Source: Parvibaculum indicum
Lineage (GTDB): Bacteria; Pseudomonadota; Alphaproteobacteria; Parvibaculales; Parvibaculaceae
Reading direction: 5' to 3'
Length of the DNA stretch: 64,000 nucleotides
NCBI RefSeq assembly: GCF_011762095.1
Contig: NZ_JAASQO010000011.1
Location: 1 to 64,000 of the forward strand
The position numbers and the translations under genes were made by a program. This document shows positions 1-64,000 of this stretch, in pieces; the first letter of the stretch is position 1; each line of letters starts with the position of its first letter. Under the pieces are notes generated by a model. The model made no database searches, was not told where the DNA came from, and saw only the letters and a program-made list of their open reading frames with translations.

Positions 1-2
1 AT

Positions 3-62
3 GAACTCCGTCTCGAAGTCCTCAAGCTCGCGAAACGCTGGAAGCCGAAAACAAGCCGGTGA
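3..62 (+). CDS. 3' end of an unidentified gene cut by the window edge
   Basis: The frame starting at base 3 is open from the window edge and ends at a TGA at 60-62. It encodes a basic tail ending in LAKRWKPKTSR. The Leu/Lys/Arg-rich composition resembles a real C-terminus, and the next gene starts about 60 bp downstream. Too little is visible to name a family. It may also be a chance open frame. Confidence 0.3.
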   Translation, partial: ELRLEVLKLAKRWKPKTSR

Positions 63-121
63 AATGGGCGGGGTGTGACCGGAACACCGCTTACGGGAAT
101 ACACATATTGTTGGGGAAAAG

Positions 122-646
122 ATGCTTGATATCGCTCAATGGCTGGATTCATTCCATTCATTGGTATGGGTGGCGTTAATTGTCATCTGCCTGCAATTCG
201 TGGTCGCGGGAGCGCTCATCTCACTCGCCTACTACATCGTTTCCAAGGACAAGTTACGGCTGGAACTGTTCTCGCGTCGCCTCAGCGTTTTCGAGGGCAT
301 CCAGGAAATCCTCACTGACTATATCGTAAGAGAACATATCGGCCCGGAAGAGTTGCGGCGCTACGTATCGGTCACCTCCGAAGCGCCTTTCATCCTCGGG
401 CAGGATGTCGTCGCGCATCTCAACGAAATCCGCTCGCGCTTCATCGTCCTTGTCGTGTGGGGACAACTTCCCGACAGGAACAATCTCCCCGCTTCCGAAC
501 GCGAGAAGGCGGAAATGGCGGAACGCTGGATCAAGGACCACATCGATTCCGATACGCTGCAAAAGCTCTTCGTGAAGGAAATGGGTCTCTTCTTCTCCCG
601 GAGAAAACGGGAACGACCCCGGACCCTTCAAACCACAAGCGCCTAA
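122..646 (+). CDS. Small single-pass membrane protein of unknown function (paralog A)
   Basis: This 174-residue protein has one N-terminal hydrophobic segment (about residues 14-40, VALIVICLQFVVAGALISLA) followed by a charged, probably cytoplasmic helical domain with the stretch LSVFEGIQEIL. The ATG at 122 is preferred over an in-frame ATG at 59, because the resulting N-terminus matches in length the paralog at 1010-1567, and the upstream extension is hydrophilic with no counterpart. I do not recognise the family. The resemblance to paralog B runs the whole length (FEGxQ, VT-EAPxILG, LxEIRS), which indicates a duplication. The C-terminus is basic. Confidence 0.72.
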   Translation: MLDIAQWLDSFHSLVWVALIVICLQFVVAGALISLAYYIVSKDKLRLELFSRRLSVFEGIQEILTDYIVREHIGPEELRRYVSVTSEAPFILGQDVVAHLNEIRSRFIVLVVWGQLPDRNNLPASEREKAEMAERWIKDHIDSDTLQKLFVKEMGLFFSRRKRERPRTLQTTSA

Positions 647-1009
647 GAAAACGCGCCTTCGCGCCACGGGCGCACCCCACCCGATTTTCATGGTGCCGCG
701 AGAAGCGCATCGCCGGCGTTCGGCGCAAGACGCTGCAACACGCCATGCCCCATGCCGACAATCCTGTCATCTTTCGACGCGGGTACAACTGCGATTTGTA
801 CGCCGCCAATCCATGCGATGAAAAACGGTCAGCCGGACCGTCCGTATGCTGCCGACCCGCATCCCGTCGGCACGACGGAGGCTGGTGTGATTCTATTGAG
901 CAAAATATCCATATCGGACCCGATTAGATGCATTAGTAAAGTGAAATTACAATTTCTAATGCAATATTATGGATCAGGTCGGACGAACCGCTTGTCCATT
1001 TAAGCTTTC
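647..1009. other. Intergenic stretch without a recognisable gene
   Basis: These 363 bases separate the two membrane-protein paralogs. Short open frames exist on both strands, but none has a convincing start, composition or family signature. The last ~120 bases are AT-richer and probably hold the promoter of the downstream paralog. I see no strong hairpin. Confidence 0.5.
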
Positions 1010-1567
1010 TTGAATGTAAGCTTCTTTGCATCTAGGGACCCGGTACACATCATGGTTTTGACTGTAGCGCTAATAGTTACAATTCAATTTGTGCTGGGTT
1101 TCGGAGCGCTCGCTCTGGCTTGCGCCTATTCGTCCCGGTGTCATATGCGGAGGGGCCTTTTCAAACGACAGCTCACCATATTCGAGGGCGTCCAGGACAC
1201 CTTCACCCATTTCGTGACGCATGGCCGGATCGATGCGGACAGCCTTCGCTTCTTCACATCCGTCACAGCCGAGGCACCGCTCATCCTGGGGCCGGACATC
1301 GTTTCCCTTCTCGACGAGATCCGCTCGCACCTCCTCTTCATGGCCATGATCGAGGAACGGCAGCAGGCGGGCGACCTGACGTCTTTCGAGCAGAAGCAGC
1401 TCGACAACGCAAAATGCCGGCTGCAGCGGATGATAGACACCAACGCGCTCCAGACCCTCTTCATGAAGGAAGTTCACCAGCGCTCGCACATCGGCAAGCG
1501 GGTGAACCACATCCGGCGCAAGATGTTTCCCGGATTGCCGTCCGGCGCGACCTCCCCCTCCTACTGA
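1010..1567 (+). CDS. Small single-pass membrane protein of unknown function (paralog B)
   Basis: This 185-residue protein has an N-terminal hydrophobic helix (about residues 16-40) and a soluble helical domain. Compared with the gene at 122-646, it shares LTIFEGVQ against LSVFEGIQ, SVTAEAPLILG against SVTSEAPFILG, and LLDEIRS against HLNEIRS, so the two are tandem duplicates. The TTG at 1010 gives an N-terminus of equal length to its paralog; an ATG at 1052 would remove the residues before the membrane helix. Function unknown. A hairpin follows the stop. Confidence 0.7.
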   Translation: MNVSFFASRDPVHIMVLTVALIVTIQFVLGFGALALACAYSSRCHMRRGLFKRQLTIFEGVQDTFTHFVTHGRIDADSLRFFTSVTAEAPLILGPDIVSLLDEIRSHLLFMAMIEERQQAGDLTSFEQKQLDNAKCRLQRMIDTNALQTLFMKEVHQRSHIGKRVNHIRRKMFPGLPSGATSPSY

Positions 1568-1575
1568 CGGGAAAA

Positions 1576-1605
1576 CGCATGGCGAGCCCGCTCGCCCGCC
1601 ATGCG
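1576..1605. terminator. Inverted repeat between convergent genes
   Basis: Arms CGCATGGCG (1576-1584) and CGCCATGCG (1597-1605) form a perfect 9-bp stem. It lies between the stop of the membrane protein at 1567 and the stop of the convergent terminase gene at 1613. It lacks a clear T-run, so termination is plausible but not certain. Confidence 0.4.
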
Positions 1606-1612
1606 CATCGCA

Positions 1613-2683
1613 TCACCGCTGTTTGCTCTTGCCGTCGCCGCCCTGATTGCTTTCGGCGACGATCCGGTCCGCACCATGGTCGCGATAGGCCTTCGCCGTC
1701 CTGTTCGCCCAGGCCAGCGGCGAGACGCGCGGCAGGCTGCGGTCGTCCAGCACAAACCCGTGCCCGCGCGCATCCCGCCCGGCGACCACGATGCCGCATT
1801 CGTCCGACGCCGGACCGCTCGTCACTGGCGGGTCCACCGCCACCACGATGCGCGTCAGCTCCGGCAGCGCATTCACCCGTGTCTCTTCCAGCAAGCCGCG
1901 CGACCAGAGCGCATGCGGATTGTCCTCGATCAGTTCCGCGTCGAGTTCCTGCCGCCCCAGCCGCGTGCCCTCGTAGCGCGCGATCACCGAGCGGAAAAAC
2001 GCATCCGCCAGATTGGCGCGGTTGGCATAGGTCGAGGCTTTCGTCACCGCCGTCGCTTCGTCCTTCATGAGGCGCTTGACCAGCGGCACCGGCCTCGGCG
2101 TCGTCGTCACCACCTGCCGGGGCCGCTCGCCCAGCCTGAGGCCGAATTGCAGCATGTCCCAGGCCGCTTCCGCATAGCGCCATTTCGCCAGCTCGTCGGC
2201 CCAGGCCGCGTCGAATTGCGGCCCGCGCAGGCTTTCCGGTTCCGTCGCCGAAAACAATTGCGCCACCGCGCCGTTCGGCCATAGAAGTCTGCGCCGCGAG
2301 GCCTCGTATTTCGGCTTCGCCACGCCGGAGATGGCCATGAGCCCGGACGGCCCGTCCACCATCACCTCGCGTGCATCCGCATAAGTTTCGCCGACAAGTG
2401 CGATGCGGCCGGCTCGGTTCGCGTCCACCTGCGCCCGCACCCATTCCGCGCCCGCGCGGGTTTTCCCTGCGCCGCGCCCGCCCAGCACCAGCCATGTCGT
2501 CCAGTCGGTCGACGGCGGCAACTGGTCGGCGCGCGCCCAGAAGGGCCAGTGTTCAATCAGAAACGCCGCTTCCTTCGCCGTCAGGCTTTTCAGGAAGCCG
2601 CGCCTCGCCGTTTCCGGCAGCGAGGCCAACGAGGCGGCGCTCAAGCTCGGCGCGGAGCGCGGCGCCCCCCTTGTCTGCTCCAT
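1613..2683 (-). pseudogene. Truncated terminase large subunit (GTA gene 2 / phage packaging ATPase)
   Basis: The 356-residue product resembles the DNA-packaging ATPase of alphaproteobacterial gene transfer agents and related prophages. A Walker A motif GGRGAGKT lies at about residues 68-75, followed by an adenine-binding-like region, a Walker B region near FDAAWADELAKW, and the first acidic motif of the RNase-H-like nuclease (VVAVDPP). The frame stops soon after AESNQGGD, where complete homologues usually continue for roughly another 70-90 residues with the remaining nuclease residues. No portal, capsid or tail gene follows; the next genes are unrelated membrane proteins. I therefore infer a decayed remnant rather than a working packaging motor. 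It overlaps the upstream small-subunit gene by about 130 bp. Confidence 0.75.
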
Positions 2684-3095
2684 CCTTCGGTTTCGCCTTC
2701 TTGGTCGCGTTCTGAATTTCGGTCAGCTTGTCGAGCGAGCGCACCAGCACGGTCAGCCGCTTCGCCGCGCGTTCGCGGTCGGCGGGTGCACCGTCCTGCT
2801 CATATTCCTTTTCGATATCGCCGATTTCCCGGTCGATGAGCCGTCGCAGCCGCGTCAGCAGATTGGCCTGCGTCAACCGTCCCGCCGTGGCGCGCTCCTC
2901 CGGCGCGGCGTTTTTCGCGCGGCTTTGCGTACATCGCATCGGCCAGCCTTCACGGGTCGCCCTGGCGGAAAGGGTCTGCCACGGAATGCCCAGCGTCGCC
3001 GCCGTCTCGCGCAGCGGGATTGCCGGATCGGCATAGGCGCGCCTCACCGCCGCCCAGTCGATGCTTTCCGCATCCTGTTCGTTCGTCTCGTTCAC
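2553..3095 (-). CDS. Terminase small-subunit-like HTH protein (GTA gene 1-like)
   Basis: This 180-residue protein begins at a GTG. Its N-terminal helix-turn-helix (WAAVRRAYADPAIPLRETAA, then TLGIPWQTL) is typical of phage/GTA small-terminase-like proteins. A basic, Lys/Glu-rich helical region follows (about residues 85-140). It lies immediately upstream of the large terminase and overlaps its start, the usual order of GTA genes 1 and 2. The open frame extends much further upstream, but that extension reads through a tRNA fragment and a HAD gene on the other strand, so the GTG was chosen. Alone it cannot package DNA. Confidence 0.6.
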   Translation of the reverse strand: MNETNEQDAESIDWAAVRRAYADPAIPLRETAATLGIPWQTLSARATREGWPMRCTQSRAKNAAPEERATAGRLTQANLLTRLRRLIDREIGDIEKEYEQDGAPADRERAAKRLTVLVRSLDKLTEIQNATKKAKPKDGADKGGAALRAELERRLVGLAAGNGEARLPEKPDGEGSGVSD

Positions 3096-3112
3096 GGATT
3101 TCCCGATATACA

Positions 3113-3174
3113 AAAGAAGGTAGGAAGGAGCGGCCCGCTTGCCAATTGGGGATATCTTCGAAATTGCAAGTCGT
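3113..3174. repeat. Direct repeat, left copy (flanks the HAD gene)
   Basis: This segment shares the order TAGGAAG, then a GC-rich stretch, then the exact string GCCAATTGGGGATATCT with 3838-3903 on the other side of the HAD gene. The similarity covers about 50 bp with a few mismatches and single-base gaps. The two copies lie roughly 725 bp apart in the same orientation. Confidence 0.65.
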
Positions 3175-3185
3175 CCCCGCATGCG

Positions 3186-3217
3186 TATCGTGGGTTCGAA
3201 TCCTATCCTCTCCGCCA
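3186..3217 (+). other. tRNA 3'-end fragment (T-arm, acceptor strand and CCA), probably Ser-like
   Basis: The bases contain TGGGTTCGAATCCTATCC followed by TCTCCGCCA, which is the T-loop, T-stem, 3' acceptor strand and encoded CCA of a tRNA, closest by memory to tRNA-Ser. No matching 5' acceptor strand (CGGAGAG-like) or D-arm occurs within the preceding 100 bases, so this is not a complete tRNA gene. Such 3' fragments are commonly left as integration (att) duplications. It lies between the terminase remnant and the HAD gene. Confidence 0.6.
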
Positions 3218-3245
3218 CGCACAATAAGTTGGAGAACGCGAAAAC

Positions 3246-3854
3246 ATGGTCCGCTGCCTGATGCTCGATGTGGACGGGGTCGTGGTCACGGGCCGCCCGG
3301 AAGACGGCCTGTCCTGGGCCACCGACATCGAACGCGATCTCGGCATCGCGCCCGATGCGCTGCGCGACATCTTCTTCGCGCCGCACTGGACCGACATCGT
3401 GACGGGCCGCAAACCGCTTCTCGACACGCTCCACACCTGCCTGCCCGCGCTTGCGCCCTCGCTCACCGCGCAGGCCTTCATCGACTACTGGTTCGAAAAG
3501 GATTCGCGCATCGACCGCGCCGTGCTGGCCGCCTGCGACGCGCTGCGCGGGCGCGGCGTGCGGGTCTTCCTCGCCACCAATCAGGAACATCTGCGCGCGG
3601 CCCACCTCATGGACCGCCTCGCGCTGCGTCCTCATGTCGACGGCATGATCTATTCCGCCGATATCGCCGCGCGAAAGCCGGATCGCGCCTTTTTCGACGC
3701 CGCCGAAAGGATCAGCGGCGCCGCGCCGCATGACATTCTTCTGGTGGACGATACGAAGGCCAATATAGACGCCGCCCTCGCAGCAGGCTGGAACGCCGCG
3801 CATTGGGCGCCGGGGACGACTCCCGAAACACTTCCGGATATGGTCCGAAGATAG
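3246..3854 (+). CDS. HAD-superfamily hydrolase (phosphatase-like)
   Basis: This 202-residue protein carries the four HAD motifs: MLDVDGVV with nucleophile Asp8 and acid Asp10, the ATNQ motif II near residue 110, Lys in ARKPDRAFF near residue 142 (motif III), and LLVDDTKAN with paired aspartates near 166 (motif IV). A helical cap between motifs I and II suggests a subfamily IA (YihX/epoxide-hydrolase-like) phosphatase. The substrate cannot be deduced. The gene stands alone, framed by the direct repeats at 3113-3174 and 3838-3903; the right repeat overlaps its stop codon. Confidence 0.85.
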   Translation: MVRCLMLDVDGVVVTGRPEDGLSWATDIERDLGIAPDALRDIFFAPHWTDIVTGRKPLLDTLHTCLPALAPSLTAQAFIDYWFEKDSRIDRAVLAACDALRGRGVRVFLATNQEHLRAAHLMDRLALRPHVDGMIYSADIAARKPDRAFFDAAERISGAAPHDILLVDDTKANIDAALAAGWNAAHWAPGTTPETLPDMVRR

Positions 3855-3903
3855 GAAGCGAGCGCCCCGCTGCCAATTGGGGATATCTCGTAAAATACGA
3901 AAC
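3838..3903. repeat. Direct repeat, right copy (overlaps the HAD stop)
   Basis: This is the second copy of the element at 3113-3174, with the identical core GCCAATTGGGGATATCT. The HAD stop codon TAG lies in its first third. A palindromic repeat of the GTCATCCCGG family begins directly afterwards. Confidence 0.65.
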
Positions 3904-3907
3904 GGAT

Positions 3908-3937
3908 GTCATCCCGGCGAAAGCCGGGACCCAATCC
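3908..3937. repeat. Palindromic intergenic repeat, family A
   Basis: TCCCGGC-GAAA-GCCGGGA forms a perfect stem inside the consensus GTCATCCCGGCGAAAGCCGG. The same unit recurs in at least nine other intergenic regions of this window, often in back-to-back copies. It behaves like a REP/BIME-type element. Confidence 0.85.
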
Positions 3938-3999
3938 ACGTTTCGGCATGCCGGGAGGATACTTGTTGCCCGGACCTATTGGCGGTGGCGTATCGCCTT

Positions 4000-4515
4000 T
4001 CACCCTGAGCGGCACAAATACCAGTTCGGATCCCGCACAGGCTTGCAATTCGCTGGGGAATAAAAGTCCTCTATTCGGGCATTGGTGGATACTTTTACGA
4101 TCCAGATGCCTTCAGTACTCCCGCCGAACCCGTGGCCGAAAATCAGGAACTTAACCAGCCGAACATTCTTCCAGCCAAGGGCGGTCTCATTCTCTGGAGA
4201 TTCTTCCGACCGAAAGACATCCACCGACTGCACGTCGATCTTCGCCATCTGACGCACGATGTCGGTGTAAGCAGCCTTATCCTCTGATGACAAAGGCCCG
4301 TATTGCTTATTGAGATGCATGTTCCCCTTTTCAGGGGTGAAATCCTCGGTGATATATTTGAACTTGGGATTTTTAATAAGCTCACGATCCAGCGTCTCGA
4401 ATGCTTTCTCGTGAGCATGGAAGATGGCCTCCGCCTCGTCCATCGTTCCCCATTCTTCACATGCGAAAAGGGAAAGGAGGGCGAACAGAACAAAGAGCCG
4501 AACCGATATTTTCAT
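4000..4515 (-). CDS. Putative lipoprotein of unknown function
   Basis: This 171-residue protein begins MKISVRLFVLFALLSLFAC, a short signal peptide with a lipobox-like LFAC, so Cys19 is probably lipidated. The mature part is hydrophilic with no domain I recognise; two further cysteines lie near the C-terminus. Its coding sequence is visibly AT-richer than its neighbours, which suggests recent acquisition. It starts 9 bp after the stop of the YcgN-type gene on the same strand, so the two are probably co-transcribed. Function unknown. Confidence 0.7.
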   Translation of the reverse strand: MKISVRLFVLFALLSLFACEEWGTMDEAEAIFHAHEKAFETLDRELIKNPKFKYITEDFTPEKGNMHLNKQYGPLSSEDKAAYTDIVRQMAKIDVQSVDVFRSEESPENETALGWKNVRLVKFLIFGHGFGGSTEGIWIVKVSTNARIEDFYSPANCKPVRDPNWYLCRSG

Positions 4516-4524
4516 GAAAGGCCC

Positions 4525-4998
4525 TCAATCCGCCTCGTCGCCCAGCTCGTCCCTGTCGTCGAAGGGCCAGCTTGCTTCGTGGTCCTCTATGTCGTCCTTC
4601 ACGTCGGACTCATAGACGAACCGTCCCCGTACGGACATTCCGGCCTCGATCACCGTCCGGTATTCGCCGGAGCGCAAGGGGTGCCACCACGCAAGGCCCC
4701 GCCCCTCCTTCAGCCGCCGATAGGCGCAGGAAGGCGGCATCCAGTCGATGTCCTCGATATTGTCCGGCGTCAGCGGAATGCAGTCCGGTACGCGCTTGTT
4801 GCGGTTAGGGTAGTCCGTGCAGCGGCAGGTGCCCGCCTCCAGCAGGTCGCAGCCCACATCGGTATAGATGAGCTCGTCCGTCTCCTCGTCCTCGAGCTTG
4901 ACGAGACAGCATTTGGCGCAGCCGTCGCATAGCTGCTCCCATTCCGCCTTCGTCATTTCGTCGAGGCGCTTCACGCGCCAGAAGGGTTCTTCGCTCAT
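4525..4998 (-). CDS. YcgN-family (UPF0260) cysteine-cluster protein
   Basis: This 157-residue protein carries the family hallmark CDGCAKCC near residue 25, followed by CRCTDYPNR and PDCIPLTP, giving a conserved set of cysteines typical of zinc- or iron-chelating cluster proteins. The start at 4998 (MSEEPFWRVK) matches the usual N-terminus of the family; an in-frame start at 5091 would add an unrelated extension. The biochemical role of the family is not firmly established. It is first in a probable two-gene operon with the lipoprotein at 4000-4515. Confidence 0.85.
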   Translation of the reverse strand: MSEEPFWRVKRLDEMTKAEWEQLCDGCAKCCLVKLEDEETDELIYTDVGCDLLEAGTCRCTDYPNRNKRVPDCIPLTPDNIEDIDWMPPSCAYRRLKEGRGLAWWHPLRSGEYRTVIEAGMSVRGRFVYESDVKDDIEDHEASWPFDDRDELGDEAD

Positions 4999-5231
4999 GC
5001 GCGCCTCTTGCCCCTTTGCGCGAACGGGGTCAAGTGTGCAGTGCCAGGTGTGCGGTGCAATGTCCCGCGCGATCTGTGCCGCCCGGGTCACAATAGTGCC
5101 CCATTCATGCCCTGTTCAGCCCTTTTCCGGCCATATCCCCTGCACAAACATGGTGATTATGGCCGGCATCGGTATTCTCCGCCCCCTATGGTCGCCATCG
5201 GGGGACGGGACTTCAGCGGGGCAATGGCGCT

Positions 5232-7349
5232 TTGAGCGATAACTGGGACGATCCGGAATATCCGCCTTCCGCGGAGCGGCTTCCGTCGCCGCCGGAGAAC
5301 GATCCGGCGCCTTCGGGCCCGCGCCACGGGCCGACCGCGCGCCTCCTCGCCATCCTCGCCGCGGGTCTGGACTGGTTCCGCGCGATCGAGATGCCCCGGG
5401 GCCGCGAGTGGATCGCGCCCATCGCCTCCTTCGTCTTCACCTTCTTCTTCATTCTGGCCGCGCTGCTCGTCTTTGACACGCTGCCCAAGATCGACGGCCG
5501 CCTTGCCGCCGGTCCGCATTCGCCGGGGCTTGCCGTCACCGTGCTCGACACGAACGGCAAGGAAATCGGCTCGCGCGGCGGGCGCGCGGCGAAGGACGTT
5601 CCGCTGGGCGAACTGCCGCCCTATCTGGTGAACGCCTTCATCGCCACCGAGGACCGCCGCTTCTACGAGCATGGCGCGGTCGAACTGCGCTCGATCCTGC
5701 GCGCCGCGCTTGCCAATCTGAGCGCGGGCGGTTTCGTGCAGGGCGGGTCGACCATCACCCAGCAGCTTGCCAAGAATCTTTATCTCGACAATGCCCGCAC
5801 GCTCTGGCGCAAGGCGCAGGAAGCGCTGATCTCCGTCTGGCTCGAACGCCGCCTCACCAAGGACGAGATCCTCGAGCTTTACCTGAACCGCATCTATATG
5901 GGCGGCGGCACCTATGGCGTGGAAGCGGCGTCACAATATTATTTCGGCAAGTCCGCCCGCGAGGTCACGCTGGCCGAGGCCGCCATTCTGGCCGGTCTGC
6001 CCAAGGCGCCCAGCCGCTTCGCGCCCAGCACCAATCTGAAGGCGGCCCGCACGCGCGCCGGCCATGTGCTCGACGCCATGGTGGCGAACGGCAACATCAC
6101 CGAGGCCGAGGCGCGGGAAGCCCGCACAAATCCGGCGGAGATGGCGGTTCGCGACGCGCCGGACAGCGAAAACTATTTCCTCGACTGGGTTTATGACCGG
6201 GTGGGCCGGCTGCTGCCCGAGGCCCGGGGCCGGTTCATCGTCCGCACCACGCTCGACCGGAAAAAACAGGCCGCCGCGGCCGCCGCCATCGCCGGGGCGC
6301 TCAAGGCCAATGGCGAAAAGCTCAATATCTCGCAAGGCGCGATGATCGCGCTGGCGCCCGACGGCTCCATCCTCGCCATGGTGGGCGGCAAATCCTATGG
6401 CGACAGCCAGTTCAACCGCGCCGTGCAGGCCCGCCGCCAGCCCGGCTCCGCCTTCAAGCCCTTCGTCTATCTGGCCGCGCTGGAAGACGGCATGAAGCCC
6501 TGGTCGGGCTTTTACGACAAGCGTCTCGACTATAATGGCTGGACGCCGCAGAACGCCGGCGGCAAGAGCTGGGGCCAGGTCACCATGACGACCGCGCTTG
6601 CCCATTCCATCAACCGCGTCGCGGTGCAGGTCGGCGACAAGGTCGGCGTGGAGCGGGTTCGCGAGGCGGCAAAGGAACTCGGCATCGCCTCGCCCATTCC
6701 GCATAATCTGTCGATCACGCTCGGCTCGTCCGGCGTGTCGCTGATGGAACTCACCGGCGCCTATGCCGCCTTCCCGGCCGAAGGGCGCCTCATCGCGCCT
6801 TACGCGATCCGCCAGATCACGGCGAGCAACGGCTCGATCCTCTACACCCATGCGACCGGCACGGCGCGCGCCACGAGCAAGCGTTCGGCACGCTACATGA
6901 ATGCGATGCTGCGCCGGGTCATGACCACGGGCACCGGCAAGGGCGCGCGGCTTGACGACCGGCTGGCCGCGGGCAAGACCGGCACCTCGCAGGATTACCG
7001 CGACGCCTGGTTCATCGGCTATACCGGCAACGAGATCGCAGGCGTCTGGTTCGGCAATGACGACAATGCGCCGATGAAGCGCGTCTATGGCGGCACGGTC
7101 GCCGCGCGGGCCTGGAAGAGCTACATGCAGGCCTCGCTCAGGGGCACCCCGCCCGCCCCCATTCCCGGCGTCAGCGACACCGACTGGGTGAACCCGGACG
7201 ACGAGCGCAAGCACGAGCCGGAAGATAGGCTCACCGGCTTCTTCGCAGGCCTTGCCGACATCTTCTCCCGCACCCCGCGCCAGGACCCCAACCGCCGCTG
7301 GGGCTCCGGCTTCCGCCGCGGCGGCGAGATGGTCGGCTCGGGATACTAA
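5232..7349 (+). CDS. mrcA: Penicillin-binding protein 1A (bifunctional transglycosylase-transpeptidase)
   Basis: This 705-residue enzyme polymerises and cross-links peptidoglycan at the inner membrane. A proline-rich cytoplasmic N-terminus precedes one membrane segment (about 63-82). The GT51 transglycosylase domain shows TEDRRFYEHGAV with catalytic Glu140, then GGSTITQQLAKN and ELYLNRIYMGGG. The transpeptidase domain shows SAFK with Ser406, SIN at 459-461 and KTG at 582-584. Length is normal for a short class A PBP. The start appears to be TTG at 5232; the nearby ATG at 5224 runs directly into a stop in another frame. It stands alone. PbpC-like naming is possible, but the family is clear. 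Confidence 0.93.
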   Translation: MSDNWDDPEYPPSAERLPSPPENDPAPSGPRHGPTARLLAILAAGLDWFRAIEMPRGREWIAPIASFVFTFFFILAALLVFDTLPKIDGRLAAGPHSPGLAVTVLDTNGKEIGSRGGRAAKDVPLGELPPYLVNAFIATEDRRFYEHGAVELRSILRAALANLSAGGFVQGGSTITQQLAKNLYLDNARTLWRKAQEALISVWLERRLTKDEILELYLNRIYMGGGTYGVEAASQYYFGKSAREVTLAEAAILAGLPKAPSRFAPSTNLKAARTRAGHVLDAMVANGNITEAEAREARTNPAEMAVRDAPDSENYFLDWVYDRVGRLLPEARGRFIVRTTLDRKKQAAAAAAIAGALKANGEKLNISQGAMIALAPDGSILAMVGGKSYGDSQFNRAVQARRQPGSAFKPFVYLAALEDGMKPWSGFYDKRLDYNGWTPQNAGGKSWGQVTMTTALAHSINRVAVQVGDKVGVERVREAAKELGIASPIPHNLSITLGSSGVSLMELTGAYAAFPAEGRLIAPYAIRQITASNGSILYTHATGTARATSKRSARYMNAMLRRVMTTGTGKGARLDDRLAAGKTGTSQDYRDAWFIGYTGNEIAGVWFGNDDNAPMKRVYGGTVAARAWKSYMQASLRGTPPAPIPGVSDTDWVNPDDERKHEPEDRLTGFFAGLADIFSRTPRQDPNRRWGSGFRRGGEMVGSGY

Positions 7350-7364
7350 CCTCAAAACACCCGT

Positions 7365-7476
7365 GTCATCCCGGCGAAAGCCGGGACCCACTCGCCTCTC
7401 ATCCGGCCCCGGCGCTCCCCCTCACCCTGAGGAGCGGACGCCCCTCCGCGTCTCGAAGGGCGAGGCCCGAACTCGT
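7365..7476. repeat. Palindromic repeats, families A and B in tandem
   Basis: 7365-7392 is a family A unit (TCCCGGCGAAAGCCGGGA). 7418-7476 is a second family, with CACCCTGAGGAGCGGACG and CGTCTCGAAGGGCGAG forming an imperfect hairpin. Both lie between the convergent PBP1A and dmeF genes and may act as a 3'-end element. Confidence 0.75.
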
Positions 7477-7505
7477 CGCCCGGCTCCCGGGGACGCCCCG
7501 CCCGC

Positions 7506-8492
7506 TCAACCGCGACCTTCTGCCGGTTCGACTTCGACGGTGATATGCGACAGCCCGCGAATGGGGGTCAGCCGGGCCTTGTAATAGGAGGGCTCCCGCG
7601 GCGTCGCCGAGACGAGCGCGACGATGGCGGCATGGTGCCCCGGCCCGACCTGCCACACGTGAAGATCGGTGATCCGGCTATCGGCCTTTTCCATCGCCCG
7701 GTGGATTTCACCGGGAATATCCCTGTCTCCCGGCGTCCGATCCAGCAGCACCGCGCCGGCATCGCGTATCAGCCCCCACGACCAGTGCGCGATGACCAGC
7801 GCGCCCACCACCCCCATCAGCGGGTCCGCCCATATCCAGCCGTAAACGCTGCCGAGCGCCAGCGCCAGAATGGCGAGGATCGATGTCAGCGCATCGGCCA
7901 GCACATGCAGATAGGCGGCACGCAGATTATTGTCGCGCGCCCGTCCGGCATCTGCGTGGCCATGCCCCTTGCCGTGATCGTGCCCGTGAGCTTGATCGTG
8001 CCCATGATCGTGAGCATGCCCGTGATGATGGTGATGATCGTCCCTCAGCAGCCAGGCGCAGGCGAGATTGACGGCGAGGCCCAAAGCGGCGACGCCCATC
8101 GCCTGTCCGAAGTCGATCCGCACCGGGTTTGCCAGCCGCACCAGGCTTTCCCAGCCGATCAGCAAGGCGACGAGCGCGAGAATGACCGCGCTCGCAAAGG
8201 CCCCCAGATCGCCGAGCTTTCCCGTGCCGAAGGCGAAGCGCGGGTCTTCCGCGTAGCGCCGGGCATAGAGATAGGCCAGCGCGGCGATCAGCATGGCGCC
8301 CGCATGGGTCGACATATGCCAGCCATCCGCCACCAGCGCCATCGAACCGTAGATCGTGCCGGCCGCGATTTCGACGACCATCATCGTCGCCGTCAGCGCG
8401 ATGACCAGCCAGACCCGGCGCTCGTTGCGCCTGTGGTTCGCGCCCAGAAAATCATGGGAATGGGTATGCGTGGAGATGTCGTCGAGTGTCAT
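7506..8492 (-). CDS. dmeF: Cation diffusion facilitator, Ni/Co efflux (DmeF-type)
   Basis: This 328-residue inner-membrane metal/proton antiporter has six predicted membrane helices. The N-terminal HDFLGANHRRNERR is characteristic of DmeF. Transport-site motifs are ADGWHMSTHAG in helix 2 and HVLADALTS in helix 5. A long His/Asp-rich cytoplasmic loop (about residues 152-178, with repeated HGHDH) lies between helices 4 and 5, and a short C-terminal CDF domain follows. It lies 23 bp downstream of a repressor with an RcnR-type ligand set, which points to nickel or cobalt export. Confidence 0.9.
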   Translation of the reverse strand: MTLDDISTHTHSHDFLGANHRRNERRVWLVIALTATMMVVEIAAGTIYGSMALVADGWHMSTHAGAMLIAALAYLYARRYAEDPRFAFGTGKLGDLGAFASAVILALVALLIGWESLVRLANPVRIDFGQAMGVAALGLAVNLACAWLLRDDHHHHHGHAHDHGHDQAHGHDHGKGHGHADAGRARDNNLRAAYLHVLADALTSILAILALALGSVYGWIWADPLMGVVGALVIAHWSWGLIRDAGAVLLDRTPGDRDIPGEIHRAMEKADSRITDLHVWQVGPGHHAAIVALVSATPREPSYYKARLTPIRGLSHITVEVEPAEGRG

Positions 8493-8515
8493 GGAGCCGC
8501 CTTCCCGCGCCGCGT

Positions 8516-8788
8516 CTACTTCATGTAAGTCCGGATGATGCCGAGCAGTTCCTCGCCGCCCTGCTCGCGCTCGGCGGCGCTTCCGGCCCGCAGAACATGC
8601 TCGCGAAGATGGTCCTCCAGCAGTTCCGCCGTGAGCCCGTTCATCGCCCCCCGCGCGGAGGCAAGCTGGCGCAGCACTTCCGCGCAGGGCTTTTCGCTAT
8701 CGAGCGCGCGTTCGACCCCCTCGAGCTGCCCCTTGAGGCGGCGGATCCGGGCGATCAGCTTGTCTTTCTTGCGGATGGTGTGAGCCAT
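8516..8788 (-). CDS. dmeR: Ni/Co-responsive repressor, RcnR/CsoR family (DmeR-type)
   Basis: This 90-residue all-helical DNA-binding repressor has His3, Cys35, His60 and His64, exactly the RcnR nickel/cobalt ligand set. Formaldehyde sensors of the FrmR type differ at positions 2-3 and 64, so a metal sensor is more likely. The start MAHTIRKKDK at 8788 was chosen so that His3 is in place; the longer frame reads through intergenic repeats. It is first in an operon with dmeF and is probably autoregulated through the G-tract operator at 8812-8836. Confidence 0.9.
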   Translation of the reverse strand: MAHTIRKKDKLIARIRRLKGQLEGVERALDSEKPCAEVLRQLASARGAMNGLTAELLEDHLREHVLRAGSAAEREQGGEELLGIIRTYMK

Positions 8789-9152
8789 GGCACGCCGGGC
8801 CTTTCGATCAATATAGTATAGGGGACTATAGTATATGCCGCACCGGAGGAAAAGAGCCCCCTCGCCCTGAGAAGCGGACGCCCCTCCGCGTCTCGAAGGG
8901 CGAGCCCCGCGCCTGCCGCCCCGGATCCCGGGGCAAGCCCGGGATGACATCCGTTTTTTTGGAAAGGCCGAGGCCAAAACCAAAGTGTCATCCCGGGATT
9001 TATTCCCGGGATCCACTCGCATCGCGATGTGCCGATAAGTGGATTGGGTCCCGGCTTTCGCCGGAATGACGCCGAAGCTGCGACACCCCATTGCCAGCCC
9101 CCGCGCGATACGTCACAAAGGCGCCCGCAACCTTCCACTCACGGGTACCGTC
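8789..9152. other. Divergent promoter region with operator and palindromic repeats
   Basis: This gap between dmeR and the ABC-F gene holds the dmeR operator (8812-8836), a family B repeat (8858-8910), and three family A arms (8925-8947, 8988-9012, 9045-9070). I see no gene in it. Reading the last A unit as protein gives the spurious peptide MDWVPAFAGMT. Confidence 0.75.
8812..8836. promoter_or_regulatory. Probable DmeR operator
   Basis: Two TATAGTATA units (8812-8820 and 8827-8835) flank the G-tract GGGGAC; the centre TATAGGGGACTATA is itself a near palindrome. A G/C-tract flanked by AT-rich half-sites is the known design of RcnR/CsoR-family operators, and this one lies 24 bp upstream of dmeR. 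Assignment rests on this layout. Confidence 0.7.
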
Positions 9153-10964
<1,812 letters not shown>

Positions 10965-11128
10965 CAGGGTTAACCAATCTTCAAATTGTGCTTTGACTGT
11001 GTCCCATAATGGGGCTCTCATACCGTCAGGCAAGGCGCGGCCCGATAGAGACGGGGTGTGTGGGCGGCGCTTTCCGTCGAAAAAACAGGCTGTCGGATAT
11101 TCGGGGTCCGATAGCGGGGGATTTCCAT

Positions 11129-11608
11129 ATGGGGAAATGGCCACTCTGGATCGGCACCACGCTGCTCGCGGTCGCAGGCCTGCAGCTCGCCATGATTTTC
11201 GTTCTGCCGAGCCTGCCGATCGACGTTTCTTCCGAAAAGACGCCGCCATCGACCGGCGATGCGCCGGGCGAGGTCGCGGCCGCCGCGCAAAGCGCGACAA
11301 CGCAGGCCGCGCCGACGGCTGACCTGCCGCTCTACACCGCCTGCGTTCGCGAAACCTCGAAACATCCGATGCGTCTGGCGGCGGCGAGCGCGCAAGGCGC
11401 CCTCCCGGACGACCGGCAGCGCGATCTGCGGCGCGTCGACATGCTGTTCGTCTTCTCCGTCGATGCCCGCTCCGCGACCGCGCAGGCCGCGCATGATCGG
11501 GTCGTGATGCGGGCGCCCGCGCAGTTCGGCGTCGTCATGTATCGCAGCGTCGTCGCCCATGGCCGCGAAGACGGCGCGCAACAGGCGGCGGACTGCATGC
11601 CGTTCTGA
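11129..11608 (+). CDS. Exported or membrane-anchored protein of unknown function
   Basis: This 159-residue protein has an N-terminal hydrophobic helix (about residues 5-25, WIGTTLLAVAGLQLAMIFVL) acting as an anchor or uncleaved signal. An Ala/Thr-rich linker follows, then a compact domain with two cysteines (YTACVRE and ADCMPF at the C-terminus) that could form a periplasmic disulfide. The ATG at 11129 places the helix at the N-terminus; the longer frame adds a basic, non-signal extension. No family recognised. Confidence 0.6.
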   Translation: MGKWPLWIGTTLLAVAGLQLAMIFVLPSLPIDVSSEKTPPSTGDAPGEVAAAAQSATTQAAPTADLPLYTACVRETSKHPMRLAAASAQGALPDDRQRDLRRVDMLFVFSVDARSATAQAAHDRVVMRAPAQFGVVMYRSVVAHGREDGAQQAADCMPF

Positions 11609-11691
11609 CGCGGCCATGTCCGGCGGCTGGTTCTCCCCCGCCGCCGCTGCTAGGCTCTTTCTCACAGATACGGTTGCTTTATGCCCATTCG

Positions 11692-11722
11692 CGTCATGCC
11701 CCGCTTCAGGCAGGGCATGACG
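11692..11722. repeat. Inverted repeat, GTCATGCCC type
   Basis: CGTCATGCCC and GGGCATGACG form a perfect 10-bp stem with an 11-base loop. It is a variant of the palindromic repeats in this window and lies upstream of the ABC substrate-binding gene. I see no TPP riboswitch signature here. Confidence 0.7.
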
Positions 11723-11768
11723 AACAGGCAATTGTTTGCCATGTAGCTATCGCGGGGGAACCATCCAC

Positions 11769-12818
11769 ATGAATCGCACTCTCATGCTCGGCGGCGGCGC
11801 CATTCTCGCCGCTATCGCGGTGGCGCTTCTGCTCGTCCTGGACACCGCCGCCCCACCCGCGACGGATGACGACCTCGTTCATGTGAGCTTTGCCACCGAC
11901 TGGAAGGCGGAAGCAGAACATGGCGGTTTCTATCAGGCGCTGGCCAAGGGCTATTACCGCGAGGCGGGGCTCGACGTTTCCATCAAGCAGGGCGGCCCGG
12001 CGGTGAACGTGCCCCAGCTTCTCGCCACGGGTTCGGTCGATTTCGGCATCGGCTCCAACGCCTTCATCCCGCTCAACATGGCGGTGGTGAATGCGGGCGC
12101 CAAGGCCGTCATGGCGACCTTCCAGAAAGACCCGCAAGTGCTCATCACCCATCCGCGCGACGATGTGAAAAGCATCGCCGACATGAAGGGCAAGCCCATC
12201 ATGGTGTCGGATGCGACGGTGAGCGCCTTCTGGCAATGGCTGAAGGCGAAATACGATTTCACCGACGACCAGATCCGCAAATATACCTTCAACACCGCCC
12301 CCTTCATCGCCGACGAAAAGGCGATCCAGCAGGGTTATCTCTCGTCGGAGCCCTACACCATCGAAAAGCGAAGCGGCATGACACCGCAGGTCTTCCTGCT
12401 CGCCGACGCGGGCTATCCGGGCTATGCCTCCTTCATCATGGCGCCGAACGAGCTCATCGCCGAGCGGCCCGAGGTGGTTCGCGCCTTCGTCGAGGCGAGC
12501 ATTCGCGGCTGGGTCGATTATCTCTACGGCGACCCCGCACCCGGCAATGCGCTCATCAAGCGGGACAATCCGGATGCGACGGACGACCTGCTCGCGCATT
12601 CCATCTCGGTGCTGAAGGAAAACGGCATCGTCGATTCCGGCGAGACGGAAACGCTCGGGATCGGCGCGATGACGGATGCGCGCTGGCGCGATTTCTACAC
12701 CGCCATGCGCGATGCGGGCGTCTACCCCGCCGACCTCGATCTCGACAAGGCCTACACGCTCGCCTTCGTGAACAAGGGCGTCGGGCTCGAGCTAGAAAAG
12801 AAGTTCAAGGGCGAGTGA
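11769..12818 (+). CDS. ABC transporter substrate-binding protein, NMT1/ThiY family
   Basis: This 349-residue protein has an N-terminal hydrophobic helix (about 7-27) that anchors or exports it, then an NMT1/THI5-type solute-binding fold. The motif FATDWKAEAEHGGFYQAL and the later LLATGSVDFGIGSN resemble ThiY-like proteins that bind pyrimidine precursors of thiamine; nitrate, sulfonate or taurine ligands cannot be excluded. An ATPase and a permease follow on the same strand, completing an importer. The ATG at 11769 has a GGGGGA Shine-Dalgarno about 8 bp upstream. No TPP riboswitch was found, which weakens the thiamine reading. Confidence 0.85.
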   Translation: MNRTLMLGGGAILAAIAVALLLVLDTAAPPATDDDLVHVSFATDWKAEAEHGGFYQALAKGYYREAGLDVSIKQGGPAVNVPQLLATGSVDFGIGSNAFIPLNMAVVNAGAKAVMATFQKDPQVLITHPRDDVKSIADMKGKPIMVSDATVSAFWQWLKAKYDFTDDQIRKYTFNTAPFIADEKAIQQGYLSSEPYTIEKRSGMTPQVFLLADAGYPGYASFIMAPNELIAERPEVVRAFVEASIRGWVDYLYGDPAPGNALIKRDNPDATDDLLAHSISVLKENGIVDSGETETLGIGAMTDARWRDFYTAMRDAGVYPADLDLDKAYTLAFVNKGVGLELEKKFKGE

Positions 12819-12849
12819 GCCCTCTGGCTTTGCAGTCCAAAACAGGAGC

Positions 12850-12940
12850 TGTCATCCCGGCCTTGTGCCGGGATCCAGGGGCAACAGATGCAGAGTGTTC
12901 CGCCCCTGGGCCCCGGGACAAGCCCGGGGTGACATCCGCT
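12850..12940. repeat. Palindromic repeat pair, family A
   Basis: GTCATCCCGGCCTTGTGCCG followed by GGCCCCGGGACAAGCCCGGG and GTGACATCC form two back-to-back hairpins between the substrate-binding and ATPase genes. This could separate or stabilise parts of one transcript. Confidence 0.75.
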
Positions 12941-12995
12941 TTGTGATCTTCCCCCGCTATTCCCAAGGAATTCAGAAGACCCTACTCTTCATCTC

Positions 12996-13757
12996 ATGTC
13001 AGAAGCCACTTCCTCCCCCCTCATCTCGCTCGACCGTGTCGGCAAGACCTACGCCTCGGGTATCATGGCGCTCGGCGGGGTGAGCGCGGAGATTGCGCAA
13101 GGCTCGTTCGTCTCGCTGGTCGGGCCGTCGGGCTGCGGCAAGTCCACGCTGTTGCGCATTCTCGCAGGGCTCATCTCCGCCGATAGCGGCGCCGTCGCAT
13201 GGCCCGCCACCGGCGCGCGCCCGGCGGAACTCGGTTTCGTCTTTCAGGAAGCGACGCTCATGCCCTGGGCCAGCGTCTTCGACAATGTCTGGCTGCCGCT
13301 GAAGCTCAAGGGCCGGTCGAGAGAGCAGGCGCATGAGCGCGTCATGTCCGCGCTTTCCCGCGTGAGCCTGGCCGATTTCGCCGATGCTTTCCCGCGCGAG
13401 CTTTCGGGCGGCATGCGGATGCGCGTCTCCATCGCCCGTGCGCTGGTGACGGAGCCGCCCCTGCTGCTGATGGACGAACCCTTCGCCGCGCTCGACGAGT
13501 TCACGCGCGAAACGCTGGACGACGACCTCCTCGCGCTCTGGCACGCGCAAGCATGGACGGTCGTCTTCGTCACCCATTCCATCTACGAAGCGGTTTACCT
13601 GTCGCAGCGCGTGCTGGTCATGGGCGCGCGGCCGGGCCGCATCGTCGCGGATGTGAAGATCGACGCCCCGGCGGAACGCGGACGCGACTTCCGCGAATCC
13701 CATCTCTATATCGACCAATGTGCGGCCATCTCCGCCAAGCTCCGGGAGGCGTCATGA
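12996..13757 (+). CDS. ABC transporter ATP-binding protein, NitT/TauT type
   Basis: This 253-residue nucleotide-binding subunit has Walker A GPSGCGKST (about 43-51), a Q-loop in VFQEATLMPW, signature LSGGM (about 137), Walker B LLLMDEPFAALDE (about 157) and switch His in FVTHS. The EATLMPW segment is typical of the taurine/nitrate/ThiZ-type ATPases. Its stop overlaps the permease start by the ATGA arrangement, so the two are translationally coupled. Confidence 0.92.
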   Translation: MSEATSSPLISLDRVGKTYASGIMALGGVSAEIAQGSFVSLVGPSGCGKSTLLRILAGLISADSGAVAWPATGARPAELGFVFQEATLMPWASVFDNVWLPLKLKGRSREQAHERVMSALSRVSLADFADAFPRELSGGMRMRVSIARALVTEPPLLLMDEPFAALDEFTRETLDDDLLALWHAQAWTVVFVTHSIYEAVYLSQRVLVMGARPGRIVADVKIDAPAERGRDFRESHLYIDQCAAISAKLREAS

Positions 13758-14560
13758 TGACCGACAGCCGGTTCCAGACGCGCTTCTGGCGCATCGCGCT
13801 GCCGCTTCTCGTCGGCGTCGCCGTGCTGCTTGTCTGGCAGGGCGCCGTTACCGCCTTCGACGTGCCTTCCTTCGTCCTGCCCGCGCCCACGCTCATCGCC
13901 GAAAGCCTTGTCGCCAATTTCGGCTCGCTGATGGGCTCGCTCGTCGTGACGTTGCGCGTCACCATCGCGGCCTTCCTGCTCGCCTCCATCGGCGGCGTGG
14001 CGCTTGCCATCCTCTTCGTGCAGAACCGCGCGGTGGAAACGGCGCTCTTTCCCTATGCGATCATCCTGCAGGTGACGCCGGTCGTCGCCATCGCGCCGCT
14101 CATTCTCATCTGGGTCGGCTTCGACCAGGTGGAACTGGCGCTCCTCATCCTCGCCTGGATCGTCGCTTTCTTCCCGGTCCTCTCGAACAGCGTGCTGGGC
14201 CTGCGCTCGGTCGATCACAATCTGGCCGATCTCTTCCGGCTCTACGGCGCCTCGCGGCTGCAGACGCTGATCGAGCTTCAGCTTCCCGCCGCGCTGCCCT
14301 ACATCCTTGCGGGCATGAAGATTTCCGGCGGCCTCGCGCTTATCGGCGCGGTGGTGGCGGAGTTCGTGGCCGGCTCGGGCGCCTCCACCGGCCTTGCCTG
14401 GCGGATCGTCGAAGCGGGCAACCGGCTCGACATCCCCAAAATGTTCGCCGCCCTCTTCCTCCTGTCGCTGCTGGGCATTGCGATCTTCTTCCTGCTGTCG
14501 CTGGTGGAATATCTGCTGCTGCGCCGCTGGCATGAGAGCGTGATCCGGCGGGAGGGGTAA
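13754..14560 (+). CDS. ABC transporter permease, NitT/TauT type
   Basis: This 268-residue inner-membrane protein has about six membrane helices and the EAA-like loop (RLYGASRLQTLIELQLPAAL) that contacts the ATPase. VLPAPTLIAESL near the N-terminus is typical of SsuC/TauC/ThiX-like permeases. The ATG at 13754 overlaps the ATPase stop; the next codon is also ATG. It completes the importer with the genes at 11769 and 12996. Confidence 0.92.
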   Translation: MMTDSRFQTRFWRIALPLLVGVAVLLVWQGAVTAFDVPSFVLPAPTLIAESLVANFGSLMGSLVVTLRVTIAAFLLASIGGVALAILFVQNRAVETALFPYAIILQVTPVVAIAPLILIWVGFDQVELALLILAWIVAFFPVLSNSVLGLRSVDHNLADLFRLYGASRLQTLIELQLPAALPYILAGMKISGGLALIGAVVAEFVAGSGASTGLAWRIVEAGNRLDIPKMFAALFLLSLLGIAIFFLLSLVEYLLLRRWHESVIRREG

Positions 14561-14944
14561 GGGCCGGGGTCCAGAGCGTAAATAATACCAGGGCCACGGC
14601 CCTTCGAGACGCGGCTTCGCCGCTCCTCAGGGTGAGGATTGAATTCTGAAATGCCTCCTCATCCTGAGGAGGCCCGAAGGGCCGTCTCGAAGGATGCGGC
14701 CCCTGGATCCCGGGACAAGCCCGGGATGACATCCATGGGAAGCGGAAAGCTCCCGGAAATCCGCCATTTTTCCAATTTTTATATCTTTTCAGTGTGAATA
14801 ATATAATTCTACACTCCTATTGACGCGCAATTCAAAAACACCCATCTTATGCGCGAAATACGGCAGGTGCCGGAAGCGCTCGCGTGAAACCAGCGAAAGC
14901 ACGTCCCGTCCCCTGCGCCACCTTCTTGATGATGGGAGCGGCCA
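14561..14944. other. Intergenic region: repeats, then AT-rich promoter area
   Basis: 14596-14735 holds family B arms (CCTTCGAGACGCGGCTTCGC and CATCCTGAGGAGGCCCGAAG) and a family A unit (GGATCCCGGGACAAGCCCGG). 14765-14835 is AT-rich, with TATTGACGCGCAATTC that could supply a -35 element for the sulfite reductase operon. I see no gene. Confidence 0.6.
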
Positions 14945-15280
14945 ATGGCCCAGCACACGCGCAAGGGCGCCAAGGAACAGGCGCTGACGGCGAACCGTCT
15001 GATCGACGGGGTCGTGGTCTATCTCACCGCGGACGGCAAATTGTCGGAATCGCTCCAGGACGCGGAAGTGGCCGAGGGCAAGGAGGCCGCCGAGGCGCTG
15101 CTCACCCGCGCGACGCCCTTCGTGGACGCCAATGAAATCATCGAACCCTATCTCTTCGCCGTGGAACTTGAAGACGGACGGATCCGCGCCGTCAGCGTTC
15201 GCGAGACGATCCGTCAGGCCGGGCCGACGGTCCGGCTCGACCTCGGCAAGCAGGCGGAGCTGGCCGACGTTCACGGCTAG
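14945..15280 (+). CDS. DUF2849 protein of the sulfite reductase operon
   Basis: This 111-residue soluble protein matches DUF2849, a small family almost always found just upstream of the single-subunit sulfite reductase in alphaproteobacteria. It has a basic N-terminus and a motif GVVVYLTADGKLSE near residue 22. No catalytic residues are evident. Its role is unknown, but conserved linkage suggests a part in siroheme enzyme function or sulfite supply. It is first in the operon DUF2849-sir-DUF934. Confidence 0.85.
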   Translation: MAQHTRKGAKEQALTANRLIDGVVVYLTADGKLSESLQDAEVAEGKEAAEALLTRATPFVDANEIIEPYLFAVELEDGRIRAVSVRETIRQAGPTVRLDLGKQAELADVHG

Positions 15281-15324
15281 GCGCGCAAAGACACGCCGGT
15301 CTCCGGCGGAAAGGCAGACGACCC

Positions 15325-16983
15325 ATGTATCGTTACGATGAGTTCGACCACAGTCTCGTGAAGGAACGTGTCGAGCAGTTTCGCGGCCAGGTCGCGCGGC
15401 GGCTCGACGGCGACATCACCGAAGACGAGTTCAAGCCGATCCGGCTGATGAACGGTCTCTACCTTCAGCTTCACGCCTATATGCTCCGCGTCGCCGTGCC
15501 CTATGGCACGCTGTCCTCGAAACAGCTTCGCAAGCTGGCCGACATCGCGCGCAAATACGACCGCGGCTACGGCCATTTCACCACGCGGCAGAACCTTCAG
15601 TACAACTGGCCGGCGCTGAAAGACGTGCCCGCCATTCTGGACGAGCTGGCCTCGGTCGAAATGCATTGCATCCAGACCTCGGGCAACTGCATCCGCAACG
15701 TCACGTCGGACCAGTATGCCGGCGCCGCGAAGGACGAAGTGGAAGATCCGCGCATCATCTCCGAGGTGATCCGCCAGTGGTCCACCTTCCACCCGGAATT
15801 CTCGTTCCTGCCGCGCAAGTTCAAGATCGCCGTCTCCGGCACCGAAGCGGATCGCGCCGCGATCAAGGTGCATGACATCGGCATCCAGATCGTGACGAAC
15901 GACAAGGGCGAGGTCGGCTATCAGGTCTATGTCGGCGGCGGCCTCGGCCGCACGCCCATGATCGGCAAGAAGATCGGCGATTTCGTGCCCAAAGCCGACC
16001 TCCTCGCCTATCTCGAAGCGGTCATGCGCGTCTACAACATGAACGGACGCCGCGACAATCTCTACAAGTCGCGCATCAAGATCCTCGTGCACGAGATCGG
16101 CGCGGAAGAGATGCAGCGCCAGGTCGAGGAAGAGTTCGCCGAAATCAGGAAGACCGGCGCGCTCAACCTGCCGCAGGACGAGATCGACCGTATCAAGGCC
16201 TATTTCGCCGATCCGGCCTTCGAGGACCTGTCCGACGACGCGGCCGAGCTCGATGCCGCCATCGCCGCCGACAAGGGCTTTGCCCATTGGGTGAAGAACA
16301 ACACCGCCGCGCATAAGAAGCCCGGCTATGCCATCGTCAACATCTCGCTGAAGCCCATCGGCGGCACGCCGGGCGACTGCTCGGCCGACCAGATGGACGC
16401 GGTTGCCGCGCTCGCCGAAAAATACAGCTTCGACGAGCTGCGCGTGACGCATGAGCAGAACCTGACGCTCGCCCATGTGCGCAAGGCCGACCTCAAGGCG
16501 GTTTACGATGCGCTGAAGGCGGCCGATCTCGCCACGGCGAACGTCAATCTCATCACCGACCAGATCGCCTGCCCCGGCCTCGACTATTGCAATCTCGCCA
16601 ATGCGCGCTCCATCCCGATCGCGCAGGAGATTTCAAACCGCTTCGCGGATATCGAACGCCAGCACGACATCGGCGAGCTGAAGATCAACACCTCGGGCTG
16701 CATCAATGCCTGCGGCCACCACCATGTCGGCCATATCGGCATTCTCGGCGTCGACAAGAAGGGCGTCGAATATTACCAGGTGACGCTGGGCGGCTCGGCG
16801 GACGAGAACACCGCCATCGGCGACATTCTGGGCCCGGCCTTCACCGAGCAGGAAATTCCCGACGCCATCGAGAAGATCGTGAAGATCTATCTCGACACCC
16901 GTCAGGACGGCGAACGGTTCATCGACACCTATCGCCGCGTCGGCATCCAGCCGTTCAAGGAGAACGTCTATGAAGCTCATTAA
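15325..16983 (+). CDS. Assimilatory nitrite/sulfite reductase (siroheme, 4Fe-4S)
   Basis: This 552-residue enzyme performs the six-electron reduction of sulfite to sulfide (or nitrite to ammonia). It has two ferredoxin-like halves and the siroheme/4Fe-4S ligand motifs CPGLDYC (Cys416, Cys422) and GCINACG (Cys459, Cys463). The neighbours DUF2849 and DUF934 indicate sulfite reduction and cysteine synthesis rather than nitrite assimilation. No CysJ-type flavoprotein is adjacent, so electrons may come from ferredoxin. The stop overlaps the next start by 14 bp. Confidence 0.92.
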   Translation: MYRYDEFDHSLVKERVEQFRGQVARRLDGDITEDEFKPIRLMNGLYLQLHAYMLRVAVPYGTLSSKQLRKLADIARKYDRGYGHFTTRQNLQYNWPALKDVPAILDELASVEMHCIQTSGNCIRNVTSDQYAGAAKDEVEDPRIISEVIRQWSTFHPEFSFLPRKFKIAVSGTEADRAAIKVHDIGIQIVTNDKGEVGYQVYVGGGLGRTPMIGKKIGDFVPKADLLAYLEAVMRVYNMNGRRDNLYKSRIKILVHEIGAEEMQRQVEEEFAEIRKTGALNLPQDEIDRIKAYFADPAFEDLSDDAAELDAAIAADKGFAHWVKNNTAAHKKPGYAIVNISLKPIGGTPGDCSADQMDAVAALAEKYSFDELRVTHEQNLTLAHVRKADLKAVYDALKAADLATANVNLITDQIACPGLDYCNLANARSIPIAQEISNRFADIERQHDIGELKINTSGCINACGHHHVGHIGILGVDKKGVEYYQVTLGGSADENTAIGDILGPAFTEQEIPDAIEKIVKIYLDTRQDGERFIDTYRRVGIQPFKENVYEAH

Positions 16984-17494
16984 GAACGGAAAATTCGTCG
17001 AGCAGGATTTCGTCGCCGTCGGCGCGGACGACGCCCTGCCCGACGGCGCGGTGATCGTGCCGCTGGAACGCTGGGAAGCCGAACGCGACAGCCTCATCAC
17101 CCGCAACACGCCCATCGGCGTGAAGCTGGAAAGCGGCCAGCACCCCGAACGCATCCGCGAGGATCTCGACCATTTCTCGGTGGTGGCGCTCGATTTCCCG
17201 ATCTACCGCAATGGCCGCGCCTATTCCTATGCGCGCCTGCTGCGCGACCGCTACGGCTATGAGGGCGAGGTTCGCGCCGTCGGCAATGTGCTGCAGGACC
17301 AGTTCTATTTCATGGTCCGCTGCGGCTTCGATGCACTGGAAGTGCAGGACAAGATCACGCCGGAAGTGTTCGAGCAGTCGGTCGGCGCCTTCACCTATGC
17401 CTATCAGCCCGCCGCGGACGACCGCCCGACCGTCATGTCGCTGCGCCACCGCCTCGCGGCCCGCGCGGACGAAGCCCGCGCCGCCGCGGACTGA
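16970..17494 (+). CDS. DUF934 protein of the sulfite reductase operon
   Basis: This 174-residue soluble protein begins inside the last codons of the reductase gene. It carries the DUF934 core LDFPIYRNGRAYSYARLLRD and a C-terminal Arg/Ala-rich tail. The family is consistently linked with sulfite reductase and PAPS reductase genes; a direct function has not been assigned to my knowledge. Translational coupling suggests stoichiometric need. A strong terminator follows. Confidence 0.85.
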   Translation: MKLIKNGKFVEQDFVAVGADDALPDGAVIVPLERWEAERDSLITRNTPIGVKLESGQHPERIREDLDHFSVVALDFPIYRNGRAYSYARLLRDRYGYEGEVRAVGNVLQDQFYFMVRCGFDALEVQDKITPEVFEQSVGAFTYAYQPAADDRPTVMSLRHRLAARADEARAAAD

Positions 17495-17525
17495 CCTGCC
17501 TCACGCCTTTTCGCCGCTCGAAAAC

Positions 17526-17558
17526 GAAACGCCCCGTCTGTTGAGGACGGGGCGTTTT
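17526..17558. terminator. Rho-independent terminator between convergent genes
   Basis: AACGCCCCGTC and GACGGGGCGTT form an 11-bp stem with an 8-base loop, with an A-rich left flank and TTTTCG right flank. It can stop the sulfite reductase operon and possibly the convergent HxlR gene. Confidence 0.85.
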
Positions 17559-17571
17559 CGTTCGCCGGGCC

Positions 17572-17958
17572 CTAGTCTTCCGGCGTCCCGTCTTCGGGGC
17601 GCTGCGCGGCCCATGTCAGCAAGGCATCCAGCGCAGGGCACAATGCCTGGCCCCAATCCGTCAGTCCGTATTCCACCTTGGGCGGCACCTGATGATGGAC
17701 GATGCGGCGCACGATGCCGTCCGCCTCCATCTGACGAAGCTGCTGGATGAGCATTTTCTGCGAGACGCCCGGGATGGCGCGTTCGAGTTCGGAAAAGCGC
17801 AGGATGCGCCCGCCGAAAAGATGGAAGAGGATGATGAGCTTCCACCGCCCTTCGAGCAGTTTCAGCGCCTGTTCCACACCTTCGGCCGCCGATTCCCGGG
17901 TGTATTCGGCGGGCTTACTTTCCGGTGAGTACCTTACTTTTTCGTGCGTTCTTGTCAT
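17572..17958 (-). CDS. HxlR-family transcriptional regulator
   Basis: This 128-residue winged-helix regulator has the family core LLEGRWKLIILFHLFGG then FSELERAIPGVSQKML (recognition helix) and a wing ending in VPPKVEYGLTDWG. The usual N-terminal redox Cys of HxlR/YodB sensors is absent at that place, so the signal is unclear. It is divergent from the NTF2-like gene at 18032. Near its start AGTACCTTACT (17928-17938) is a small palindrome that could be its operator. Confidence 0.88.
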   Translation of the reverse strand: MTRTHEKVRYSPESKPAEYTRESAAEGVEQALKLLEGRWKLIILFHLFGGRILRFSELERAIPGVSQKMLIQQLRQMEADGIVRRIVHHQVPPKVEYGLTDWGQALCPALDALLTWAAQRPEDGTPED

Positions 17959-18031
17959 TTCGTAAGCCTAGTCCAATCTTTGGGACAGCGCCAACGCGGC
18001 ACGTCTCCGCCGCCAACCCGAAGAGGTTCCC

Positions 18032-18358
18032 ATGTCGATCGCCCTGCCCCAGCCCATCGCGGATTATTTCGCCGCCGACAAAGCCGACGGAGAGGCCGTC
18101 GCCCTCTGTTTTACCGAAGACGGCATCGTCACGGACGAGGCCCGCACCCATGAGGGCCAGACCGCCATTGCAGAATGGAAGAAGGAAGCATCGGGAAAAT
18201 ATCAGTATACGGTCAATCCTTTCTCCATCGAGGAGAAGGAAGGAAAGACCGTCGTCACCAGCAAGGTCGAGGGCGACTTTCCCGGCAGCCCCGTCGATCT
18301 CCGCTACAGCTTCACGCTGAACGGGAACAGGATCGCCCGGCTCGAAATCGGGCAATAA
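18032..18358 (+). CDS. SnoaL/NTF2-like small protein
   Basis: This 108-residue protein shows an NTF2-like fold pattern: IADYFAADKADGEAVALCFT at the N-terminus, GIVTDEARTHEGQTAIAEW in the middle, and alternating beta strands at the C-terminus. Such proteins are often small hydrolases, isomerases or binding proteins, and no catalytic residues can be named. The divergent HxlR regulator probably controls it, a common pairing. A GAAGAGG Shine-Dalgarno lies just upstream. Confidence 0.8.
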   Translation: MSIALPQPIADYFAADKADGEAVALCFTEDGIVTDEARTHEGQTAIAEWKKEASGKYQYTVNPFSIEEKEGKTVVTSKVEGDFPGSPVDLRYSFTLNGNRIARLEIGQ

Positions 18359-18429
18359 GCTTCGATCCCGAACCGGAGGGCATGCGCGGCCTCGCCCTCG
18401 GCCGGGCAAGGCCCCGCCGCCCGGAAACA

Positions 18430-18462
18430 ACAAAGCCCGGCTTCGAGAGCCGGGCTTTTACG
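18430..18462 (+). terminator. Rho-independent terminator
   Basis: AAAGCCCGGCT and AGCCGGGCTTTT form a stem around TCGAG and end in a T-run. It lies about 70 bp after the NTF2-like gene and faces the phasin gene end. Confidence 0.85.
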
Positions 18463-18515
18463 CGTTTACGCAACAGATACGCTACTGACTAAACAGCAGG
18501 AATGAAGGACGAAGG

Positions 18516-18875
18516 TCAGGCGGCCTTCATCTTCTCCATGGTCTCGGTGAACTTCTCGGTGTACGGCGCCATCGCACTCTTCATGGCGGACACGGTGAGT
18601 TCGTTCAGTTCGCGGGCCGCATCCATGTTGCGCTTCATGGCGGTGCGAACGAAATCGGTCTGGAGGTCCATCGCGGATTTGACGTTGCCCGAGGTCATGA
18701 TCGCGCGGGCGGTTTCCACGGACTCTTCGTAGTTGGTCCGGGTCAGTTCGCGGAGGATATCGGACGCCGCTTCGAAGGCGGCGGTGTCGATTGCCGGCGT
18801 CGAGGGGAACGTCGCCGTCTTGGCTTCGGCCTTCTTGGCCGTGGACTTGGCAGTGCTCGTCTTGCTCTCGGTCAT
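18516..18875 (-). CDS. Phasin family protein (PHA granule-associated)
   Basis: This 119-residue protein is predicted to be largely helical, with an Ala/Lys-rich N-terminal tail (TSTAKSTAKKAEAKT) and a phasin_2-like helical core: FEAASDILRELTRTNYEES, then AMDLQTDFVRTAMKRNMDAA. Phasins coat polyhydroxyalkanoate granules and control their size. The upstream region carries two TGTGC/GCACA palindromes resembling PhaR operators, supporting the PHA link. It stands alone; no PHA synthase gene is in the window. Confidence 0.85.
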   Translation of the reverse strand: MTESKTSTAKSTAKKAEAKTATFPSTPAIDTAAFEAASDILRELTRTNYEESVETARAIMTSGNVKSAMDLQTDFVRTAMKRNMDAARELNELTVSAMKSAMAPYTEKFTETMEKMKAA

Positions 18876-18952
18876 AGCTGTAGCCTTTTTCCGTTATCGC
18901 GTGGTCGCCCGTGTCTTCCGGGCGTCTCCCCGCACATACCGGCGCGCCGGAT

Positions 18953-18967
18953 TTGTGCGCTGCACAA
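18953..18967. promoter_or_regulatory. Putative PhaR-type operator 1
   Basis: TTGTGC-GCT-GCACAA is a perfect 6-bp inverted repeat about 80 bp upstream of the phasin start. PhaR regulators of PHA storage bind TGC/GCA-rich palindromes. The identity of the regulator is inferred. Confidence 0.55.
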
Positions 18968-19001
18968 TAGATAGGCAAGACCCTACCCCGGCGTCAAGTA
19001 C

Positions 19002-19022
19002 TTTTTGTGCATCGCACAAAAA
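19002..19022. promoter_or_regulatory. Putative PhaR-type operator 2
   Basis: TTTTTGTGC (19002-19010) and GCACAAAAA (19014-19022) form a perfect 9-bp inverted repeat with spacer ATC. It shares the TTGTGC/GCACAA core with the site at 18953; their centres are 52 bp apart, about five helical turns. Confidence 0.55.
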
Positions 19023-19041
19023 TTTAACATATGTGAGCCGG

Positions 19042-20388
19042 TTAAAAGGAAAATCGCTTATGGGAAAAAGGGGTTAGGTCTAGCTGCGGCGCACTGCCGC
19101 AGATCAGATCGGCCAGCGCGGCGGCGCTTCCCGCCCCCATGGTCCAGCCCAGCGTGCCGTGCCCCCCATTCACGAAAAGCCCCTGAATCGGGCCGCTGCG
19201 CGCCGCCAGTTCGCCGATGACGGGGCTGCCGTCCGGGCTCATGGGCCGAAGCCCGCACCAATATTCCGCCCGGGCCTCCAGCGGGTTCATCTGGGGCATG
19301 AGGCCGGTCAGCGCCTGGAAGACGGAGCGCGCCCTGGGCATTTCGAGCGTCAGGTCGTAGCCGCCGATTTCCGCCTGCCCCGCCGCGCGCAGCCGGTTGC
19401 CGAGGCGGCTCACCACCACCTTGCGCGCCTCGTCGGTGACGGAGACGTTCGGCGCCATCGGCCCGGCCTCCTCTTCCAGCGGCAGCGTCACGGAATAGCC
19501 CTTCACCGGATAGACGGGCAGCCGGACGCCCAGCGGCCTGAGCAGCCGCGCCGTCATCGGCCCGGCGGCGACCACCACCGCGTCGGCGGCGACCAGCTCG
19601 TCGGCGAGCCGCACGCCCGTCGTCTTCCCGTCATGCACCTCGATGGCCTCGACCTCCTCGCCCGCGCGGAAGCGCACGCCCAGGCTTTCGGCGGCGGCGG
19701 CGAGTTCCCGGCAGAAGAGATGCGCATCGCCCATCCCGTCCGAGGGACAATAGATACCGCCCGCGATCTCGTCCTTCTGGAAGGCGGCGGCGAGCGCGGG
19801 CTCCAGCGCCACGCAATCGGTCGGGCTCAGCTCGCGCTGCTCCACGCCCGCGGCGTCCATGCGCGCCATGCCCTCGCGCGCTTCCGCTAGCCCGTGCCGG
19901 TCGCGAAAGACGCGCAATATGCCGTTTTGCGCATGATCCATGTCGAAGGTCTCGCCCCGGCCGGCAAAGGCGGCGCGATAGGCGTCGAGCCGGGCGCGCG
20001 TCAGCAGCGCCAGTTGCAGGTTCGGCAGCACCCTTTCCGCCCGCGCGCTGGCGCGGCAGCGGCTGAGGAAGCGCATCAGCCAGAGCCATTGTTCCGGGTC
20101 GGGCTTCAGCCTCAGCCGGAAAGGCGCATCGTCGCGCCCCATCCATTTGAGGATCAGCCCCGGCACTTCCGGCCCCGCCCAGGGCGCGACCTCGCAGGCG
20201 GAAAGCTGGCCGCCATTGGCGCGGCTCGTTTCCAGCCCCGCGCCCTCGCGCCGCTCCAGCAGCGTCACGCTCGCGCCCCTGAGCGCCAGTTCATAGGCGG
20301 TGGCCACGCCGACGATACCGGCACCGATAACCACGATATGAGATGGGGCGACATGAGAGGGAGCGGAACTCGAGGCAGGGGACGTCAC
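19042..20388 (-). CDS. dadA: FAD-dependent D-amino-acid dehydrogenase (DadA-like)
   Basis: This 448-residue flavoenzyme oxidatively deaminates D-amino acids to 2-oxo acids. The Rossmann motif IVVIGAGIVGVATAYE lies at about residues 18-33, the ETSRANGGQLS segment near 53, and the C-terminal FAD-binding region GLFVNGGHGTLGWTMGAGSA near 405. These match DadA-type DAO-fold proteins. No alanine racemase is adjacent. It is divergent from a class-III aminotransferase, so both may serve amino acid catabolism. Confidence 0.88.
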   Translation of the reverse strand: MTSPASSSAPSHVAPSHIVVIGAGIVGVATAYELALRGASVTLLERREGAGLETSRANGGQLSACEVAPWAGPEVPGLILKWMGRDDAPFRLRLKPDPEQWLWLMRFLSRCRASARAERVLPNLQLALLTRARLDAYRAAFAGRGETFDMDHAQNGILRVFRDRHGLAEAREGMARMDAAGVEQRELSPTDCVALEPALAAAFQKDEIAGGIYCPSDGMGDAHLFCRELAAAAESLGVRFRAGEEVEAIEVHDGKTTGVRLADELVAADAVVVAAGPMTARLLRPLGVRLPVYPVKGYSVTLPLEEEAGPMAPNVSVTDEARKVVVSRLGNRLRAAGQAEIGGYDLTLEMPRARSVFQALTGLMPQMNPLEARAEYWCGLRPMSPDGSPVIGELAARSGPIQGLFVNGGHGTLGWTMGAGSAAALADLICGSAPQLDLTPFSHKRFSF

Positions 20389-20532
20389 GACAAAAATCCT
20401 TCAGCGATAGGCGCGCATCATGCGCCACTTCATGCGCCGCCGGAAGACGGGCATACTGGATTCACACATGAAAAGAGGTGATGGCAGAGATCGCTCTGCG
20501 CAAGCACCCGATTCAAGACAAGGATGCGTCCC

Positions 20533-21870
20533 ATGAACAAACCCTCTCCCGCCGCCGGCAACTGGCCCTTCGTCCCCCCGCCCCGCGTGGTGGACGTCAC
20601 TCATGCGGAGGGCTGCACGCTCTATACGAAGGATGGCGGCGAGATTCTCGACGCGGCGGGCGGGGCCATCGTCTCCAATATCGGCCATGGACGGCGGGAG
20701 GTCGCGGACGCGGCCGCCGAGGCCATGACGAAGATGACCTATGCGGTGCCGCCTTTCGTGACGCCGGAGCGCACGCGGCTGGTGGAGCGCCTCACCCGCG
20801 CCTGGCTGCCGCCGCATCTCACCCGCATCTATCTCTCAAGCGGCGGGTCGGAAGCGGTGGACGCGGCGGCGCGTCTTGCCGTTCAGCATTTCCGCGCGGG
20901 CGGCGACACGAAGCGCTGGAAGATCATCGGGCGCGACATTTCCTATCACGGCACCACCATGTTCACGCTCGACATCGCAGGCCATGTGGCGCGCAAGCGC
21001 GGCTTCGAGCAGTTGATGCACGACATGCCCCATGCACCGACGCCCTATTCCCTGCGCTCCTCGCTCGGGCGGCATCATCCGGATTTCGACATCGCCGCCG
21101 CGAAGGCGCTGGAAGACATCATCCTGCGCGAGGGGCCGGAGACGGTCGCCGCCTTCGTCGCCGAGCCGATCACCGGCTCGTCGGGCGGCGCGCTCATGCC
21201 CGGGCCCCGCTACTGGCCGCTGGTGCAGGAGATCTGCCGCAAATACGGCGTGCTTCTCATCGTCGACGAGGTGATGGTCGGCTTCGGGCGCACCGGCAAG
21301 CGCTTCGCGTCCGAGCATTTCGACATCAAGGCCGACATCATGATTTCCGGCAAGGGACTTGCGGGCGGCTATGCGCCCATTGTCGGCGTCTATGCGACGG
21401 AAGAGGTCACCGCGCCGCTCGCCGACAAGGGGCAGGCGCTGATGTTCTACACCTATGGCGCCCATCCCGGCGCCTGCGCGGCGGCCGACAAGGTGTTGCA
21501 GATCATGGAGGACGAAGAGCTGGTCGCCCGCTCCGCCGAAAAGGGCAAGGCGCTTGCCGAACGGCTCGAAGCGCTGCTCGGCCGGCATCCGAATGTCGCG
21601 GAAATTCGCGGCGAGGGTCTCTTCCGCGGCCTTGAGATCGTGAAGGACCGCGAGACGCTGGAATGCTTCCCCGAAGACGCCGCCGTGGCAGGGCGCGTCG
21701 TCGCGGCGGGGCTCAAGCAGGGCGTCTTCTTCTATGGCGGCGGCACGGGCGCGGTGCGCGACATCGTCTGTGTCGGCCCGGCCTTCATCGTCTCGGACGC
21801 CGAACTCGACCGCATCGCCGAAACGCTCAAAACCGCCATCGACAAGGCCGTGGAGAGCGCGTCGCGCTGA
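20533..21870 (+). CDS. Class-III PLP-dependent aminotransferase
   Basis: This 445-residue enzyme has the omega-aminotransferase features LSSGGSEAVDAAARLA (phosphate cup), WKIIGRDISYHGTT, LIVDEVMVGFGRTGK (Asp that binds the pyridine nitrogen), and MISGKGLAGGYAPI with the PLP-binding Lys274. The amino donor cannot be deduced. An ATG also occurs at 20524; 20533 is preferred because AAGG lies 9-12 bp upstream. It is divergent from dadA. Confidence 0.88.
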   Translation: MNKPSPAAGNWPFVPPPRVVDVTHAEGCTLYTKDGGEILDAAGGAIVSNIGHGRREVADAAAEAMTKMTYAVPPFVTPERTRLVERLTRAWLPPHLTRIYLSSGGSEAVDAAARLAVQHFRAGGDTKRWKIIGRDISYHGTTMFTLDIAGHVARKRGFEQLMHDMPHAPTPYSLRSSLGRHHPDFDIAAAKALEDIILREGPETVAAFVAEPITGSSGGALMPGPRYWPLVQEICRKYGVLLIVDEVMVGFGRTGKRFASEHFDIKADIMISGKGLAGGYAPIVGVYATEEVTAPLADKGQALMFYTYGAHPGACAAADKVLQIMEDEELVARSAEKGKALAERLEALLGRHPNVAEIRGEGLFRGLEIVKDRETLECFPEDAAVAGRVVAAGLKQGVFFYGGGTGAVRDIVCVGPAFIVSDAELDRIAETLKTAIDKAVESASR

Positions 21871-21890
21871 GGCGTTCCGATCTTCCGGGA

Positions 21891-22346
21891 TCAGACGAAC
21901 TGGAGCAGCCCGGCCCCCGCATTGACGAGGGTTTCAACGGCGTCCACGACGAATATCGTCAGCATCGGCCCGGTACGGACAGGCCAATAGGCCTCTCCCT
22001 GCCGGCCGCCATTTCTGAGAATCGGGACGTTGTAGATAAACTGCGAAAAATGCGCCAGGCCGAGGACGAACAGGAGCACCGCCCTTTCCGCCGGCGCGGC
22101 GAACAGGGCGCTGCCGCTCACGGCCAGCGCCAGAAGAGCGAGCGACAAGACGGCGAACGCCCCGTTCATGCCGCCCAGAAAGCGGATCGACGCGGCGGTC
22201 GTCAGGAACAGGGGCGAGGACCGCGCGGATGGCGGGATCAGCACTTTCGCCGCCGTTTCCTGCTGATAGGCGAAATAGCGGAACGCCATCGCAAACCAGA
22301 TCGCGCTCGCAACCAATGCAAGAACATATGCCAGATTCGGGATCAT
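21891..22346 (-). CDS. Four-helix integral membrane protein of unknown function
   Basis: This 151-residue protein has about four hydrophobic helices (roughly residues 4-22, 50-75, 85-105 and 122-145). No motif of a named transporter is visible. The start at 22346 (MIPNLAYVLAL) begins directly in the first helix. It is divergent from a MarR gene with two palindromes between them, so it is probably the MarR target. Confidence 0.7.
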   Translation of the reverse strand: MIPNLAYVLALVASAIWFAMAFRYFAYQQETAAKVLIPPSARSSPLFLTTAASIRFLGGMNGAFAVLSLALLALAVSGSALFAAPAERAVLLFVLGLAHFSQFIYNVPILRNGGRQGEAYWPVRTGPMLTIFVVDAVETLVNAGAGLLQFV

Positions 22347-22418
22347 CGCGTTCCTCCCCGCCGTCGAATGTGATGGCCGCGCCCCGCTTGTCATCAAGGG
22401 CGCGCCTCGTTAGATTAG

Positions 22419-22430
22419 TTCAATATTGAA
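22419..22430. promoter_or_regulatory. Putative MarR operator 1
   Basis: TTCAATATTGAA is a perfect palindrome in the 107-bp gap between the divergent membrane protein and MarR genes. It shares the TTCAA/TTGAA arms with the site 20 bp downstream. Confidence 0.65.
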
Positions 22431-22438
22431 CCATCTAA

Positions 22439-22450
22439 TTCAAACTTGAA
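22439..22450. promoter_or_regulatory. Putative MarR operator 2
   Basis: TTCAAACTTGAA is a palindrome with TTCAA/TTGAA arms, centred 20 bp from operator 1 (two helical turns) and only 3 bp before the MarR start. It fits autorepression. Confidence 0.65.
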
Positions 22451-22453
22451 CCA

Positions 22454-22888
22454 ATGTCAAACGAGAACGACCCTCACGTCTTCCATATGCTGCATATCGC
22501 GCATGCCGAACTGTTTCGCGCCGCCGACCGGCTCATGAAAGCCCGGGAAGGCATTGCAACCGCGCATCAGGTGATCCTCTTCACGCTCGCGGCCGAGAAC
22601 GGGCTTGCAAGCGCCGAAGTGGCGCGCCGTTGCGGTCACAGCAAATCGCGGCTTACCAATCTGGTCGATACGCTGGAGGCGAAGTCTCTGGTCGAGCGCA
22701 GGCATGCGGATGCGGACAAGCGCATACAGAATCTCTTCATCACCCCGAAGGGCCGGGCTCTGGTAAAGCGCGTCTCCTCGATGACCCGGCGGCTCAATGC
22801 GCAGCTCCTGGAGCCGTTCAGCGAGAGCGAACGCGACGCGATCCGCTCTTTCCTGGCGCATGTCGTCAAGGAGGCAGCATCGATCTGA
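22454..22888 (+). CDS. MarR-family transcriptional regulator
   Basis: This 144-residue winged-helix regulator has helix-turn-helix GLASAEVARRCGHSKSRLTN (about residues 51-70), a wing with VERRHADADKRIQNLFITPK, and dimerisation helices at both ends. The two TTCAA-N2-TTGAA palindromes upstream are probably its own operators and also face the divergent membrane protein gene at 21891. The inducer is unknown. Confidence 0.9.
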   Translation: MSNENDPHVFHMLHIAHAELFRAADRLMKAREGIATAHQVILFTLAAENGLASAEVARRCGHSKSRLTNLVDTLEAKSLVERRHADADKRIQNLFITPKGRALVKRVSSMTRRLNAQLLEPFSESERDAIRSFLAHVVKEAASI

Positions 22889-23010
22889 CCGTCGATCGGC
22901 GCGACATCGACATCGCAATGCGTCGACGGAGGCACGCCTTTCCAGATGCGCCCGCCGTCATTTCCGCCTAACCTTTCCACCATGCAAGATGGGCACGGGG
23001 GGACGGGCAG

Positions 23011-24219
23011 ATGGCGACGCAACATCCGACACGGCGCAACATCCTCAAGATCGGCGGCGGGGTTACGCTTGTCGCCGTCGGCGGCCTTCTCTGGCGCGCG
23101 GAAGACCGCGGCGTCTTCACCCGTGGCGAAGGGCGCGCCTACGCCGCCTGGCATATGTGGAACGCGCCGGAATATCGCGGCACGCCGCTCGCCCTTGTCG
23201 CGGCGGGCGTTCTCGCCTCGAACCCGCACAACACGCAGCCCTGGTTCTTCCGCATTACCGACACGTCCATTGCGGTGGAAGCGGACCATGCGCGCAACCT
23301 CGGGACGATGGACCCTTACTTGCGTGAAATGCATATCGGTCTCGGTTGCGCCGTCGAGAACATGATGCTGGCCGCATCCGTCAACGGCTTTACCGCCACG
23401 CCGGACCTGCGCACCGGCCCTCTTACATCCGATGCCTCGCCGGCGGGCCGGGTGCTGGCCGCCACCCTTCGCCTCGACAAGGCGGAGCCGCCCGCCGCGC
23501 CCTCTGCGCTGCACGATGCGATACCGCGCCGCCATACGGATCGCGGCGCATATGACCGCGCGCATGGGCTTCCCGACGGATTTCTCGATACGCTCCGCGC
23601 GCTCGCCGCCGACATGCCCGAGACACGGCTTCGTTTCATCGCCGACGGCGAAGAGCGCAAGCGCATCGACACCGCCATCGTCGACGCGACGGCGGCGATC
23701 GTCGCGGATGAAGAGATGGTGCATGACAGCAATCTCTGGTTCCGCAACGGACCGGACGAGATCGACAAGCACAAGAGCGGCGTGACGCTCGACACGGCGG
23801 GCCTGCCGCCGCTCATCCTCGCCGCCGCGAAGATGCTGCCGCCCGTCTCCGCCGAAACGAGCCACGAGACATGGCTCGACGCCACGCGCGACGTCCATGT
23901 GCCGACCGCCGCCGCCATCGGCGTCATATCCGTGCCCGACCGCCACGACAGGCGCGCCGCGCTGGAGGCGGGCCGTCTCTGGCAGAGGCTGCATCTGGAA
24001 GCGGCGCGCGCCGGCGTCGCGATGCAGCCGCTCAACCAGCCGGTCGAAATGGCCGACCGCGACAGCCAGCTCGGCCGCGCGCCCGACTGGGAAATGCGCC
24101 TTGCCGAATTCGCGGAGGACGGCTTTGAGCCCACCTTCTGCTTCCGCATGGGCACGCCCACGCGGCAGGCCCCGGCAAGCCCCCGCCGCCCCGTGGACGA
24201 GGTCAGCGGGGAGGCCTAG
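23011..24219 (+). CDS. Acg-type FMN-binding nitroreductase-fold protein
   Basis: This 402-residue protein starts with RRNILKIGGG followed by a hydrophobic stretch, a Tat-like signal or anchor, placing it outside the cytoplasm or at the membrane. The rest resembles the Acg family of duplicated, degenerate nitroreductase folds: SNPHNTQPWFF near residue 72, AIPRRHTDRG near 173, and a C-terminal region ending EPTFCFRMGTP. Acg-like proteins bind and may store FMN rather than act as classical nitroreductases. It stands alone. Confidence 0.82.
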   Translation: MATQHPTRRNILKIGGGVTLVAVGGLLWRAEDRGVFTRGEGRAYAAWHMWNAPEYRGTPLALVAAGVLASNPHNTQPWFFRITDTSIAVEADHARNLGTMDPYLREMHIGLGCAVENMMLAASVNGFTATPDLRTGPLTSDASPAGRVLAATLRLDKAEPPAAPSALHDAIPRRHTDRGAYDRAHGLPDGFLDTLRALAADMPETRLRFIADGEERKRIDTAIVDATAAIVADEEMVHDSNLWFRNGPDEIDKHKSGVTLDTAGLPPLILAAAKMLPPVSAETSHETWLDATRDVHVPTAAAIGVISVPDRHDRRAALEAGRLWQRLHLEAARAGVAMQPLNQPVEMADRDSQLGRAPDWEMRLAEFAEDGFEPTFCFRMGTPTRQAPASPRRPVDEVSGEA

Positions 24220-24254
24220 TGCCCGCCCCGCTTCACTCGGCAAAATCAGGAACA

Positions 24255-24415
24255 AGGTGTCATCCCGGCAACAAGTGCCGGGACGACACTGAAATTGGGG
24301 CTGTTCCATCAAGCAAAACATCGCCTGTCATCCCGGGGCTTGTCCCCGGGATCCACTCGCGTTGCAGCGCGCCGAAAAGTGGATTGGGTCCCGGCTTCCG
24401 CCGGGATGACACACG
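24255..24415. repeat. Cluster of family A palindromic repeats
   Basis: Three units occur: GTCATCCCGGCAACAAGTGC (24258), GTCATCCCGGGGCTTGTCCC (24328) and GGGTCCCGGCTTCCGCCGGG (24387). They lie between the convergent Acg-type and MscS genes. Confidence 0.8.
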
Positions 24416-24468
24416 GCTTTTACGTTTCGTGCCAAAGAGAACGCGCCGCCCCTTCAGACGCCTTGACC

Positions 24469-25689
24469 TCACGCCTCGCCGTCATCGTCGATGGGGCCCT
24501 GCGCGACCTGGTTTCCGGCAGTCCTCGACGCGACCGGCTTCGCCTCGCGGTCGGCCACCACCTCGTCGGGCGAGGGCGGCAGCGTTTCCACATAGATGGA
24601 GCGGCTGGGGAACGCAAAGCCCGTGCCCGCGCCTTCGACGATCTCCTTGATCTTCAGGGCGAGCCGTTCCTTCACTTCCAGATATTCCGACCATTTGGTC
24701 GTATAGGTGAAGCAATAGACCATGATGTCGATGGAGGAAGCGCCGAAGCTGTCGATCCGCACGAGCTGGGCGGCCAGATCGCCCGGTACGAAATCATTGT
24801 CGTCGTCGATAAAGGCCTCGATCTCGTCGCGGATCTTCTGAAGCTGTGCGCCCGTCGTGCGGTATTCGACGCCGATCATCCATGAGATCCGCCGATAGGT
24901 CATGGCGGAATAATTGATGACCGAATTGTCGGCCAGCGCCTGGTTCGGCACATAGACCGGTGCCTTGTCGAACTGACGCACCAGCGTGGAGCGGAAGCCG
25001 ATCTTTTCCACCGTGCCTTCCACCACGCCGTCGACCTTGATCCAGTCGCCGAAGGAGAAGCGCCTCTCGATGAGAACGCTCAGGCCCCCGATCAGGTTCT
25101 TGAAGAGATCCTGCGCGCCCAGCGCCACGGCCACGCCGAAAAGGCCGAGCCCTGCGATGATCGGCGCGACCTGCACGCCCCATATCTGCAACACGGTCGC
25201 CGCGCCGATCAGGATCATGGCGACGCGGGCGCTCGTCACCACCCAGTCCATGATCTCGTTCGTCAGCAGGCGTTGCAGATTGGACAGCCCCCGGCCGATG
25301 GGCGTCACCGCATTGTGAAGAAGCCAGAAGATCGCAATGGCGATGAAGGAGCGGTTGAGGTTTTCGACGATGGTCGCCGCCGTGCCGGAAAAGGCCAGAT
25401 ACTCGGTCGCGAAGAAAAAGCCCAGCGCCACGAAGAGATAGCGCATCGGCTCCTTCACCGCGTCGACCAGGTAATCGTCGATTTCGGTTTCGGTCCGTGC
25501 CGACCAGCGCACCGCCGCGCCGAGCGCAAAGCGGGTGAAGAGACCGCGCAGGAAAAAGAACACGCCGAATATGGCGAGCGCGACGAGGATGGAGCCGATA
25601 TCGACGCCGTAAATGCCGTTCTGCCAGACGGATTTCGTCAGTTCCCAGTATTTCTGAAAATCGTCCGGGATCGACTGGATCGAGTCCAT
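24469..25689 (-). CDS. Mechanosensitive ion channel, MscS family
   Basis: This 406-residue inner-membrane protein has about five membrane helices. The pore-lining helix holds GLGLFGVAVALGAQDLFKNL (about residues 175-194), the MscS Gly/Ala-rich signature, followed by the beta domain FSFGDWIKVDGVVEGTVEKI. A C-terminal alpha/beta vestibule region ends at about residue 360 with a short disordered tail. It releases solutes on hypo-osmotic shock. It is downstream of prfC, 26 bp apart on the same strand. Confidence 0.9.
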   Translation of the reverse strand: MDSIQSIPDDFQKYWELTKSVWQNGIYGVDIGSILVALAIFGVFFFLRGLFTRFALGAAVRWSARTETEIDDYLVDAVKEPMRYLFVALGFFFATEYLAFSGTAATIVENLNRSFIAIAIFWLLHNAVTPIGRGLSNLQRLLTNEIMDWVVTSARVAMILIGAATVLQIWGVQVAPIIAGLGLFGVAVALGAQDLFKNLIGGLSVLIERRFSFGDWIKVDGVVEGTVEKIGFRSTLVRQFDKAPVYVPNQALADNSVINYSAMTYRRISWMIGVEYRTTGAQLQKIRDEIEAFIDDDNDFVPGDLAAQLVRIDSFGASSIDIMVYCFTYTTKWSEYLEVKERLALKIKEIVEGAGTGFAFPSRSIYVETLPPSPDEVVADREAKPVASRTAGNQVAQGPIDDDGEA

Positions 25690-25715
25690 GCTCCGCCCTG
25701 CCCTGTTGGTTGAGG

Positions 25716-27359
25716 TTATGCCGGCTCAGGCGCGCGTTCGCGCGTGGCGCTGAATGTAACGTCCGGCCAGCGCTCGCTTGTATAGTTCAGTTCCCACGGG
25801 CTCTTCGCCATGAAGACGGGCGCCCCGTCGCGGTCCGTCGCCATATTGCCGCGATGCGCCTCGACGAAACGCTTCAGCTCCGCGGGGTCTTCCGCGTTCA
25901 CCCAGCGCGCCGTCTGATAGGGCGACGGCTCGAAATGGACGTTGATGTCGTATTCCGCCTTGATGCGCGAGGCGAGCACTTCGAGCTGGAGCTGGCCCAC
26001 CACGCCGATCACCCAGTTCGCGCCGATCTCCGGCTTGAAGACCTGCGTCACGCCCTCTTCCGCCAGGCTTTCCAGCGCCCGGCGCATATGCTTGGCCTTC
26101 ATCGGATCGTCGAGGCGCACGCGCTGGAGGATTTCCGGCGCGAAGTTCGGAATGCCGGTGAAGGTGAGCCCGTCCAGTTCCGACAGCGTGTCGCCCACGC
26201 GGATCGTGCCGTGGTTCGGAATGCCGATAATGTCGCCGGGATAGGCCTCGTCCAGGATCTCGCGGTCCTGCGCGAAGAACATGATCGGGTTGTGCACGCC
26301 GATGGCCTTGCCGGTGCCGGACTGCTTCAGCCGCATGCCGCGCTTGAACCGGCCCGAGCACAGCCGCATGAAGGCGATGCGGTCGCGATGGTTGGCGTCC
26401 ATATTCGCCTGCACCTTGAAGACGAAGCCGGAGACCTTGTTCTCGGTCGGCTCCACCACGCGGTCGGTCGCGTTCTGCGCGCGCGGCGTCGGCGCGAATT
26501 TCACCACCGCGTCGAGCAGTTCGCGCACGCCGAGCTTCCGGAGCGCGGAACCGAAATAGACCGGCGTCAGATGGCCTTCGCGATAGGAGTCGAGATCGAA
26601 GGAGGGGCTTGCCTCGCGCGCAAGTTCCATTTCTTCCAGAAACGTCTCCAGCTCTTCCGGCGGCACATATTCGGTGATCGAATTGCCGCTCAGGCTCGCC
26701 GGTTCGTGCTGGGCGCCTTCGCTGCCCGGCTTTTCATAAGGTACGAAGCGGTCGTTCTCCGGATCGAAGATGCCGCGCAGGAGCCCGCCCATGCCCGCGG
26801 GCCAGATCATCGGCACGGTGTCGAGCGCGAGCTTTTCGGCGATCTCGTCCATCAGCTCGAAGGGGCTCACGCCTTCGCGGTCGATCTTGTTGATGAAGGT
26901 GATGATCGGCACGTTGCGCAAACGGCAGACCTCGAAGAGCTTCAGCGTCTGCGCCTCGATGCCCTTCGCCGCGTCGATCACCATGATGGCGCTGTCGGCG
27001 GCCGTCAGCGTGCGATAGGTGTCCTCGGAAAAGTCTTCATGGCCCGGCGTGTCCAGCAGATTGCAGATCGCGCCTTCATATTCGAAGGTCATCACCGCCG
27101 ACGACACCGAGATACCGCGATCCTGCTCGATCTTCATCCAGTCGGAGCGGGCGCGCCGGCTGTCGCCGCGCGCCTTAACCTGACCGGCAAGCCGGATCGC
27201 CCCGCCCTTCAGGAGCAGGTTTTCGGTCAGCGTCGTCTTGCCGGCGTCGGGATGGGAGATGATGGCAAAGGTGCGCCGCTTGGCGACCTGCGCTTCCACA
27301 TCCTTGTCGCCGCCGGGCTTGCCGGTGCCGGGCTGGGGCCTGGCTGATGCCTCGCTCAT
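25716..27359 (-). CDS. prfC: Peptide chain release factor 3
   Basis: This 547-residue translational GTPase recycles class I release factors. The P-loop HPDAGKTTLTE lies at about residues 36-46, switch II DTPGHEDFSEDTYRTL near 104, and the guanine motif NKID near 158. The C-terminal domains III-IV match RF3 in length. Its ATG at 27359 follows a ~180 bp gap from the divergent small gene at 27539. Confidence 0.95.
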   Translation of the reverse strand: MSEASARPQPGTGKPGGDKDVEAQVAKRRTFAIISHPDAGKTTLTENLLLKGGAIRLAGQVKARGDSRRARSDWMKIEQDRGISVSSAVMTFEYEGAICNLLDTPGHEDFSEDTYRTLTAADSAIMVIDAAKGIEAQTLKLFEVCRLRNVPIITFINKIDREGVSPFELMDEIAEKLALDTVPMIWPAGMGGLLRGIFDPENDRFVPYEKPGSEGAQHEPASLSGNSITEYVPPEELETFLEEMELAREASPSFDLDSYREGHLTPVYFGSALRKLGVRELLDAVVKFAPTPRAQNATDRVVEPTENKVSGFVFKVQANMDANHRDRIAFMRLCSGRFKRGMRLKQSGTGKAIGVHNPIMFFAQDREILDEAYPGDIIGIPNHGTIRVGDTLSELDGLTFTGIPNFAPEILQRVRLDDPMKAKHMRRALESLAEEGVTQVFKPEIGANWVIGVVGQLQLEVLASRIKAEYDINVHFEPSPYQTARWVNAEDPAELKRFVEAHRGNMATDRDGAPVFMAKSPWELNYTSERWPDVTFSATRERAPEPA

Positions 27360-27538
27360 TCTGTCTCCAGAGGAATTCTGCGGCCCCGAGGGAAATCCGG
27401 GGGCCCGTCTTTGGCGCGGAACCTAACCGATACCCGGCTTTCGGCCAAGACCGCCGCGACGTTATGACAATTGCCAGCAGCGGCCATGAACGTGCACTTT
27501 TCAGCCATCGACATTTTACGAATTGAGGAGACACCCAA

Positions 27539-27757
27539 ATGGCAACAGCCCGGGAAGTGATTACCCCCCATATCGAGGCCGCGCTGGCCGAGGCGGCGGA
27601 GAAGAAGATCTCCACCGACGCCATGGCCCGCATCATGTTCGAGAAGGTCCTGCGCATCTGGCGCGAGACCCGCGAGCCGGAAGACATCATGGCCGAACTG
27701 CGCGAAGCTGCCGACCACCTCGACCCGGACGAGGACTTCATGTTCATGCGGCCGTAA
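27539..27757 (+). CDS. Small conserved hypothetical protein
   Basis: This 72-residue acidic helical protein (MATAREVITPHIEAALAEAA, ending DEDFMFMRP) follows a good GAGGAG Shine-Dalgarno 7-8 bp upstream of its ATG. It has no membrane helix or known motif. A strong inverted repeat follows its stop. Codon use matches its neighbours, so it is probably a real gene; function unknown. Confidence 0.7.
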   Translation: MATAREVITPHIEAALAEAAEKKISTDAMARIMFEKVLRIWRETREPEDIMAELREAADHLDPDEDFMFMRP

Positions 27758-27772
27758 AGGCTGAACGAATGC

Positions 27773-27803
27773 CGTCATGACCCGGCTTGTCCGGGTCATG
27801 ACG
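27773..27803. terminator. Strong hairpin after the small gene
   Basis: CGTCATGACCCGG and CCGGGTCATGACG form a perfect 13-bp stem with a 5-base loop, followed by CATTATTT. It resembles the GTCAT-type repeats but could act as the terminator of the 72-residue gene. Confidence 0.65.
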
Positions 27804-27864
27804 CATTATTTGAAAGAGCCTCCTCCGGCCCCGCATCCGGAAAAACCGCCCGTGCGGGGGATGG

Positions 27865-28293
27865 TCATGCGGCTCTCCCCTCCGGGTCCGCCGCCGACAG
27901 GGCCTCGATGATCCGGCAATCGCCGATGCGGCCGCCCTGGCAGCAATCGCCGACCCGTTTCAGTTCCTGCGCGAGTTTCTGGAGATCGGCGACCTTGGCT
28001 TCGATTTCGGCGAGATGGTCGGCAACGATCCTGTCGACCGCCTCGCAATCGCGATCTTCCTTCTGGGAAAGGTCGAGAAGACCGCGGATCTGTTCCAGCG
28101 TGAACCCCAGATGCCGGCAACGGCGGATGAAGTGCAGCCGTTCCCGGTGCCCCTTCGTATAAATCCTGTAATTGCCCGCCGACCGGTCCGGTTCCGGCAG
28201 CAGCCCGATTTTCTCGTAGTAGCGGATGGTGACGACCTTGGTGCCGGTCGCGCCCGCCAGATCGCCGATCCTGAAACTGCGTTCTTCCGCCAT
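27865..28293 (-). CDS. MerR-family metal-responsive regulator (CadR/PbrR-like)
   Basis: This 142-residue regulator has an N-terminal MerR HTH (FRIGDLAGATGTKVVTIRYY, then EKIGLLPEPDRSAGNYRIY), a long dimerisation helix, and a metal-binding tail with DCEAVD near residue 82 and GDCCQGGRIGDC near 118-129. This cysteine pattern is typical of Cd/Pb/Zn sensors. It is divergent from a short CDF-type transporter, with a perfect MerR palindrome between them. Confidence 0.88.
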   Translation of the reverse strand: MAEERSFRIGDLAGATGTKVVTIRYYEKIGLLPEPDRSAGNYRIYTKGHRERLHFIRRCRHLGFTLEQIRGLLDLSQKEDRDCEAVDRIVADHLAEIEAKVADLQKLAQELKRVGDCCQGGRIGDCRIIEALSAADPEGRAA

Positions 28294-28302
28294 CCCTTGA
28301 CC

Positions 28303-28317
28303 CTATAGTTACTATAG
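28303..28317. promoter_or_regulatory. MerR-type operator in the divergent promoter
   Basis: CTATAGT-T-ACTATAG is a perfect 7-bp inverted repeat directly after TTGACC (28297-28302), which fits a -35 element facing the transporter gene. A long spacer between -35 and -10 is normal for MerR-controlled promoters. Confidence 0.75.
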
Positions 28318-28357
28318 ACACCACCTTAGCGATCGAAACGACAGATTGCGAGGCGTC

Positions 28358-28996
28358 ATGGGACAGTGCTGCGACTGCGAAACACCGGAAAGCCGGCTGC
28401 GCGATGCCGCCTACCGGCGCATCCTCTGGATCGCGCTTTTCATCAATGCGGGCATGTTCCTCGCGGAAATCGGCGCGGGCCTGATGGCCGGTTCCGTCTC
28501 GCTTCAGGCGGATGCGCTCGACTTTCTGGGCGATGCGGGCAATTACGCGGTGAGCCTTTTCGTCCTCGGCATGGCGCTTGGGGTCCGGGCAAAGGCCGCC
28601 CTCGTCAAGGGCCTGACGATGGGGCTGGTCGGCCTCTGGGTCGCCGGATCGACAGTGTGGCATGCGCTCGAAGGCACATTGCCCGGCGCGGGCGTGATGG
28701 GGGCCGTCGGTTTCGCCGCCCTCGTCGCCAACGGCATCGTCTTCGCCCTTCTCTGGGCCTGGCGCGAGGGCGACAGCAACATGCGCTCCGTCTGGGTGTG
28801 CTCGCGCAACGATCTCATCGGCAATGTCGCCGTGCTGCTGGCGGCCCTCGGCGTCTTCGGCACCAAGAGCGGCTGGCCCGATATCGCGGTCGCCGCCGTC
28901 ATGGCCGCGCTTTCGCTTCAGGGGGCCTGGGCGATCGTCCATCACGCCCTCGCCGACCTGCAAGCATCCGCGACGCCCGAACAAATGCCGTCATGA
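28358..28996 (+). CDS. Short CDF-like cation transporter
   Basis: This 212-residue membrane protein has six predicted helices and no C-terminal cytoplasmic CDF domain. N-terminal CCDCE could bind a soft metal. The helix-2 site reads SLQADALDFLGDAGNY and the helix-5 site CSRNDLIGNVAVLLAAL, so the usual histidine ligands appear replaced by Asp/Asn; selectivity may differ from Zn/Co transporters. It is divergent from and probably activated by the MerR regulator. ATG 28358 is preferred to the in-frame TTG at 28346. Confidence 0.8.
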   Translation: MGQCCDCETPESRLRDAAYRRILWIALFINAGMFLAEIGAGLMAGSVSLQADALDFLGDAGNYAVSLFVLGMALGVRAKAALVKGLTMGLVGLWVAGSTVWHALEGTLPGAGVMGAVGFAALVANGIVFALLWAWREGDSNMRSVWVCSRNDLIGNVAVLLAALGVFGTKSGWPDIAVAAVMAALSLQGAWAIVHHALADLQASATPEQMPS

Positions 28997-29016
28997 CCCG
29001 CATCCGCCCTTCAATG

Positions 29017-29038
29017 CCCTCCCCCTTGAGGGGGAGGG
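29017..29038. repeat. CCCTCCCCC/GGGGGAGGG hairpin
   Basis: CCCTCCCCC-TTGA-GGGGGAGGG is a perfect 9-bp stem between the CDF-like gene and the convergent DUF1491 gene. A related imperfect unit lies at about 33436-33463 after sufE. It may terminate transcription. Confidence 0.6.
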
Positions 29039-29098
29039 TTGGGAGGGGGTGAAGCGCCACGCGCAGACCTCGCGCATGTCTGCGCCATCCCGCCCCGC

Positions 29099-29440
29099 CT
29101 AGCCCACAGGTTCCTGCAGGAAATGGCGGCCCTGGCGGTCCTCGATCTCGACCACCCAGATGTCGGGGTCGAAGCGCCGCTGCTTCTCAATATAAGTGTC
29201 CGCCTCCGGCTCCGGCACCGGCGCGCCCTGGGGTGCGCGCATCCAGATGAGATTTCCCTCCCCGTCGCGGGCCGGCGCGAAGACGCTGGCCATGCCGTCC
29301 AGCGTGTTGAGCTTTACCAGCACGATGCCCGAGCCCGCATCGCCGCGCCGGACCACCATGGCGCTGGCGCCTTCCGTTTCGCAGCGGCGGATGAGCGCCT
29401 TCACCCAGATTTCCGCCTTCAGGCGCGGAGCGGCCTCCAT
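29099..29440 (-). CDS. DUF1491 family protein
   Basis: This 113-residue soluble protein matches DUF1491, a small alphaproteobacterial family, by LKAEIWVKALIRRCETEGAS at the N-terminus, VVRRGDAGSGIVLVKLN in the middle, and DPDIWVVEIEDRQGRHF at the C-terminus. Function is unknown. A GTG lies one codon upstream of the ATG at 29440; the ATG was taken. Confidence 0.85.
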   Translation of the reverse strand: MEAAPRLKAEIWVKALIRRCETEGASAMVVRRGDAGSGIVLVKLNTLDGMASVFAPARDGEGNLIWMRAPQGAPVPEPEADTYIEKQRRFDPDIWVVEIEDRQGRHFLQEPVG

Positions 29441-29615
29441 CACGAAACCGCCGTTTCAGGCCATCGCGGCCCCTTGTGGGCGGCTCTGTCGTCCGCTGTC
29501 TTCATCATGTTTCGTTTTTCCACTTTGCGGGCAGCCGGGCCGCGCATTAGACTCAGGCATCAATTCCATAGCACCGGCAGGCGTTCCGGGGGAATGACCT
29601 GGAGGGGACAAGCTG

Positions 29616-30683
29616 ATGAACGGCAAGTTGCGTTTTCTTGCACAGGCAAGTGCGGCCGCCCTTTTCGCGGTCAGCCTTGGCGGGTGCCTTGGCCAGACCG
29701 GCGACAAGACGGCGGCCTCGACGCCCGCGACGGCGATCCGGACACCCGCCGCCGACGGGACGAAGGACACACGCAGTCTCGAGGAACTGGCGAAGGCGGT
29801 TCTCGCCGACGCCAAGGAGCTCGGCGTACCGCTGCCGCTGCCCGCGCCGTCCCATGGCGGCGTTGCCGTCGCTTCCATCGATCCGGCGGCGGGGCTGAGC
29901 GCGCTGCGCCCCAATGCGCCGCGCGCGGCCACCGGCAATGCGCTGGCGAATTACCGCGCGGGCGTCATCTGGGCGGCGTCCAACCCGCTGGAGACGCCGC
30001 GCAATGTGCGCAAGGCGCTGAAGCAGCTCAAATTCTCCGACCCGGCGCCGCTGGCGGAAAACTGGCTGAACGAACAGGCCGACATCGCCAAACATAACCG
30101 GGCCTTTGCCGACGGCGTGCGCGGCCAGCTTCGCGCACAGGGCAAGCAGGCCCTTCTCGCCCTCATCGCCAGCGATGTGGGCTATGTCTTCAACATCCCC
30201 GGCGCGGGCGAGGCGATGGCCGATGTGGTGTCCCATGTCGGCGTCGAGGACAAGGCGCTTTCGACGCTGTCCACCCGGCTGCGCGACAGCTCCTATGCCA
30301 TGCAGCGCTCCAAATGGGGCATGATCGAGCCGCTGACGCTCGACACCGCGCCCGTCAAGACGGCCTCGGCCTCCTGGACCGACAGGCTGAAGGGCGTGTC
30401 GTCGGCGATTTCGCCGGTTTCCCCGGCCAATGCCTATTCCGTTTCCGTGATGCACCGGATCATGGCGACCGCCGCCCGCGGCATCGTCGACCCGGATCGC
30501 CCGGTCGCCGCCTCGGCCACGGGGTCGGACACCGCGCGCTGCCTTAACTGGGCCCGGCTCAACCTTGCCCAGTGCATCGCGGCGGCGCATTTCCCCTCCG
30601 AAGAGGCCTATTGCACCGGCAAGCACGCGGTGGAGGAAGTCCGCCAGTGCTGGGCCGCCGTGCTTCCGCCCTCGGGCGACTGA
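29616..30683 (+). CDS. Putative lipoprotein of unknown function
   Basis: This 355-residue protein has a lipoprotein signal ending in LGGC (Cys24). An Ala/Thr-rich linker leads to a helical mature domain with ENWLNEQADIAKHNRAFAD near residue 150 and a glycine-rich segment NIPGAGEAMADVV near 195. The last third carries four or five cysteines (RCLNWARLNLAQCIAA, AYCTGKHAVEEVRQCWA), spaced as in disulfide-rich helical hairpins. I do not recognise the family. Confidence 0.75.
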   Translation: MNGKLRFLAQASAAALFAVSLGGCLGQTGDKTAASTPATAIRTPAADGTKDTRSLEELAKAVLADAKELGVPLPLPAPSHGGVAVASIDPAAGLSALRPNAPRAATGNALANYRAGVIWAASNPLETPRNVRKALKQLKFSDPAPLAENWLNEQADIAKHNRAFADGVRGQLRAQGKQALLALIASDVGYVFNIPGAGEAMADVVSHVGVEDKALSTLSTRLRDSSYAMQRSKWGMIEPLTLDTAPVKTASASWTDRLKGVSSAISPVSPANAYSVSVMHRIMATAARGIVDPDRPVAASATGSDTARCLNWARLNLAQCIAAAHFPSEEAYCTGKHAVEEVRQCWAAVLPPSGD

Positions 30684-30733
30684 GGGGCGTTTTTCACGCG
30701 CCGTCGACAAAACCCGACCGTTCCGGATTTCGG

Positions 30734-30765
30734 ACGCCGCGCTTCCCCGGGGAGCGCGGCGTTTC
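30734..30765 (+). terminator. Rho-independent terminator
   Basis: ACGCCGCGCT and AGCGCGGCGT form a 10-bp stem around TCCCCGGGG, followed by TTCCGTTTG. It lies about 50 bp after the lipoprotein gene ending at 30683. Confidence 0.7.
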
Positions 30766-31019
30766 CGTTTGCCCGTTTGAGAGGCAAACTCCGGCCTCCG
30801 CGGGCCGGACGAGCGGCGGTTTATGGTTAACCCGGGCGCCATCTGTCCCGATAAAATTCGTTTCTTCCTGAAATAAAACACTTCGTTTTTCAGGCGGTAA
30901 TTTATGACATATTCGTTTCGATACCTTCCTTTTTGAGTCTTCCTGTTTTTTCTTCGGTAGAGAGCGCGTCTCTTCACAGTAGAGATACAAAAAACCACCG
31001 TATTAGAATTGCCTAATTC

Positions 31020-31060
31020 GGCGGCCCGGGTATTTCTGTGCCGACACTGCCCGGGCCGCC
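31020..31060. promoter_or_regulatory. Strong hairpin in the leader of the lipoprotein gene
   Basis: GGCGGCCCGGG (31020-31030) and CCCGGGCCGCC (31050-31060) form a perfect 11-bp, all-GC stem with a 19-base loop. It ends 109 bp before the ATG at 31170. It could be a terminator of a short upstream transcript or a leader structure; only a weak T-rich stretch follows. Confidence 0.5.
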
Positions 31061-31169
31061 TCATTTCATCGACCGCGGACCTCCATTTTTCGGATCGCCG
31101 GGCAGCTTCGCAAAAACAGGCAACCACCGAAGCGGCCATCGCCGTTTCGTCTCATCGAGAGGCTCAAGG

Positions 31170-32003
31170 ATGAAAAAAGCGCTCCTTGGCTGTTTGTGCA
31201 TCGCACTCCTTGCGGGCTGCAAGGACAACAGCTCTCCTTCCACTTCCACGTCCGGGACCAGTTCCCTGGGGCTCGAACTTGCCGGCGACCAGGGGCTCGT
31301 CACCGCCCTGGCGGGCAGCGACATGCTCGGCGCGGCGACCGGCACCGCCGGGGCCGTCAACGACCTCATCGGTGGCACCAACCCGCTCATGGAACAGCTC
31401 ATACCGGTCATGGAGGCCCTGCAACCGATCGGCGTTCCGCTGGATCAACTGGTCGAGGGCAGTATCACCCCCGCCCTTTCGCAGCTCTCCGATCCCGGCC
31501 TCGGCGCGTCCGGGCCCGACAGTCCGGTCACGCAGCTTCTGGGCGGCGACATTCTCGGATCGCTGATCGGCACCGAGGAAGGCGCCGTGCCGGTGATCGT
31601 GGCGGGCACGGATGGCGGCATCCTCGGCGCCCTCCTGCAGCCGGTCACCGACAATCTGCCGGCGGAGGCGTCGCTCGCGCCGGTCACCCAGCCGCTGATC
31701 GCCGCGCTTTCCGGCTCCGGGGCCGGCGACCTCTCCGGCGGTCTCGGCGATCTCGGCGGCTTCGGCGCCCTTCCCGGTCTCGACGGGGCAGGCCTCGACG
31801 GGGCCGGTCTTGATGGCGCAGGTCTTGATGGCGCAGGTCTGGGCGGCGCCGGGCTGGGTGTGACGGGCGAGACGGGGCTGATCGGCGATCTCCTCGGTAC
31901 CGATCCCGTCGGCGCCCTCATCGCCCCGGTAACGCCCGTCGCGGATCTGCTGGACGGCGGCAATGAAGGCCTTCTCGGCAATCTGGTCCCCGCCGGGAAC
32001 TGA
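31170..32003 (+). CDS. Gly/Leu-rich repeat lipoprotein (collagen-like)
   Basis: This 277-residue protein starts MKKALLGCLCIALLAGC, a lipoprotein signal with LAGC. The mature part is rich in Gly, Leu, Ala and Pro and poor in charge. Near residues 204-230 it has consecutive five-residue GAGLD/GAGLG units, and elsewhere repeated LIGGTNPLMEQL- and LGGDILGSLIG-like segments. It probably forms an extended or beta-rich surface structure; similar proteins are annotated as collagen-like in alphaproteobacteria. A strong terminator follows. Function unknown. Confidence 0.75.
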   Translation: MKKALLGCLCIALLAGCKDNSSPSTSTSGTSSLGLELAGDQGLVTALAGSDMLGAATGTAGAVNDLIGGTNPLMEQLIPVMEALQPIGVPLDQLVEGSITPALSQLSDPGLGASGPDSPVTQLLGGDILGSLIGTEEGAVPVIVAGTDGGILGALLQPVTDNLPAEASLAPVTQPLIAALSGSGAGDLSGGLGDLGGFGALPGLDGAGLDGAGLDGAGLDGAGLGGAGLGVTGETGLIGDLLGTDPVGALIAPVTPVADLLDGGNEGLLGNLVPAGN

Positions 32004-32024
32004 GATCGGGCCGCTCATCGAACG

Positions 32025-32056
32025 AGACCCCGCCTCATCCGGGGCGGGGTCTTTTT
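32025..32056 (+). terminator. Rho-independent terminator
   Basis: AGACCCCGCC and GGCGGGGTCT form a perfect 10-bp stem with an 8-base loop, followed by TTTTCC. It ends the lipoprotein transcript. Confidence 0.88.
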
Positions 32057-32213
32057 CCTTTCCGGTTCTTTCCGGAATCCCCCCTTTCTCTAAAATTTTA
32101 ATGGAATTCGCCCCGTTTTTTAGAAAACTTCGCCTCGAATTTTACCTGCTTTTTCGACAAAGTTACATAAAAGTCGACAATACTTTTAAGAAGAAACGGA
32201 AGTTTCTATAGTT

Positions 32214-32247
32214 ACAACACTCACCATACAGAGTGTTGTTTTGTCTA
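32214..32247 (+). terminator. Terminator-like hairpin in the AT-rich gap
   Basis: ACAACACTC (32214-32222) and GAGTGTTGT (32231-32239) form a perfect 9-bp stem followed by TTTGTCTATTTG. No gene ends just before it, so it may close a short untranslated RNA that begins in the AT-rich stretch after 32060, or attenuate the DUF5330 gene. Confidence 0.5.
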
Positions 32248-32357
32248 TTTGTCAAAATAGGACAGTTTTTACTTATCCAGTTAAGCCTCTAGCTACGGTC
32301 GCCGCCCTAGCTTTGCGTCAGGCACCCGCCAGGCGGGTTTCAACAAGGGTGGTACCG

Positions 32358-32822
32358 ATGTTTTCGTTTCTTCTAAGAGCCGCGTTCTGGATTACCGTGC
32401 TGGCCTTCCTTTTGCCGTCGGCGGGCAATCTCACGGCCTCGCACACGCCGCAGCCGGAGACCGGCTTCACGACAGCCGCATTGGAAAGCGGGGCGCCGGC
32501 CGGGCAGGCCGAGCCCGACATGGATGCCGGCGAAGCGCTCTCGCTCGCGGCGAAGTCGGCAAGCGACGTGCTCGGCTTTTGCGACCGCAACCCGGATGTC
32601 TGCGCCCGCAGCAGCGCGATCGTCGATCACGTCATCAACCAGACGACCTATTACGGCGGACAGCTCTTCGTCTGGCTGACCGACAAGGCCCGGGAAACGG
32701 CTTCGGACGGACAATCGCGGGCGGCGGCGCAGCCGGAAAAATCCGACACGGATGCGCAGCACCAGGCGCCGGCCCATGCGGTCCCCGCCGCCCGCCCCCT
32801 TCAACAAATGACGGGAGCCTGA
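32358..32822 (+). CDS. DUF5330-like membrane-anchored protein
   Basis: This 154-residue protein has one N-terminal hydrophobic segment (FLLRAAFWITVLAFLLPSAG) and a helical domain containing ALSLAAKSASDVLGFCDRNP and VCARSSAIVDHVINQTTYYG. This matches the DUF5330 pattern often found next to sufE in Hyphomicrobiales. Two cysteines (FCDRNPDVC) could pair in the periplasm. The tail is low-complexity. ATG 32358 is used because an extension from 32241 is not signal-like. Confidence 0.75.
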   Translation: MFSFLLRAAFWITVLAFLLPSAGNLTASHTPQPETGFTTAALESGAPAGQAEPDMDAGEALSLAAKSASDVLGFCDRNPDVCARSSAIVDHVINQTTYYGGQLFVWLTDKARETASDGQSRAAAQPEKSDTDAQHQAPAHAVPAARPLQQMTGA

Positions 32823-32879
32823 GCGCCACCACCCCTCAGGCCGCCGTCATGACCGGGCACCTAGGAATCCCGGTCAGCC

Positions 32880-32914
32880 AACGCCCCGTCCGTTACCGCG
32901 GACGGGGCGTTTTG
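32880..32914 (+). terminator. Rho-independent terminator
   Basis: AACGCCCCGTCCG and CGGACGGGGCGTTTT form a 12-13-bp stem around TTACCG with a T-run. It separates the DUF5330 gene from sufE. Confidence 0.88.
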
Positions 32915-32992
32915 CCGTCCGGGGCCCGCGCGCTTGTGTCCCGGCGCCATCATGGCTATGTCCTACTCAATCGAAGAACGGGACAGACCGGC

Positions 32993-33412
32993 ATGAGCGC
33001 GGAAGAACTGATTGAGGATTTTGCCTTTCTCGACGACTGGGAAGAGCGCTATCGCTATGTCATCGAACTGGGCAAGGACCTCCAGCCGCTGACCGACGAA
33101 GAACATTCGCCGGAAAACAAGGTCACGGGCTGCGCCAGTCAGGTCTGGCTGGTGCGGGAAATTCACCCGGGCGAGGACGGCCGCCCCCGCCTGGTCTTCC
33201 GGGGCGACAGCGATGCGCATATCGTGCGCGGCCTGATCGCCATTCTGCTGCGCATCTTTTCCGGCAAGACGCCCGAGGAGATCGCGTCGATCGACGCGCG
33301 CGAGATATTCGGGAAGCTCGGTCTCAACGAGCATCTGAGCCCACAGCGCTCCAACGGCCTCTTCTCCATGGTCGCCCGCATCCAGGCGGAAGCCAAAGCC
33401 GTCGCGGCCTAG
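32993..33412 (+). CDS. sufE: SufE, cysteine desulfurase sulfur acceptor
   Basis: This 139-residue cytosolic protein accepts sulfane sulfur from SufS during Fe-S cluster assembly. The conserved SPENKVTGCASQVWL holds the acceptor Cys near residue 49, after the family N-terminus LIEDFAFLDDWEERYRYVIE. The chosen ATG at 32993 gives normal length; the longer open frame runs through the terminator. No other suf gene is in the window. Confidence 0.93.
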   Translation: MSAEELIEDFAFLDDWEERYRYVIELGKDLQPLTDEEHSPENKVTGCASQVWLVREIHPGEDGRPRLVFRGDSDAHIVRGLIAILLRIFSGKTPEEIASIDAREIFGKLGLNEHLSPQRSNGLFSMVARIQAEAKAVAA

Positions 33413-33472
33413 GATCGGTCCGGCCATCTCCCTCTTCTCACCTCCCCCGTCGAGGGGAGGGGCTTTACCCCC

Positions 33473-34243
33473 TCATCCCATCCCGTAATGCTTCGCCAGC
33501 CGGGCGAGCGCAATTTGCAGCACTACCTTGCCCGAGCGCGGCGGCCAGCCGAAGCGGCGCTCCACCGCCTCCAGCCCTTCAAGCTCGCAGCACAGATAAT
33601 AAAGCGGTTCGGCAAGTCCCGGCCCGACCTCGCCGAGCGCGCGCGACAGCCTTTCGCGCGCCGCGAGCGCCCTGTCGCTCGCCTCGGCGGGGTCGCGGGG
33701 GCTGCGCGCGCCCTCGCCCGGCGCCAGCGCCATGGCCCAGTCCGCCGTCACCCGCGCCGTCATCCGGCCCAGCGTGAAATCCCGGCGCAGCCGCTCGCCC
33801 GCCTCGAATTCGGTTTCGCCGATCAGCGGCTTGCCGTGTGCGCCCTTGCGCCGCCGGAGCCAGCCGAGCGGGCTTTCGCCCTCGTTGACCGTCACCCTTT
33901 CCTTCTCCGCCGGGTCGGGATGGGCCTTGCGGGCAAGCGTCCGGTGCTGTGTCTGGAACGGATCGGCGGCCGCCTCCAGCCGCCGGTACCAGGCCCGCCC
34001 GGCCTCGCTCGGTATCCATATCCCGGCATTCTCCCGCGTCTCGCGGCAGGTCACGAGATCGCGGGCCTCCATGTCCCGCCAGATCCGCGCATCGAGCCGG
34101 AGGACGGGCCGCCGCCAGCGATTGCGCGCCACGAAGAGCCCGTAATCGCCTTCCGCCAGCCGCGCCACATAGGCGCCGGTTTCGTCGAACCGCCTGAAAA
34201 GCCGCCGCACTTCCCGGGCCAGCTCCCGCTCCGCGACCGCCAC
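33473..34243 (-). CDS. DUF6456-containing protein
   Basis: This 256-residue protein has an N-terminal winged-helix-like part (LRLDARIWRDMEARDLVTCR, then GIWIPSEAGRAWYRRLEA) and a C-terminal DUF6456 region with ESPLGWLRRRKGAHGKPLIG, EFEAGERLRRDF and YLCCELEGLEAVERRFGWPP. Such proteins are alphaproteobacterial and look like DNA-binding regulators. It lies 3 bp downstream of the DnaA-domain gene on the same strand, so the two form an operon. Confidence 0.75.
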   Translation of the reverse strand: MAVAERELAREVRRLFRRFDETGAYVARLAEGDYGLFVARNRWRRPVLRLDARIWRDMEARDLVTCRETRENAGIWIPSEAGRAWYRRLEAAADPFQTQHRTLARKAHPDPAEKERVTVNEGESPLGWLRRRKGAHGKPLIGETEFEAGERLRRDFTLGRMTARVTADWAMALAPGEGARSPRDPAEASDRALAARERLSRALGEVGPGLAEPLYYLCCELEGLEAVERRFGWPPRSGKVVLQIALARLAKHYGMG

Positions 34244-34246
34244 GGC

Positions 34247-34705
34247 TCACCACCTGCCCAAATCGGCGCAAGGATCGGCGCAAGGATCGGCAAAGGCATC
34301 GGCACAAGCGTCCCCGGCATGGGCGCGCACCGACTGTTCGAGCCGGTCGAGCAGCAGGTCGAAGGCCGCGTCGTCGCGCCGGTCCTCGATCAGCCGGCAG
34401 GCATGGGCCGCCGTCGTCCGGTCGCGGCCGAAATAGCGTCCCACCGCGGAGAGGCTGAAGCCGAACGCCACATGGGTCAGATACATGGCGACCTGCCTTG
34501 CCTGGGCCACCGGGGCATGGCGGCGCGTGGGCGCGCGCAGTTCCGCCACCGGCACGTTCCAGGCCCGGGCGATCACCTCCTGCATCAGCGCCACCTGCGC
34601 CCGCCGCGCCGGTTCGCCGCCCGTCTCCCGCAAGGGCGCCGCGAGGCTCTCCCGCCGCCAGTGCCGACCCTCGTCGGACGCATTCGATCCAGAACTCGCA
34701 TACAT
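34247..34705 (-). CDS. Orphan DnaA domain IV-like DNA-binding protein
   Basis: This 152-residue protein contains the DnaA C-terminal DNA-binding fold without the ATPase: VIARAWNVPVAELRAPTRRH, then QARQVAMYLTHVAFGFSLSA, then the signature VGRYFGRDRTTAAHACRLIE. It could bind DnaA-box-like sites. The C-terminal end is a low-complexity ACADAFADPCADPCADLG tail encoded by tandem 12-bp units. ATG 34705 has GGAGGG about 5 bp upstream. It is first in an operon with the DUF6456 gene. Confidence 0.8.
   Translation of the reverse strand: MYASSGSNASDEGRHWRRESLAAPLRETGGEPARRAQVALMQEVIARAWNVPVAELRAPTRRHAPVAQARQVAMYLTHVAFGFSLSAVGRYFGRDRTTAAHACRLIEDRRDDAAFDLLLDRLEQSVRAHAGDACADAFADPCADPCADLGRW
34263..34306. 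repeat. 12-bp tandem repeat inside the DnaA-domain gene
   Basis: GGCGCAAGGATC recurs exactly once and then with substitutions (GGCAAAGGCATC, GGCACAAGCGTC). It encodes the DPCA-type tail at the C-terminus. It probably arose by slippage. Confidence 0.65.
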
Positions 34706-34847
34706 CGTATCCCTCCGTCTTCCGCGCCTCTCGCGAACATACTGCGAACTTACGAATACACTGGACAATTATTTACGTATTTCGTAAAAGCGGGGATAAA
34801 TTGAGCGATCGAGCGACGACTTCCCTGCCCCCCAGGAGTCCCCGAAA

Positions 34848-35411
34848 GTGAAGACCCGCCTACGCCATTTTCGTACCCGTCGTGGCCTCACGCAGGGCGA
34901 CCTCGCGCGCCGCCTCGGCACGACGGCGGCAACCGTTTCGCGCCTCGAAACGGCGGATATGACGGTATCGACCGACTGGCTGGAGAAATTCGCGCGCGCG
35001 CTGGATGTCGCCGTGGGCGATCTCATCGCCGCGCCGGAAGAGGGCGCGGCCATGCTGGCGGGCTCGCTCGCGCCGGACGGGCGCGTCGCCCCGCCCCCGC
35101 CGGGCGAAACGTCCGTCGCTTTGGATGTGGCGCTACCCCGCCCGGTCGCGCTTCGCATCGCCGCCGCCTTCGGCGCCTACCGGAGCGGCGACCTTCTGAT
35201 CGGCAGCAAACATGAAGAGGCCGATGCCCGGCGGTTCGCCGGGCGGGAATGCATCCTGTCGGCGGGCGGTACGGTCCGCTTCGGCAAGCTGGTCTCGCTC
35301 GCGGACGAGGACGCGCTGTTCCTTGTCCCCCTCGCAGGGGCCGAGGCGGAACGGCTCGGTCGGCTGGACTGGCTGGCCCCCGTCGCGCTGATGCTCCGCC
35401 GCTTCGACTGA
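34848..35411 (+). CDS. XRE-family transcriptional regulator
   Basis: This 187-residue protein has an N-terminal XRE/Cro HTH (RHFRTRRGLTQGDLARRLGT, TAATVSRLETADMTVSTDWL) and a C-terminal domain of about 100 residues (GAYRSGDLLIGSKHEEADAR) resembling a small beta-barrel effector or dimerisation domain. It starts at GTG with AGGAG 14-10 bp upstream. It is divergent from the DnaA-domain gene, so it may regulate that operon. Ligand unknown. Confidence 0.82.
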   Translation: MKTRLRHFRTRRGLTQGDLARRLGTTAATVSRLETADMTVSTDWLEKFARALDVAVGDLIAAPEEGAAMLAGSLAPDGRVAPPPPGETSVALDVALPRPVALRIAAAFGAYRSGDLLIGSKHEEADARRFAGRECILSAGGTVRFGKLVSLADEDALFLVPLAGAEAERLGRLDWLAPVALMLRRFD

Positions 35412-35424
35412 CGGCGCCGGACGG

Positions 35425-35916
35425 CTACTCGCCGGCGTTCCGGCACGCCACGGTCGCCTTGTTCGCCACTTCGTCCTTGCCGCCGCACTCCATGCCGGGA
35501 AAGCAGAAGGAGGCGGGCTGGTCGATCATGGAAAAGGCGATATAGCTCTCGCCCTTGTCCGTCGGGCGGATCGCACCGTTCAGCGAATAGTTTTTCGTCT
35601 CGCCGCGCATCAGCGACAGCCGGTCGCCCACCGCGGGTTCGGAGAGCGGGACATAGCCCTCCGCATCGAAGGTGATGGCGGCGCGGCCCGTCACATCGCG
35701 AATGGTGCACTGCGCGGCAAGGTCGGTCGGCACGGAGGCCGCGCCCTCGATGGCGAAGACCGCCCTTTCGCCGGATGCGATGGTCTTGGTGCCGCTTTCG
35801 AGCACCGCATTGGCCGCCCGCGCCTGAGGCAGGGCGAGGAAAGCGAGCGCGACCCCCGCCGCGATCGTTCCGGCGGCCCGCATGGCCGTCGGTGTTGTCC
35901 TTCCGGTAAAACGCAT
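35425..35916 (-). CDS. Exported protein of unknown function
   Basis: This 163-residue protein has a clear signal peptide (AGTIAAGVALAFLALPQARA, cleavage after ARA). The mature protein is beta-rich and has four cysteines (QCTIRD, SFCFPGMECGG, VACRNAGE), probably forming disulfides in the periplasm. I do not recognise the family. It converges with the XRE gene (13-bp gap). Confidence 0.7.
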   Translation of the reverse strand: MRFTGRTTPTAMRAAGTIAAGVALAFLALPQARAANAVLESGTKTIASGERAVFAIEGAASVPTDLAAQCTIRDVTGRAAITFDAEGYVPLSEPAVGDRLSLMRGETKNYSLNGAIRPTDKGESYIAFSMIDQPASFCFPGMECGGKDEVANKATVACRNAGE

Positions 35917-36018
35917 GGTCTCCTCCGCTCTCGTCACCGTCCCCGCCCGCACAGTGTCGCCCGGGAGGCGCCGCAACATCAAGCGGTCCCGTGGCCAAAG
36001 AAAACAGGGTGGAAACGG

Positions 36019-36567
36019 TCAGGCGATCTCGAGGCTGGCGCGGCTTGCCAGCGCATGCGCCTTTTCCGACTGAAGAAAGACGTCATGGCCCATCACCATG
36101 TGAATGCGGCCTTCCTCGTTTTCGAGCGGCAGGCGCAGCCAGAAACGAAAGAGCTTCGCGCCGCCGGGCCGTCCCGCCTCGATGACGCCCTGCGCCGGAC
36201 GCCGAGACCGGATGACCTCGCGATAGGCCACGTCCCAATAGGCCCGGCCATCGCCCTGCTCCAGCTCGTCGAGCATGAGGCCGGTCGTTTCCCGCCCCAG
36301 ATAGTCGCGCAGCCGCGTCCCCGCCAGGCGCACGCGCAGGCGGGGCGGATTGTCGTCCAGCACATCGTAAAGGCTGATGGAGGGAAGAAGCGCCCGCATG
36401 TCGCCGGGGCGAATGTCGATGCGGCGCGGGCAATGGCCGCTAGCGCCGTCCGGACCGGCGGGCAGCTTGCCGCGCCAGTAGTCGAACAGTTCCTGCTGCT
36501 CCGGCAGGATAAGCTGTGCACGGATCGTCTGAAGCTGCGAACTGCCTATCTCGTCTGCGTGCGACAG
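36019..36567 (-). CDS. PAS_5-type PAS-domain protein with a probable CTG start
   Basis: This 182-residue single-domain protein shows the PAS_5 pattern: LPEQQELFDYWRGKLPAG, DIRPGDMRALLPSISLYDVL, RVRLAGTRLRDYLGRETTG, and a C-terminal strand LFRFWLRLPLENEEGRIHMV. It is alphaproteobacterial and of unknown signal. The first in-frame ATG (36399) would delete the conserved N-terminus. Upstream the frame stays open to a stop near 36606 and holds no ATG, GTG or TTG, but a CTG at 36567 has AAAGGA 7 bp before it. A frameshift is the alternative. Confidence 0.65.
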   Translation of the reverse strand: MSHADEIGSSQLQTIRAQLILPEQQELFDYWRGKLPAGPDGASGHCPRRIDIRPGDMRALLPSISLYDVLDDNPPRLRVRLAGTRLRDYLGRETTGLMLDELEQGDGRAYWDVAYREVIRSRRPAQGVIEAGRPGGAKLFRFWLRLPLENEEGRIHMVMGHDVFLQSEKAHALASRASLEIA

Positions 36568-36664
36568 GGCTTCATCCTTTCGGCATGCCGCATCGCCGGA
36601 ACGGCGTGCGAATCACCTGACGATGATGAATCCCGTCTGCGCGGAATGCAAGTAGGCAGCGATG

Positions 36665-37078
36665 TCAGCGCTTGCGGGTGCCGGCGCCGCGTCCCTTCTG
36701 GCCGAGCCCCATTTTCTTGGCAAGGCGGGAGCGCGCTTTCGCATAGCTGGGCGCGACCATCGGATAATCCGCCGCGAGGCCCCAGCGCTCGCGATATTCT
36801 TCCGGCGACAGATCGTAATGGGTCCGGATATGACGCTTCAGCGATTTGAATTTCTTGCCGTCTTCGAGGCAGATCAGATACTCGGCCGTGATCGACTGAT
36901 CCACCGGCACGGCGGGGTCCGGCCGGGCCTGGTCCGCCGACGCTTCGCCCGACGCGGCCTGTTCCAGGGCGCCGTGAACGAGTTCGATCAGTTTAGGCAC
37001 GTCATCGGGAGCGACATTATTGTGCCCCACATAGGCGGCGACTATTTCCGCCGTCATGTCGATCAGTTCAGCCGTCAA
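36665..37078 (-). CDS. mucR: MucR/Ros-family transcriptional regulator
   Basis: This 137-residue zinc-finger regulator has ITAEYLICLEDGKKFKSLKR then HIRTHYDLSPEEYRERWGL, the prokaryotic zinc finger of MucR proteins, and a basic C-terminus (KKMGLGQKGRGAGTRKR). MucR proteins are H-NS-like, broad-range repressors in rhizobia and relatives. The N-terminal segment MTAELIDMTAEIVAAYVGHN is the usual oligomerisation part. An AT-rich region upstream (37130-37230) is a likely autoregulatory target. Confidence 0.92.
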   Translation of the reverse strand: MTAELIDMTAEIVAAYVGHNNVAPDDVPKLIELVHGALEQAASGEASADQARPDPAVPVDQSITAEYLICLEDGKKFKSLKRHIRTHYDLSPEEYRERWGLAADYPMVAPSYAKARSRLAKKMGLGQKGRGAGTRKR

Positions 37079-37307
37079 AATGCCTCCGCCCCCGCTCGCG
37101 GAAACCGGACGCGGATTTCACGGCGACTTGCTCCGGTTTCGATTCATATTATTTCAAGTGGCAACTCTATATCCGTTTTATCGATGAAAAATCAAGGTTT
37201 CATGCACTCGACGGCAAAAATTAAATACTGCGCGTCATTTCATTGGCATTGTTTTCGCTGAACTCCGGGGAAGACGGCATAAAGCGCCCGCTGTCCATTT
37301 GAGTGCA

Positions 37308-37754
37308 TTATTTGAGGTAGCGCTTTCGGGGATCGAAGCGCGGCACATGCAGCGAATCGAGATAGTCGTCGATCGCAGAAATCATCAGATCCTGATGCGT
37401 CCGCTCCAGCACGGTCGAGGCCAGCCGCAAGCGGACATAGCGATGCTGCTCCAGCCGGATCGACGTCTTGACGCGCGGCGGCACGCTGCCCCTGCGTTCC
37501 ACCGCCGGGCTGATGTCGCGCTGGCGGCGTTCCGGCCCGGCATAGCGGGCGCGGTCTTCGACGGGCACGTCGCGGCGTTCCGCCTGCTGCGCCGTCGGCA
37601 TTTCTCGCGGGTCGGGACCGGGCATGGGCGGCGGCGCATGCGGGGCCGGATGGCCCTGCCCCTTGCCATGGCCGCCGCGATCCGGCGCAAAGGGAAGCGC
37701 GTGCCGGCGGGTCATCATCCCGGCATTGAGAGTCGCAAATCCGTCTCGGCTCAT
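37308..37754 (-). CDS. Ribbon-helix-helix-like partner of an orphan ParA
   Basis: This 148-residue protein has a disordered His/Pro/Gly-rich N-terminus, then an acidic/Arg-rich linker, and a C-terminal segment PRVKTSIRLEQHRYVRLRLA, STVLERTHQDLMISAIDDYL. This is laid out as a strand followed by two helices, as in ribbon-helix-helix proteins. It starts 25 bp after the ParA-like stop on the same strand. The layout resembles ParA/ParG-type partition pairs, or a ParA that positions a protein cargo. The RHH call is by pattern only. Confidence 0.6.
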   Translation of the reverse strand: MSRDGFATLNAGMMTRRHALPFAPDRGGHGKGQGHPAPHAPPPMPGPDPREMPTAQQAERRDVPVEDRARYAGPERRQRDISPAVERRGSVPPRVKTSIRLEQHRYVRLRLASTVLERTHQDLMISAIDDYLDSLHVPRFDPRKRYLK

Positions 37755-37779
37755 CGTCTCGTTCCTTTTCCGGCTCGTA

Positions 37780-38523
37780 TCAGTTGGCACGGCGGCCAAA
37801 CATGGGTGCATTCCGGCCAAGCGCATTGAGATTTGTCCGGTAGGGCACGCGCGGCGGCGCAAGGCCCGCCTGCTCCTCTTCGGAGGCGTCCATGCGGGCG
37901 ATCCGCTCGGCGAGATACTCCCAGAGTTCGCTCAGTTCGCGCGCGGAGCGGCCCGCGGGCTTTGCCTCCATCACCGTGCGCCCGTCGATCATGGCGGCGG
38001 CGAATTCGACGCGGTGATGCAATGTCACCGGCGCCACGGTGCCGTGCTGCGACAGCGCCACCGCCGCGTCGGAGGTGATGCGGGCGCGCGGCGTCGCGGC
38101 ATTGACGACGAAGATCATCTGCTTCTTGTGCCATTCGGCAATGTCCACCGTCGGCCCCACCGCGCGCAGGTCGTGCGGGCTCGGCCGGGTCGGCACCAGC
38201 ACGAGATCGGCATGGGCGACGACGTCGGAAATCTGGCGCGTGATGGCGGGCGGCGTATCGATGACGAGAAGGCGCACGCCCGCCTCCCTCGCCTGCTCCA
38301 CCGCGCTTGCCAGCGTCGTCATGTCGGCCTTGAGATAGGTCGGCATGTCCGCATTCCGCGCGGCGTGCCATTGCTCCAGGCTGCCTTGCGGATCGGTGTC
38401 GATGATGGCGACGGGGCCGTGCCCCGCCAGCGCGGCCTGAACCGCGACGTGCCCGGCAAGCGTCGTCTTGCCAGAGCCTCCCTTCTGGGACGCAAATACG
38501 AAGACTCGCATCGGTGCCGGCAT
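37780..38523 (-). CDS. Orphan ParA-family ATPase
   Basis: This 247-residue deviant Walker ATPase has KGGSGKT at residues 14-20 (Lys14 and Lys19), IIDTDPQGS with Asp44, and LLVIDTPPAI near 105. It is shorter than plasmid ParA and has no N-terminal HTH, and no ParB gene is nearby. Proteins of this type segregate plasmids or position cytoplasmic complexes such as chemoreceptor clusters. It is transcribed with the RHH-like gene at 37308. A distinct chromosomal ParA is expected elsewhere. Confidence 0.88.
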   Translation of the reverse strand: MPAPMRVFVFASQKGGSGKTTLAGHVAVQAALAGHGPVAIIDTDPQGSLEQWHAARNADMPTYLKADMTTLASAVEQAREAGVRLLVIDTPPAITRQISDVVAHADLVLVPTRPSPHDLRAVGPTVDIAEWHKKQMIFVVNAATPRARITSDAAVALSQHGTVAPVTLHHRVEFAAAMIDGRTVMEAKPAGRSARELSELWEYLAERIARMDASEEEQAGLAPPRVPYRTNLNALGRNAPMFGRRAN

Positions 38524-38968
38524 GGAAACACTCCTCTCGGACCTCTGGCCGGAGACGGGTGCAAAGCCGAAATCATCGGAGGTTGCTGCGTGGAGCGGGC
38601 ATGGCGGAAGCGTGGCGCTGCGTCGCGCGTTTCCAGGATCCTGTCCGGCGGCAACCCCGCTACCCTTTTCCGCGCGTCATGTGCGAAAGGAGGGCCGGAG
38701 GCTTTGCGTCCCGCCGTTTCCGGCGGTTTGCCATTTTCATCCGGGTGCAAATGGAGACCATCCGCATTCCCTTGCCGTCAACGCTACGCATGGCCTGTTA
38801 ACGGGCGTTTAAAACCTTTATGAAGAACCGAACTATCGGCTCCTTGCGCTTTCACGGGCGCGACCGGGGGTCGCAGGCGGGTGCGCCCGTTAGACGTGGC
38901 CGCCCTTGCGCGTCCATAATGCCGCGCCGCTCGCCATCCTGTCGCCACTACGGAAAAACCGCCTCGCC
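38524..38968. other. Divergent promoter region without a gene
   Basis: This 445-bp gap separates the parA-like gene from the Rieske oxygenase. Open frames in it lack coding character. The only clear element is a TTAA-N7-TTAA box at 38798-38812. The rest is GC-rich and featureless to my eye. Confidence 0.5.
38798..38812. promoter_or_regulatory. CtrA-like box, TTAA-N7-TTAA
   Basis: TTAA-CGGGCGT-TTAA fits exactly the full CtrA consensus of alphaproteobacteria. It lies 157 bp before the Rieske gene and 275 bp before the parA-like gene. One exact match in this AT-poor sequence is suggestive, not proof. Confidence 0.45.
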
Positions 38969-40033
38969 ATGCCGCGTTTTCTTCACAATATCTGGTACTT
39001 CGCCATGCCCGCCGAGGCGCTCAGGCCGGGCGCTCTCGTGCACAAGGTGATGCTGGGCGAACCGATCGTGATCGGGCGCAGCGAAACGGGAGAGGTTTTC
39101 GCGCTGAAGGACATCTGTCCGCATCGCGGCGTTCCGCTGTCGGCGGGCCGGCAGGTCGCCGCGGGCGAAGCGGGCTGCGCGGCCACCACGGTCGAATGTC
39201 CCTATCATGGCTGGAAGTTCCGCACCGACGGGCATTGCGCGGAAATTCCCTCGCTGGTGCCCGAGCAGACCGTCGAGGTCGACAAGATCCGCGTGCGCGC
39301 CTATCCCGCGCGCGAGGTGCAGGGCAATATCTGGGTCTTCATCGCCGCGCCGGACACGCCCGACCGCGCGCCGGAGATCGAGCCGCCCGTCATGCCCGAC
39401 ATCGGCGAGGCGGCCGTGCCGCGCCTGCGCGAAGCGATGGTCTTCAACTGCCATATCGATCACGCGGTGATCGGTCTGATGGACCCCGCGCACGGGCCCT
39501 TCGTGCATCAGTCCTGGTACTGGCGCAATGCGCGCTCCATCCACGAAAAGGCGAAAGAGTTCGCACCCGCCGATTTCGGGTTCAAGATGGTCGAGCACAG
39601 GCCGTCCAGCAATTCCTTCGCGTACAAACTCCTGGGCGGCGCGCCGACCACGGAGATCGCTTTCCGCCTGCCCGGCATCCGCATCGAGCACATCAAGGTC
39701 GGCAGGCATCGCGTCATCGGGCTGACCAGCGTCACGCCGGTCGACGAAACGCATACGGAGATCACGCAGAGCTTCTACTGGACCATGCCGCTGCTTTCGC
39801 TGCTGCGCCCCATCGCCCGGGGCTTCGTGCGCGCCTTTCTGAAGCAGGACCGCGACATGGTGAACCTGCAGCAGGAAGGCCTGCGCTTCGATCCGCGCCT
39901 CATGCTCATCAACGACGCCGATGTGCAGGCCAAATGGTACAACCAGCTCAAGAACGAGTGGGAAACCGCGCAGAAAGAGAGCCGTCCCTTCGTCAATCCG
40001 GTCAAGCCCGCCACGCTGCGCTGGCGAAGCTAG
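38969..40033 (+). CDS. Rieske non-heme iron oxygenase
   Basis: This 354-residue protein has a Rieske 2Fe-2S domain with CPH (Cys50, His52) and CPYH (Cys77, His80), and a catalytic domain whose mononuclear iron motif DPAHGPFVH gives Asp172, His175 and His180. Such enzymes hydroxylate or demethylate aromatic, steroid or other cyclic substrates with electrons from a separate reductase, not seen here. The Rieske ligand pairs are 24 residues apart, about 8 more than usual. The gene stands alone, so the substrate is unknown. Confidence 0.88.
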   Translation: MPRFLHNIWYFAMPAEALRPGALVHKVMLGEPIVIGRSETGEVFALKDICPHRGVPLSAGRQVAAGEAGCAATTVECPYHGWKFRTDGHCAEIPSLVPEQTVEVDKIRVRAYPAREVQGNIWVFIAAPDTPDRAPEIEPPVMPDIGEAAVPRLREAMVFNCHIDHAVIGLMDPAHGPFVHQSWYWRNARSIHEKAKEFAPADFGFKMVEHRPSSNSFAYKLLGGAPTTEIAFRLPGIRIEHIKVGRHRVIGLTSVTPVDETHTEITQSFYWTMPLLSLLRPIARGFVRAFLKQDRDMVNLQQEGLRFDPRLMLINDADVQAKWYNQLKNEWETAQKESRPFVNPVKPATLRWRS

Positions 40034-40047
40034 GCCATTCCCGACCC

Positions 40048-40104
40048 CGTCATTGCGCGGAGCGAAGCGACGAAGCAATCCGGCCCGGCGCTCGCAATGA
40101 CGGC
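40048..40104. repeat. Palindromic repeat, family C
   Basis: CCGTCATTGCGCGGAGCGAA, GCGACGAAGCAATCCGG and GCGCTCGCAATGACGG form a compound hairpin after the Rieske gene. This type is common between genes in alphaproteobacteria and appears once here. Confidence 0.75.
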
Positions 40105-40293
40105 ACCGATTCCATTTTGAATCGGAACTGCCCTTCTCGGCTAAGCCCCTGTTAAACACGCCATACATCCGAAATGGACGCAGTTAGACATGACTGGGCC
40201 CTTGTGCTTTGATTCACACAGGGACGAATCGCAGCGCTTCACCCCCGCGCGCAGAAGGTAGCGCGGGAGGGAGCCCTATCTCCGGCCGGCGGG

Positions 40294-41085
40294 ATGACCC
40301 AGAAACACGACGACGAAGGCGTTCAACGCATTGCAGGCGCGGATGGCGAACCGGCCTTCGTCGTGATGCCCGTCGCCGCCTATGACGCGCTGAGGAAAGC
40401 CGCCGAGCGCGACAGCGCCGCGGCGACGCTCGAACATACGCTCACCCCCGTCCCCGCCCCGGTGGCGCGGCGCATCGCCCATGGCGAAAACCCCGTCCGC
40501 GTCTGGCGCGAACATCGGGGGATGAAGGCGATCGATCTGGCGCGCACCGCCGGCGTCGGCGCGCCCTATCTTTCGGAGATCGAGACCGGCAAGAAGGACG
40601 GCAGCTTCCGCACCATGGCGGCCATCGCGGATGTGTTGCGCGTCTCGCTCGACGACCTCGCGCCGGTCGCCGACACGGAACGCAAACGCGCCCGGCAGCG
40701 CGCCGCGCTCATCAACAGCGTCAATGCGCAGGTCCGCGCCTTGCTGACGCTGGTGGGCGGCGATTTCGACACGGCCGCGGTTCGCCGCGCCGTCACCCAG
40801 CTCGTCTCCGACGCCGTTACCCTCAAGATGCAGGATCCCGAGCTTGCGGGCTGGATCGACGACATGCTGGAAAGCGCGCGTACCGTGCTCGACCTCATCG
40901 ACCGCGCCGAGCAGGACATCATCGAGACGGCGCAGCGCGCAAGGACATCGCTTGAAGAGCTGGTGAGCGGGCCGGGCTTCCGGCGCAAGATGGCGGTCGT
41001 GCTCGACGAGACCGGCACCGGCGAGACATGCGAGAGCGGGCCGGAGATCGTCGCGAACCTCACCCGGGCCTCGGCGGCGGACTAG
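40294..41085 (+). CDS. XRE regulator with antitoxin-like N-terminus
   Basis: This 263-residue protein begins with a Phd-like strip (VQRIAGADGEPAFVVMPVAA, YDALRKA) and continues with an XRE HTH (PVRVWREHRGMKAIDLARTA, GVGAPYLSEIETGKKDG) near residues 70-110. The first half thus looks like the antitoxin/HTH fusions of toxin-antitoxin loci. The C-terminal ~130 residues are helical (LDDLAPVADTERKRARQRAA onward), of unknown role. No toxin gene is adjacent: the convergent gene is a DUF2336 protein, overlapping by 4 bp. Confidence 0.75.
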   Translation: MTQKHDDEGVQRIAGADGEPAFVVMPVAAYDALRKAAERDSAAATLEHTLTPVPAPVARRIAHGENPVRVWREHRGMKAIDLARTAGVGAPYLSEIETGKKDGSFRTMAAIADVLRVSLDDLAPVADTERKRARQRAALINSVNAQVRALLTLVGGDFDTAAVRRAVTQLVSDAVTLKMQDPELAGWIDDMLESARTVLDLIDRAEQDIIETAQRARTSLEELVSGPGFRRKMAVVLDETGTGETCESGPEIVANLTRASAAD

Positions 41086-42242
41086 ATCCCCTCGCCTTCC
41101 GCCCGCCCGGCTTCGCTCCCCACGGCCACATCCCAGTAGCGCAGGGCGACATCGGCCTTGTCGGCGGTGAGGCTGTCGAACAGGCCGCCGATCCGGTCGA
41201 GATCCCGCTTGGTCGGCAGGCCTTCCTGGCGGGCATCCACCGCGACGACGATCAGTTCCCCGAACTCCTTGCGGGTGAGCGACACCGCCTTGGCGAACAC
41301 CGCCAGCGGTTCGCCGCCATGATCGTTCAGTATACGGTACATGGTTTCGGGCCGGACCTCGGACATGGCTGCGAGGTCTTCCGAGAAGCGGTCCAGGTCG
41401 CCCTTGCCCACGCCGGACACGAGCGCCATCAGCTTCTCGCGGTCGATCGCGCGCGGACGGCTCAGCAGGGACAGCGTCACGCGCATTGCCTCGTCCATGC
41501 CGCGCAATCCGTCCCCGTCGCCGAGGATGGGATCGAGAAGATCGTGGATGCGGGAGCGGTCGACGGTAAAGCGCTGCATGATTTCCAGCCGCTGCCCCCC
41601 GTCGCACCACCAGAACATCATCTGCGCCATGCGCGCGGAAAGTTCCGGACGCGCCAGCAGCGGCTCGCGGAATTCGGGATCGCTCGCACTGCGCGCCACG
41701 AGGATTTCGACGGCGCGGAGCGAAAGACGCAGCGAGCGGTTGTTGAGCAGGCGGCAAATCGTGGCCGTCTCCCCGCGTTCGACGATCTCGTCGGCAACGG
41801 CGCTCGACAGCGCGCGGCGCCCCGCGATGATGAACCGGTGCGGCTCGTCGCTCTCCGAAACGATACGCACCAGATCGCCGTCGGTGAGCGGCATGCCTTC
41901 CAGCAGAATTTCCTCGGCGATCTTCGCCTCGTCGCGCGCCAGCGCCATGGCCAGCTCGCGCGGGCAATCGCTCTGCTGCCCCAGCCGTTCGGCCAGCCGC
42001 AGGCGCATCCCCTCATCGAGACGGCTCACCAGTTGCGCCAGTACGCCGTCCAGCAGGTTGCGCTCCTGCGGCGGCACGAGATTGCTCGGCAGGAGCGCCA
42101 GATCCGCGATCCGGCGCAACACCGCCTCCCCGTCCCGGCCGGTGCCGGCGGGCGCGTCCAGGGTCGTATTCTGCGTATTGCCCAGAGCCATTGACGATGC
42201 GGGCGCGACCTTGCGCGGCGCTCCTTGATGAAACCCGCCCAT
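41082..42242 (-). CDS. DUF2336 protein
   Basis: This 386-residue soluble helical protein matches the alphaproteobacterial DUF2336 family. Helical-repeat segments include VLRRIADLALLPSNLVPPQE, EILLEGMPLTDGDLVRIVSE and RHxIAGRRALSSAVADEIVE-like units that resemble HEAT/ARM repeats. Function is unknown; members are often linked to cell-cycle or signalling genes. The start at 42242 is the first ATG; an internal ATG 17 codons on is possible. Just upstream, TTAAAACCTCGTAAA is a near match to a CtrA box. Confidence 0.8.
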   Translation of the reverse strand: MGGFHQGAPRKVAPASSMALGNTQNTTLDAPAGTGRDGEAVLRRIADLALLPSNLVPPQERNLLDGVLAQLVSRLDEGMRLRLAERLGQQSDCPRELAMALARDEAKIAEEILLEGMPLTDGDLVRIVSESDEPHRFIIAGRRALSSAVADEIVERGETATICRLLNNRSLRLSLRAVEILVARSASDPEFREPLLARPELSARMAQMMFWWCDGGQRLEIMQRFTVDRSRIHDLLDPILGDGDGLRGMDEAMRVTLSLLSRPRAIDREKLMALVSGVGKGDLDRFSEDLAAMSEVRPETMYRILNDHGGEPLAVFAKAVSLTRKEFGELIVVAVDARQEGLPTKRDLDRIGGLFDSLTADKADVALRYWDVAVGSEAGRAEGEGI

Positions 42243-42356
42243 AGTGAAACACCCGGGCTGTTAAAACCTCGTAAAGCATGATGGTCGCATTTGCGCCTAA
42301 TCCGCCGCCTCCCTATCTTCAGGGGCGGGACGAATGCCGAAAAAGGAGGCCGCGGG

Positions 42357-42665
42357 ATGCGTCGCAAGGCTGTTTTACGCGCGTTGATCGGCGGAATTCT
42401 GCCGATTCTGGCCGGTTGCGCGGATCTGGGCGCCAGTTCCCATGCCGGCGAGCCCGAATACAGGCAGGGCCATTCCGACGGCTGCTGGGCGGCCACATCC
42501 GGCCAGAAAGATGCGGCCAACCGGAACGAAGCGCTCTACAAGAGCAGCGACGCCTATCGGGCGGGCTGGAAGGCGGGCTTCAATTCCTGCCGCGTCGACA
42601 GCGGCGCGCGGAACGCCAACGACCCCTATACCGGGTCATCCGGCTCCGGCCCGTTCGGCTATTGA
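42357..42665 (+). CDS. Small lipoprotein of unknown function
   Basis: This 102-residue protein has a lipoprotein signal ending in LAGC (Cys21) after ALIGGILPI. The mature part has EPEYRQGHSDGCWAATSGQK and YRAGWKAGFNSCRVDSGARN, two cysteines set like a small disulfide-linked helical hairpin. A strong AAAGGAGG lies upstream of ATG 42357. It leads a run of three small exported genes. Function unknown. Confidence 0.75.
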   Translation: MRRKAVLRALIGGILPILAGCADLGASSHAGEPEYRQGHSDGCWAATSGQKDAANRNEALYKSSDAYRAGWKAGFNSCRVDSGARNANDPYTGSSGSGPFGY

Positions 42666-42720
42666 GTAACGGAAACGGAAAGTCCGGCGCCCGAGGGGCC
42701 GGTCGAGGGGGGAAAAACAT

Positions 42721-42993
42721 ATGCGCATAGCCATCGGCCTTATCGTCATCCTGATCGTCGCCGCCGTCGCGGCGCCGGTCCTCTATTACGGCACGACCGA
42801 TCCATGCCGGATGCTGGCGCAGGAAATGGCCGCGGATGCCTATAGGCCGATGGCCAGCACTCTGGGCGGCGACCCGGACGACGTGCCCGAAAGCGTGGAG
42901 CGCCCCATGCGCCTCATCACCAGCCAGATGTCGGGGCGCGAATGCAGCGAAGAACTCTGGGACCGCTGGTTCGGCGCCGGCGGGCCGTCGTGA
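42721..42993 (+). CDS. Small membrane-anchored protein of unknown function
   Basis: This 90-residue protein has an N-terminal membrane helix (IAIGLIVILIVAAVAAPVLY) and a short helical part with two cysteines (DPCRMLAQEM and GRECSEELWDRWF) that are probably periplasmic and paired. It lies 55 bp after the lipoprotein gene and 6 bp before the Rap1a-like gene, so the three may be one operon. Family not recognised. Confidence 0.68.
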   Translation: MRIAIGLIVILIVAAVAAPVLYYGTTDPCRMLAQEMAADAYRPMASTLGGDPDDVPESVERPMRLITSQMSGRECSEELWDRWFGAGGPS

Positions 42994-42999
42994 CCGCCC

Positions 43000-43458
43000 A
43001 TGGCGAAGCTCTCCCGCGCGCGCATCATTCTCATGGGCCTCGGTCTTGCCTTTGCCATCGCCCTGCCCCTGACCTCGTTCGTCCCGACGTCGGAGGCGCG
43101 CCCGCGCATCTCCACGGGCCGCGAGCTTTACGCCGCCTGCAAGGCGCTGGCCGCCTGGCATCTCAATCCCGTCGGCCACACGCCGATCCCGGCGCGCAAC
43201 TGCCGCCAATACATCGTCAACTATTTCACCGTGATCCATTATCTTCATACGGATGAAGCGGCGAAGAAGGTATTCGGCAATTCCGCCAAGGATCCCTATG
43301 CCTGCCTCAATCTCGACGGCCCGCGCAGCTACGACCAGCTCGCCGCGCGCATCGTCCGCACGGCGGAGTGGCACCCGGAACTCATGGACACGGATGCGGT
43401 GAAACTGATGAGCCGCACCTTCCTCGACAGGCCGCCCTGCACGGACAACATGAACTGA
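43000..43458 (+). CDS. Exported Rap1a/Tai-like protein
   Basis: This 152-residue protein has a signal peptide (ARIILMGLGLAFAIALPLTS, cleavage near SEA). The mature domain has TGRELYAACKA, RNCRQYIVNYFTVIHYL, YACLNLDGPRSYDQLAARIV and RTAEWHPELMD, ending RPPC. This is the four-cysteine helical pattern of the Rap1a/Tai family, whose founders are T6SS immunity proteins, although most chromosomal members have no assigned effector. No T6SS gene is visible here. Confidence 0.72.
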   Translation: MAKLSRARIILMGLGLAFAIALPLTSFVPTSEARPRISTGRELYAACKALAAWHLNPVGHTPIPARNCRQYIVNYFTVIHYLHTDEAAKKVFGNSAKDPYACLNLDGPRSYDQLAARIVRTAEWHPELMDTDAVKLMSRTFLDRPPCTDNMN

Positions 43459-43465
43459 GGGAACG

Positions 43466-43558
43466 AATGTCGTCCCGGCACTTGTTGCCGGGACCCACTC
43501 GCATCGGCCGCTTGCCGCAACGCCAATGGATCCCGGGAACAGGTCCCGGGATGACAGC
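43466..43558. repeat. Family A palindromic repeat pair
   Basis: GTCGTCCCGGCACTTGTTGC, CGGGACCCACTCGCATCGGC and GGATCCCGGGAACAGGTCCC, ending GGGATGACAG. Two hairpins in opposite orientation lie between the convergent Rap1a-like and SDR genes. Confidence 0.8.
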
Positions 43559-43607
43559 CAGGGTTGGGGTTCCTTCACGCTATCCAGCGGATGAAAGCCC
43601 GCCCGCG

Positions 43608-44354
43608 TCAAACAGGCTGCGCCGTCGGGCGGAACACGATCTCGCTCACATCCACATCCTTCGGCTGGCCGATCGCGAAAGCGATCATGCGTGCGAAGCT
43701 GTCGGCGGGTATGGCGATCCGGTCGACGAAATCGCGCACGCTCGTCGCAATATCCTGCTCGCTGATATGGTCGAGCAGTTCCGTCGCCACCGCGCCGGGC
43801 GAAATGATCGTCGTGCGGAGGTTGTAGGGCTTCACCTCCTGGCGCAGCCCTTCGGAGATCGCCCGCACGGCGAATTTCGTGCCGCAATAGACCGCCGCGC
43901 CCGGCTCCACCTTGTGGCCGTAGACCGAGGACACATTGATGATATGGCCGTCCTTCTGTTCCTTCATGTGGGGCAGCGCCGCGGCGATGCCGTTCAGCAC
44001 GCCCTTGATGTTGACGTCCACCATCTGGTCCCACTCGTCGAATTTGAGCCGTTCCAGCGGCGCAAGCGGCATCAGGCCCGCATTGTTGAGCAGCACGTCG
44101 ATGCGGCCATAGGTCTCGACCGCCTTGTCCACCAGCGCCTTCACCTCCTCGCGCTTGGTCACGTCGGTCGCCACGGCCAGCGCCTTGCCACCCTTGTCGG
44201 TGATTTCCTTGGCCAGCGCCTCGATCCGGTCCGCCCGGCGCGCGCCGATGACGACCGTTGCGCCTTCCCCGGCCAGATGGCGCGCGGTGGCCGCGCCCAT
44301 GCCGCTGCTCGCACCGGTAATGACGACCACCTTGTCCTGAATATTGTCGTTCAT
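43608..44354 (-). CDS. Short-chain dehydrogenase/reductase
   Basis: This 248-residue NAD(P)-dependent oxidoreductase has TGASSGMG (residues 13-20), LLNNAG near 88, the catalytic Ser in INVSSVYG and the YCGTK pair near 155-159. Arg38-39 (GARRADR) after the second strand favours NADP(H). It is last in the operon cupin-CMD-tautomerase-SDR, 46 bp after the tautomerase, so it may act on a keto or hydroxy intermediate of that pathway. Substrate unknown. Confidence 0.9.
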
Positions 44355-44400
44355 TTCATGTCTCCTTGTCCGCCGGTCCCGCTACGTCGCGCCGCTTTCT

Positions 44401-44631
44401 TCAAAGCGGGTCGTAGCCCGGCTCCTTGTAGAGGGTGTTCCATTTGTCCTTGATCTCCGGCTTGTAGACCTTCTCGGTCCACTCCTTCGCCGGGACTTCT
44501 TCCAGCGCGACCGACACGGAGTCCGCGCCATTGCCGAGGATTTTCCCGATATCGCGGGTGATCGCCTCGGCCAGGTCCTTCTTCTGCTTCTCGCTGCTGC
44601 CGGGCCAGAGCTTGACGACGACATGGGGCAT
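44401..44631 (-). CDS. 4-oxalocrotonate tautomerase-family enzyme
   Basis: This 76-residue protein starts [19 protein letters not shown]. After Met removal the catalytic Pro1 is exposed, as the family needs. Arg of the helix (ITRDIGKIL) and the [12 protein letters not shown] segment fit a 4-OT-like tautomerase, slightly longer than the 62-residue type. It lies 11 bp downstream of the carboxymuconolactone decarboxylase-like gene. The frame open to 44706 is an artefact of overlap. Confidence 0.88.
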
Positions 44632-44642
44632 GGCCGTCTCCT

Positions 44643-44975
44643 TCAGCTTTCGGTGTCGTTGAAAACGCGTTCCGCGATGGGCAGCGCCGTGTTCGCCGTC
44701 GGCCATCCCGCATAAAAGGCAAGATGCGTGATCGCCTCGATGATCTCGTCCTTCGTGAGCCCGTTCTCCAGCGCCTTCTTCAAATGAAAGGGCAGCTCGT
44801 TGACGCGGTAGAGCGAGATGAGCGAGGCAACCGTGACGAGGCTGCGGTCGCGGGACGAAAGGCCCGGCCGCTCCCAGACATCGCCGAACAGAACATCGTC
44901 GGTATAGTCCGCCAGCGCGGGCGCGATATGGCCGAACGCTTTTTTGGCATGATCGGGCTTTGCATGATCCGACAT
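44643..44975 (-). CDS. Carboxymuconolactone decarboxylase-family protein
   Basis: This 110-residue protein belongs to the CMD/AhpD-like helical family: [60 protein letters not shown] and [16 protein letters not shown]. It matches the decarboxylase branch (no CxxC of AhpD). With the adjacent cupin and tautomerase it suggests a ring-cleavage-like or quinone-stress pathway. It starts 5 bp after the cupin stop. Confidence 0.88.
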
Positions 44976-44980
44976 GGCGC

Positions 44981-45403
44981 TCACCCCTTCCCGTTCTTCG
45001 AGGGGCCGGGCAGATACTGCTCGTCGGTGACGGGCTCCAGCCAGTCCACGACCTTGCCGTCCAGCGCTTCCTGAACCGCGATATGCGTCATGGAGGTGGT
45101 CGGCGTTGCGCCGTGCCAGTGCTTGTGGCCCGGCGGGCACCAGATCACGTCGCCCGCGCGGATTTCCTCGATGGGCTCGCCCTCGCATTGCGTCCAGCCG
45201 ACGCCCGAGGTCACGATCAGCGTCTGGCCCAGCGGATGCGTATGCCAGTTCGTCCGCGCGCCCGGCTCGAAGGTCACGCTGGCGGCGGAAACGCGCGCCG
45301 GCGCCTCGGTCTGCACGAGCGGATCGACGCGGACGGTGCCGGTGAAAAATTCGCTCGGCCCCTGCTGCGACGGGCGCGAGCCGTTTCGATAGATAAAGCT
45401 CAT
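44981..45403 (-). CDS. Cupin-domain protein
   Basis: This 140-residue single cupin has ligands in [17 protein letters not shown] (two His, Gln/Glu position) and [17 protein letters not shown]. It resembles the small cupins annotated next to CMD genes. It is first in the operon cupin-CMD-tautomerase-SDR. ATG 45403 was chosen; the longer frame lacks family similarity. The divergent LysR gene starts 125 bp away. Confidence 0.85.
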
Positions 45404-45482
45404 TTCGGACCTCCTCTGCCTTCGATGGCGGGCGGGGACGTTCCCCACCCTTGCTACAGGAGATAGTCGCATTGACCGGCCG

Positions 45483-45526
45483 GGATTAGGCCGTATTATC
45501 CGATTACACTTATTAGTATGGCTAAT
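45483..45526. promoter_or_regulatory. LysR-type binding sites in the divergent promoter
   Basis: ATTAG-TATGG-CTAAT (45512-45526) is a perfect T-N11-A palindrome ending 2 bp before the LysR start. A second weaker site, GGAT-N11-ATCC (45483-45501), lies upstream. This arrangement suits autorepression and activation of the cupin operon. Confidence 0.65.
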
Positions 45527-45528
45527 GA

Positions 45529-46422
45529 ATGGCGCATGAAAACCTGAACGATCTGGCCGCTTTCCTCGCGGTCGCGCAGGAACGCAGCTTCACCAGGGCG
45601 GCGGCGAAGCTCGGCGTCTCGCAATCCGCGCTGAGCCAGACAATCAGCAATCTGGAGGCCCGTCTCGGCCTGCGCCTCCTCACCCGGACGACCCGCAGCG
45701 TCGCCCCGACGGATGCGGGCGAGCGTCTGGCGCGAACGCTCGCGCCGCGCCTTGAGGAAATCGACGCCGAACTCACCGAACTGACGGAGCTGCGCGAGAA
45801 ACCGGCGGGCACCATCCGCATCACGGCGGACGAACATGCCGCCGGCATGGTGCTCTGGCCGGCGCTTGAGAAATTCCTGCCGGACTATCCCGACATCAAG
45901 GTCGAGATCGTCATCGATTTCGGCCTGACCGATATCGTGGCCGAACGCTATGACGCCGGCGTGCGCAATGTCGAAACCGTGGCGAAGGACATGATCGCGG
46001 TCCCCATCGGCCCGCCCATGCGCATGGCCGTTGTGGGCAGTCCGGACTATTTCAGCGGACGCACCCGGCCAAAGGTGCCGCAGGACCTGACCTCGCATCG
46101 CTGCATCAATCTGCGCCTGCCCACCCATGGCGGCCTCTATGCCTGGGAGTTCGACAAGGACGGTCGCGAATTGCGCGTGCGCGTCGACGGCCAGCTCATT
46201 TTCAACAGCGTTTCCATGATGGTGAAGGCCGCGCTCGGCGGCGCGGGGCTTGCCTATGTGCCGGAAGCGGAAGTGACCGGGCACCTGAAGAAAAAGCGCC
46301 TCATCCGCGTGCTGGAGGACTGGTGCGAGCCTTTCTCCGGCTACCACCTTTATTATCCCAGCCGCCGCCAGCACGCCCCCGCCTTCGCCCTTCTCGTCGA
46401 GGCGCTGCGCTACCGCAAATAG
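45529..46422 (+). CDS. LysR-family transcriptional regulator
   Basis: This 297-residue regulator has an N-terminal HTH ([40 protein letters not shown]) and a periplasmic-binding-protein-like effector domain from about residue 90. It is divergent from the cupin-CMD-tautomerase-SDR operon and probably activates it in response to a pathway compound or oxidative/electrophile stress; its nearest functional class cannot be named. T-N11-A sites lie just upstream. Confidence 0.93.
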
Positions 46423-46498
46423 GCGAGCGGCGCGGCAGGTTCCCTTCCGTGTATAATGATCGGGGAGAAGGTCGGTCCCTCGGTAAGAGTCGAGTTCG

Positions 46499-47299
46499 AT
46501 GAGTAAACTGAAAATAGCGCTTGGGCAGATGCGGATCGACGACGGAAACGCGCCCGACAATCTGCCCCATAATCTGAAACGCATCGAAGCGATCATCGAA
46601 GAGGCCGGACCGGGCCACGATCTCATCGTCCTGCCGGAAACCGCGACCAGCGGATTTGCCGACCGCGCGAGCGTGGCGGCGGTCGCCGAACCGCTGACCG
46701 GCCCCACCGTCGAAAGGCTGACCGGGCTCGCCGCGCGCCATGCCTGCGTCATCGCCATCGGTCTTGCGGAACTGAGCGGCGAGGATTTTTTCAACACCGC
46801 CGCCATCATCGGCCCCGGCGGGCTGCTGATGGCCTATCGCAAGACGCATCTCTGGCGCGACGATCTCGCCATCTTCCGCCCCGGCTCGGAGGTGGCCGTC
46901 GCGGATATCGGCGGCTACAGGCTCGGCGCGCTCATCTGCTACGACGTCGAATTCCCCGAACCCGCCCGCCTCGCCGCGGCGCAAGGCGCCGACCTCATCG
47001 CGCTCAGCAACGGCAATATGAACCCTTACGGCGACGTCCACCGCCGCGCCATCGCCGCCCGCGCGCAGGAAAACCAGCTCTTCGTCGCCGTCGCCAACCG
47101 CGTCGGCGATGGCAAAGACATGACCTTCGCCGGCGGCAGCATGGTCGCCGGCCCGGACGGCAGCACGCTTCTCGAAATGGGCACCGAAGAAGCCATCGGC
47201 TCCCTCGAAATCGACCTCGATCAGGTGAGCCTCGCGCGCCGGGATTATTGCTATCTCGACGAAAGGCGGTTCCGGATCGAAGGGGACGCCAAACCTTAG
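46499..47299 (+). CDS. Carbon-nitrogen hydrolase (nitrilase superfamily)
   Basis: This 266-residue amidase-like enzyme has the catalytic triad Glu47 in VLPETATSG, Lys115 in YRKTHLW and Cys147 in LICYDVEFPE. The length is normal for the family. It probably hydrolyses a small amide or omega-amide; similarity to omega-amidase or deaminated-glutathione amidase is possible. It is transcribed away from LysR, 76 bp after it, and may not belong to the same unit. Repeats follow. Confidence 0.9.
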   Translation: MSKLKIALGQMRIDDGNAPDNLPHNLKRIEAIIEEAGPGHDLIVLPETATSGFADRASVAAVAEPLTGPTVERLTGLAARHACVIAIGLAELSGEDFFNTAAIIGPGGLLMAYRKTHLWRDDLAIFRPGSEVAVADIGGYRLGALICYDVEFPEPARLAAAQGADLIALSNGNMNPYGDVHRRAIAARAQENQLFVAVANRVGDGKDMTFAGGSMVAGPDGSTLLEMGTEEAIGSLEIDLDQVSLARRDYCYLDERRFRIEGDAKP

Positions 47300-47512
47300 C
47301 TGTCATCCCGGCGAAAGCCGGGACCCACTCGCATCAACCGCTTGCCGCAGCGCCAATGGATCCCGGGAACAAGTCCCGGGACGACAGTTTTGTCTGTGGG
47401 TAGAGAAGAAATCAAAAACTCGGTGTCGTCCCGGCACTCGTTGCCGGGACCCACTCTCGGTAGCTCCTTGTCGAAGCCCCAATGGGTCCCGGCTTTCGCC
47501 GGGATGACATTG
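47300..47512. repeat. Cluster of family A palindromic repeats
   Basis: Four units alternate in orientation: GTCATCCCGGCGAAAGCCGG (47302), GGATCCCGGGAACAAGTCCC (47359), GTCGTCCCGGCACTCGTTGC (47425) and GGGTCCCGGCTTTCGCCGGG (47485). They fill the gap between the convergent amidase and DUF2332 genes. Confidence 0.85.
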
Positions 47513-47516
47513 GGAG

Positions 47517-48560
47517 TTAAGTCCACCGCGTCCAGCGCCCATGGAAATCCGTGCGGGCGAGCTCCAAATCCTCCCCCGAGGGCCACAACCGCAATCGCAA
47601 CGACGCCGAACTCGGATCGGTTTCATCCGCCTCCATGCTCAGCCAGGCGAGCGGTGCATCTTCGCTCGCTTCAAGGGCGGCTTCTTTCATCACCGCTTCA
47701 ATCCGCGCCTGCGTTTCCGCCGGCAAATATTGCCAGACGATGGTGTGAGAGAGCACGCGCGTATGCCCCGCCTTGCTCGGCTTTGCGAAATGCCGCGCGA
47801 CCCATTCCACCGCATCGGCCTTTTCCACCTGCGTGCCGCTCCGCGCGGCGGCATCGACCGCCGCCTCAATCCGGGCGAGCCGCGCCGTCTGGTCCGGCCA
47901 GATATAGGAAAGCAGCCTTTCGCGTGCGGCCCCGTCTGACATGTCGAGCGGGTTCAGGTCGCAGCCCCGACGCGAGGCGACGGCAAGCGGTGCGTCGAGC
48001 GGCGGCGTCTCGCCTTCCCATGACGACATGATTTTGACCGGCGATGTGGGATCGCCCCATTCGCGCCCGCCGAGATCGTAATGATAGCGGTCGAAATTGA
48101 GGTTGAGCCCGGCGCTCGACCCAATCTCATGAAGGGCGAGCGGCAGGCCCGTCCGCGCCGCGATGTGGAGGCACCCGCCAAGGATCGCATTCGACCGCGA
48201 GACCTCGTTCGTCTGCGGCGCGCTGTCGAGAAACGCCGTCAGGAACGCGTCTTCCCGTTCCATCGCCGCGGCAAGCGCCTGCCACAACTCGTCATCCGTC
48301 ACCTCGTTCGGCGGATAGGCCGGCGCGAGCGATGCCCTGTCCTGCCGCTTCAGCGCATGAAACGCACCCGCCGCGCGGATCGGCAGCGCATCGCTTTGCG
48401 GATCGCCCTCCCACGCAAGGATGCGATTACCGAAATTCGTGCGCGCGTCGAGCCGCTCGCCCAGCAACCGGCACAGCCGCGCATTGAGGGGCGAACCCAG
48501 ATAGTCGCAGGCGATGGATTGCCGCTCGAAAGCGGCGCGAATGTCGTTGCTGTTCGTCAC
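47517..48560 (-). CDS. DUF2332 protein
   Basis: This 347-residue soluble protein matches DUF2332 by the N-terminal FERQSIACDYLGSPLNARLC, the central NEVSRSNAILGGCLHIAART, LALHEIGSSAGLNLNFDRYH, and C-terminal GRWTRWT. EIGSSAGLNL resembles a methyltransferase-like glycine motif, so a SAM-dependent role is possible, but this is a guess. It starts at GTG 48560. Function unknown. Confidence 0.82.
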   Translation of the reverse strand: MTNSNDIRAAFERQSIACDYLGSPLNARLCRLLGERLDARTNFGNRILAWEGDPQSDALPIRAAGAFHALKRQDRASLAPAYPPNEVTDDELWQALAAAMEREDAFLTAFLDSAPQTNEVSRSNAILGGCLHIAARTGLPLALHEIGSSAGLNLNFDRYHYDLGGREWGDPTSPVKIMSSWEGETPPLDAPLAVASRRGCDLNPLDMSDGAARERLLSYIWPDQTARLARIEAAVDAAARSGTQVEKADAVEWVARHFAKPSKAGHTRVLSHTIVWQYLPAETQARIEAVMKEAALEASEDAPLAWLSMEADETDPSSASLRLRLWPSGEDLELARTDFHGRWTRWT

Positions 48561-48577
48561 TTTTGATTATGCCTTCC

Positions 48578-48666
48578 ATGTCGTCCCGGCACTTGTTGCC
48601 GGGACCCACTCACTTTTCCATTTGCCGAAGAGCCAATGGATCCCGGGAACAAGTCCCGGGATGACA
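48578..48666. repeat. Family A palindromic repeat pair
   Basis: GTCGTCCCGGCACTTGTTGC, CGGGACCCACTCACTTTTCC and GGATCCCGGGAACAAGTCCC form two opposed hairpins between the DUF2332 start and the citrate synthase stop. Confidence 0.8.
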
Positions 48667-48690
48667 CTGACAAAGGAAGCAACCAAGCGG

Positions 48691-49839
48691 CTACGCCGCT
48701 TCCGTCTCGTCGTCCGGCCACGGGCCGACATAGCGCGACTGCGGACGGATGAGGCGTCCCACCCTTTCCTGTTCGATCACATGCGCCGTCCAGCCTGCGA
48801 TCCGCGACATGCCGAAGATCGCCGTGAAGGCCGCGCGCGGAATGCCCAGCGCCTCGAGCAATATGGCGGTGTAGTATTCCATATTCGTGTCGAGCGGGCG
48901 GTCGGGCTTGGCGCGCTTCAGGGCGGCCAGCGCTTCCTTTTCCACTTCTCGGGCAAAGACGATGCGCTCATTGCCGTCGGTGATATAGGTCAGCGCCGTG
49001 TTGAAAACATCCGCACGCGGATCGCGCACGCGGTAGACGCGATGGCCGAAGCCCATCAGCCGTCCGCCCTCGCCGATTTCCCTTTCGAGCCAGGGGCGGA
49101 TGTTCTCCTGCGTGCCGATCGCATCCAGCATGTCGAGCACCGGCCCCGGCGCGCCGCCATGGAGCGGGCCCTTCAGTGCGCAGAGCCCGGCGACCACGGC
49201 GGAGATCATGCCCGCCCTTGTCGAGGCCGTCACGCGGGCGGCGAAGGTCGAGGCGTTCATGCCGTGGTCGGCCACCGTGACGAGATAGGCGTTGAGCGCC
49301 TTCACCTCGCCCTCGCCCGGCGCCCTTCCATTCAGCATACGGAGGAAATCCGCCGCCTGCCCCGCCTTCGGGTCCGGCGCGATGTTCTCCTTGCCTTCCC
49401 CGGCCCGGCAGAGCGCGGCCACGAAAACGGGCGCGGCGCCCAGCGCGCGGATATGGGCGGGGATATCTCCCTCGTCCGGCAGCAGGGCGAGCCCCGCGCG
49501 CAGGCCCTCGATCACGTTGAGCCCTCGCGCAACGCCGACGAGCCCCGGCACCAGCCGATAGGCGTCTTCGCGCGACCGGCCGAGCAGGTCACGCACCTCC
49601 TCCGCTTCCGGCGCGGGATCGAGCCCCGCCGCGGCCCAGAGTTCGGCCGCCGCCGCCTCGAAGTCATGCGTCTCGGCCAGCGCCTCCACCTTGTGCCCGG
49701 CGACGATCAGCCGGCCGGCCTGACCGTCCACATCGCTCAGTGCCGTCTCGGCGGCGACCACCTCGTCGAGGCCGCTCGCGCTGGCATCCTTCAAGGCATG
49801 GTCCCAATCTCGCCCCGCCTTCATCTCTATCTTGCTCAT
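48691..49839 (-). CDS. Citrate synthase-family enzyme (no HTH)
   Basis: This 382-residue enzyme condenses acetyl-CoA or propionyl-CoA with oxaloacetate. Catalytic-region motifs are VADHGMNASTF (His), LKGPLHGGAPG (His) and GFGHRVYRVRDPRA (substrate-binding His/Arg). The length resembles short type I/2-methylcitrate synthases. It is divergent from a second citrate-synthase-family gene that has an N-terminal HTH. No prp or other TCA genes are adjacent, so the physiological substrate is unclear. Confidence 0.9.
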   Translation of the reverse strand: MSKIEMKAGRDWDHALKDASASGLDEVVAAETALSDVDGQAGRLIVAGHKVEALAETHDFEAAAAELWAAAGLDPAPEAEEVRDLLGRSREDAYRLVPGLVGVARGLNVIEGLRAGLALLPDEGDIPAHIRALGAAPVFVAALCRAGEGKENIAPDPKAGQAADFLRMLNGRAPGEGEVKALNAYLVTVADHGMNASTFAARVTASTRAGMISAVVAGLCALKGPLHGGAPGPVLDMLDAIGTQENIRPWLEREIGEGGRLMGFGHRVYRVRDPRADVFNTALTYITDGNERIVFAREVEKEALAALKRAKPDRPLDTNMEYYTAILLEALGIPRAAFTAIFGMSRIAGWTAHVIEQERVGRLIRPQSRYVGPWPDDETEAA

Positions 49840-49884
49840 GGCATCACCTTTCTCAGCGAATTCATGAGCGGAAACTGGCGATGG

Positions 49885-49919
49885 CTTGATTATTGGTCAA
49901 TCTTGATTAAGCTAATCAA
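49885..49919. promoter_or_regulatory. Palindrome and repeat in the divergent citrate synthase promoter
   Basis: TTGATTA-AGC-TAATCAA (49903-49919) is a perfect 7-bp inverted repeat; CTTGATTA occurs at 49885-49892 and again at 49902-49909, 17 bp apart. It lies in the 114-bp AT-rich gap between the two citrate synthase genes. The HTH-bearing enzyme is the obvious candidate to bind it (inference). Confidence 0.55.
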
Positions 49920-49953
49920 TATTAAAATACTTTTGCGGCGCAGCATTTCGGAA

Positions 49954-51219
49954 ATGGCGGACAAATCGAAAAAAGGGCCGGGAACTCCCGAAAACCTCTA
50001 CCTCTCCGCCCGCGAGGCGGCGGCGGAGTTGGGGGTGAGCCTTGCCACGCTTTACGCCTATGTGAGCCGCGATCTCATCCGCTCCGAGCCCGTCCCGGAC
50101 AGCCGCGCCAAGCGCTACCGGGCCGAGGATATCCGCAAACTCAGGGCCCGCCGCGGCGGTTCGCCGGGCGAAACGGCCCTGCCGCCCGGCGCCAAAGCCG
50201 GTTTCGGCCTCGGCGGCCAGCCGGTGCTGGAGAGCGCAATCACCCTCATCAGCGACGGAAAGCTCTATTATCGCGGCGCTGACGCTACGTCATTGGCTGA
50301 AAATGCCAGCCTCGAACAGGTCGCGACGCTGCTCTGGGGGCTCAGCGACATCCAGCCCTTCACCCGGGACGAACTGCCGCCCTGGACGCCGAAACTCGAG
50401 GCGCTGGCCGCGGAACTCAGGACCATGCCCCGGATCGAGCGCTGTCTGGCGCTGCTCCCCGTCGCCGCGCTGGAAGACGCCGCCGTCTACAACATGACCG
50501 AGCGCGGCCTTGCCGCCACCGGCGCGCGCCTCCTCCGGCTGGTGGCCGCCATCGTCGCGGGCGAGACGCCGGGTCCAGCGCCCGTCCATGAAATGCTAAG
50601 CCGGGCAATGACTTATGGCGACAGGCCGGGGACGGAACTGATCCGCGCCGCGCTCGTTCTTTCCGCCGATCACGAGCTCAACGCCTCCGCCTTCACCGTG
50701 CGCTGCGTCGCCGGAACGGGCTCCAATCTCTACGCCGCCATGCAGGCGGGCATCTGCGCCGCGCAGGGGCCGAAGCATGGCGGCCTCACCACCCGGGTCG
50801 AGAGTTTCCTTTTCGATCTGGCCAACCGGCAGGACATCGAGGACGCGGTCATCCAGCGCCTGCGCGAAAACGATCCCCCGCCCGGCTTCGGCCACTGGCT
50901 CTATCCCGACGGCGATCCGCGCGCGAAATGCCTGCTCGACATGCTGGCGCGCTCGCATGGGGACGATGCGGTTTTCCAGCGCGTGGAGCGCGTCCGCCGC
51001 GTGATGGCGGAAGCCGGCGGGCTGCATCCCAATATCGATTTTGCGATTGCCGCCACGGGTGGCGTTCTGCACCTGCCGCGCGGCGCGGCGCTCACGCTTT
51101 TCGTGCTGGGCCGCATGGCGGGCTGGATCGGCCACGCCATGGAGCAGTACCGCTCCGGCCAGATGATCCGCCCCCGCGCCCGCTATGTCGGCGAAACGCC
51201 CCGCACCGGCCTCCAGTGA
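49954..51219 (+). CDS. Citrate synthase-family protein with N-terminal MerR-type HTH
   Basis: This 421-residue protein begins with a MerR/excisionase-like HTH (YLSAREAAAELGVSLATLYA, YVSRDLIRSEPV, about residues 15-55). A citrate synthase fold follows, keeping ADHELNASAF, GPKHGGLTTR, GFGHWLYPDGDPRAK and the late acid in PNIDFAIAATGG, so catalytic residues look intact. It may be a trigger enzyme or a regulator sensing acyl-CoA/oxaloacetate. It is divergent from a second citrate synthase 114 bp away. ATG 49954 was chosen. Confidence 0.9.
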   Translation: MADKSKKGPGTPENLYLSAREAAAELGVSLATLYAYVSRDLIRSEPVPDSRAKRYRAEDIRKLRARRGGSPGETALPPGAKAGFGLGGQPVLESAITLISDGKLYYRGADATSLAENASLEQVATLLWGLSDIQPFTRDELPPWTPKLEALAAELRTMPRIERCLALLPVAALEDAAVYNMTERGLAATGARLLRLVAAIVAGETPGPAPVHEMLSRAMTYGDRPGTELIRAALVLSADHELNASAFTVRCVAGTGSNLYAAMQAGICAAQGPKHGGLTTRVESFLFDLANRQDIEDAVIQRLRENDPPPGFGHWLYPDGDPRAKCLLDMLARSHGDDAVFQRVERVRRVMAEAGGLHPNIDFAIAATGGVLHLPRGAALTLFVLGRMAGWIGHAMEQYRSGQMIRPRARYVGETPRTGLQ

Positions 51220-51225
51220 GACGCC

Positions 51226-52419
51226 TCAGGCGACGTCCGTCATTCGGCTTTCGGCGGGGATCGACGGCACGAGACGCGAAGGCGGCAGGCAAATGCAGAC
51301 CGTCGTCCCCACGCCGATCTTGCTTTCAAGGCACAAAGTGCCGTCATGCGCCTCCGCCATGGCCTTGGCGAGCGGCAGGCCGAGCCCCGTTCCCGCTCTC
51401 GTCCGTGTAAAGGAGTTTTCCACCTGCTCGAAAGGCTCGAGCACCTTTTCCAGCTTGTCGGCGGGTATGCCGATTCCCGTATCGTGCACGGCAATCCGCA
51501 TGCCTCCATCTGCGCTCGTTTCCGCGACGACCGAAATATCCCCCTGCGGCGGCGTGAATTTGACCGCGTTCGAGACCAGATTGACGAGAATGCGCCGGAT
51601 CTGCTGCTCGTCCGCAAAAAGCGTCGGCAGGTCCGCCTCGATCTGGGCGGAAAGCGTCAACCCGTTTTCGGAGATCGAGGGGGTCATCATGCGAACCACT
51701 TCATCCACGATCTCCGGGATGACGATCTCGGTTTCGTTCAGTTCCGACCGCCCCGCCTCGATCTTCGCCATGTCGAGGAGTTCGTTGATCATGCCGAGCA
51801 GATGAACGCCGGAAGTGTGGATATCCGCGACATATTCCTTGTAGCGCGGGGGCTGCATCTCGCCGTAAAGCTCCATGCGAATCAGGTCGGCAAAGCCGAT
51901 GATCGCATTGAGCGGCGTGCGCAGTTCATGGCTCATGGTCGCCAGGAATTTGGTTTTGCTCTGATTGGCGGCTTCCGCACGCTGCCGCTGGCGCTCCAGG
52001 TCCTCGGCGCGGCGCTCGGTCAGCCCGGCCATCACGCGCATCAGCGTCGCCGCCGCGCCGAGACCGAAATAGGCGCCATTTTCCGTCACGATATAGCCCT
52101 GCAGCGGCGATGAAAGCCCAGAGCCGAAAAGCCGCGCATTGACCCGCTCGCAGCTCTCGGAGGCATCGACGACAAGGGGATAGCGGTTCATCAGCGATGA
52201 AATCGGCCGCCGCCCGTAAATCTCCCGGCCGTAAAGGCGGACATAGACCAGCAGGAAATCCTGGCGGCTGACCATCCCGACCGGGCGCCCGTCGTTCACC
52301 ACCGGCACGTTCAGCAGAGATCCGCTCGCCATGAACCGATCGAACGCCTCCTGGCATGTCGTCCGGGACGAAAACGGCGTCACCCTCTCGGCAAGATCCC
52401 GCGCTATCGGAATTTGCAT
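51226..52419 (-). CDS. Soluble sensor histidine kinase with CBS-like N-terminus
   Basis: This 397-residue protein has no membrane helix. Residues 1-130 look like a tandem CBS/CBS-like region (LLNVPVVNDGRPVGMVSRQD, then a second half ending ENGAYFGLGAAATLM). A short coiled coil leads to HisKA with H164 in MSHELRTPLNAIIGF, then HATPase motifs N284, DTGIGIP (313) and GTGLGLPLAKA (343). No response regulator is adjacent, so it is an orphan kinase. CBS pairs often bind adenine nucleotides. Confidence 0.88.
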   Translation of the reverse strand: MQIPIARDLAERVTPFSSRTTCQEAFDRFMASGSLLNVPVVNDGRPVGMVSRQDFLLVYVRLYGREIYGRRPISSLMNRYPLVVDASESCERVNARLFGSGLSSPLQGYIVTENGAYFGLGAAATLMRVMAGLTERRAEDLERQRQRAEAANQSKTKFLATMSHELRTPLNAIIGFADLIRMELYGEMQPPRYKEYVADIHTSGVHLLGMINELLDMAKIEAGRSELNETEIVIPEIVDEVVRMMTPSISENGLTLSAQIEADLPTLFADEQQIRRILVNLVSNAVKFTPPQGDISVVAETSADGGMRIAVHDTGIGIPADKLEKVLEPFEQVENSFTRTRAGTGLGLPLAKAMAEAHDGTLCLESKIGVGTTVCICLPPSRLVPSIPAESRMTDVA

Positions 52420-52689
52420 TGTCTCACTCGCTACAGCCCACCCGGCGCGTCGTCTCTCGTCGCCCGACGCGCTATGGCGACAAAGAATGGCGGCAACCCT
52501 TTAACGGACCTTGAAAGCTATCGGGCCGGGAGCAGTCATCATAAATAATTCGCATAACCGACATGCTGGACGCTTCGGACCGGATCGCGTCTTATGAAGA
52601 CATTGGAATCGAAGACATAAGGGGAGAAAACAATGGACAGACCAGAGCCATGCCGGCGACCGGACCGGCACCAAAGCGCCTGATCCCTC

Positions 52690-53946
52690 ATGGAAATCCC
52701 CTCCGGAGCGGACGCCCCGCCGGCCGAGGCAAGCCGCAAGCACCGCCTGCGCCTCTACCTTTCGGGCCAGGCGAGTTGGTATGTGAGCCTCGGCATCCAG
52801 TTCGTGATCTTTCCCTTTCTGGTGACACAGGTTCTGGACGAACCGGCCTATCGTGTCGGGCTGGCCCAGATGTCCCTGATGGCGCCGGCCATCCTCTTCA
52901 TGCTGTTGGGCGGGTCGATGGCGGACCGGGCGGATGCGCGCACCATTCTGATCCGCGTTCATGCGCTCGCGGCCATGCCGCCGATCCTGCTCGCCACCCT
53001 GCTGCTCTATGGCGAACTCAGCTATGGCGCGCTGATCGTCTATGCGCTCGCCATGGGGACGCTTGGCGCTTTTGCCCTGCCTGCGCGCGATTCCGCCCTG
53101 ACCCGCGTCGCCGAAACCGGCATTCAGCAGGCCGTGACGCTTGCCATGGGCGCCCAGATGATCTCGCAGCTGGTCGGCATGCTGATCGCGGCGACCGCCG
53201 CCTATACGGGGACGCATGTGCTGCTCTTCTTCCAGGCCGCGGTAATGATCGCGGGCGGCATTGCCAGTTGGCGACTGGCGCCGCTGCCGCCGTCCCACGC
53301 ACCCGGCACCGACGGGCCTCTCGCACAGATTCTGGACGGGCTGCGGGTATCGCGCCGCGAACCGATCGTCATCACCGTGATCGGCGCGATGTTCGCCGTC
53401 GGGATCTTCTATGTCGGCAGCTTCCTCGTGGTGTTGCCGCTTATGATCCGCGACGTCTATCACTCCACACCCGATGAATTCACGCTGCGCTTCGCCGTCG
53501 TCAATATCTGTTTCTGGGGCGGCACCATCGCGGCGACGCTGGCGCTGCTTCGCACCGGCCATATCGAGCATCGCGGGCGCGTCATGATCGCTTCGCTCAC
53601 ATCCGGCGCGATTGTGCTCGCCTTGCTGGGCCTTTCGCTGCCGTTCTGGGCCCTGTGCATCCTGATCTTCATCTGGGGCACGGGCGCGGGCACCACCATG
53701 ACGATGGGCCGAACCATCGTGCAGCTCGCCGCGCCGGACAGCCATCGCGCCCGCGTATTGGCGCTCTATCAGCTCGGCTTTTCCGGCGGGGCGCCTGTCG
53801 GCTCCTTCTGTATGGGCTATCTTGTCGGCACGATGGGCATTCACAGCGCCACGCTCGCTCCGGCCCTGATCGTCACCCTCATTCTCGCCGGGCTGGTCCG
53901 CTTCTCGCCCATATGGGCCTATCGGGACGAAGAGCGGTCGCTATGA
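52690..53946 (+). CDS. MFS exporter-like transporter, first of a pair
   Basis: This 418-residue inner-membrane protein has about 12 helices of the MFS_3 (EntS-like) type, with GGSMADRADARTILIRVHAL in the 2-3 loop and PARDSALTRVAETGIQQAVT in the middle. Export of a small molecule is the usual activity of this branch. The stop overlaps the next MFS start by ATGA. The two proteins are paralogs, so they may function together. Substrate unknown. Confidence 0.9.
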   Translation: MEIPSGADAPPAEASRKHRLRLYLSGQASWYVSLGIQFVIFPFLVTQVLDEPAYRVGLAQMSLMAPAILFMLLGGSMADRADARTILIRVHALAAMPPILLATLLLYGELSYGALIVYALAMGTLGAFALPARDSALTRVAETGIQQAVTLAMGAQMISQLVGMLIAATAAYTGTHVLLFFQAAVMIAGGIASWRLAPLPPSHAPGTDGPLAQILDGLRVSRREPIVITVIGAMFAVGIFYVGSFLVVLPLMIRDVYHSTPDEFTLRFAVVNICFWGGTIAATLALLRTGHIEHRGRVMIASLTSGAIVLALLGLSLPFWALCILIFIWGTGAGTTMTMGRTIVQLAAPDSHRARVLALYQLGFSGGAPVGSFCMGYLVGTMGIHSATLAPALIVTLILAGLVRFSPIWAYRDEERSL

Positions 53947-55190
53947 CATCTCCGAACGGCACGCCCCGGCAGCACAATCTCGACCATCGCTGGTACATGG
54001 TCGGCATATGGAGCTACTTCACGGCCATGGGCATTCAGGGTGTGCTCTACCCCTGGATCGTCGCTTTCGTGCTGGACGAACCGTCAAGCCGCGTCGGCAT
54101 CGCGCAGATGCTGTCCATGTTGCCGATGCTGCTTTTGAGCCTGTTCGGCGGCGCGGCGGCGGACCGGGTGGAATTGCGAACCCATCTGATGCGGCTCCAG
54201 TTCATCGGCGTCCTTCCGCCGCTGGCCCTTGCCGGTCTGATGATGTCCGGCTTCCTGACCTATGAAATCGCAATCCTTTATGCATTGAGCGCCTCGGCGC
54301 TTGGCGGCTTCATCATGCCGGCGCGCGACTCGATGCTGTCGCGCGTCGCCACGAAAAGCCTGGGCGGCAACATTCAGCGCGCGGTCGCCATGGCCATCGG
54401 GGGACAATTTCTCGGTCAGGTCGTCGGCTTCCTCATCGGCGGCCCGGCCGAATATATCGGCGCCGTGCCGCTGCTGATCGCCCAGAGCGCGTTTCTCGTC
54501 ATCGCCGCGCTTTCCACCTCCAAGCTCTCGCCCGCCCCGCCCACCAGACGGGAGGGCACGCGGCGCTCTCCCCTTCAGGATGTGAAGGAAGGGCTGGCCA
54601 CGATCTGGGCCGACGATCGCGTCAGGCCCGTGCTCGTCTTCATGTTCTTTTCGGGCATCCTGTTCATGGGCGTGTTTCTGGTGGTCTTTCCGATCCTCAT
54701 TCGCGACGTCTATCAGGGCAGTTCGCGCGAGGTCGGTTTCGTGATGATGAGCTTCTTCGGCGGGATCGGGATTTCCTCGCTCTCGTTGAGCCAGATGCGT
54801 CCCATCCGGCGGCAGGGCCGCGCCATCATGATCGCCATGTGCACGGGCTCCACCGTGATGATCCTGATCCATTTTCACCCGCCTGTCTGGGGGGTCTATC
54901 TGCTGGCATTGGCCTGGGGTCTGGCGGCGGGCATCTCGATGAGCCAGTCGCGCGCCGTGGTGCAGGAGGCAGCATCTGACGCCATGCGCGCGCGCATGCT
55001 GGCCGGCTTCTCGCTGGGCACGATGGGCGGCGGGCCGCTCGGTTCGTTTCTGATGGGATATGTGATCGCCGCGATAGGACCGCTCGATGCCGTACTCGTG
55101 CCCGTCTCGCTGATGGTGCTGCTCTGGCTCTCGATCTTCTTCTTCACGCCGCTCTGGCAGATGGAGGCAGCCAGACCCGGGGATTACTGA
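53943..55190 (+). CDS. MFS exporter-like transporter, second of a pair
   Basis: This 415-residue, 12-helix membrane protein resembles its upstream neighbour throughout (QFVIFPFLVTQVLDEPAYRV against VLYPWIVAFVLDEPSSRVGI; PARDSMLSRVAT against PARDSALTRVAE). Its 2-3 loop reads FGGAAADRVELRTHLMRLQF. The ATG overlaps the stop of the first gene, giving translational coupling. No regulator is adjacent on the same strand. Confidence 0.9.
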   Translation: MTSPNGTPRQHNLDHRWYMVGIWSYFTAMGIQGVLYPWIVAFVLDEPSSRVGIAQMLSMLPMLLLSLFGGAAADRVELRTHLMRLQFIGVLPPLALAGLMMSGFLTYEIAILYALSASALGGFIMPARDSMLSRVATKSLGGNIQRAVAMAIGGQFLGQVVGFLIGGPAEYIGAVPLLIAQSAFLVIAALSTSKLSPAPPTRREGTRRSPLQDVKEGLATIWADDRVRPVLVFMFFSGILFMGVFLVVFPILIRDVYQGSSREVGFVMMSFFGGIGISSLSLSQMRPIRRQGRAIMIAMCTGSTVMILIHFHPPVWGVYLLALAWGLAAGISMSQSRAVVQEAASDAMRARMLAGFSLGTMGGGPLGSFLMGYVIAAIGPLDAVLVPVSLMVLLWLSIFFFTPLWQMEAARPGDY

Positions 55191-55204
55191 CGGGCGCGGC
55201 ACAT

Positions 55205-55234
55205 AAAAAAGGAGCGGGCAAAACCGCCCGCTCC
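55205..55234 (-). terminator. Rho-independent terminator of the crotonase gene
   Basis: GGAGCGGGC and GCCCGCTCC form a perfect 9-bp stem around AAAACC. On the minus strand it is followed by a TTTTTT run (plus-strand AAAAAA at 55205-55210), so it fits the crotonase gene ending at 55248. Confidence 0.88.
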
Positions 55235-55247
55235 CCTCGATCTTCGG

Positions 55248-56153
55248 TCAGCTGTATTTGCGCTCGTCCCACCAGGGGAAGAAGGACGGCATGTCCTCCG
55301 ACACCTTGTTGGGATATTTCGCCGGGCGCTTTTCGAGGAAGGACATCACGCCTTCCTTCGCATCCTCCTGCGCCCCGCGCGCATAGATGGCGCGGCTGTC
55401 GACCTTGTGGGCTTCCATCGGATGATCGGCGCCGAGCATGCGCCACATCATCTGGCGCGTCAGCGCAATCGACACCGGGGCGGTGTTTTCCACGATCTCA
55501 CGGGCCATCTCGTAAGCCGCCGGCAGCAGGTCGTCGGCCTTGTAGAGCTTTTTCACCAGACCGCCTTCGAGGGCTTCCTGCGCCGGGAAGACGCGGCCGG
55601 AATAGGTCCATTCCAGCGCCTGGCTGATGCCCACGAGACGCGGCAGGAACCAGCTCGAGCAGGCTTCCGGCACGATACCGCGGCGGGCGAAGACGAAGCC
55701 GAAACGGGCGTCTTCGGAGGCCAGGCGGACGTCCATGGCGAGCTGCATGGTGACGCCAATCCCGACCGCCGGGCCGTTGACCGCCGCGATCACGGGTTTC
55801 AGGCATTCGAAAATACGCAGCGTTACCCGACCGCCGCCATCGCGAACCGCGGGATTGCTCCAGTCGATGCTGCCGTCGGGACGGCGCGGGTCGCCCGCCT
55901 TGTCGGGACGGTCGTCGCGTTCGGCATAGTCGAAGGTCTTGGCACCCGCGGAAAGATCGGCACCGGCGCAGAAGGCGCGGCCCTCGCCCGTCACCACGAT
56001 GGCGCGTACATCGTCATCGGCGTCCGCCCGGTCGAAGGCGTCGATGAGTTCCTGCATCATTTCGCCGGTAAACGCGTTCAGCTTATCGGGCCGGTTGAGA
56101 GTAATGGTGAGGATATTGTCCTTCACATCGTATTTGATCGTCTCGTAGGCCAT
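55248..56153 (-). CDS. Enoyl-CoA hydratase/isomerase (crotonase) family protein
   Basis: This 301-residue protein has the crotonase oxyanion-hole strips GRAFCAGADLS (about 57-67) and VNGPAVGIGVTMQLAMDVR (about 125), and a possible catalytic Glu in GIVPEACSSWFLP. The second Glu of hydratases is not plainly visible, so an isomerase or hydrolase is possible. It is slightly long because of a DRPDKAGDPRRPDGSIDW insertion after the first strip. It is divergent from an acyl-CoA synthetase, which suggests fatty acid or aliphatic acid breakdown. Confidence 0.88.
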   Translation of the reverse strand: MAYETIKYDVKDNILTITLNRPDKLNAFTGEMMQELIDAFDRADADDDVRAIVVTGEGRAFCAGADLSAGAKTFDYAERDDRPDKAGDPRRPDGSIDWSNPAVRDGGGRVTLRIFECLKPVIAAVNGPAVGIGVTMQLAMDVRLASEDARFGFVFARRGIVPEACSSWFLPRLVGISQALEWTYSGRVFPAQEALEGGLVKKLYKADDLLPAAYEMAREIVENTAPVSIALTRQMMWRMLGADHPMEAHKVDSRAIYARGAQEDAKEGVMSFLEKRPAKYPNKVSEDMPSFFPWWDERKYS

Positions 56154-56413
56154 TCATGGTCCTCCCTGTGTGTGGCTTTTGCCGAATTCTTTTTCTGGCG
56201 CGGGACCGGCGAGCAGGTAACCACCGTGCCGCAACGTCAACAGCGCGAAATACCGCGCCGGAAGTTGACGCAGGCTTCATCTTGCTGTGTCTTTCCCTGC
56301 AGCAATTGAAGCCATGTGAAAAACATGGCCACTTATAACAACGCATGGTCGCAAAAGCGACGGCAAGGCGGCTCGATTTATGACCGTCCGGCGCCCTTGG
56401 GAGACGATACCGA

Positions 56414-57976
56414 ATGCACCCCTATATCCACGCCCAAAACAATCCCGACAAGCCCGCCTATATCATGGCCGGATCGGGGGAGACCGTTACCTACAAGCAG
56501 CTCGACGAGCGCTCCAACCAACTCGCCCATCTGATGCGCCGCGCCGGCCTGAAAACCGGCGACGCCATCGCGGTCTTCATGGAGAACAATGCGCGCTATT
56601 TCGAGATCTGCTGGGCGGCGCAGCGGGCCGGCCTCTACTTCACCTGCATCTCCTCTCGCCTGACGGCCAGTGAGGTCGCCTATATCATCAACGATTGCGG
56701 CGCCAAGCTCCTCTTCACCTCGAAGGAGAAGGAAACCGTCGCCAAGGAAGTGCTCGATGGCCAGATGGCGCCGAATGTCACGGGCTACTACATGGTGAAC
56801 GGCACCGCGCCCGGTTTCGACAGCTGCGAAACCGCGGCCAAACAGATGCCGACGGACCCCATTCCGGACCAGACCTCCGGGACCGACATGCTCTATTCCT
56901 CGGGCACGACGGGGCGCCCGAAGGGCATTCGCGTACCGCTGCCCGGCACACCGATCGACGAGGCGAATTCGCTCATCGCACTGGTGCAGTTTCTCTACGG
57001 CTTCGACGAGAACATGATCTATCTCTCGCCGGCCCCGCTCTATCACGCCGCGCCGCTGCGCTATTGCATGGCGGTGAACCGTGTCGGCGGCACCATCATC
57101 GTGATGGAGCATTTCGATCCGGAAGAGGCGCTAAAGCTCATCGAGAAGCACAAGGCGACGCACAGCCAGTGGGTACCCACCATGTTCGTGCGGATGCTGA
57201 AAATGCCGGAAGAGGTGCGCAAGAAATACGATGTGTCGTCGTTGAAGGTCGCCATTCACGCAGCGGCGCCCTGCCCGATCCCGGTCAAGGAAGAGATGAT
57301 CAACTGGTGGGGTCCGGTGATCTATGAATATTACGCGGGCTCGGAAGGCAACGGCTTCTGCGCGCTCAACTCCGAGGAATGGATGGCGCATAAGGGCTCC
57401 GTCGGCAAACCCCTGATGGGCAAGCTGCATATCTGCGACGAGAATGGCGAGGAAGTGCCGCCAGGCGAGCCCGGCACGATCTACTTCGCGCCCGAGGACG
57501 AGAACGGTCCGGTTTTCGAATATTATAACGATCCGGAGAAGACGAAGGACAGCCGTCATCCGACAAGGAACTGGACGACGCTGGGCGATGTCGGCCGGGT
57601 GGACGAGGACGGCTATCTCTACCTCACCGACCGCAAGGCCTTCATGATCATTTCGGGTGGCGTGAACATCTATCCGCAGGAAGCCGAGAACCTGCTCATC
57701 ACCCATCCCAAGGTCGCCGATGTCGCGGTGATCGGCGTCCCGAACGAGGATTTCGGCGAAGAAGTGAAAGCTGTCGTCCAGCCCATGGAATGGAGCGACG
57801 CGGGGCCGGCGCTGGAAGCCGAACTCATCGATTTCTGCAAGGAGCATCTCTCGGCGATCAAATGCCCGCGTTCGGTCGATTTCGAGGAAGAACTCCCCCG
57901 CCATCCGACCGGCAAGCTCTACAAGCGCCTCATCCGCGACCGGTACTGGGGCAATCGCGATTCCAAGATCGTCTGA
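56414..57976 (+). CDS. Acyl-CoA synthetase (AMP-forming)
   Basis: This 520-residue adenylate-forming enzyme has the P-loop YSSGTTGRPKG near residue 160, YEYYAGSEGNGF near 305, the hinge region LYLTDRKAFMIISGG near 405, and the catalytic Lys in PTGKLYKR near 500. It activates a carboxylic acid, probably a medium/long or branched aliphatic one. A promoter gap of 260 bp separates it from the divergent crotonase gene; no strong operator was found there. Confidence 0.92.
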   Translation: MHPYIHAQNNPDKPAYIMAGSGETVTYKQLDERSNQLAHLMRRAGLKTGDAIAVFMENNARYFEICWAAQRAGLYFTCISSRLTASEVAYIINDCGAKLLFTSKEKETVAKEVLDGQMAPNVTGYYMVNGTAPGFDSCETAAKQMPTDPIPDQTSGTDMLYSSGTTGRPKGIRVPLPGTPIDEANSLIALVQFLYGFDENMIYLSPAPLYHAAPLRYCMAVNRVGGTIIVMEHFDPEEALKLIEKHKATHSQWVPTMFVRMLKMPEEVRKKYDVSSLKVAIHAAAPCPIPVKEEMINWWGPVIYEYYAGSEGNGFCALNSEEWMAHKGSVGKPLMGKLHICDENGEEVPPGEPGTIYFAPEDENGPVFEYYNDPEKTKDSRHPTRNWTTLGDVGRVDEDGYLYLTDRKAFMIISGGVNIYPQEAENLLITHPKVADVAVIGVPNEDFGEEVKAVVQPMEWSDAGPALEAELIDFCKEHLSAIKCPRSVDFEEELPRHPTGKLYKRLIRDRYWGNRDSKIV

Positions 57977-58057
57977 CCCTGCCGCCCAACCAGCCCGGCC
58001 GGTGTGCTACGCTCCGGCCGGGAATCATGGTGGATACTCCGCGAGAAAGGTTGGGCA

Positions 58058-58555
58058 ATGTCCGGGACGAAAACGGAACGAAAACATTTCGGTTTTTTGG
58101 CGGCCACGGCCCTCGGGGCCGCCCTTTTTGCCTTTGGCGGCGCGGTCTCGTCGGCGCATGCCAACGAGGTCACCTATTCCGGCACCAAATGCCGGAATCT
58201 CAACGGCGCCGGCGGCAAATTCAAGAAAGACTACTACGTCTATTTCGAGACCAATTCGAGCCGGGTGGACCCGAAATATCATGACGACCTCAAGCATATC
58301 TACGAGTTCGCCAAGGGCCAGCATGCGGGGCAGATCTGCCTTTTCGGCAAGTCCAGCAAGACGGGCGACGCCAAGGACAACGCCGCGCTGGGACGCAAAC
58401 GCGCCCGCAACGTCGCCGTCATTTTCGAGAAATTCGGCTGGCCGCGGAAGGACATCACGGTCGAGACCGAAGGCGAGGCCTGGGGCTGGCTTCAGGAGAC
58501 ACTGACCTGGGATGCGCCGGAGGACCGCCGGGTCCGTATCCGCCTCTCCCGTTAG
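58058..58555 (+). CDS. Small OmpA-domain protein
   Basis: This 165-residue protein has a signal peptide (FLAATALGAALFAFGG, cleavage near AHA) and an OmpA/MotB-like peptidoglycan-binding domain, YYVYFETNSSRVDPKYHDDL, LFGKSSKTGDAKDNAALGRK, RARNVAVIFEKFGWPRKDIT. The usual Asp-Arg motif may be represented by the late DRRVRIRL. It has no beta-barrel and is probably periplasmic. Two cysteines may pair. Confidence 0.82.
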   Translation: MSGTKTERKHFGFLAATALGAALFAFGGAVSSAHANEVTYSGTKCRNLNGAGGKFKKDYYVYFETNSSRVDPKYHDDLKHIYEFAKGQHAGQICLFGKSSKTGDAKDNAALGRKRARNVAVIFEKFGWPRKDITVETEGEAWGWLQETLTWDAPEDRRVRIRLSR

Positions 58556-58678
58556 GTTCGCCGATAAGGATTTGGCACGCGCGGACCGCGCGGCTAAATT
58601 GCGCCCCGACATCCATTCAGGCCCGGACCCCAGCGTCGAGGCCCCAATCCAGATATTCACATCGCGGGAGAAATTCAG

Positions 58679-59131
58679 ATGCGCGTTTTCGATACCGTCG
58701 CCGACTATGTGGCTGAAAAAGGCAATGAAATCGGCGTCAGCGACTGGGTGACGATCGACCAGGACCGGATCAACCTGTTCGCCGACGCCACGGGCGACCA
58801 CCAGTGGATCCATATCGATCCGGAGCGGACCCAGAAAGAGCTGGGCATGCCGACCATTGCCCATGGCTACCTCACGCTTTCGCTGCTGCCCATGCTGATG
58901 GGCCAGATTTCCGGCGTGAAGAGCGCGACCCGCGGCGTCAACTACGGCTCCAACTCGGTGCGTTTCACCAACATGGTGCCGGTGAACTCGCGTGTGCGCG
59001 CCCGCGTGACGCTGAAGGACGCCACGCCGAAGGCCGGCGGTACGCAGATCATCAATGAAGTGACGATGGAGATCGAAGGCCAGGAGCGCCCGGCCATGAT
59101 CGCCGAGACGATCTCGCTGATCTTCGAATAA
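58679..59131 (+). CDS. MaoC-family dehydratase
   Basis: This 150-residue hot-dog-fold (R)-specific enoyl-CoA hydratase-like protein has the hydratase 2 motif [20 protein letters not shown] with catalytic Asp and His, and [14 protein letters not shown] with the family Gly-Tyr. It could serve fatty acid oxidation or PHA precursor supply, in keeping with the phasin elsewhere in the window. It stands 548 bp downstream of the acyl-CoA synthetase's next gene, not in an obvious operon. Confidence 0.88.
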
Positions 59132-59261
59132 GGCCCAAGGGCCCGGACGCCGCATTATTTGCCGGCGCGTTCTGCCTTCTCCCCTGCAAGGGGTGGAAGC
59201 CGCGGGGCGCGCCGCTTATCTTTTGAGCAGCCGATCCGTTTCACCAGGAAGGAACTGGCCC

Positions 59262-59663
59262 ATGTCCGACAAGACTGAAAAAAGCGACGCCGACTGGAAG
59301 GCCGAGCTGACGCCCGAGCAGTATCATGTGACCCGCGAACAGGGTACGGAGCGCCCCTTCACCGGCCCCTGGTGGGACGAGAAACGGGCGGGCGCCTATT
59401 CCTGTATCTGCTGCGGCGCGCCTTTGTTCCGGTCCGAAACCAAATATGAAAGCGGCTCGGGCTGGCCCAGCTTCTACGCCCCTGCCGACGCGGACGCCGT
59501 CGGGATCACCGAGGACCGTTCGCATGGCATGGTCCGGACCGAGGCCCATTGCGCCAAATGCAAAGCGCATCTCGGGCATATCTTTCCCGACGGTCCCGCT
59601 CCCACGGGCTTGCGTTTCTGCATGAACGGCACCTCACTCGACTTCAAGCCCGACGACGAGTAA
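59262..59663 (+). CDS. msrB: Peptide-methionine (R)-S-oxide reductase
   Basis: This 133-residue enzyme reduces methionine-R-sulfoxide in proteins. Zinc cysteines are Cys48/Cys51 (CICC) and Cys97/Cys100 (CAKC), and the catalytic Cys120 lies in RFCMNG. No signal peptide, so cytosolic. ATG 59262 gives the normal length; an earlier in-frame ATG at 59193 adds an unrelated sequence. It lies 16 bp before the oligopeptidase gene and may be co-transcribed. Confidence 0.95.
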
Positions 59664-59679
59664 TCCCTTCTCCCGCCAA

Positions 59680-61806
59680 GTGAGTTCCCAAGTGAATTCG
59701 ATCAAACTGACGCCCCCCGCCGATGCACCCCGCGCGCGCAAGATTCCTGCGACCGACACCCATCACGGCATCACGCGCACGGATGACTACGCCTGGCTGC
59801 GCGATGAAAACTGGCGCGAGGTCATGCGCGACCCCGACGTGCTCGATGCGGAGATCCGTTCCTATCTGGAAGCCGAGAACGCCTATACGGACGAGGCGCT
59901 GGAACCGGTGGCGGATTTGCGTGAAACGCTCTTCAAGGAAATGAAGGGGCGCATCAAGGAGGATGACAGCTCCGTTCCCTCTCCCGACGGGCCTTACGCC
60001 TATTACACGCGCTATGAGGAAGGAGCCCAGCATCCGATCTTCTGCCGCCGTCCGCGCGATGCGGAGAACGACGAGGCGGAAGAAATCATTCTGAACGGCA
60101 ATACGGAAGCGGAGGGCGAGGCCTATTTCAAGCTGGGCGATGTTGCCCATTCGCCGGTGCATCGACTGGTCGCATGGTCGGCGGACCGCAAGGGTTCGGA
60201 ATATTTCACCATCCGCCTGCGGGACCTGGAAACCGGCAAGGACATTGCCGACGAGGTGCCGGATACATCGGGCGGCATCGTCTGGGATGCCGTCGGCACG
60301 AGCTTTTTCTATACCCAGGTCGATGACGAGCACCGCCCGCTGAAGGTGTTCCGGCATGTGGTGGGCACGCTCGCGGATGCCGACACGCTCGTTTATGAAG
60401 AAGAGGATCCGAGCTTTTTTGCTGGCGTCGGCGAGACGCAGAGCCGCAAATACATCGTCATCGACACACACGATCATCAGACGAGCGAACTCTATCTTAT
60501 CCCCGCCGACCGGCCCGATCTTGCACCGCGCCTTGTCGCACCTCGCAAGGAAGGCGTCGAATACGATCTCGAACACGATGCGGAACGGCAGCGCTTTCTG
60601 ATACTGACCAATGCCGAAGGCGCGGAAGACTTCAAGGTGATGGAAGCACCGGAAGCGACGCCTGAGCGAGAACACTGGACGGACTTTATCCCCCACAAGC
60701 CGGGCACGCTGCTGCTCGGTCATGTCGCGTTCCGCAACCATTATGCCCGCATGGAACGCCAGGGCGGCCTGCCGCGCATCGCCATCCGGCATCTGCGCGA
60801 CGAAACGGAGCATGAAATCGCTTTCGCCGAAGAGGCTTACGACCTTTCGCTCGGCGCGGGCCATGAATACGACACGACGCGGATGCGTTTTTCCTATTCC
60901 TCCATGACAACGCCGGCGGAAGTCTTCGACTACGACATGGAAACGCGCGACCGCACGCTGAGGAAGCGCCAGCAAGTCCCTTCAGGCCACGATCCGGCCG
61001 ATTATGTGACGCGGCGCATTTTCGCGACGGCACAGGACGGCACGGAAGTGCCGGTTTCCATCCTGCATCACAAGGATACCACCGTCGACGGCAGCGCGCC
61101 CTGCCTGCTCTATGGCTATGGCTCTTACGGCATATCCATCCCGGCGAGTTTTTCCATCGCAGCCCTGTCGCTCGTCGATCGCGGTTTCGTCTATGCCATC
61201 GCACATATTCGCGGCGGCAAGGACAAAGGCTATCGCTGGTACACGGACGGCAAGCTCTTCAACAAGAAGAACACCTTCACCGACTTCATCGCGGCGGGCG
61301 AGCATCTGGCGGCGGAGAACTTCACATCACGCGGGCAGATCGTCGCACAGGGCGGCAGCGCAGGCGGCATGCTGATGGGCGCCGTCGCCAATATGGCGCC
61401 CGACCTCTTCAAGGGCATCATCGCGGAAGTGCCGTTCGTCGACGTGCTGGCGACGATCCTCGATGCATCCCTGCCGCTGACCCCGCCGGAGTGGAACGAA
61501 TGGGGCAATCCCATCGAAAGCAAGGAGGCCTATGAGTACATGGCGTCCTACAGCCCTTACGACAATGTGCGCGCACAGGCCTATCCGCATCTTTTCGCGC
61601 TGGGCGGCCTTACCGATCCGCGCGTCACCTATTGGGAACCGGCAAAATGGGTCGCGAAACTGCGTGAGCTGAAAACCGACGACAATGTGCTGATGCTCCA
61701 CATCAACATGGATTCCGGCCATGGCGGCGCATCGGGACGTTTCGAGCGACTGAAAGAGGTCGCCCGGGTCTTCGCCTTCGCGCTCGCGGTGACGGATCGG
61801 GCCTGA
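59680..61806 (+). CDS. ptrB: Oligopeptidase B (S9A prolyl oligopeptidase family)
   Basis: This 708-residue serine peptidase cleaves short peptides after basic residues. An N-terminal beta-propeller precedes the hydrolase domain with Ser560 in GGSAGGMLMG, Asp646 in LTDPRV and His681 in SGHGG. IAHIRGGKDKGYRWYTDGK near 505 is typical of the family. Start GTG 59680 was taken; a second GTG lies at 59692. Preceded closely by msrB. Confidence 0.93.
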   Translation: MSSQVNSIKLTPPADAPRARKIPATDTHHGITRTDDYAWLRDENWREVMRDPDVLDAEIRSYLEAENAYTDEALEPVADLRETLFKEMKGRIKEDDSSVPSPDGPYAYYTRYEEGAQHPIFCRRPRDAENDEAEEIILNGNTEAEGEAYFKLGDVAHSPVHRLVAWSADRKGSEYFTIRLRDLETGKDIADEVPDTSGGIVWDAVGTSFFYTQVDDEHRPLKVFRHVVGTLADADTLVYEEEDPSFFAGVGETQSRKYIVIDTHDHQTSELYLIPADRPDLAPRLVAPRKEGVEYDLEHDAERQRFLILTNAEGAEDFKVMEAPEATPEREHWTDFIPHKPGTLLLGHVAFRNHYARMERQGGLPRIAIRHLRDETEHEIAFAEEAYDLSLGAGHEYDTTRMRFSYSSMTTPAEVFDYDMETRDRTLRKRQQVPSGHDPADYVTRRIFATAQDGTEVPVSILHHKDTTVDGSAPCLLYGYGSYGISIPASFSIAALSLVDRGFVYAIAHIRGGKDKGYRWYTDGKLFNKKNTFTDFIAAGEHLAAENFTSRGQIVAQGGSAGGMLMGAVANMAPDLFKGIIAEVPFVDVLATILDASLPLTPPEWNEWGNPIESKEAYEYMASYSPYDNVRAQAYPHLFALGGLTDPRVTYWEPAKWVAKLRELKTDDNVLMLHINMDSGHGGASGRFERLKEVARVFAFALAVTDRA

Positions 61807-61813
61807 ATTAAAA

Positions 61814-61843
61814 GAGGCGGGCTCCTCCCCCTGAGCCCGCCTC
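61814..61843. terminator. Bidirectional terminator
   Basis: GAGGCGGGCTC (61814-61824) and GAGCCCGCCTC (61833-61843) form a perfect 11-bp stem. AAAA precedes it, giving a T-run on the minus strand for the dioxygenase gene; it also lies 7 bp after the peptidase stop. Confidence 0.85.
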
Positions 61844-61910
61844 ATATGCGCCACTTCTTTTTTGTTCTTCTTCCGGGGCGCTTCCTCCGTTTCGTGTCAG
61901 CGCGTCTGCA

Positions 61911-62777
61911 TCAACGCGGCCTGTCGCCGATGATCGTCACGCGCTCCATCCGACGCACGGCCGGCCAGTAATCCGATACGGCGTAATGCTGGCAGGCCCG
62001 ATTGTCCCAGAATGCGATCGAATTCTTCTGCCAGCGGAACCGGCACTGATATTCCGGGATCGCGGCCTGCGCATAGAGATGCCGCAGCAGCGTATCGGAT
62101 TCCTCGCGCTCCATGCCGACAATATACTGCGTGAAGGCGGTGTTGACGTAGAGCCCGCGGCTGCCGGTTTCCGGATGGGTCCGCACGACCGGATGCTCCA
62201 CTTCCGGGTATTTGCGGTTCATCTCCTCGATCTCTTCCGTCGTTTTGCCGCGCTTGGCCATCAACTTGCGGAAATGCGCGAAATCATGCACCGCGACCTT
62301 GCCCTCGATTTTCTCCTTCACCTCGTCGGACAATCCCTCATAGGCCGCATAGGAATCGGAGAACAGCGTATCGCCGCCGACCGGCGGCACTTCGATGGCG
62401 CGCAGGATGGACCCCAGCGACGGGCATTCGCGCCAGGTTACGTCGCTGTGCCACTTGTTCTCGCGTCCCTTGCTGTCGCGGTCGTGAGTGATCGCGAGCA
62501 CCTCCGGATGCCCCTCCTTGTGGGGCGCGAAGGGGTGCACTTCCAACTCGCCGAATTGCCGCGCAAAAGCCAGATGCTCTTCCGTCGAGATATCCTGATC
62601 GCGGAAAAACAGAACCTTGTACTCCAGCAAGGCTTCCCGTAATGCCGACAACGTCGCTTCGTCCGGAGCGGTGGAAAGGTCGATCCCCTGGACCTCCGCC
62701 CCGATTGTCGGTGTCAGAGGTTCCAGCGCGATGCTTTCCTCCACGCCCGGAACCGGCTTTTCCAGAGCTTCCGGCAT
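61911..62777 (-). CDS. TauD/TfdA-family 2-oxoglutarate dioxygenase
   Basis: This 288-residue Fe(II)/2-oxoglutarate dioxygenase has the facial triad His110, Asp112 (WHSDVTW) and His264 (CQHYAVSDYW), and Arg275/276 for 2-oxoglutarate. Related enzymes act on taurine, alkyl sulfates or phenoxyacids; the substrate here is open. It is divergent from an IclR-type regulator, which probably controls it. ATG 62777 was used; the longer frame adds a basic, unrelated N-terminus. Confidence 0.9.
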   Translation of the reverse strand: MPEALEKPVPGVEESIALEPLTPTIGAEVQGIDLSTAPDEATLSALREALLEYKVLFFRDQDISTEEHLAFARQFGELEVHPFAPHKEGHPEVLAITHDRDSKGRENKWHSDVTWRECPSLGSILRAIEVPPVGGDTLFSDSYAAYEGLSDEVKEKIEGKVAVHDFAHFRKLMAKRGKTTEEIEEMNRKYPEVEHPVVRTHPETGSRGLYVNTAFTQYIVGMEREESDTLLRHLYAQAAIPEYQCRFRWQKNSIAFWDNRACQHYAVSDYWPAVRRMERVTIIGDRPR

Positions 62778-62924
62778 ATCTCTCCTCCGTATTCGGCCCC
62801 GTCGGGACCGCCCCCTCTTCATTCCCTCGGCCGGAAGGGTAAGCCCGCTGCGGACAAAAATGCTTCATCGGGTTTTTGAGATTTCGTGTAACGGAATTAG
62901 AATGGCGGCAGGAGGAACAAGGCC

Positions 62925-63740
62925 CTGACCGATAAAAATGCATCATCGGGCGTCCAGCCCGTCATCCGCAGCCTGCGCATATTGGAGGCGCTGAACCGCC
63001 GCGGTTCCGCCTCGCTCGCCGTCCTGCACGAGGCGACGGGGCTGCCCAAACCCACTCTCGTACGCCTGCTCGATACGCTGATCGAAGGCGGCTATGTGGT
63101 GCGCCTGCCGCGACGAGGCGGCTATCAGGTGGCCGAGCGCGTGTTGCGGCTTTCGGGCGGGTTCCGCCATCGCGAGCGCGTGGTGGATGCGGCACGTCCC
63201 TTTCTTTCCGCGCTGACGGCGCAGTACAAATGGTCCTTCGGCATCGCGACGCTCGATCGCAATGCCATGCGCATGCGTTATTCGACGCGGCAGCAAAGCC
63301 CTTTCGACACAGATCCGGACTATACGAACCGCCGGCTGCCCATGCTGATTTCCGCATTGGGACGCGCCTATATCTCTTTCTGCCCGGAGGAAGAGCGCGA
63401 GATGCTGCTCGGCATGCTGCGAGCGAGCAAGAGCCCGGCCAATGCGCCGGCGCGCGACGAGGCGCATGTCGCCGACATCATCAAGAAGACGCGGCAAAAA
63501 GGCTATGCGTCCACGGCGCCGCTTCCCGGCGACCCGGCCATGGGCATGTCGGTGCCGGTGATGAACGGCGACAATGTGATGGCCTGCATCACCATGCGCT
63601 ACATCAACTCCGCCATCGGTGAGCAGGAAGCGGTGAAGCGCTATCTACCCGCCCTGCAACGGGCATCGCGCGCCATTGCCGCGGCGCTGGCCGACGAAGA
63701 ACCGGACCTGCCGCCTATGAGGCTTTCGACCGGAGTGTAA
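62925..63740 (+). CDS. IclR-family regulator with a probable CTG start
   Basis: This 271-residue regulator has the IclR winged helix (SLRILEALNRRGSASLAVLH, EATGLPKPTLVRLLDTLIEG) and an effector domain with FGIATLDRNAMRMRYSTRQQ and ALGRAYISFCPEEEREMLLG. The conserved helix begins before the first TTG (62982). The frame has no ATG, GTG or TTG upstream, only CTG 62925 after AGGAGGA (62910-62916), a near-perfect Shine-Dalgarno 8 bp away. Divergent from the TauD-type gene. Confidence 0.75.
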   Translation: MTDKNASSGVQPVIRSLRILEALNRRGSASLAVLHEATGLPKPTLVRLLDTLIEGGYVVRLPRRGGYQVAERVLRLSGGFRHRERVVDAARPFLSALTAQYKWSFGIATLDRNAMRMRYSTRQQSPFDTDPDYTNRRLPMLISALGRAYISFCPEEEREMLLGMLRASKSPANAPARDEAHVADIIKKTRQKGYASTAPLPGDPAMGMSVPVMNGDNVMACITMRYINSAIGEQEAVKRYLPALQRASRAIAAALADEEPDLPPMRLSTGV

Positions 63741-64000
63741 GCGCGGCGTGCCCGCCGCCGGTTGCGCGCAGCCTTACGAGCTGGGCGGCTTCGTCGATCT
63801 CGGCCTCGCAGGCTTCGGTTTCGATATCGAAACCGTTCGGGAACTGGAGCTTCGGCACGAAAACTTCCGCACGCCCCTCTCCCTCCGGATCGTAAACGAA
63901 CCGAAAGCGGCCCTTGTGGCGCCGGAATTCGGTCTTCAGCGGACGGCCTTCCACGCAGCGGGCATAAGGCCGCACAAACCCCTTCAGGGCACGCCCTCCG
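63715..64000 (-). CDS. C-terminal part of a GH5-like glycoside hydrolase (cut by window edge)
   Basis: The frame is open from the window end to a stop at 63715 (95 codons). It contains LKGFVRPYARCVEGRPLKTE, FRFVYDPEGEGRAEVFVPKL and QFPNGFDIETEACEAEIDEA. This resembles the beta-sandwich C-terminal domain of GH5/endoglycosylceramidase-like enzymes. The catalytic barrel would lie outside the window, so function is tentative. It overlaps the convergent IclR gene by 26 bp. Confidence 0.6.
   Translation of the reverse strand, partial: GGRALKGFVRPYARCVEGRPLKTEFRRHKGRFRFVYDPEGEGRAEVFVPKLQFPNGFDIETEACEAEIDEAAQLVRLRATGGGHAALTLRSKAS

Follow-up and report, generated by a model that had tools for sequence, protein, structure and literature searches.

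In the alphaproteobacterium Parvibaculum indicum, a gene whose product joins a winged helix-turn-helix (wHTH) domain to a citrate synthase domain (here termed HTH-CS) lies divergent from the gene of a second citrate synthase family protein (CS2). Comparison of its homologues, together with predicted structure, makes it likely that HTH-CS is a one-component transcription factor, in which a citrate synthase domain would serve as the sensor and which would control both its own gene and the divergent one. It thus appears to be a form of enzyme-derived one-component regulator that has gone unreported. The TCA cycle is entered through citrate synthase; among open-licence PMC papers we found no functional description of a transcription factor with a citrate synthase domain, although such absence is no proof. 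Although widespread, HTH-CS carries annotations such as citrate synthase or 'citrate synthase family protein', so that a probable regulator is counted among the citrate synthases in genomes and flux models. The family appears to include CitC of the model organism Caulobacter, whose genes have already been deleted, which makes the proposal immediately testable. Furthermore, the putative operator predicts targets, offers a first functional handle on the DUF2332 family, and may make HTH-CS a source of biosensors for TCA precursors.

The divergent gene pair in Parvibaculum

The window (the whole stretch of 64,000 nucleotides that was analysed) carries the HTH-CS gene at positions 49954-51219 on the forward strand (421 aa), and the gene of CS2, a CitA-like citrate synthase of 382 aa, at 48691-49839 on the reverse strand. 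Between them is an intergenic region of 114 bp (49840-49953), presumed to be the home of both promoters. A divergent citrate synthase-family pair 114 bp apart had been claimed in a sequence-only reading of this DNA, and the Pfam Citrate_synt profile confirms it, with scores of 214.8 bits for HTH-CS and 309.4 bits for CS2. Since the divergent pair is also retained in every one of the 18 relatives retrieved at first, which range from Parvibaculum to Actinoplanes (34% identity), the pairing exceeds chance by far. The Parvibaculum genome (4.02 Mb) encodes a third citrate synthase, of the ordinary type, on another contig.

Other features were seen nearby. A histidine kinase-like ORF (51226-52419, reverse strand), with an apparent CBS-type N-terminus as judged by eye from the ORF list, is convergent with HTH-CS and ends 6 bp from its stop codon. 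Small reverse-strand genes at 44401-46422, resembling by eye those of tautomerase, carboxymuconolactone decarboxylase-like and cupin proteins, are divergent from the forward-strand gene of a LysR-type regulator. In addition, a dispersed REP-like inverted repeat, CCGGGAACAAGTCCCGGGATGAC, is present in the window in 5 copies (48643-48665, 47363-47385, 43533-43555, 24327-24349 and 8987-9009), where none is expected, and one copy is located between CS2 and the DUF2332 gene.

The citrate synthase domains and their active sites

The citrate synthase domain of HTH-CS (PF00285; residues 85-408, positions 50206-51177 on the forward strand) matches the full profile, 1-357 of 357, at 214.8 bits against a cut-off of 27, and the body in the predicted structure matches citrate and methylcitrate synthases. 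On the other hand, no NCBIfam citrate synthase equivalog comes near its cut-off, the best being TIGR01800 with 174 against 421. The catalytic histidines and acidic residue that the sequence-only reading had ascribed to the HTH protein are indeed present, as H275, H314 and D362, the counterparts of pig H274, H320 and D375, together with the oxaloacetate-binding arginines R323, R387 and R406. This holds throughout the family: H240, R250, H275, R323, D362, R387 and R406 are kept in 61 or 62 of 62 dereplicated HTH-CS proteins and H314 in 58, and the conservation extends to members without CS2. The histidine equivalent to pig H320 has been lost from L025, L077 and L079, which still bear an operator of the kind described below. 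Such near-invariance of catalytic residues could reflect catalysis instead of sensing.

CS2 reaches 398.3 against a cut-off of 332 with the CitA-like NCBIfam model NF009005, and is 37% identical to B. subtilis CitA (2c6x). At the position of pig D375, 34 of 35 CS2 proteins have Glu (Glu321 in Parvibaculum), as does B. subtilis CitA, whereas 61 of 62 HTH-CS proteins have Asp. It is therefore CS2, not the HTH protein, that departs from the textbook active site, a point that the sequence-only reading had missed. The probable CS2 homologue of Caulobacter, CitB, is functional by complementation (PMC7083601), and CS2 would be the working auxiliary citrate synthase.

The predicted DNA-binding domain

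The N-terminal head of HTH-CS (residues 16-67, positions 49999-50154, forward strand) is a predicted wHTH domain, although the Pfam gathering scores of the MerR and HTH_17 families are not reached: HTH_17 scores 24.1 bits, slightly below the cut-off of 27, and MerR_1 18.2 against 21.6. In the predicted structure, helices at residues 19-26, 30-38 and 57-68 and a two-stranded wing come first, then a disordered linker (~68-92), and last a citrate synthase body made up of helices only. An AlphaFold2 model of the domain, with a pLDDT of 82, has the same helix-turn-helix, two-stranded wing and third helix. When the HTH model alone was compared with known structures, the best matches were MerR-type DNA-binding domains, some of them in complex with DNA (SoxR, RacA-DNA, BldC-DNA and NmlR-DNA), with modest E values (3e-3 to 1e-2) and probabilities near 1. 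The recognition-helix residues Y34, Y36, S38 and R39 are almost invariant across the family. At locus L040 the HTH seemed to have been lost naturally, but this was ruled out, as the contig stops there.

A conserved operator upstream of HTH-CS

When the divergent intergenic regions were aligned, one conserved element was noticed by eye between drifting flanks. In Parvibaculum it is GTCAATCTTGATTAAGCTAATCAAT at 49896-49920 (forward strand), which has the form RTCAAYnTTGAY-N7-RTCAAY and ends 33 nt ahead of the HTH-CS start codon. We sought the pattern RTCAAYnTTGAY-N3..8-RTCAAY within 260 nt upstream of HTH-CS in 74 dereplicated loci (Alpha- and Betaproteobacteria, Deinococcus, Actinomycetes). It occurs with at most one mismatch in 56 of them (50 perfect), but in only 1 of 1480 control windows drawn from these loci and in 0 of 1480 shuffles. 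As expected of an autogenous one-component regulator, a conserved operator in the gene's own promoter region tracks the protein. Within the 19 spacer-7 loci used for the logo, TCAAT-n-TTGAT...ATCAA forms an invariant core. A spacer fixed at 7 nt was rejected: this length prevails in most Alpha- and Betaproteobacteria, and 3-6 nt in most Actinomycetes and Deinococcus.

At the genome scale, 18 of 30 HTH-CS-positive but only 11 of 248 HTH-CS-negative genomes contain an exact site (278 alphaproteobacterial genomes; odds ratio 32, p=2e-13), and in the 18 positive genomes it always adjoins HTH-CS; the reversed pattern, used as a control, gave none. The genomes are related, so that this p value overstates their independence, and recurrence across phyla is the stronger argument. 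Sites in three HTH-CS-negative genomes (G187-C97, G193 and G268), which have no citrate synthase family gene nearby, were taken as chance. The site at 49896-49920 is the only exact one in the Parvibaculum genome, and a larger regulon there was rejected, as matches with 3 mismatches look like chance.

An actinomycete clade (L072-L075, L078, L080 and L085) carries the variant AGATATATTGATTTnnRTCAAT, in which the right half is kept and the left half changed. There is no recognisable operator, although the HTH is intact, in CobW-linked Actinomycetes (L068/L069) and Burkholderia-type loci (L049/L051). In L068 and L069, HTH-CS is divergent from the gene of a CobW-type GTPase, and the HTH of L069 looks normal. 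These operator-less and half-operator loci, together with the decayed Caulobacteraceae proteins described below, count against the proposed regulator, and so does the variation of the spacer from 3 to 8 nt, which leaves the binding geometry unaccounted for.

The operator persists with different partner genes

CS2 is the neighbour of HTH-CS in 46 of the 69 loci examined. The operator is also retained where the divergent gene encodes a CoA-transferase III (CoA_transf_3; L050, L145 and L146), an HMGL-like, homocitrate-synthase-type protein (L048 and the actinomycete loci L083/L086, which are the same loci as L161/L162), a 2-hydroxyacid dehydrogenase (2-Hacid_dh; L052 and L054), an MFS transporter (L055) or DUF2332 (L056, L046/L143, L147 and L163). 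In L161, L162 and L048, the place of CS2 is thus taken by a non-homologous acyl-CoA condensing enzyme (homocitrate/Re-citrate-synthase-type). As the operator tracks HTH-CS whatever the partner gene, HTH-CS itself is very probably the protein that binds it. Most of the partners act on CoA thioesters or on 2-oxo or 2-hydroxy acids, which would fit a ligand of the citrate synthase type.

The DUF2332 gene of the window (PF10094, 366 bits; 47517-48560, reverse strand) lies downstream of CS2 in the same orientation, and probably belongs to the regulon as well. DUF2332 is linked to the operator in three ways: six relatives share this gene order, DUF2332 is directly divergent from HTH-CS in Roseomonas and others, and in a Caulobacteraceae genome (G582) the second exact operator precedes an unlinked DUF2332 gene by 31 nt. 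Among open-licence PMC papers we found none mentioning DUF2332.

Distribution and joint loss in Caulobacteraceae

We found HTH-CS in 32 of the 289 alphaproteobacterial genomes sampled, in 116 of 149 Caulobacteraceae and in 36 of 197 Actinomycetes; plasmids of Agrobacterium, Burkholderiaceae, Comamonas and Deinococcus carry it as well. A tree of 132 sequences unites all 82 HTH-CS proteins in a clade with support 0.995, which agrees with a single origin of the fusion.

Among 19 Caulobacteraceae genomes compared, all 13 with intact HTH-CS catalytic residues have a divergent CS2 and an exact operator. The remaining six (genera g65 and g237) have H275, H314 and D362 replaced and lack CS2 and any exact operator genome-wide; instead of CS2 they have only a gltA-type gene (31-33%). 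Even so, their decayed HTH-CS proteins keep the HTH residues Y34, Y36, S38 and R39. CS2, the operator and the active site were lost together, though this may represent only one or two evolutionary events. With an intact HTH and a decayed active site, these proteins (L203-L207 and L213) are possible pure regulators with another target. In eight genomes of genus g245 the HTH-bearing protein pairs with CS2, and one of them encodes an RsaA S-layer N-terminus with 82% identity.

The Caulobacter homologues

It has been reported that Caulobacter crescentus has two consecutively numbered citrate synthase paralogs, citB (CCNA_03757) and citC (CCNA_03758), whose products are 37% and 32% identical, respectively, to B. 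subtilis CitA, and that CitB but not CitC complements an E. coli gltA deletion (PMC7083601). In sister Caulobacter genomes HTH-CS and CS2 are likewise divergent, with a perfect operator, and are 32% and 36% identical, respectively, to B. subtilis CitA. Because these values, from sister genomes, come close to the reported ones, CitB is most likely CS2 and CitC most likely HTH-CS. The sequence-only reading knew of no functional description of such a pair, and this stands insofar as we found, among open-licence PMC papers, no published role as a regulator; nevertheless, the Caulobacter genes have already been deleted and complementation-tested, in a paper that mentions neither an HTH nor an operator nor a regulatory role (PMC7083601). 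Control of Caulobacter citB by IscR was considered and rejected, as the citB promoter is a negative control in the paper concerned.

Discussion

We propose that the joining of a MerR-type wHTH to a citrate synthase fold made a one-component transcription factor. As a dimer of the citrate synthase type, the protein would contact the operator in the divergent intergenic region with its two wHTH heads, and would regulate its own gene and a divergent metabolic gene, here CS2 and probably also the downstream DUF2332 gene. The ligand probably uses the citrate synthase active site of HTH-CS, where the candidates are oxaloacetate, an acyl-CoA and a citrate-type product; sensing of one of the first two, as suggested in the sequence-only reading, is plausible. 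A bound metabolite would alter the open or closed state of the body and thereby the affinity for DNA, to which the gene pair would respond. Repression of both genes, relieved by the ligand, is slightly favoured as the default because the site is very close to both start codons, the alternative being activation of the MerR type.

The sequence-only reading took the HTH protein to be both enzyme and regulator, with control over the partner gene. The regulatory half is borne out by an operator that recurs across phyla in the intergenic DNA independently of the partner gene, and its position there supports control of that gene. The other half is not supported as far as plain citrate synthase activity is concerned, given that the H320-equivalent is lost in a few operator-bearing members and that the probable homologue CitC does not complement gltA (PMC7083601). 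HTH-CS could still be a bifunctional trigger enzyme, for which PutA and BirA are precedents: an active (methyl)citrate synthase or other acyl-CoA/oxoacid synthase that is also a repressor, so that its own flux sets transcription. The near-invariant active site, also in members without CS2, and the catalytic Asp where CS2 has Glu speak for this reading, while the low equivalog scores and the operator-bearing members without the histidine make it rather doubtful; the failure of CitC to replace gltA in E. coli argues in the same direction, although other acyl-CoA substrates would remain compatible with it. Equally tentative is the suggestion that HTH-CS is a catalytically competent flux sensor, which would join an acyl-CoA to oxaloacetate or some other 2-oxo acid in its own active site, the bound intermediate or product setting its affinity for DNA, and which would have been re-used across phyla for several acyl-CoA/oxoacid enzymes, i.e. 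CitA-type citrate synthases, homocitrate-synthase-like lyases, CoA transferases, 2-hydroxyacid dehydrogenases and DUF2332.

Citrate synthases are dimers or hexamers, and the two genes are adjacent in two thirds of the loci, so HTH-CS might be the regulatory subunit of a hetero-oligomer with CS2, its DNA binding being modulated by whether CS2 is attached. This is improbable, for the operator is kept at many HTH-CS loci without an adjoining CS2, and CitB functions alone in E. coli (PMC7083601). That the element serves as a promoter or binds a different regulator, the HTH having no target there, finds some support in its TTGAC/TTGAT, which resembles -35 boxes, and in the occupancy of the Streptomyces coelicolor sco5831/sco5832 intergenic region by MtrA (PMC12323332); yet the element tracks HTH-CS across phyla and unrelated partners and is rare in HTH-CS-negative genomes, and the MtrA consensus (GTAACC repeats) is unlike it, which leaves this explanation decidedly improbable. 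Finally, it is very hard to maintain that HTH-CS is, as its annotation says, an ordinary redundant citrate synthase with a decorative or oligomerisation HTH, when its recognition-helix residues are nearly invariant and outlast the active site in the decayed clade, when CitC fails in complementation (PMC7083601), and when the operator has to be explained as well. The reading of HTH-CS as a transcription factor with a citrate synthase sensor is the preferred one.

Relation to known systems

The layout of the Parvibaculum locus resembles that of B. subtilis, in which a minor CitA-type citrate synthase has a dedicated divergent regulator, the LysR-type CitR; unlike HTH-CS, CitR is not itself a citrate synthase homologue. 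In Caulobacter, CitB and CitC were both treated by the authors as citrate synthase paralogs (PMC7083601), from which our regulatory reading differs. The S. coelicolor genes sco5831 (citA3) and sco5832 (citA4) are likewise adjacent citrate synthase genes that share a controlled intergenic region, and were studied only as targets of MtrA (PMC12323332); this likeness is drawn from the paper. HTH-CS shares the predicted wHTH fold with the MerR family (SoxR, BmrR) and with BldC and RacA. It differs from the MerR family in having a citrate synthase as the effector domain, in HTH_17 and MerR_1 scores below the cut-offs, and in an operator that is an array of three half-sites instead of a simple dyad. 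BirA, PutA and other enzyme-derived transcription factors also combine a DNA-binding domain with an enzyme domain and control their own pathways; HTH-CS differs from BirA and PutA in both its enzyme fold and its HTH, and any catalysis by it is probably not plain citrate synthesis.
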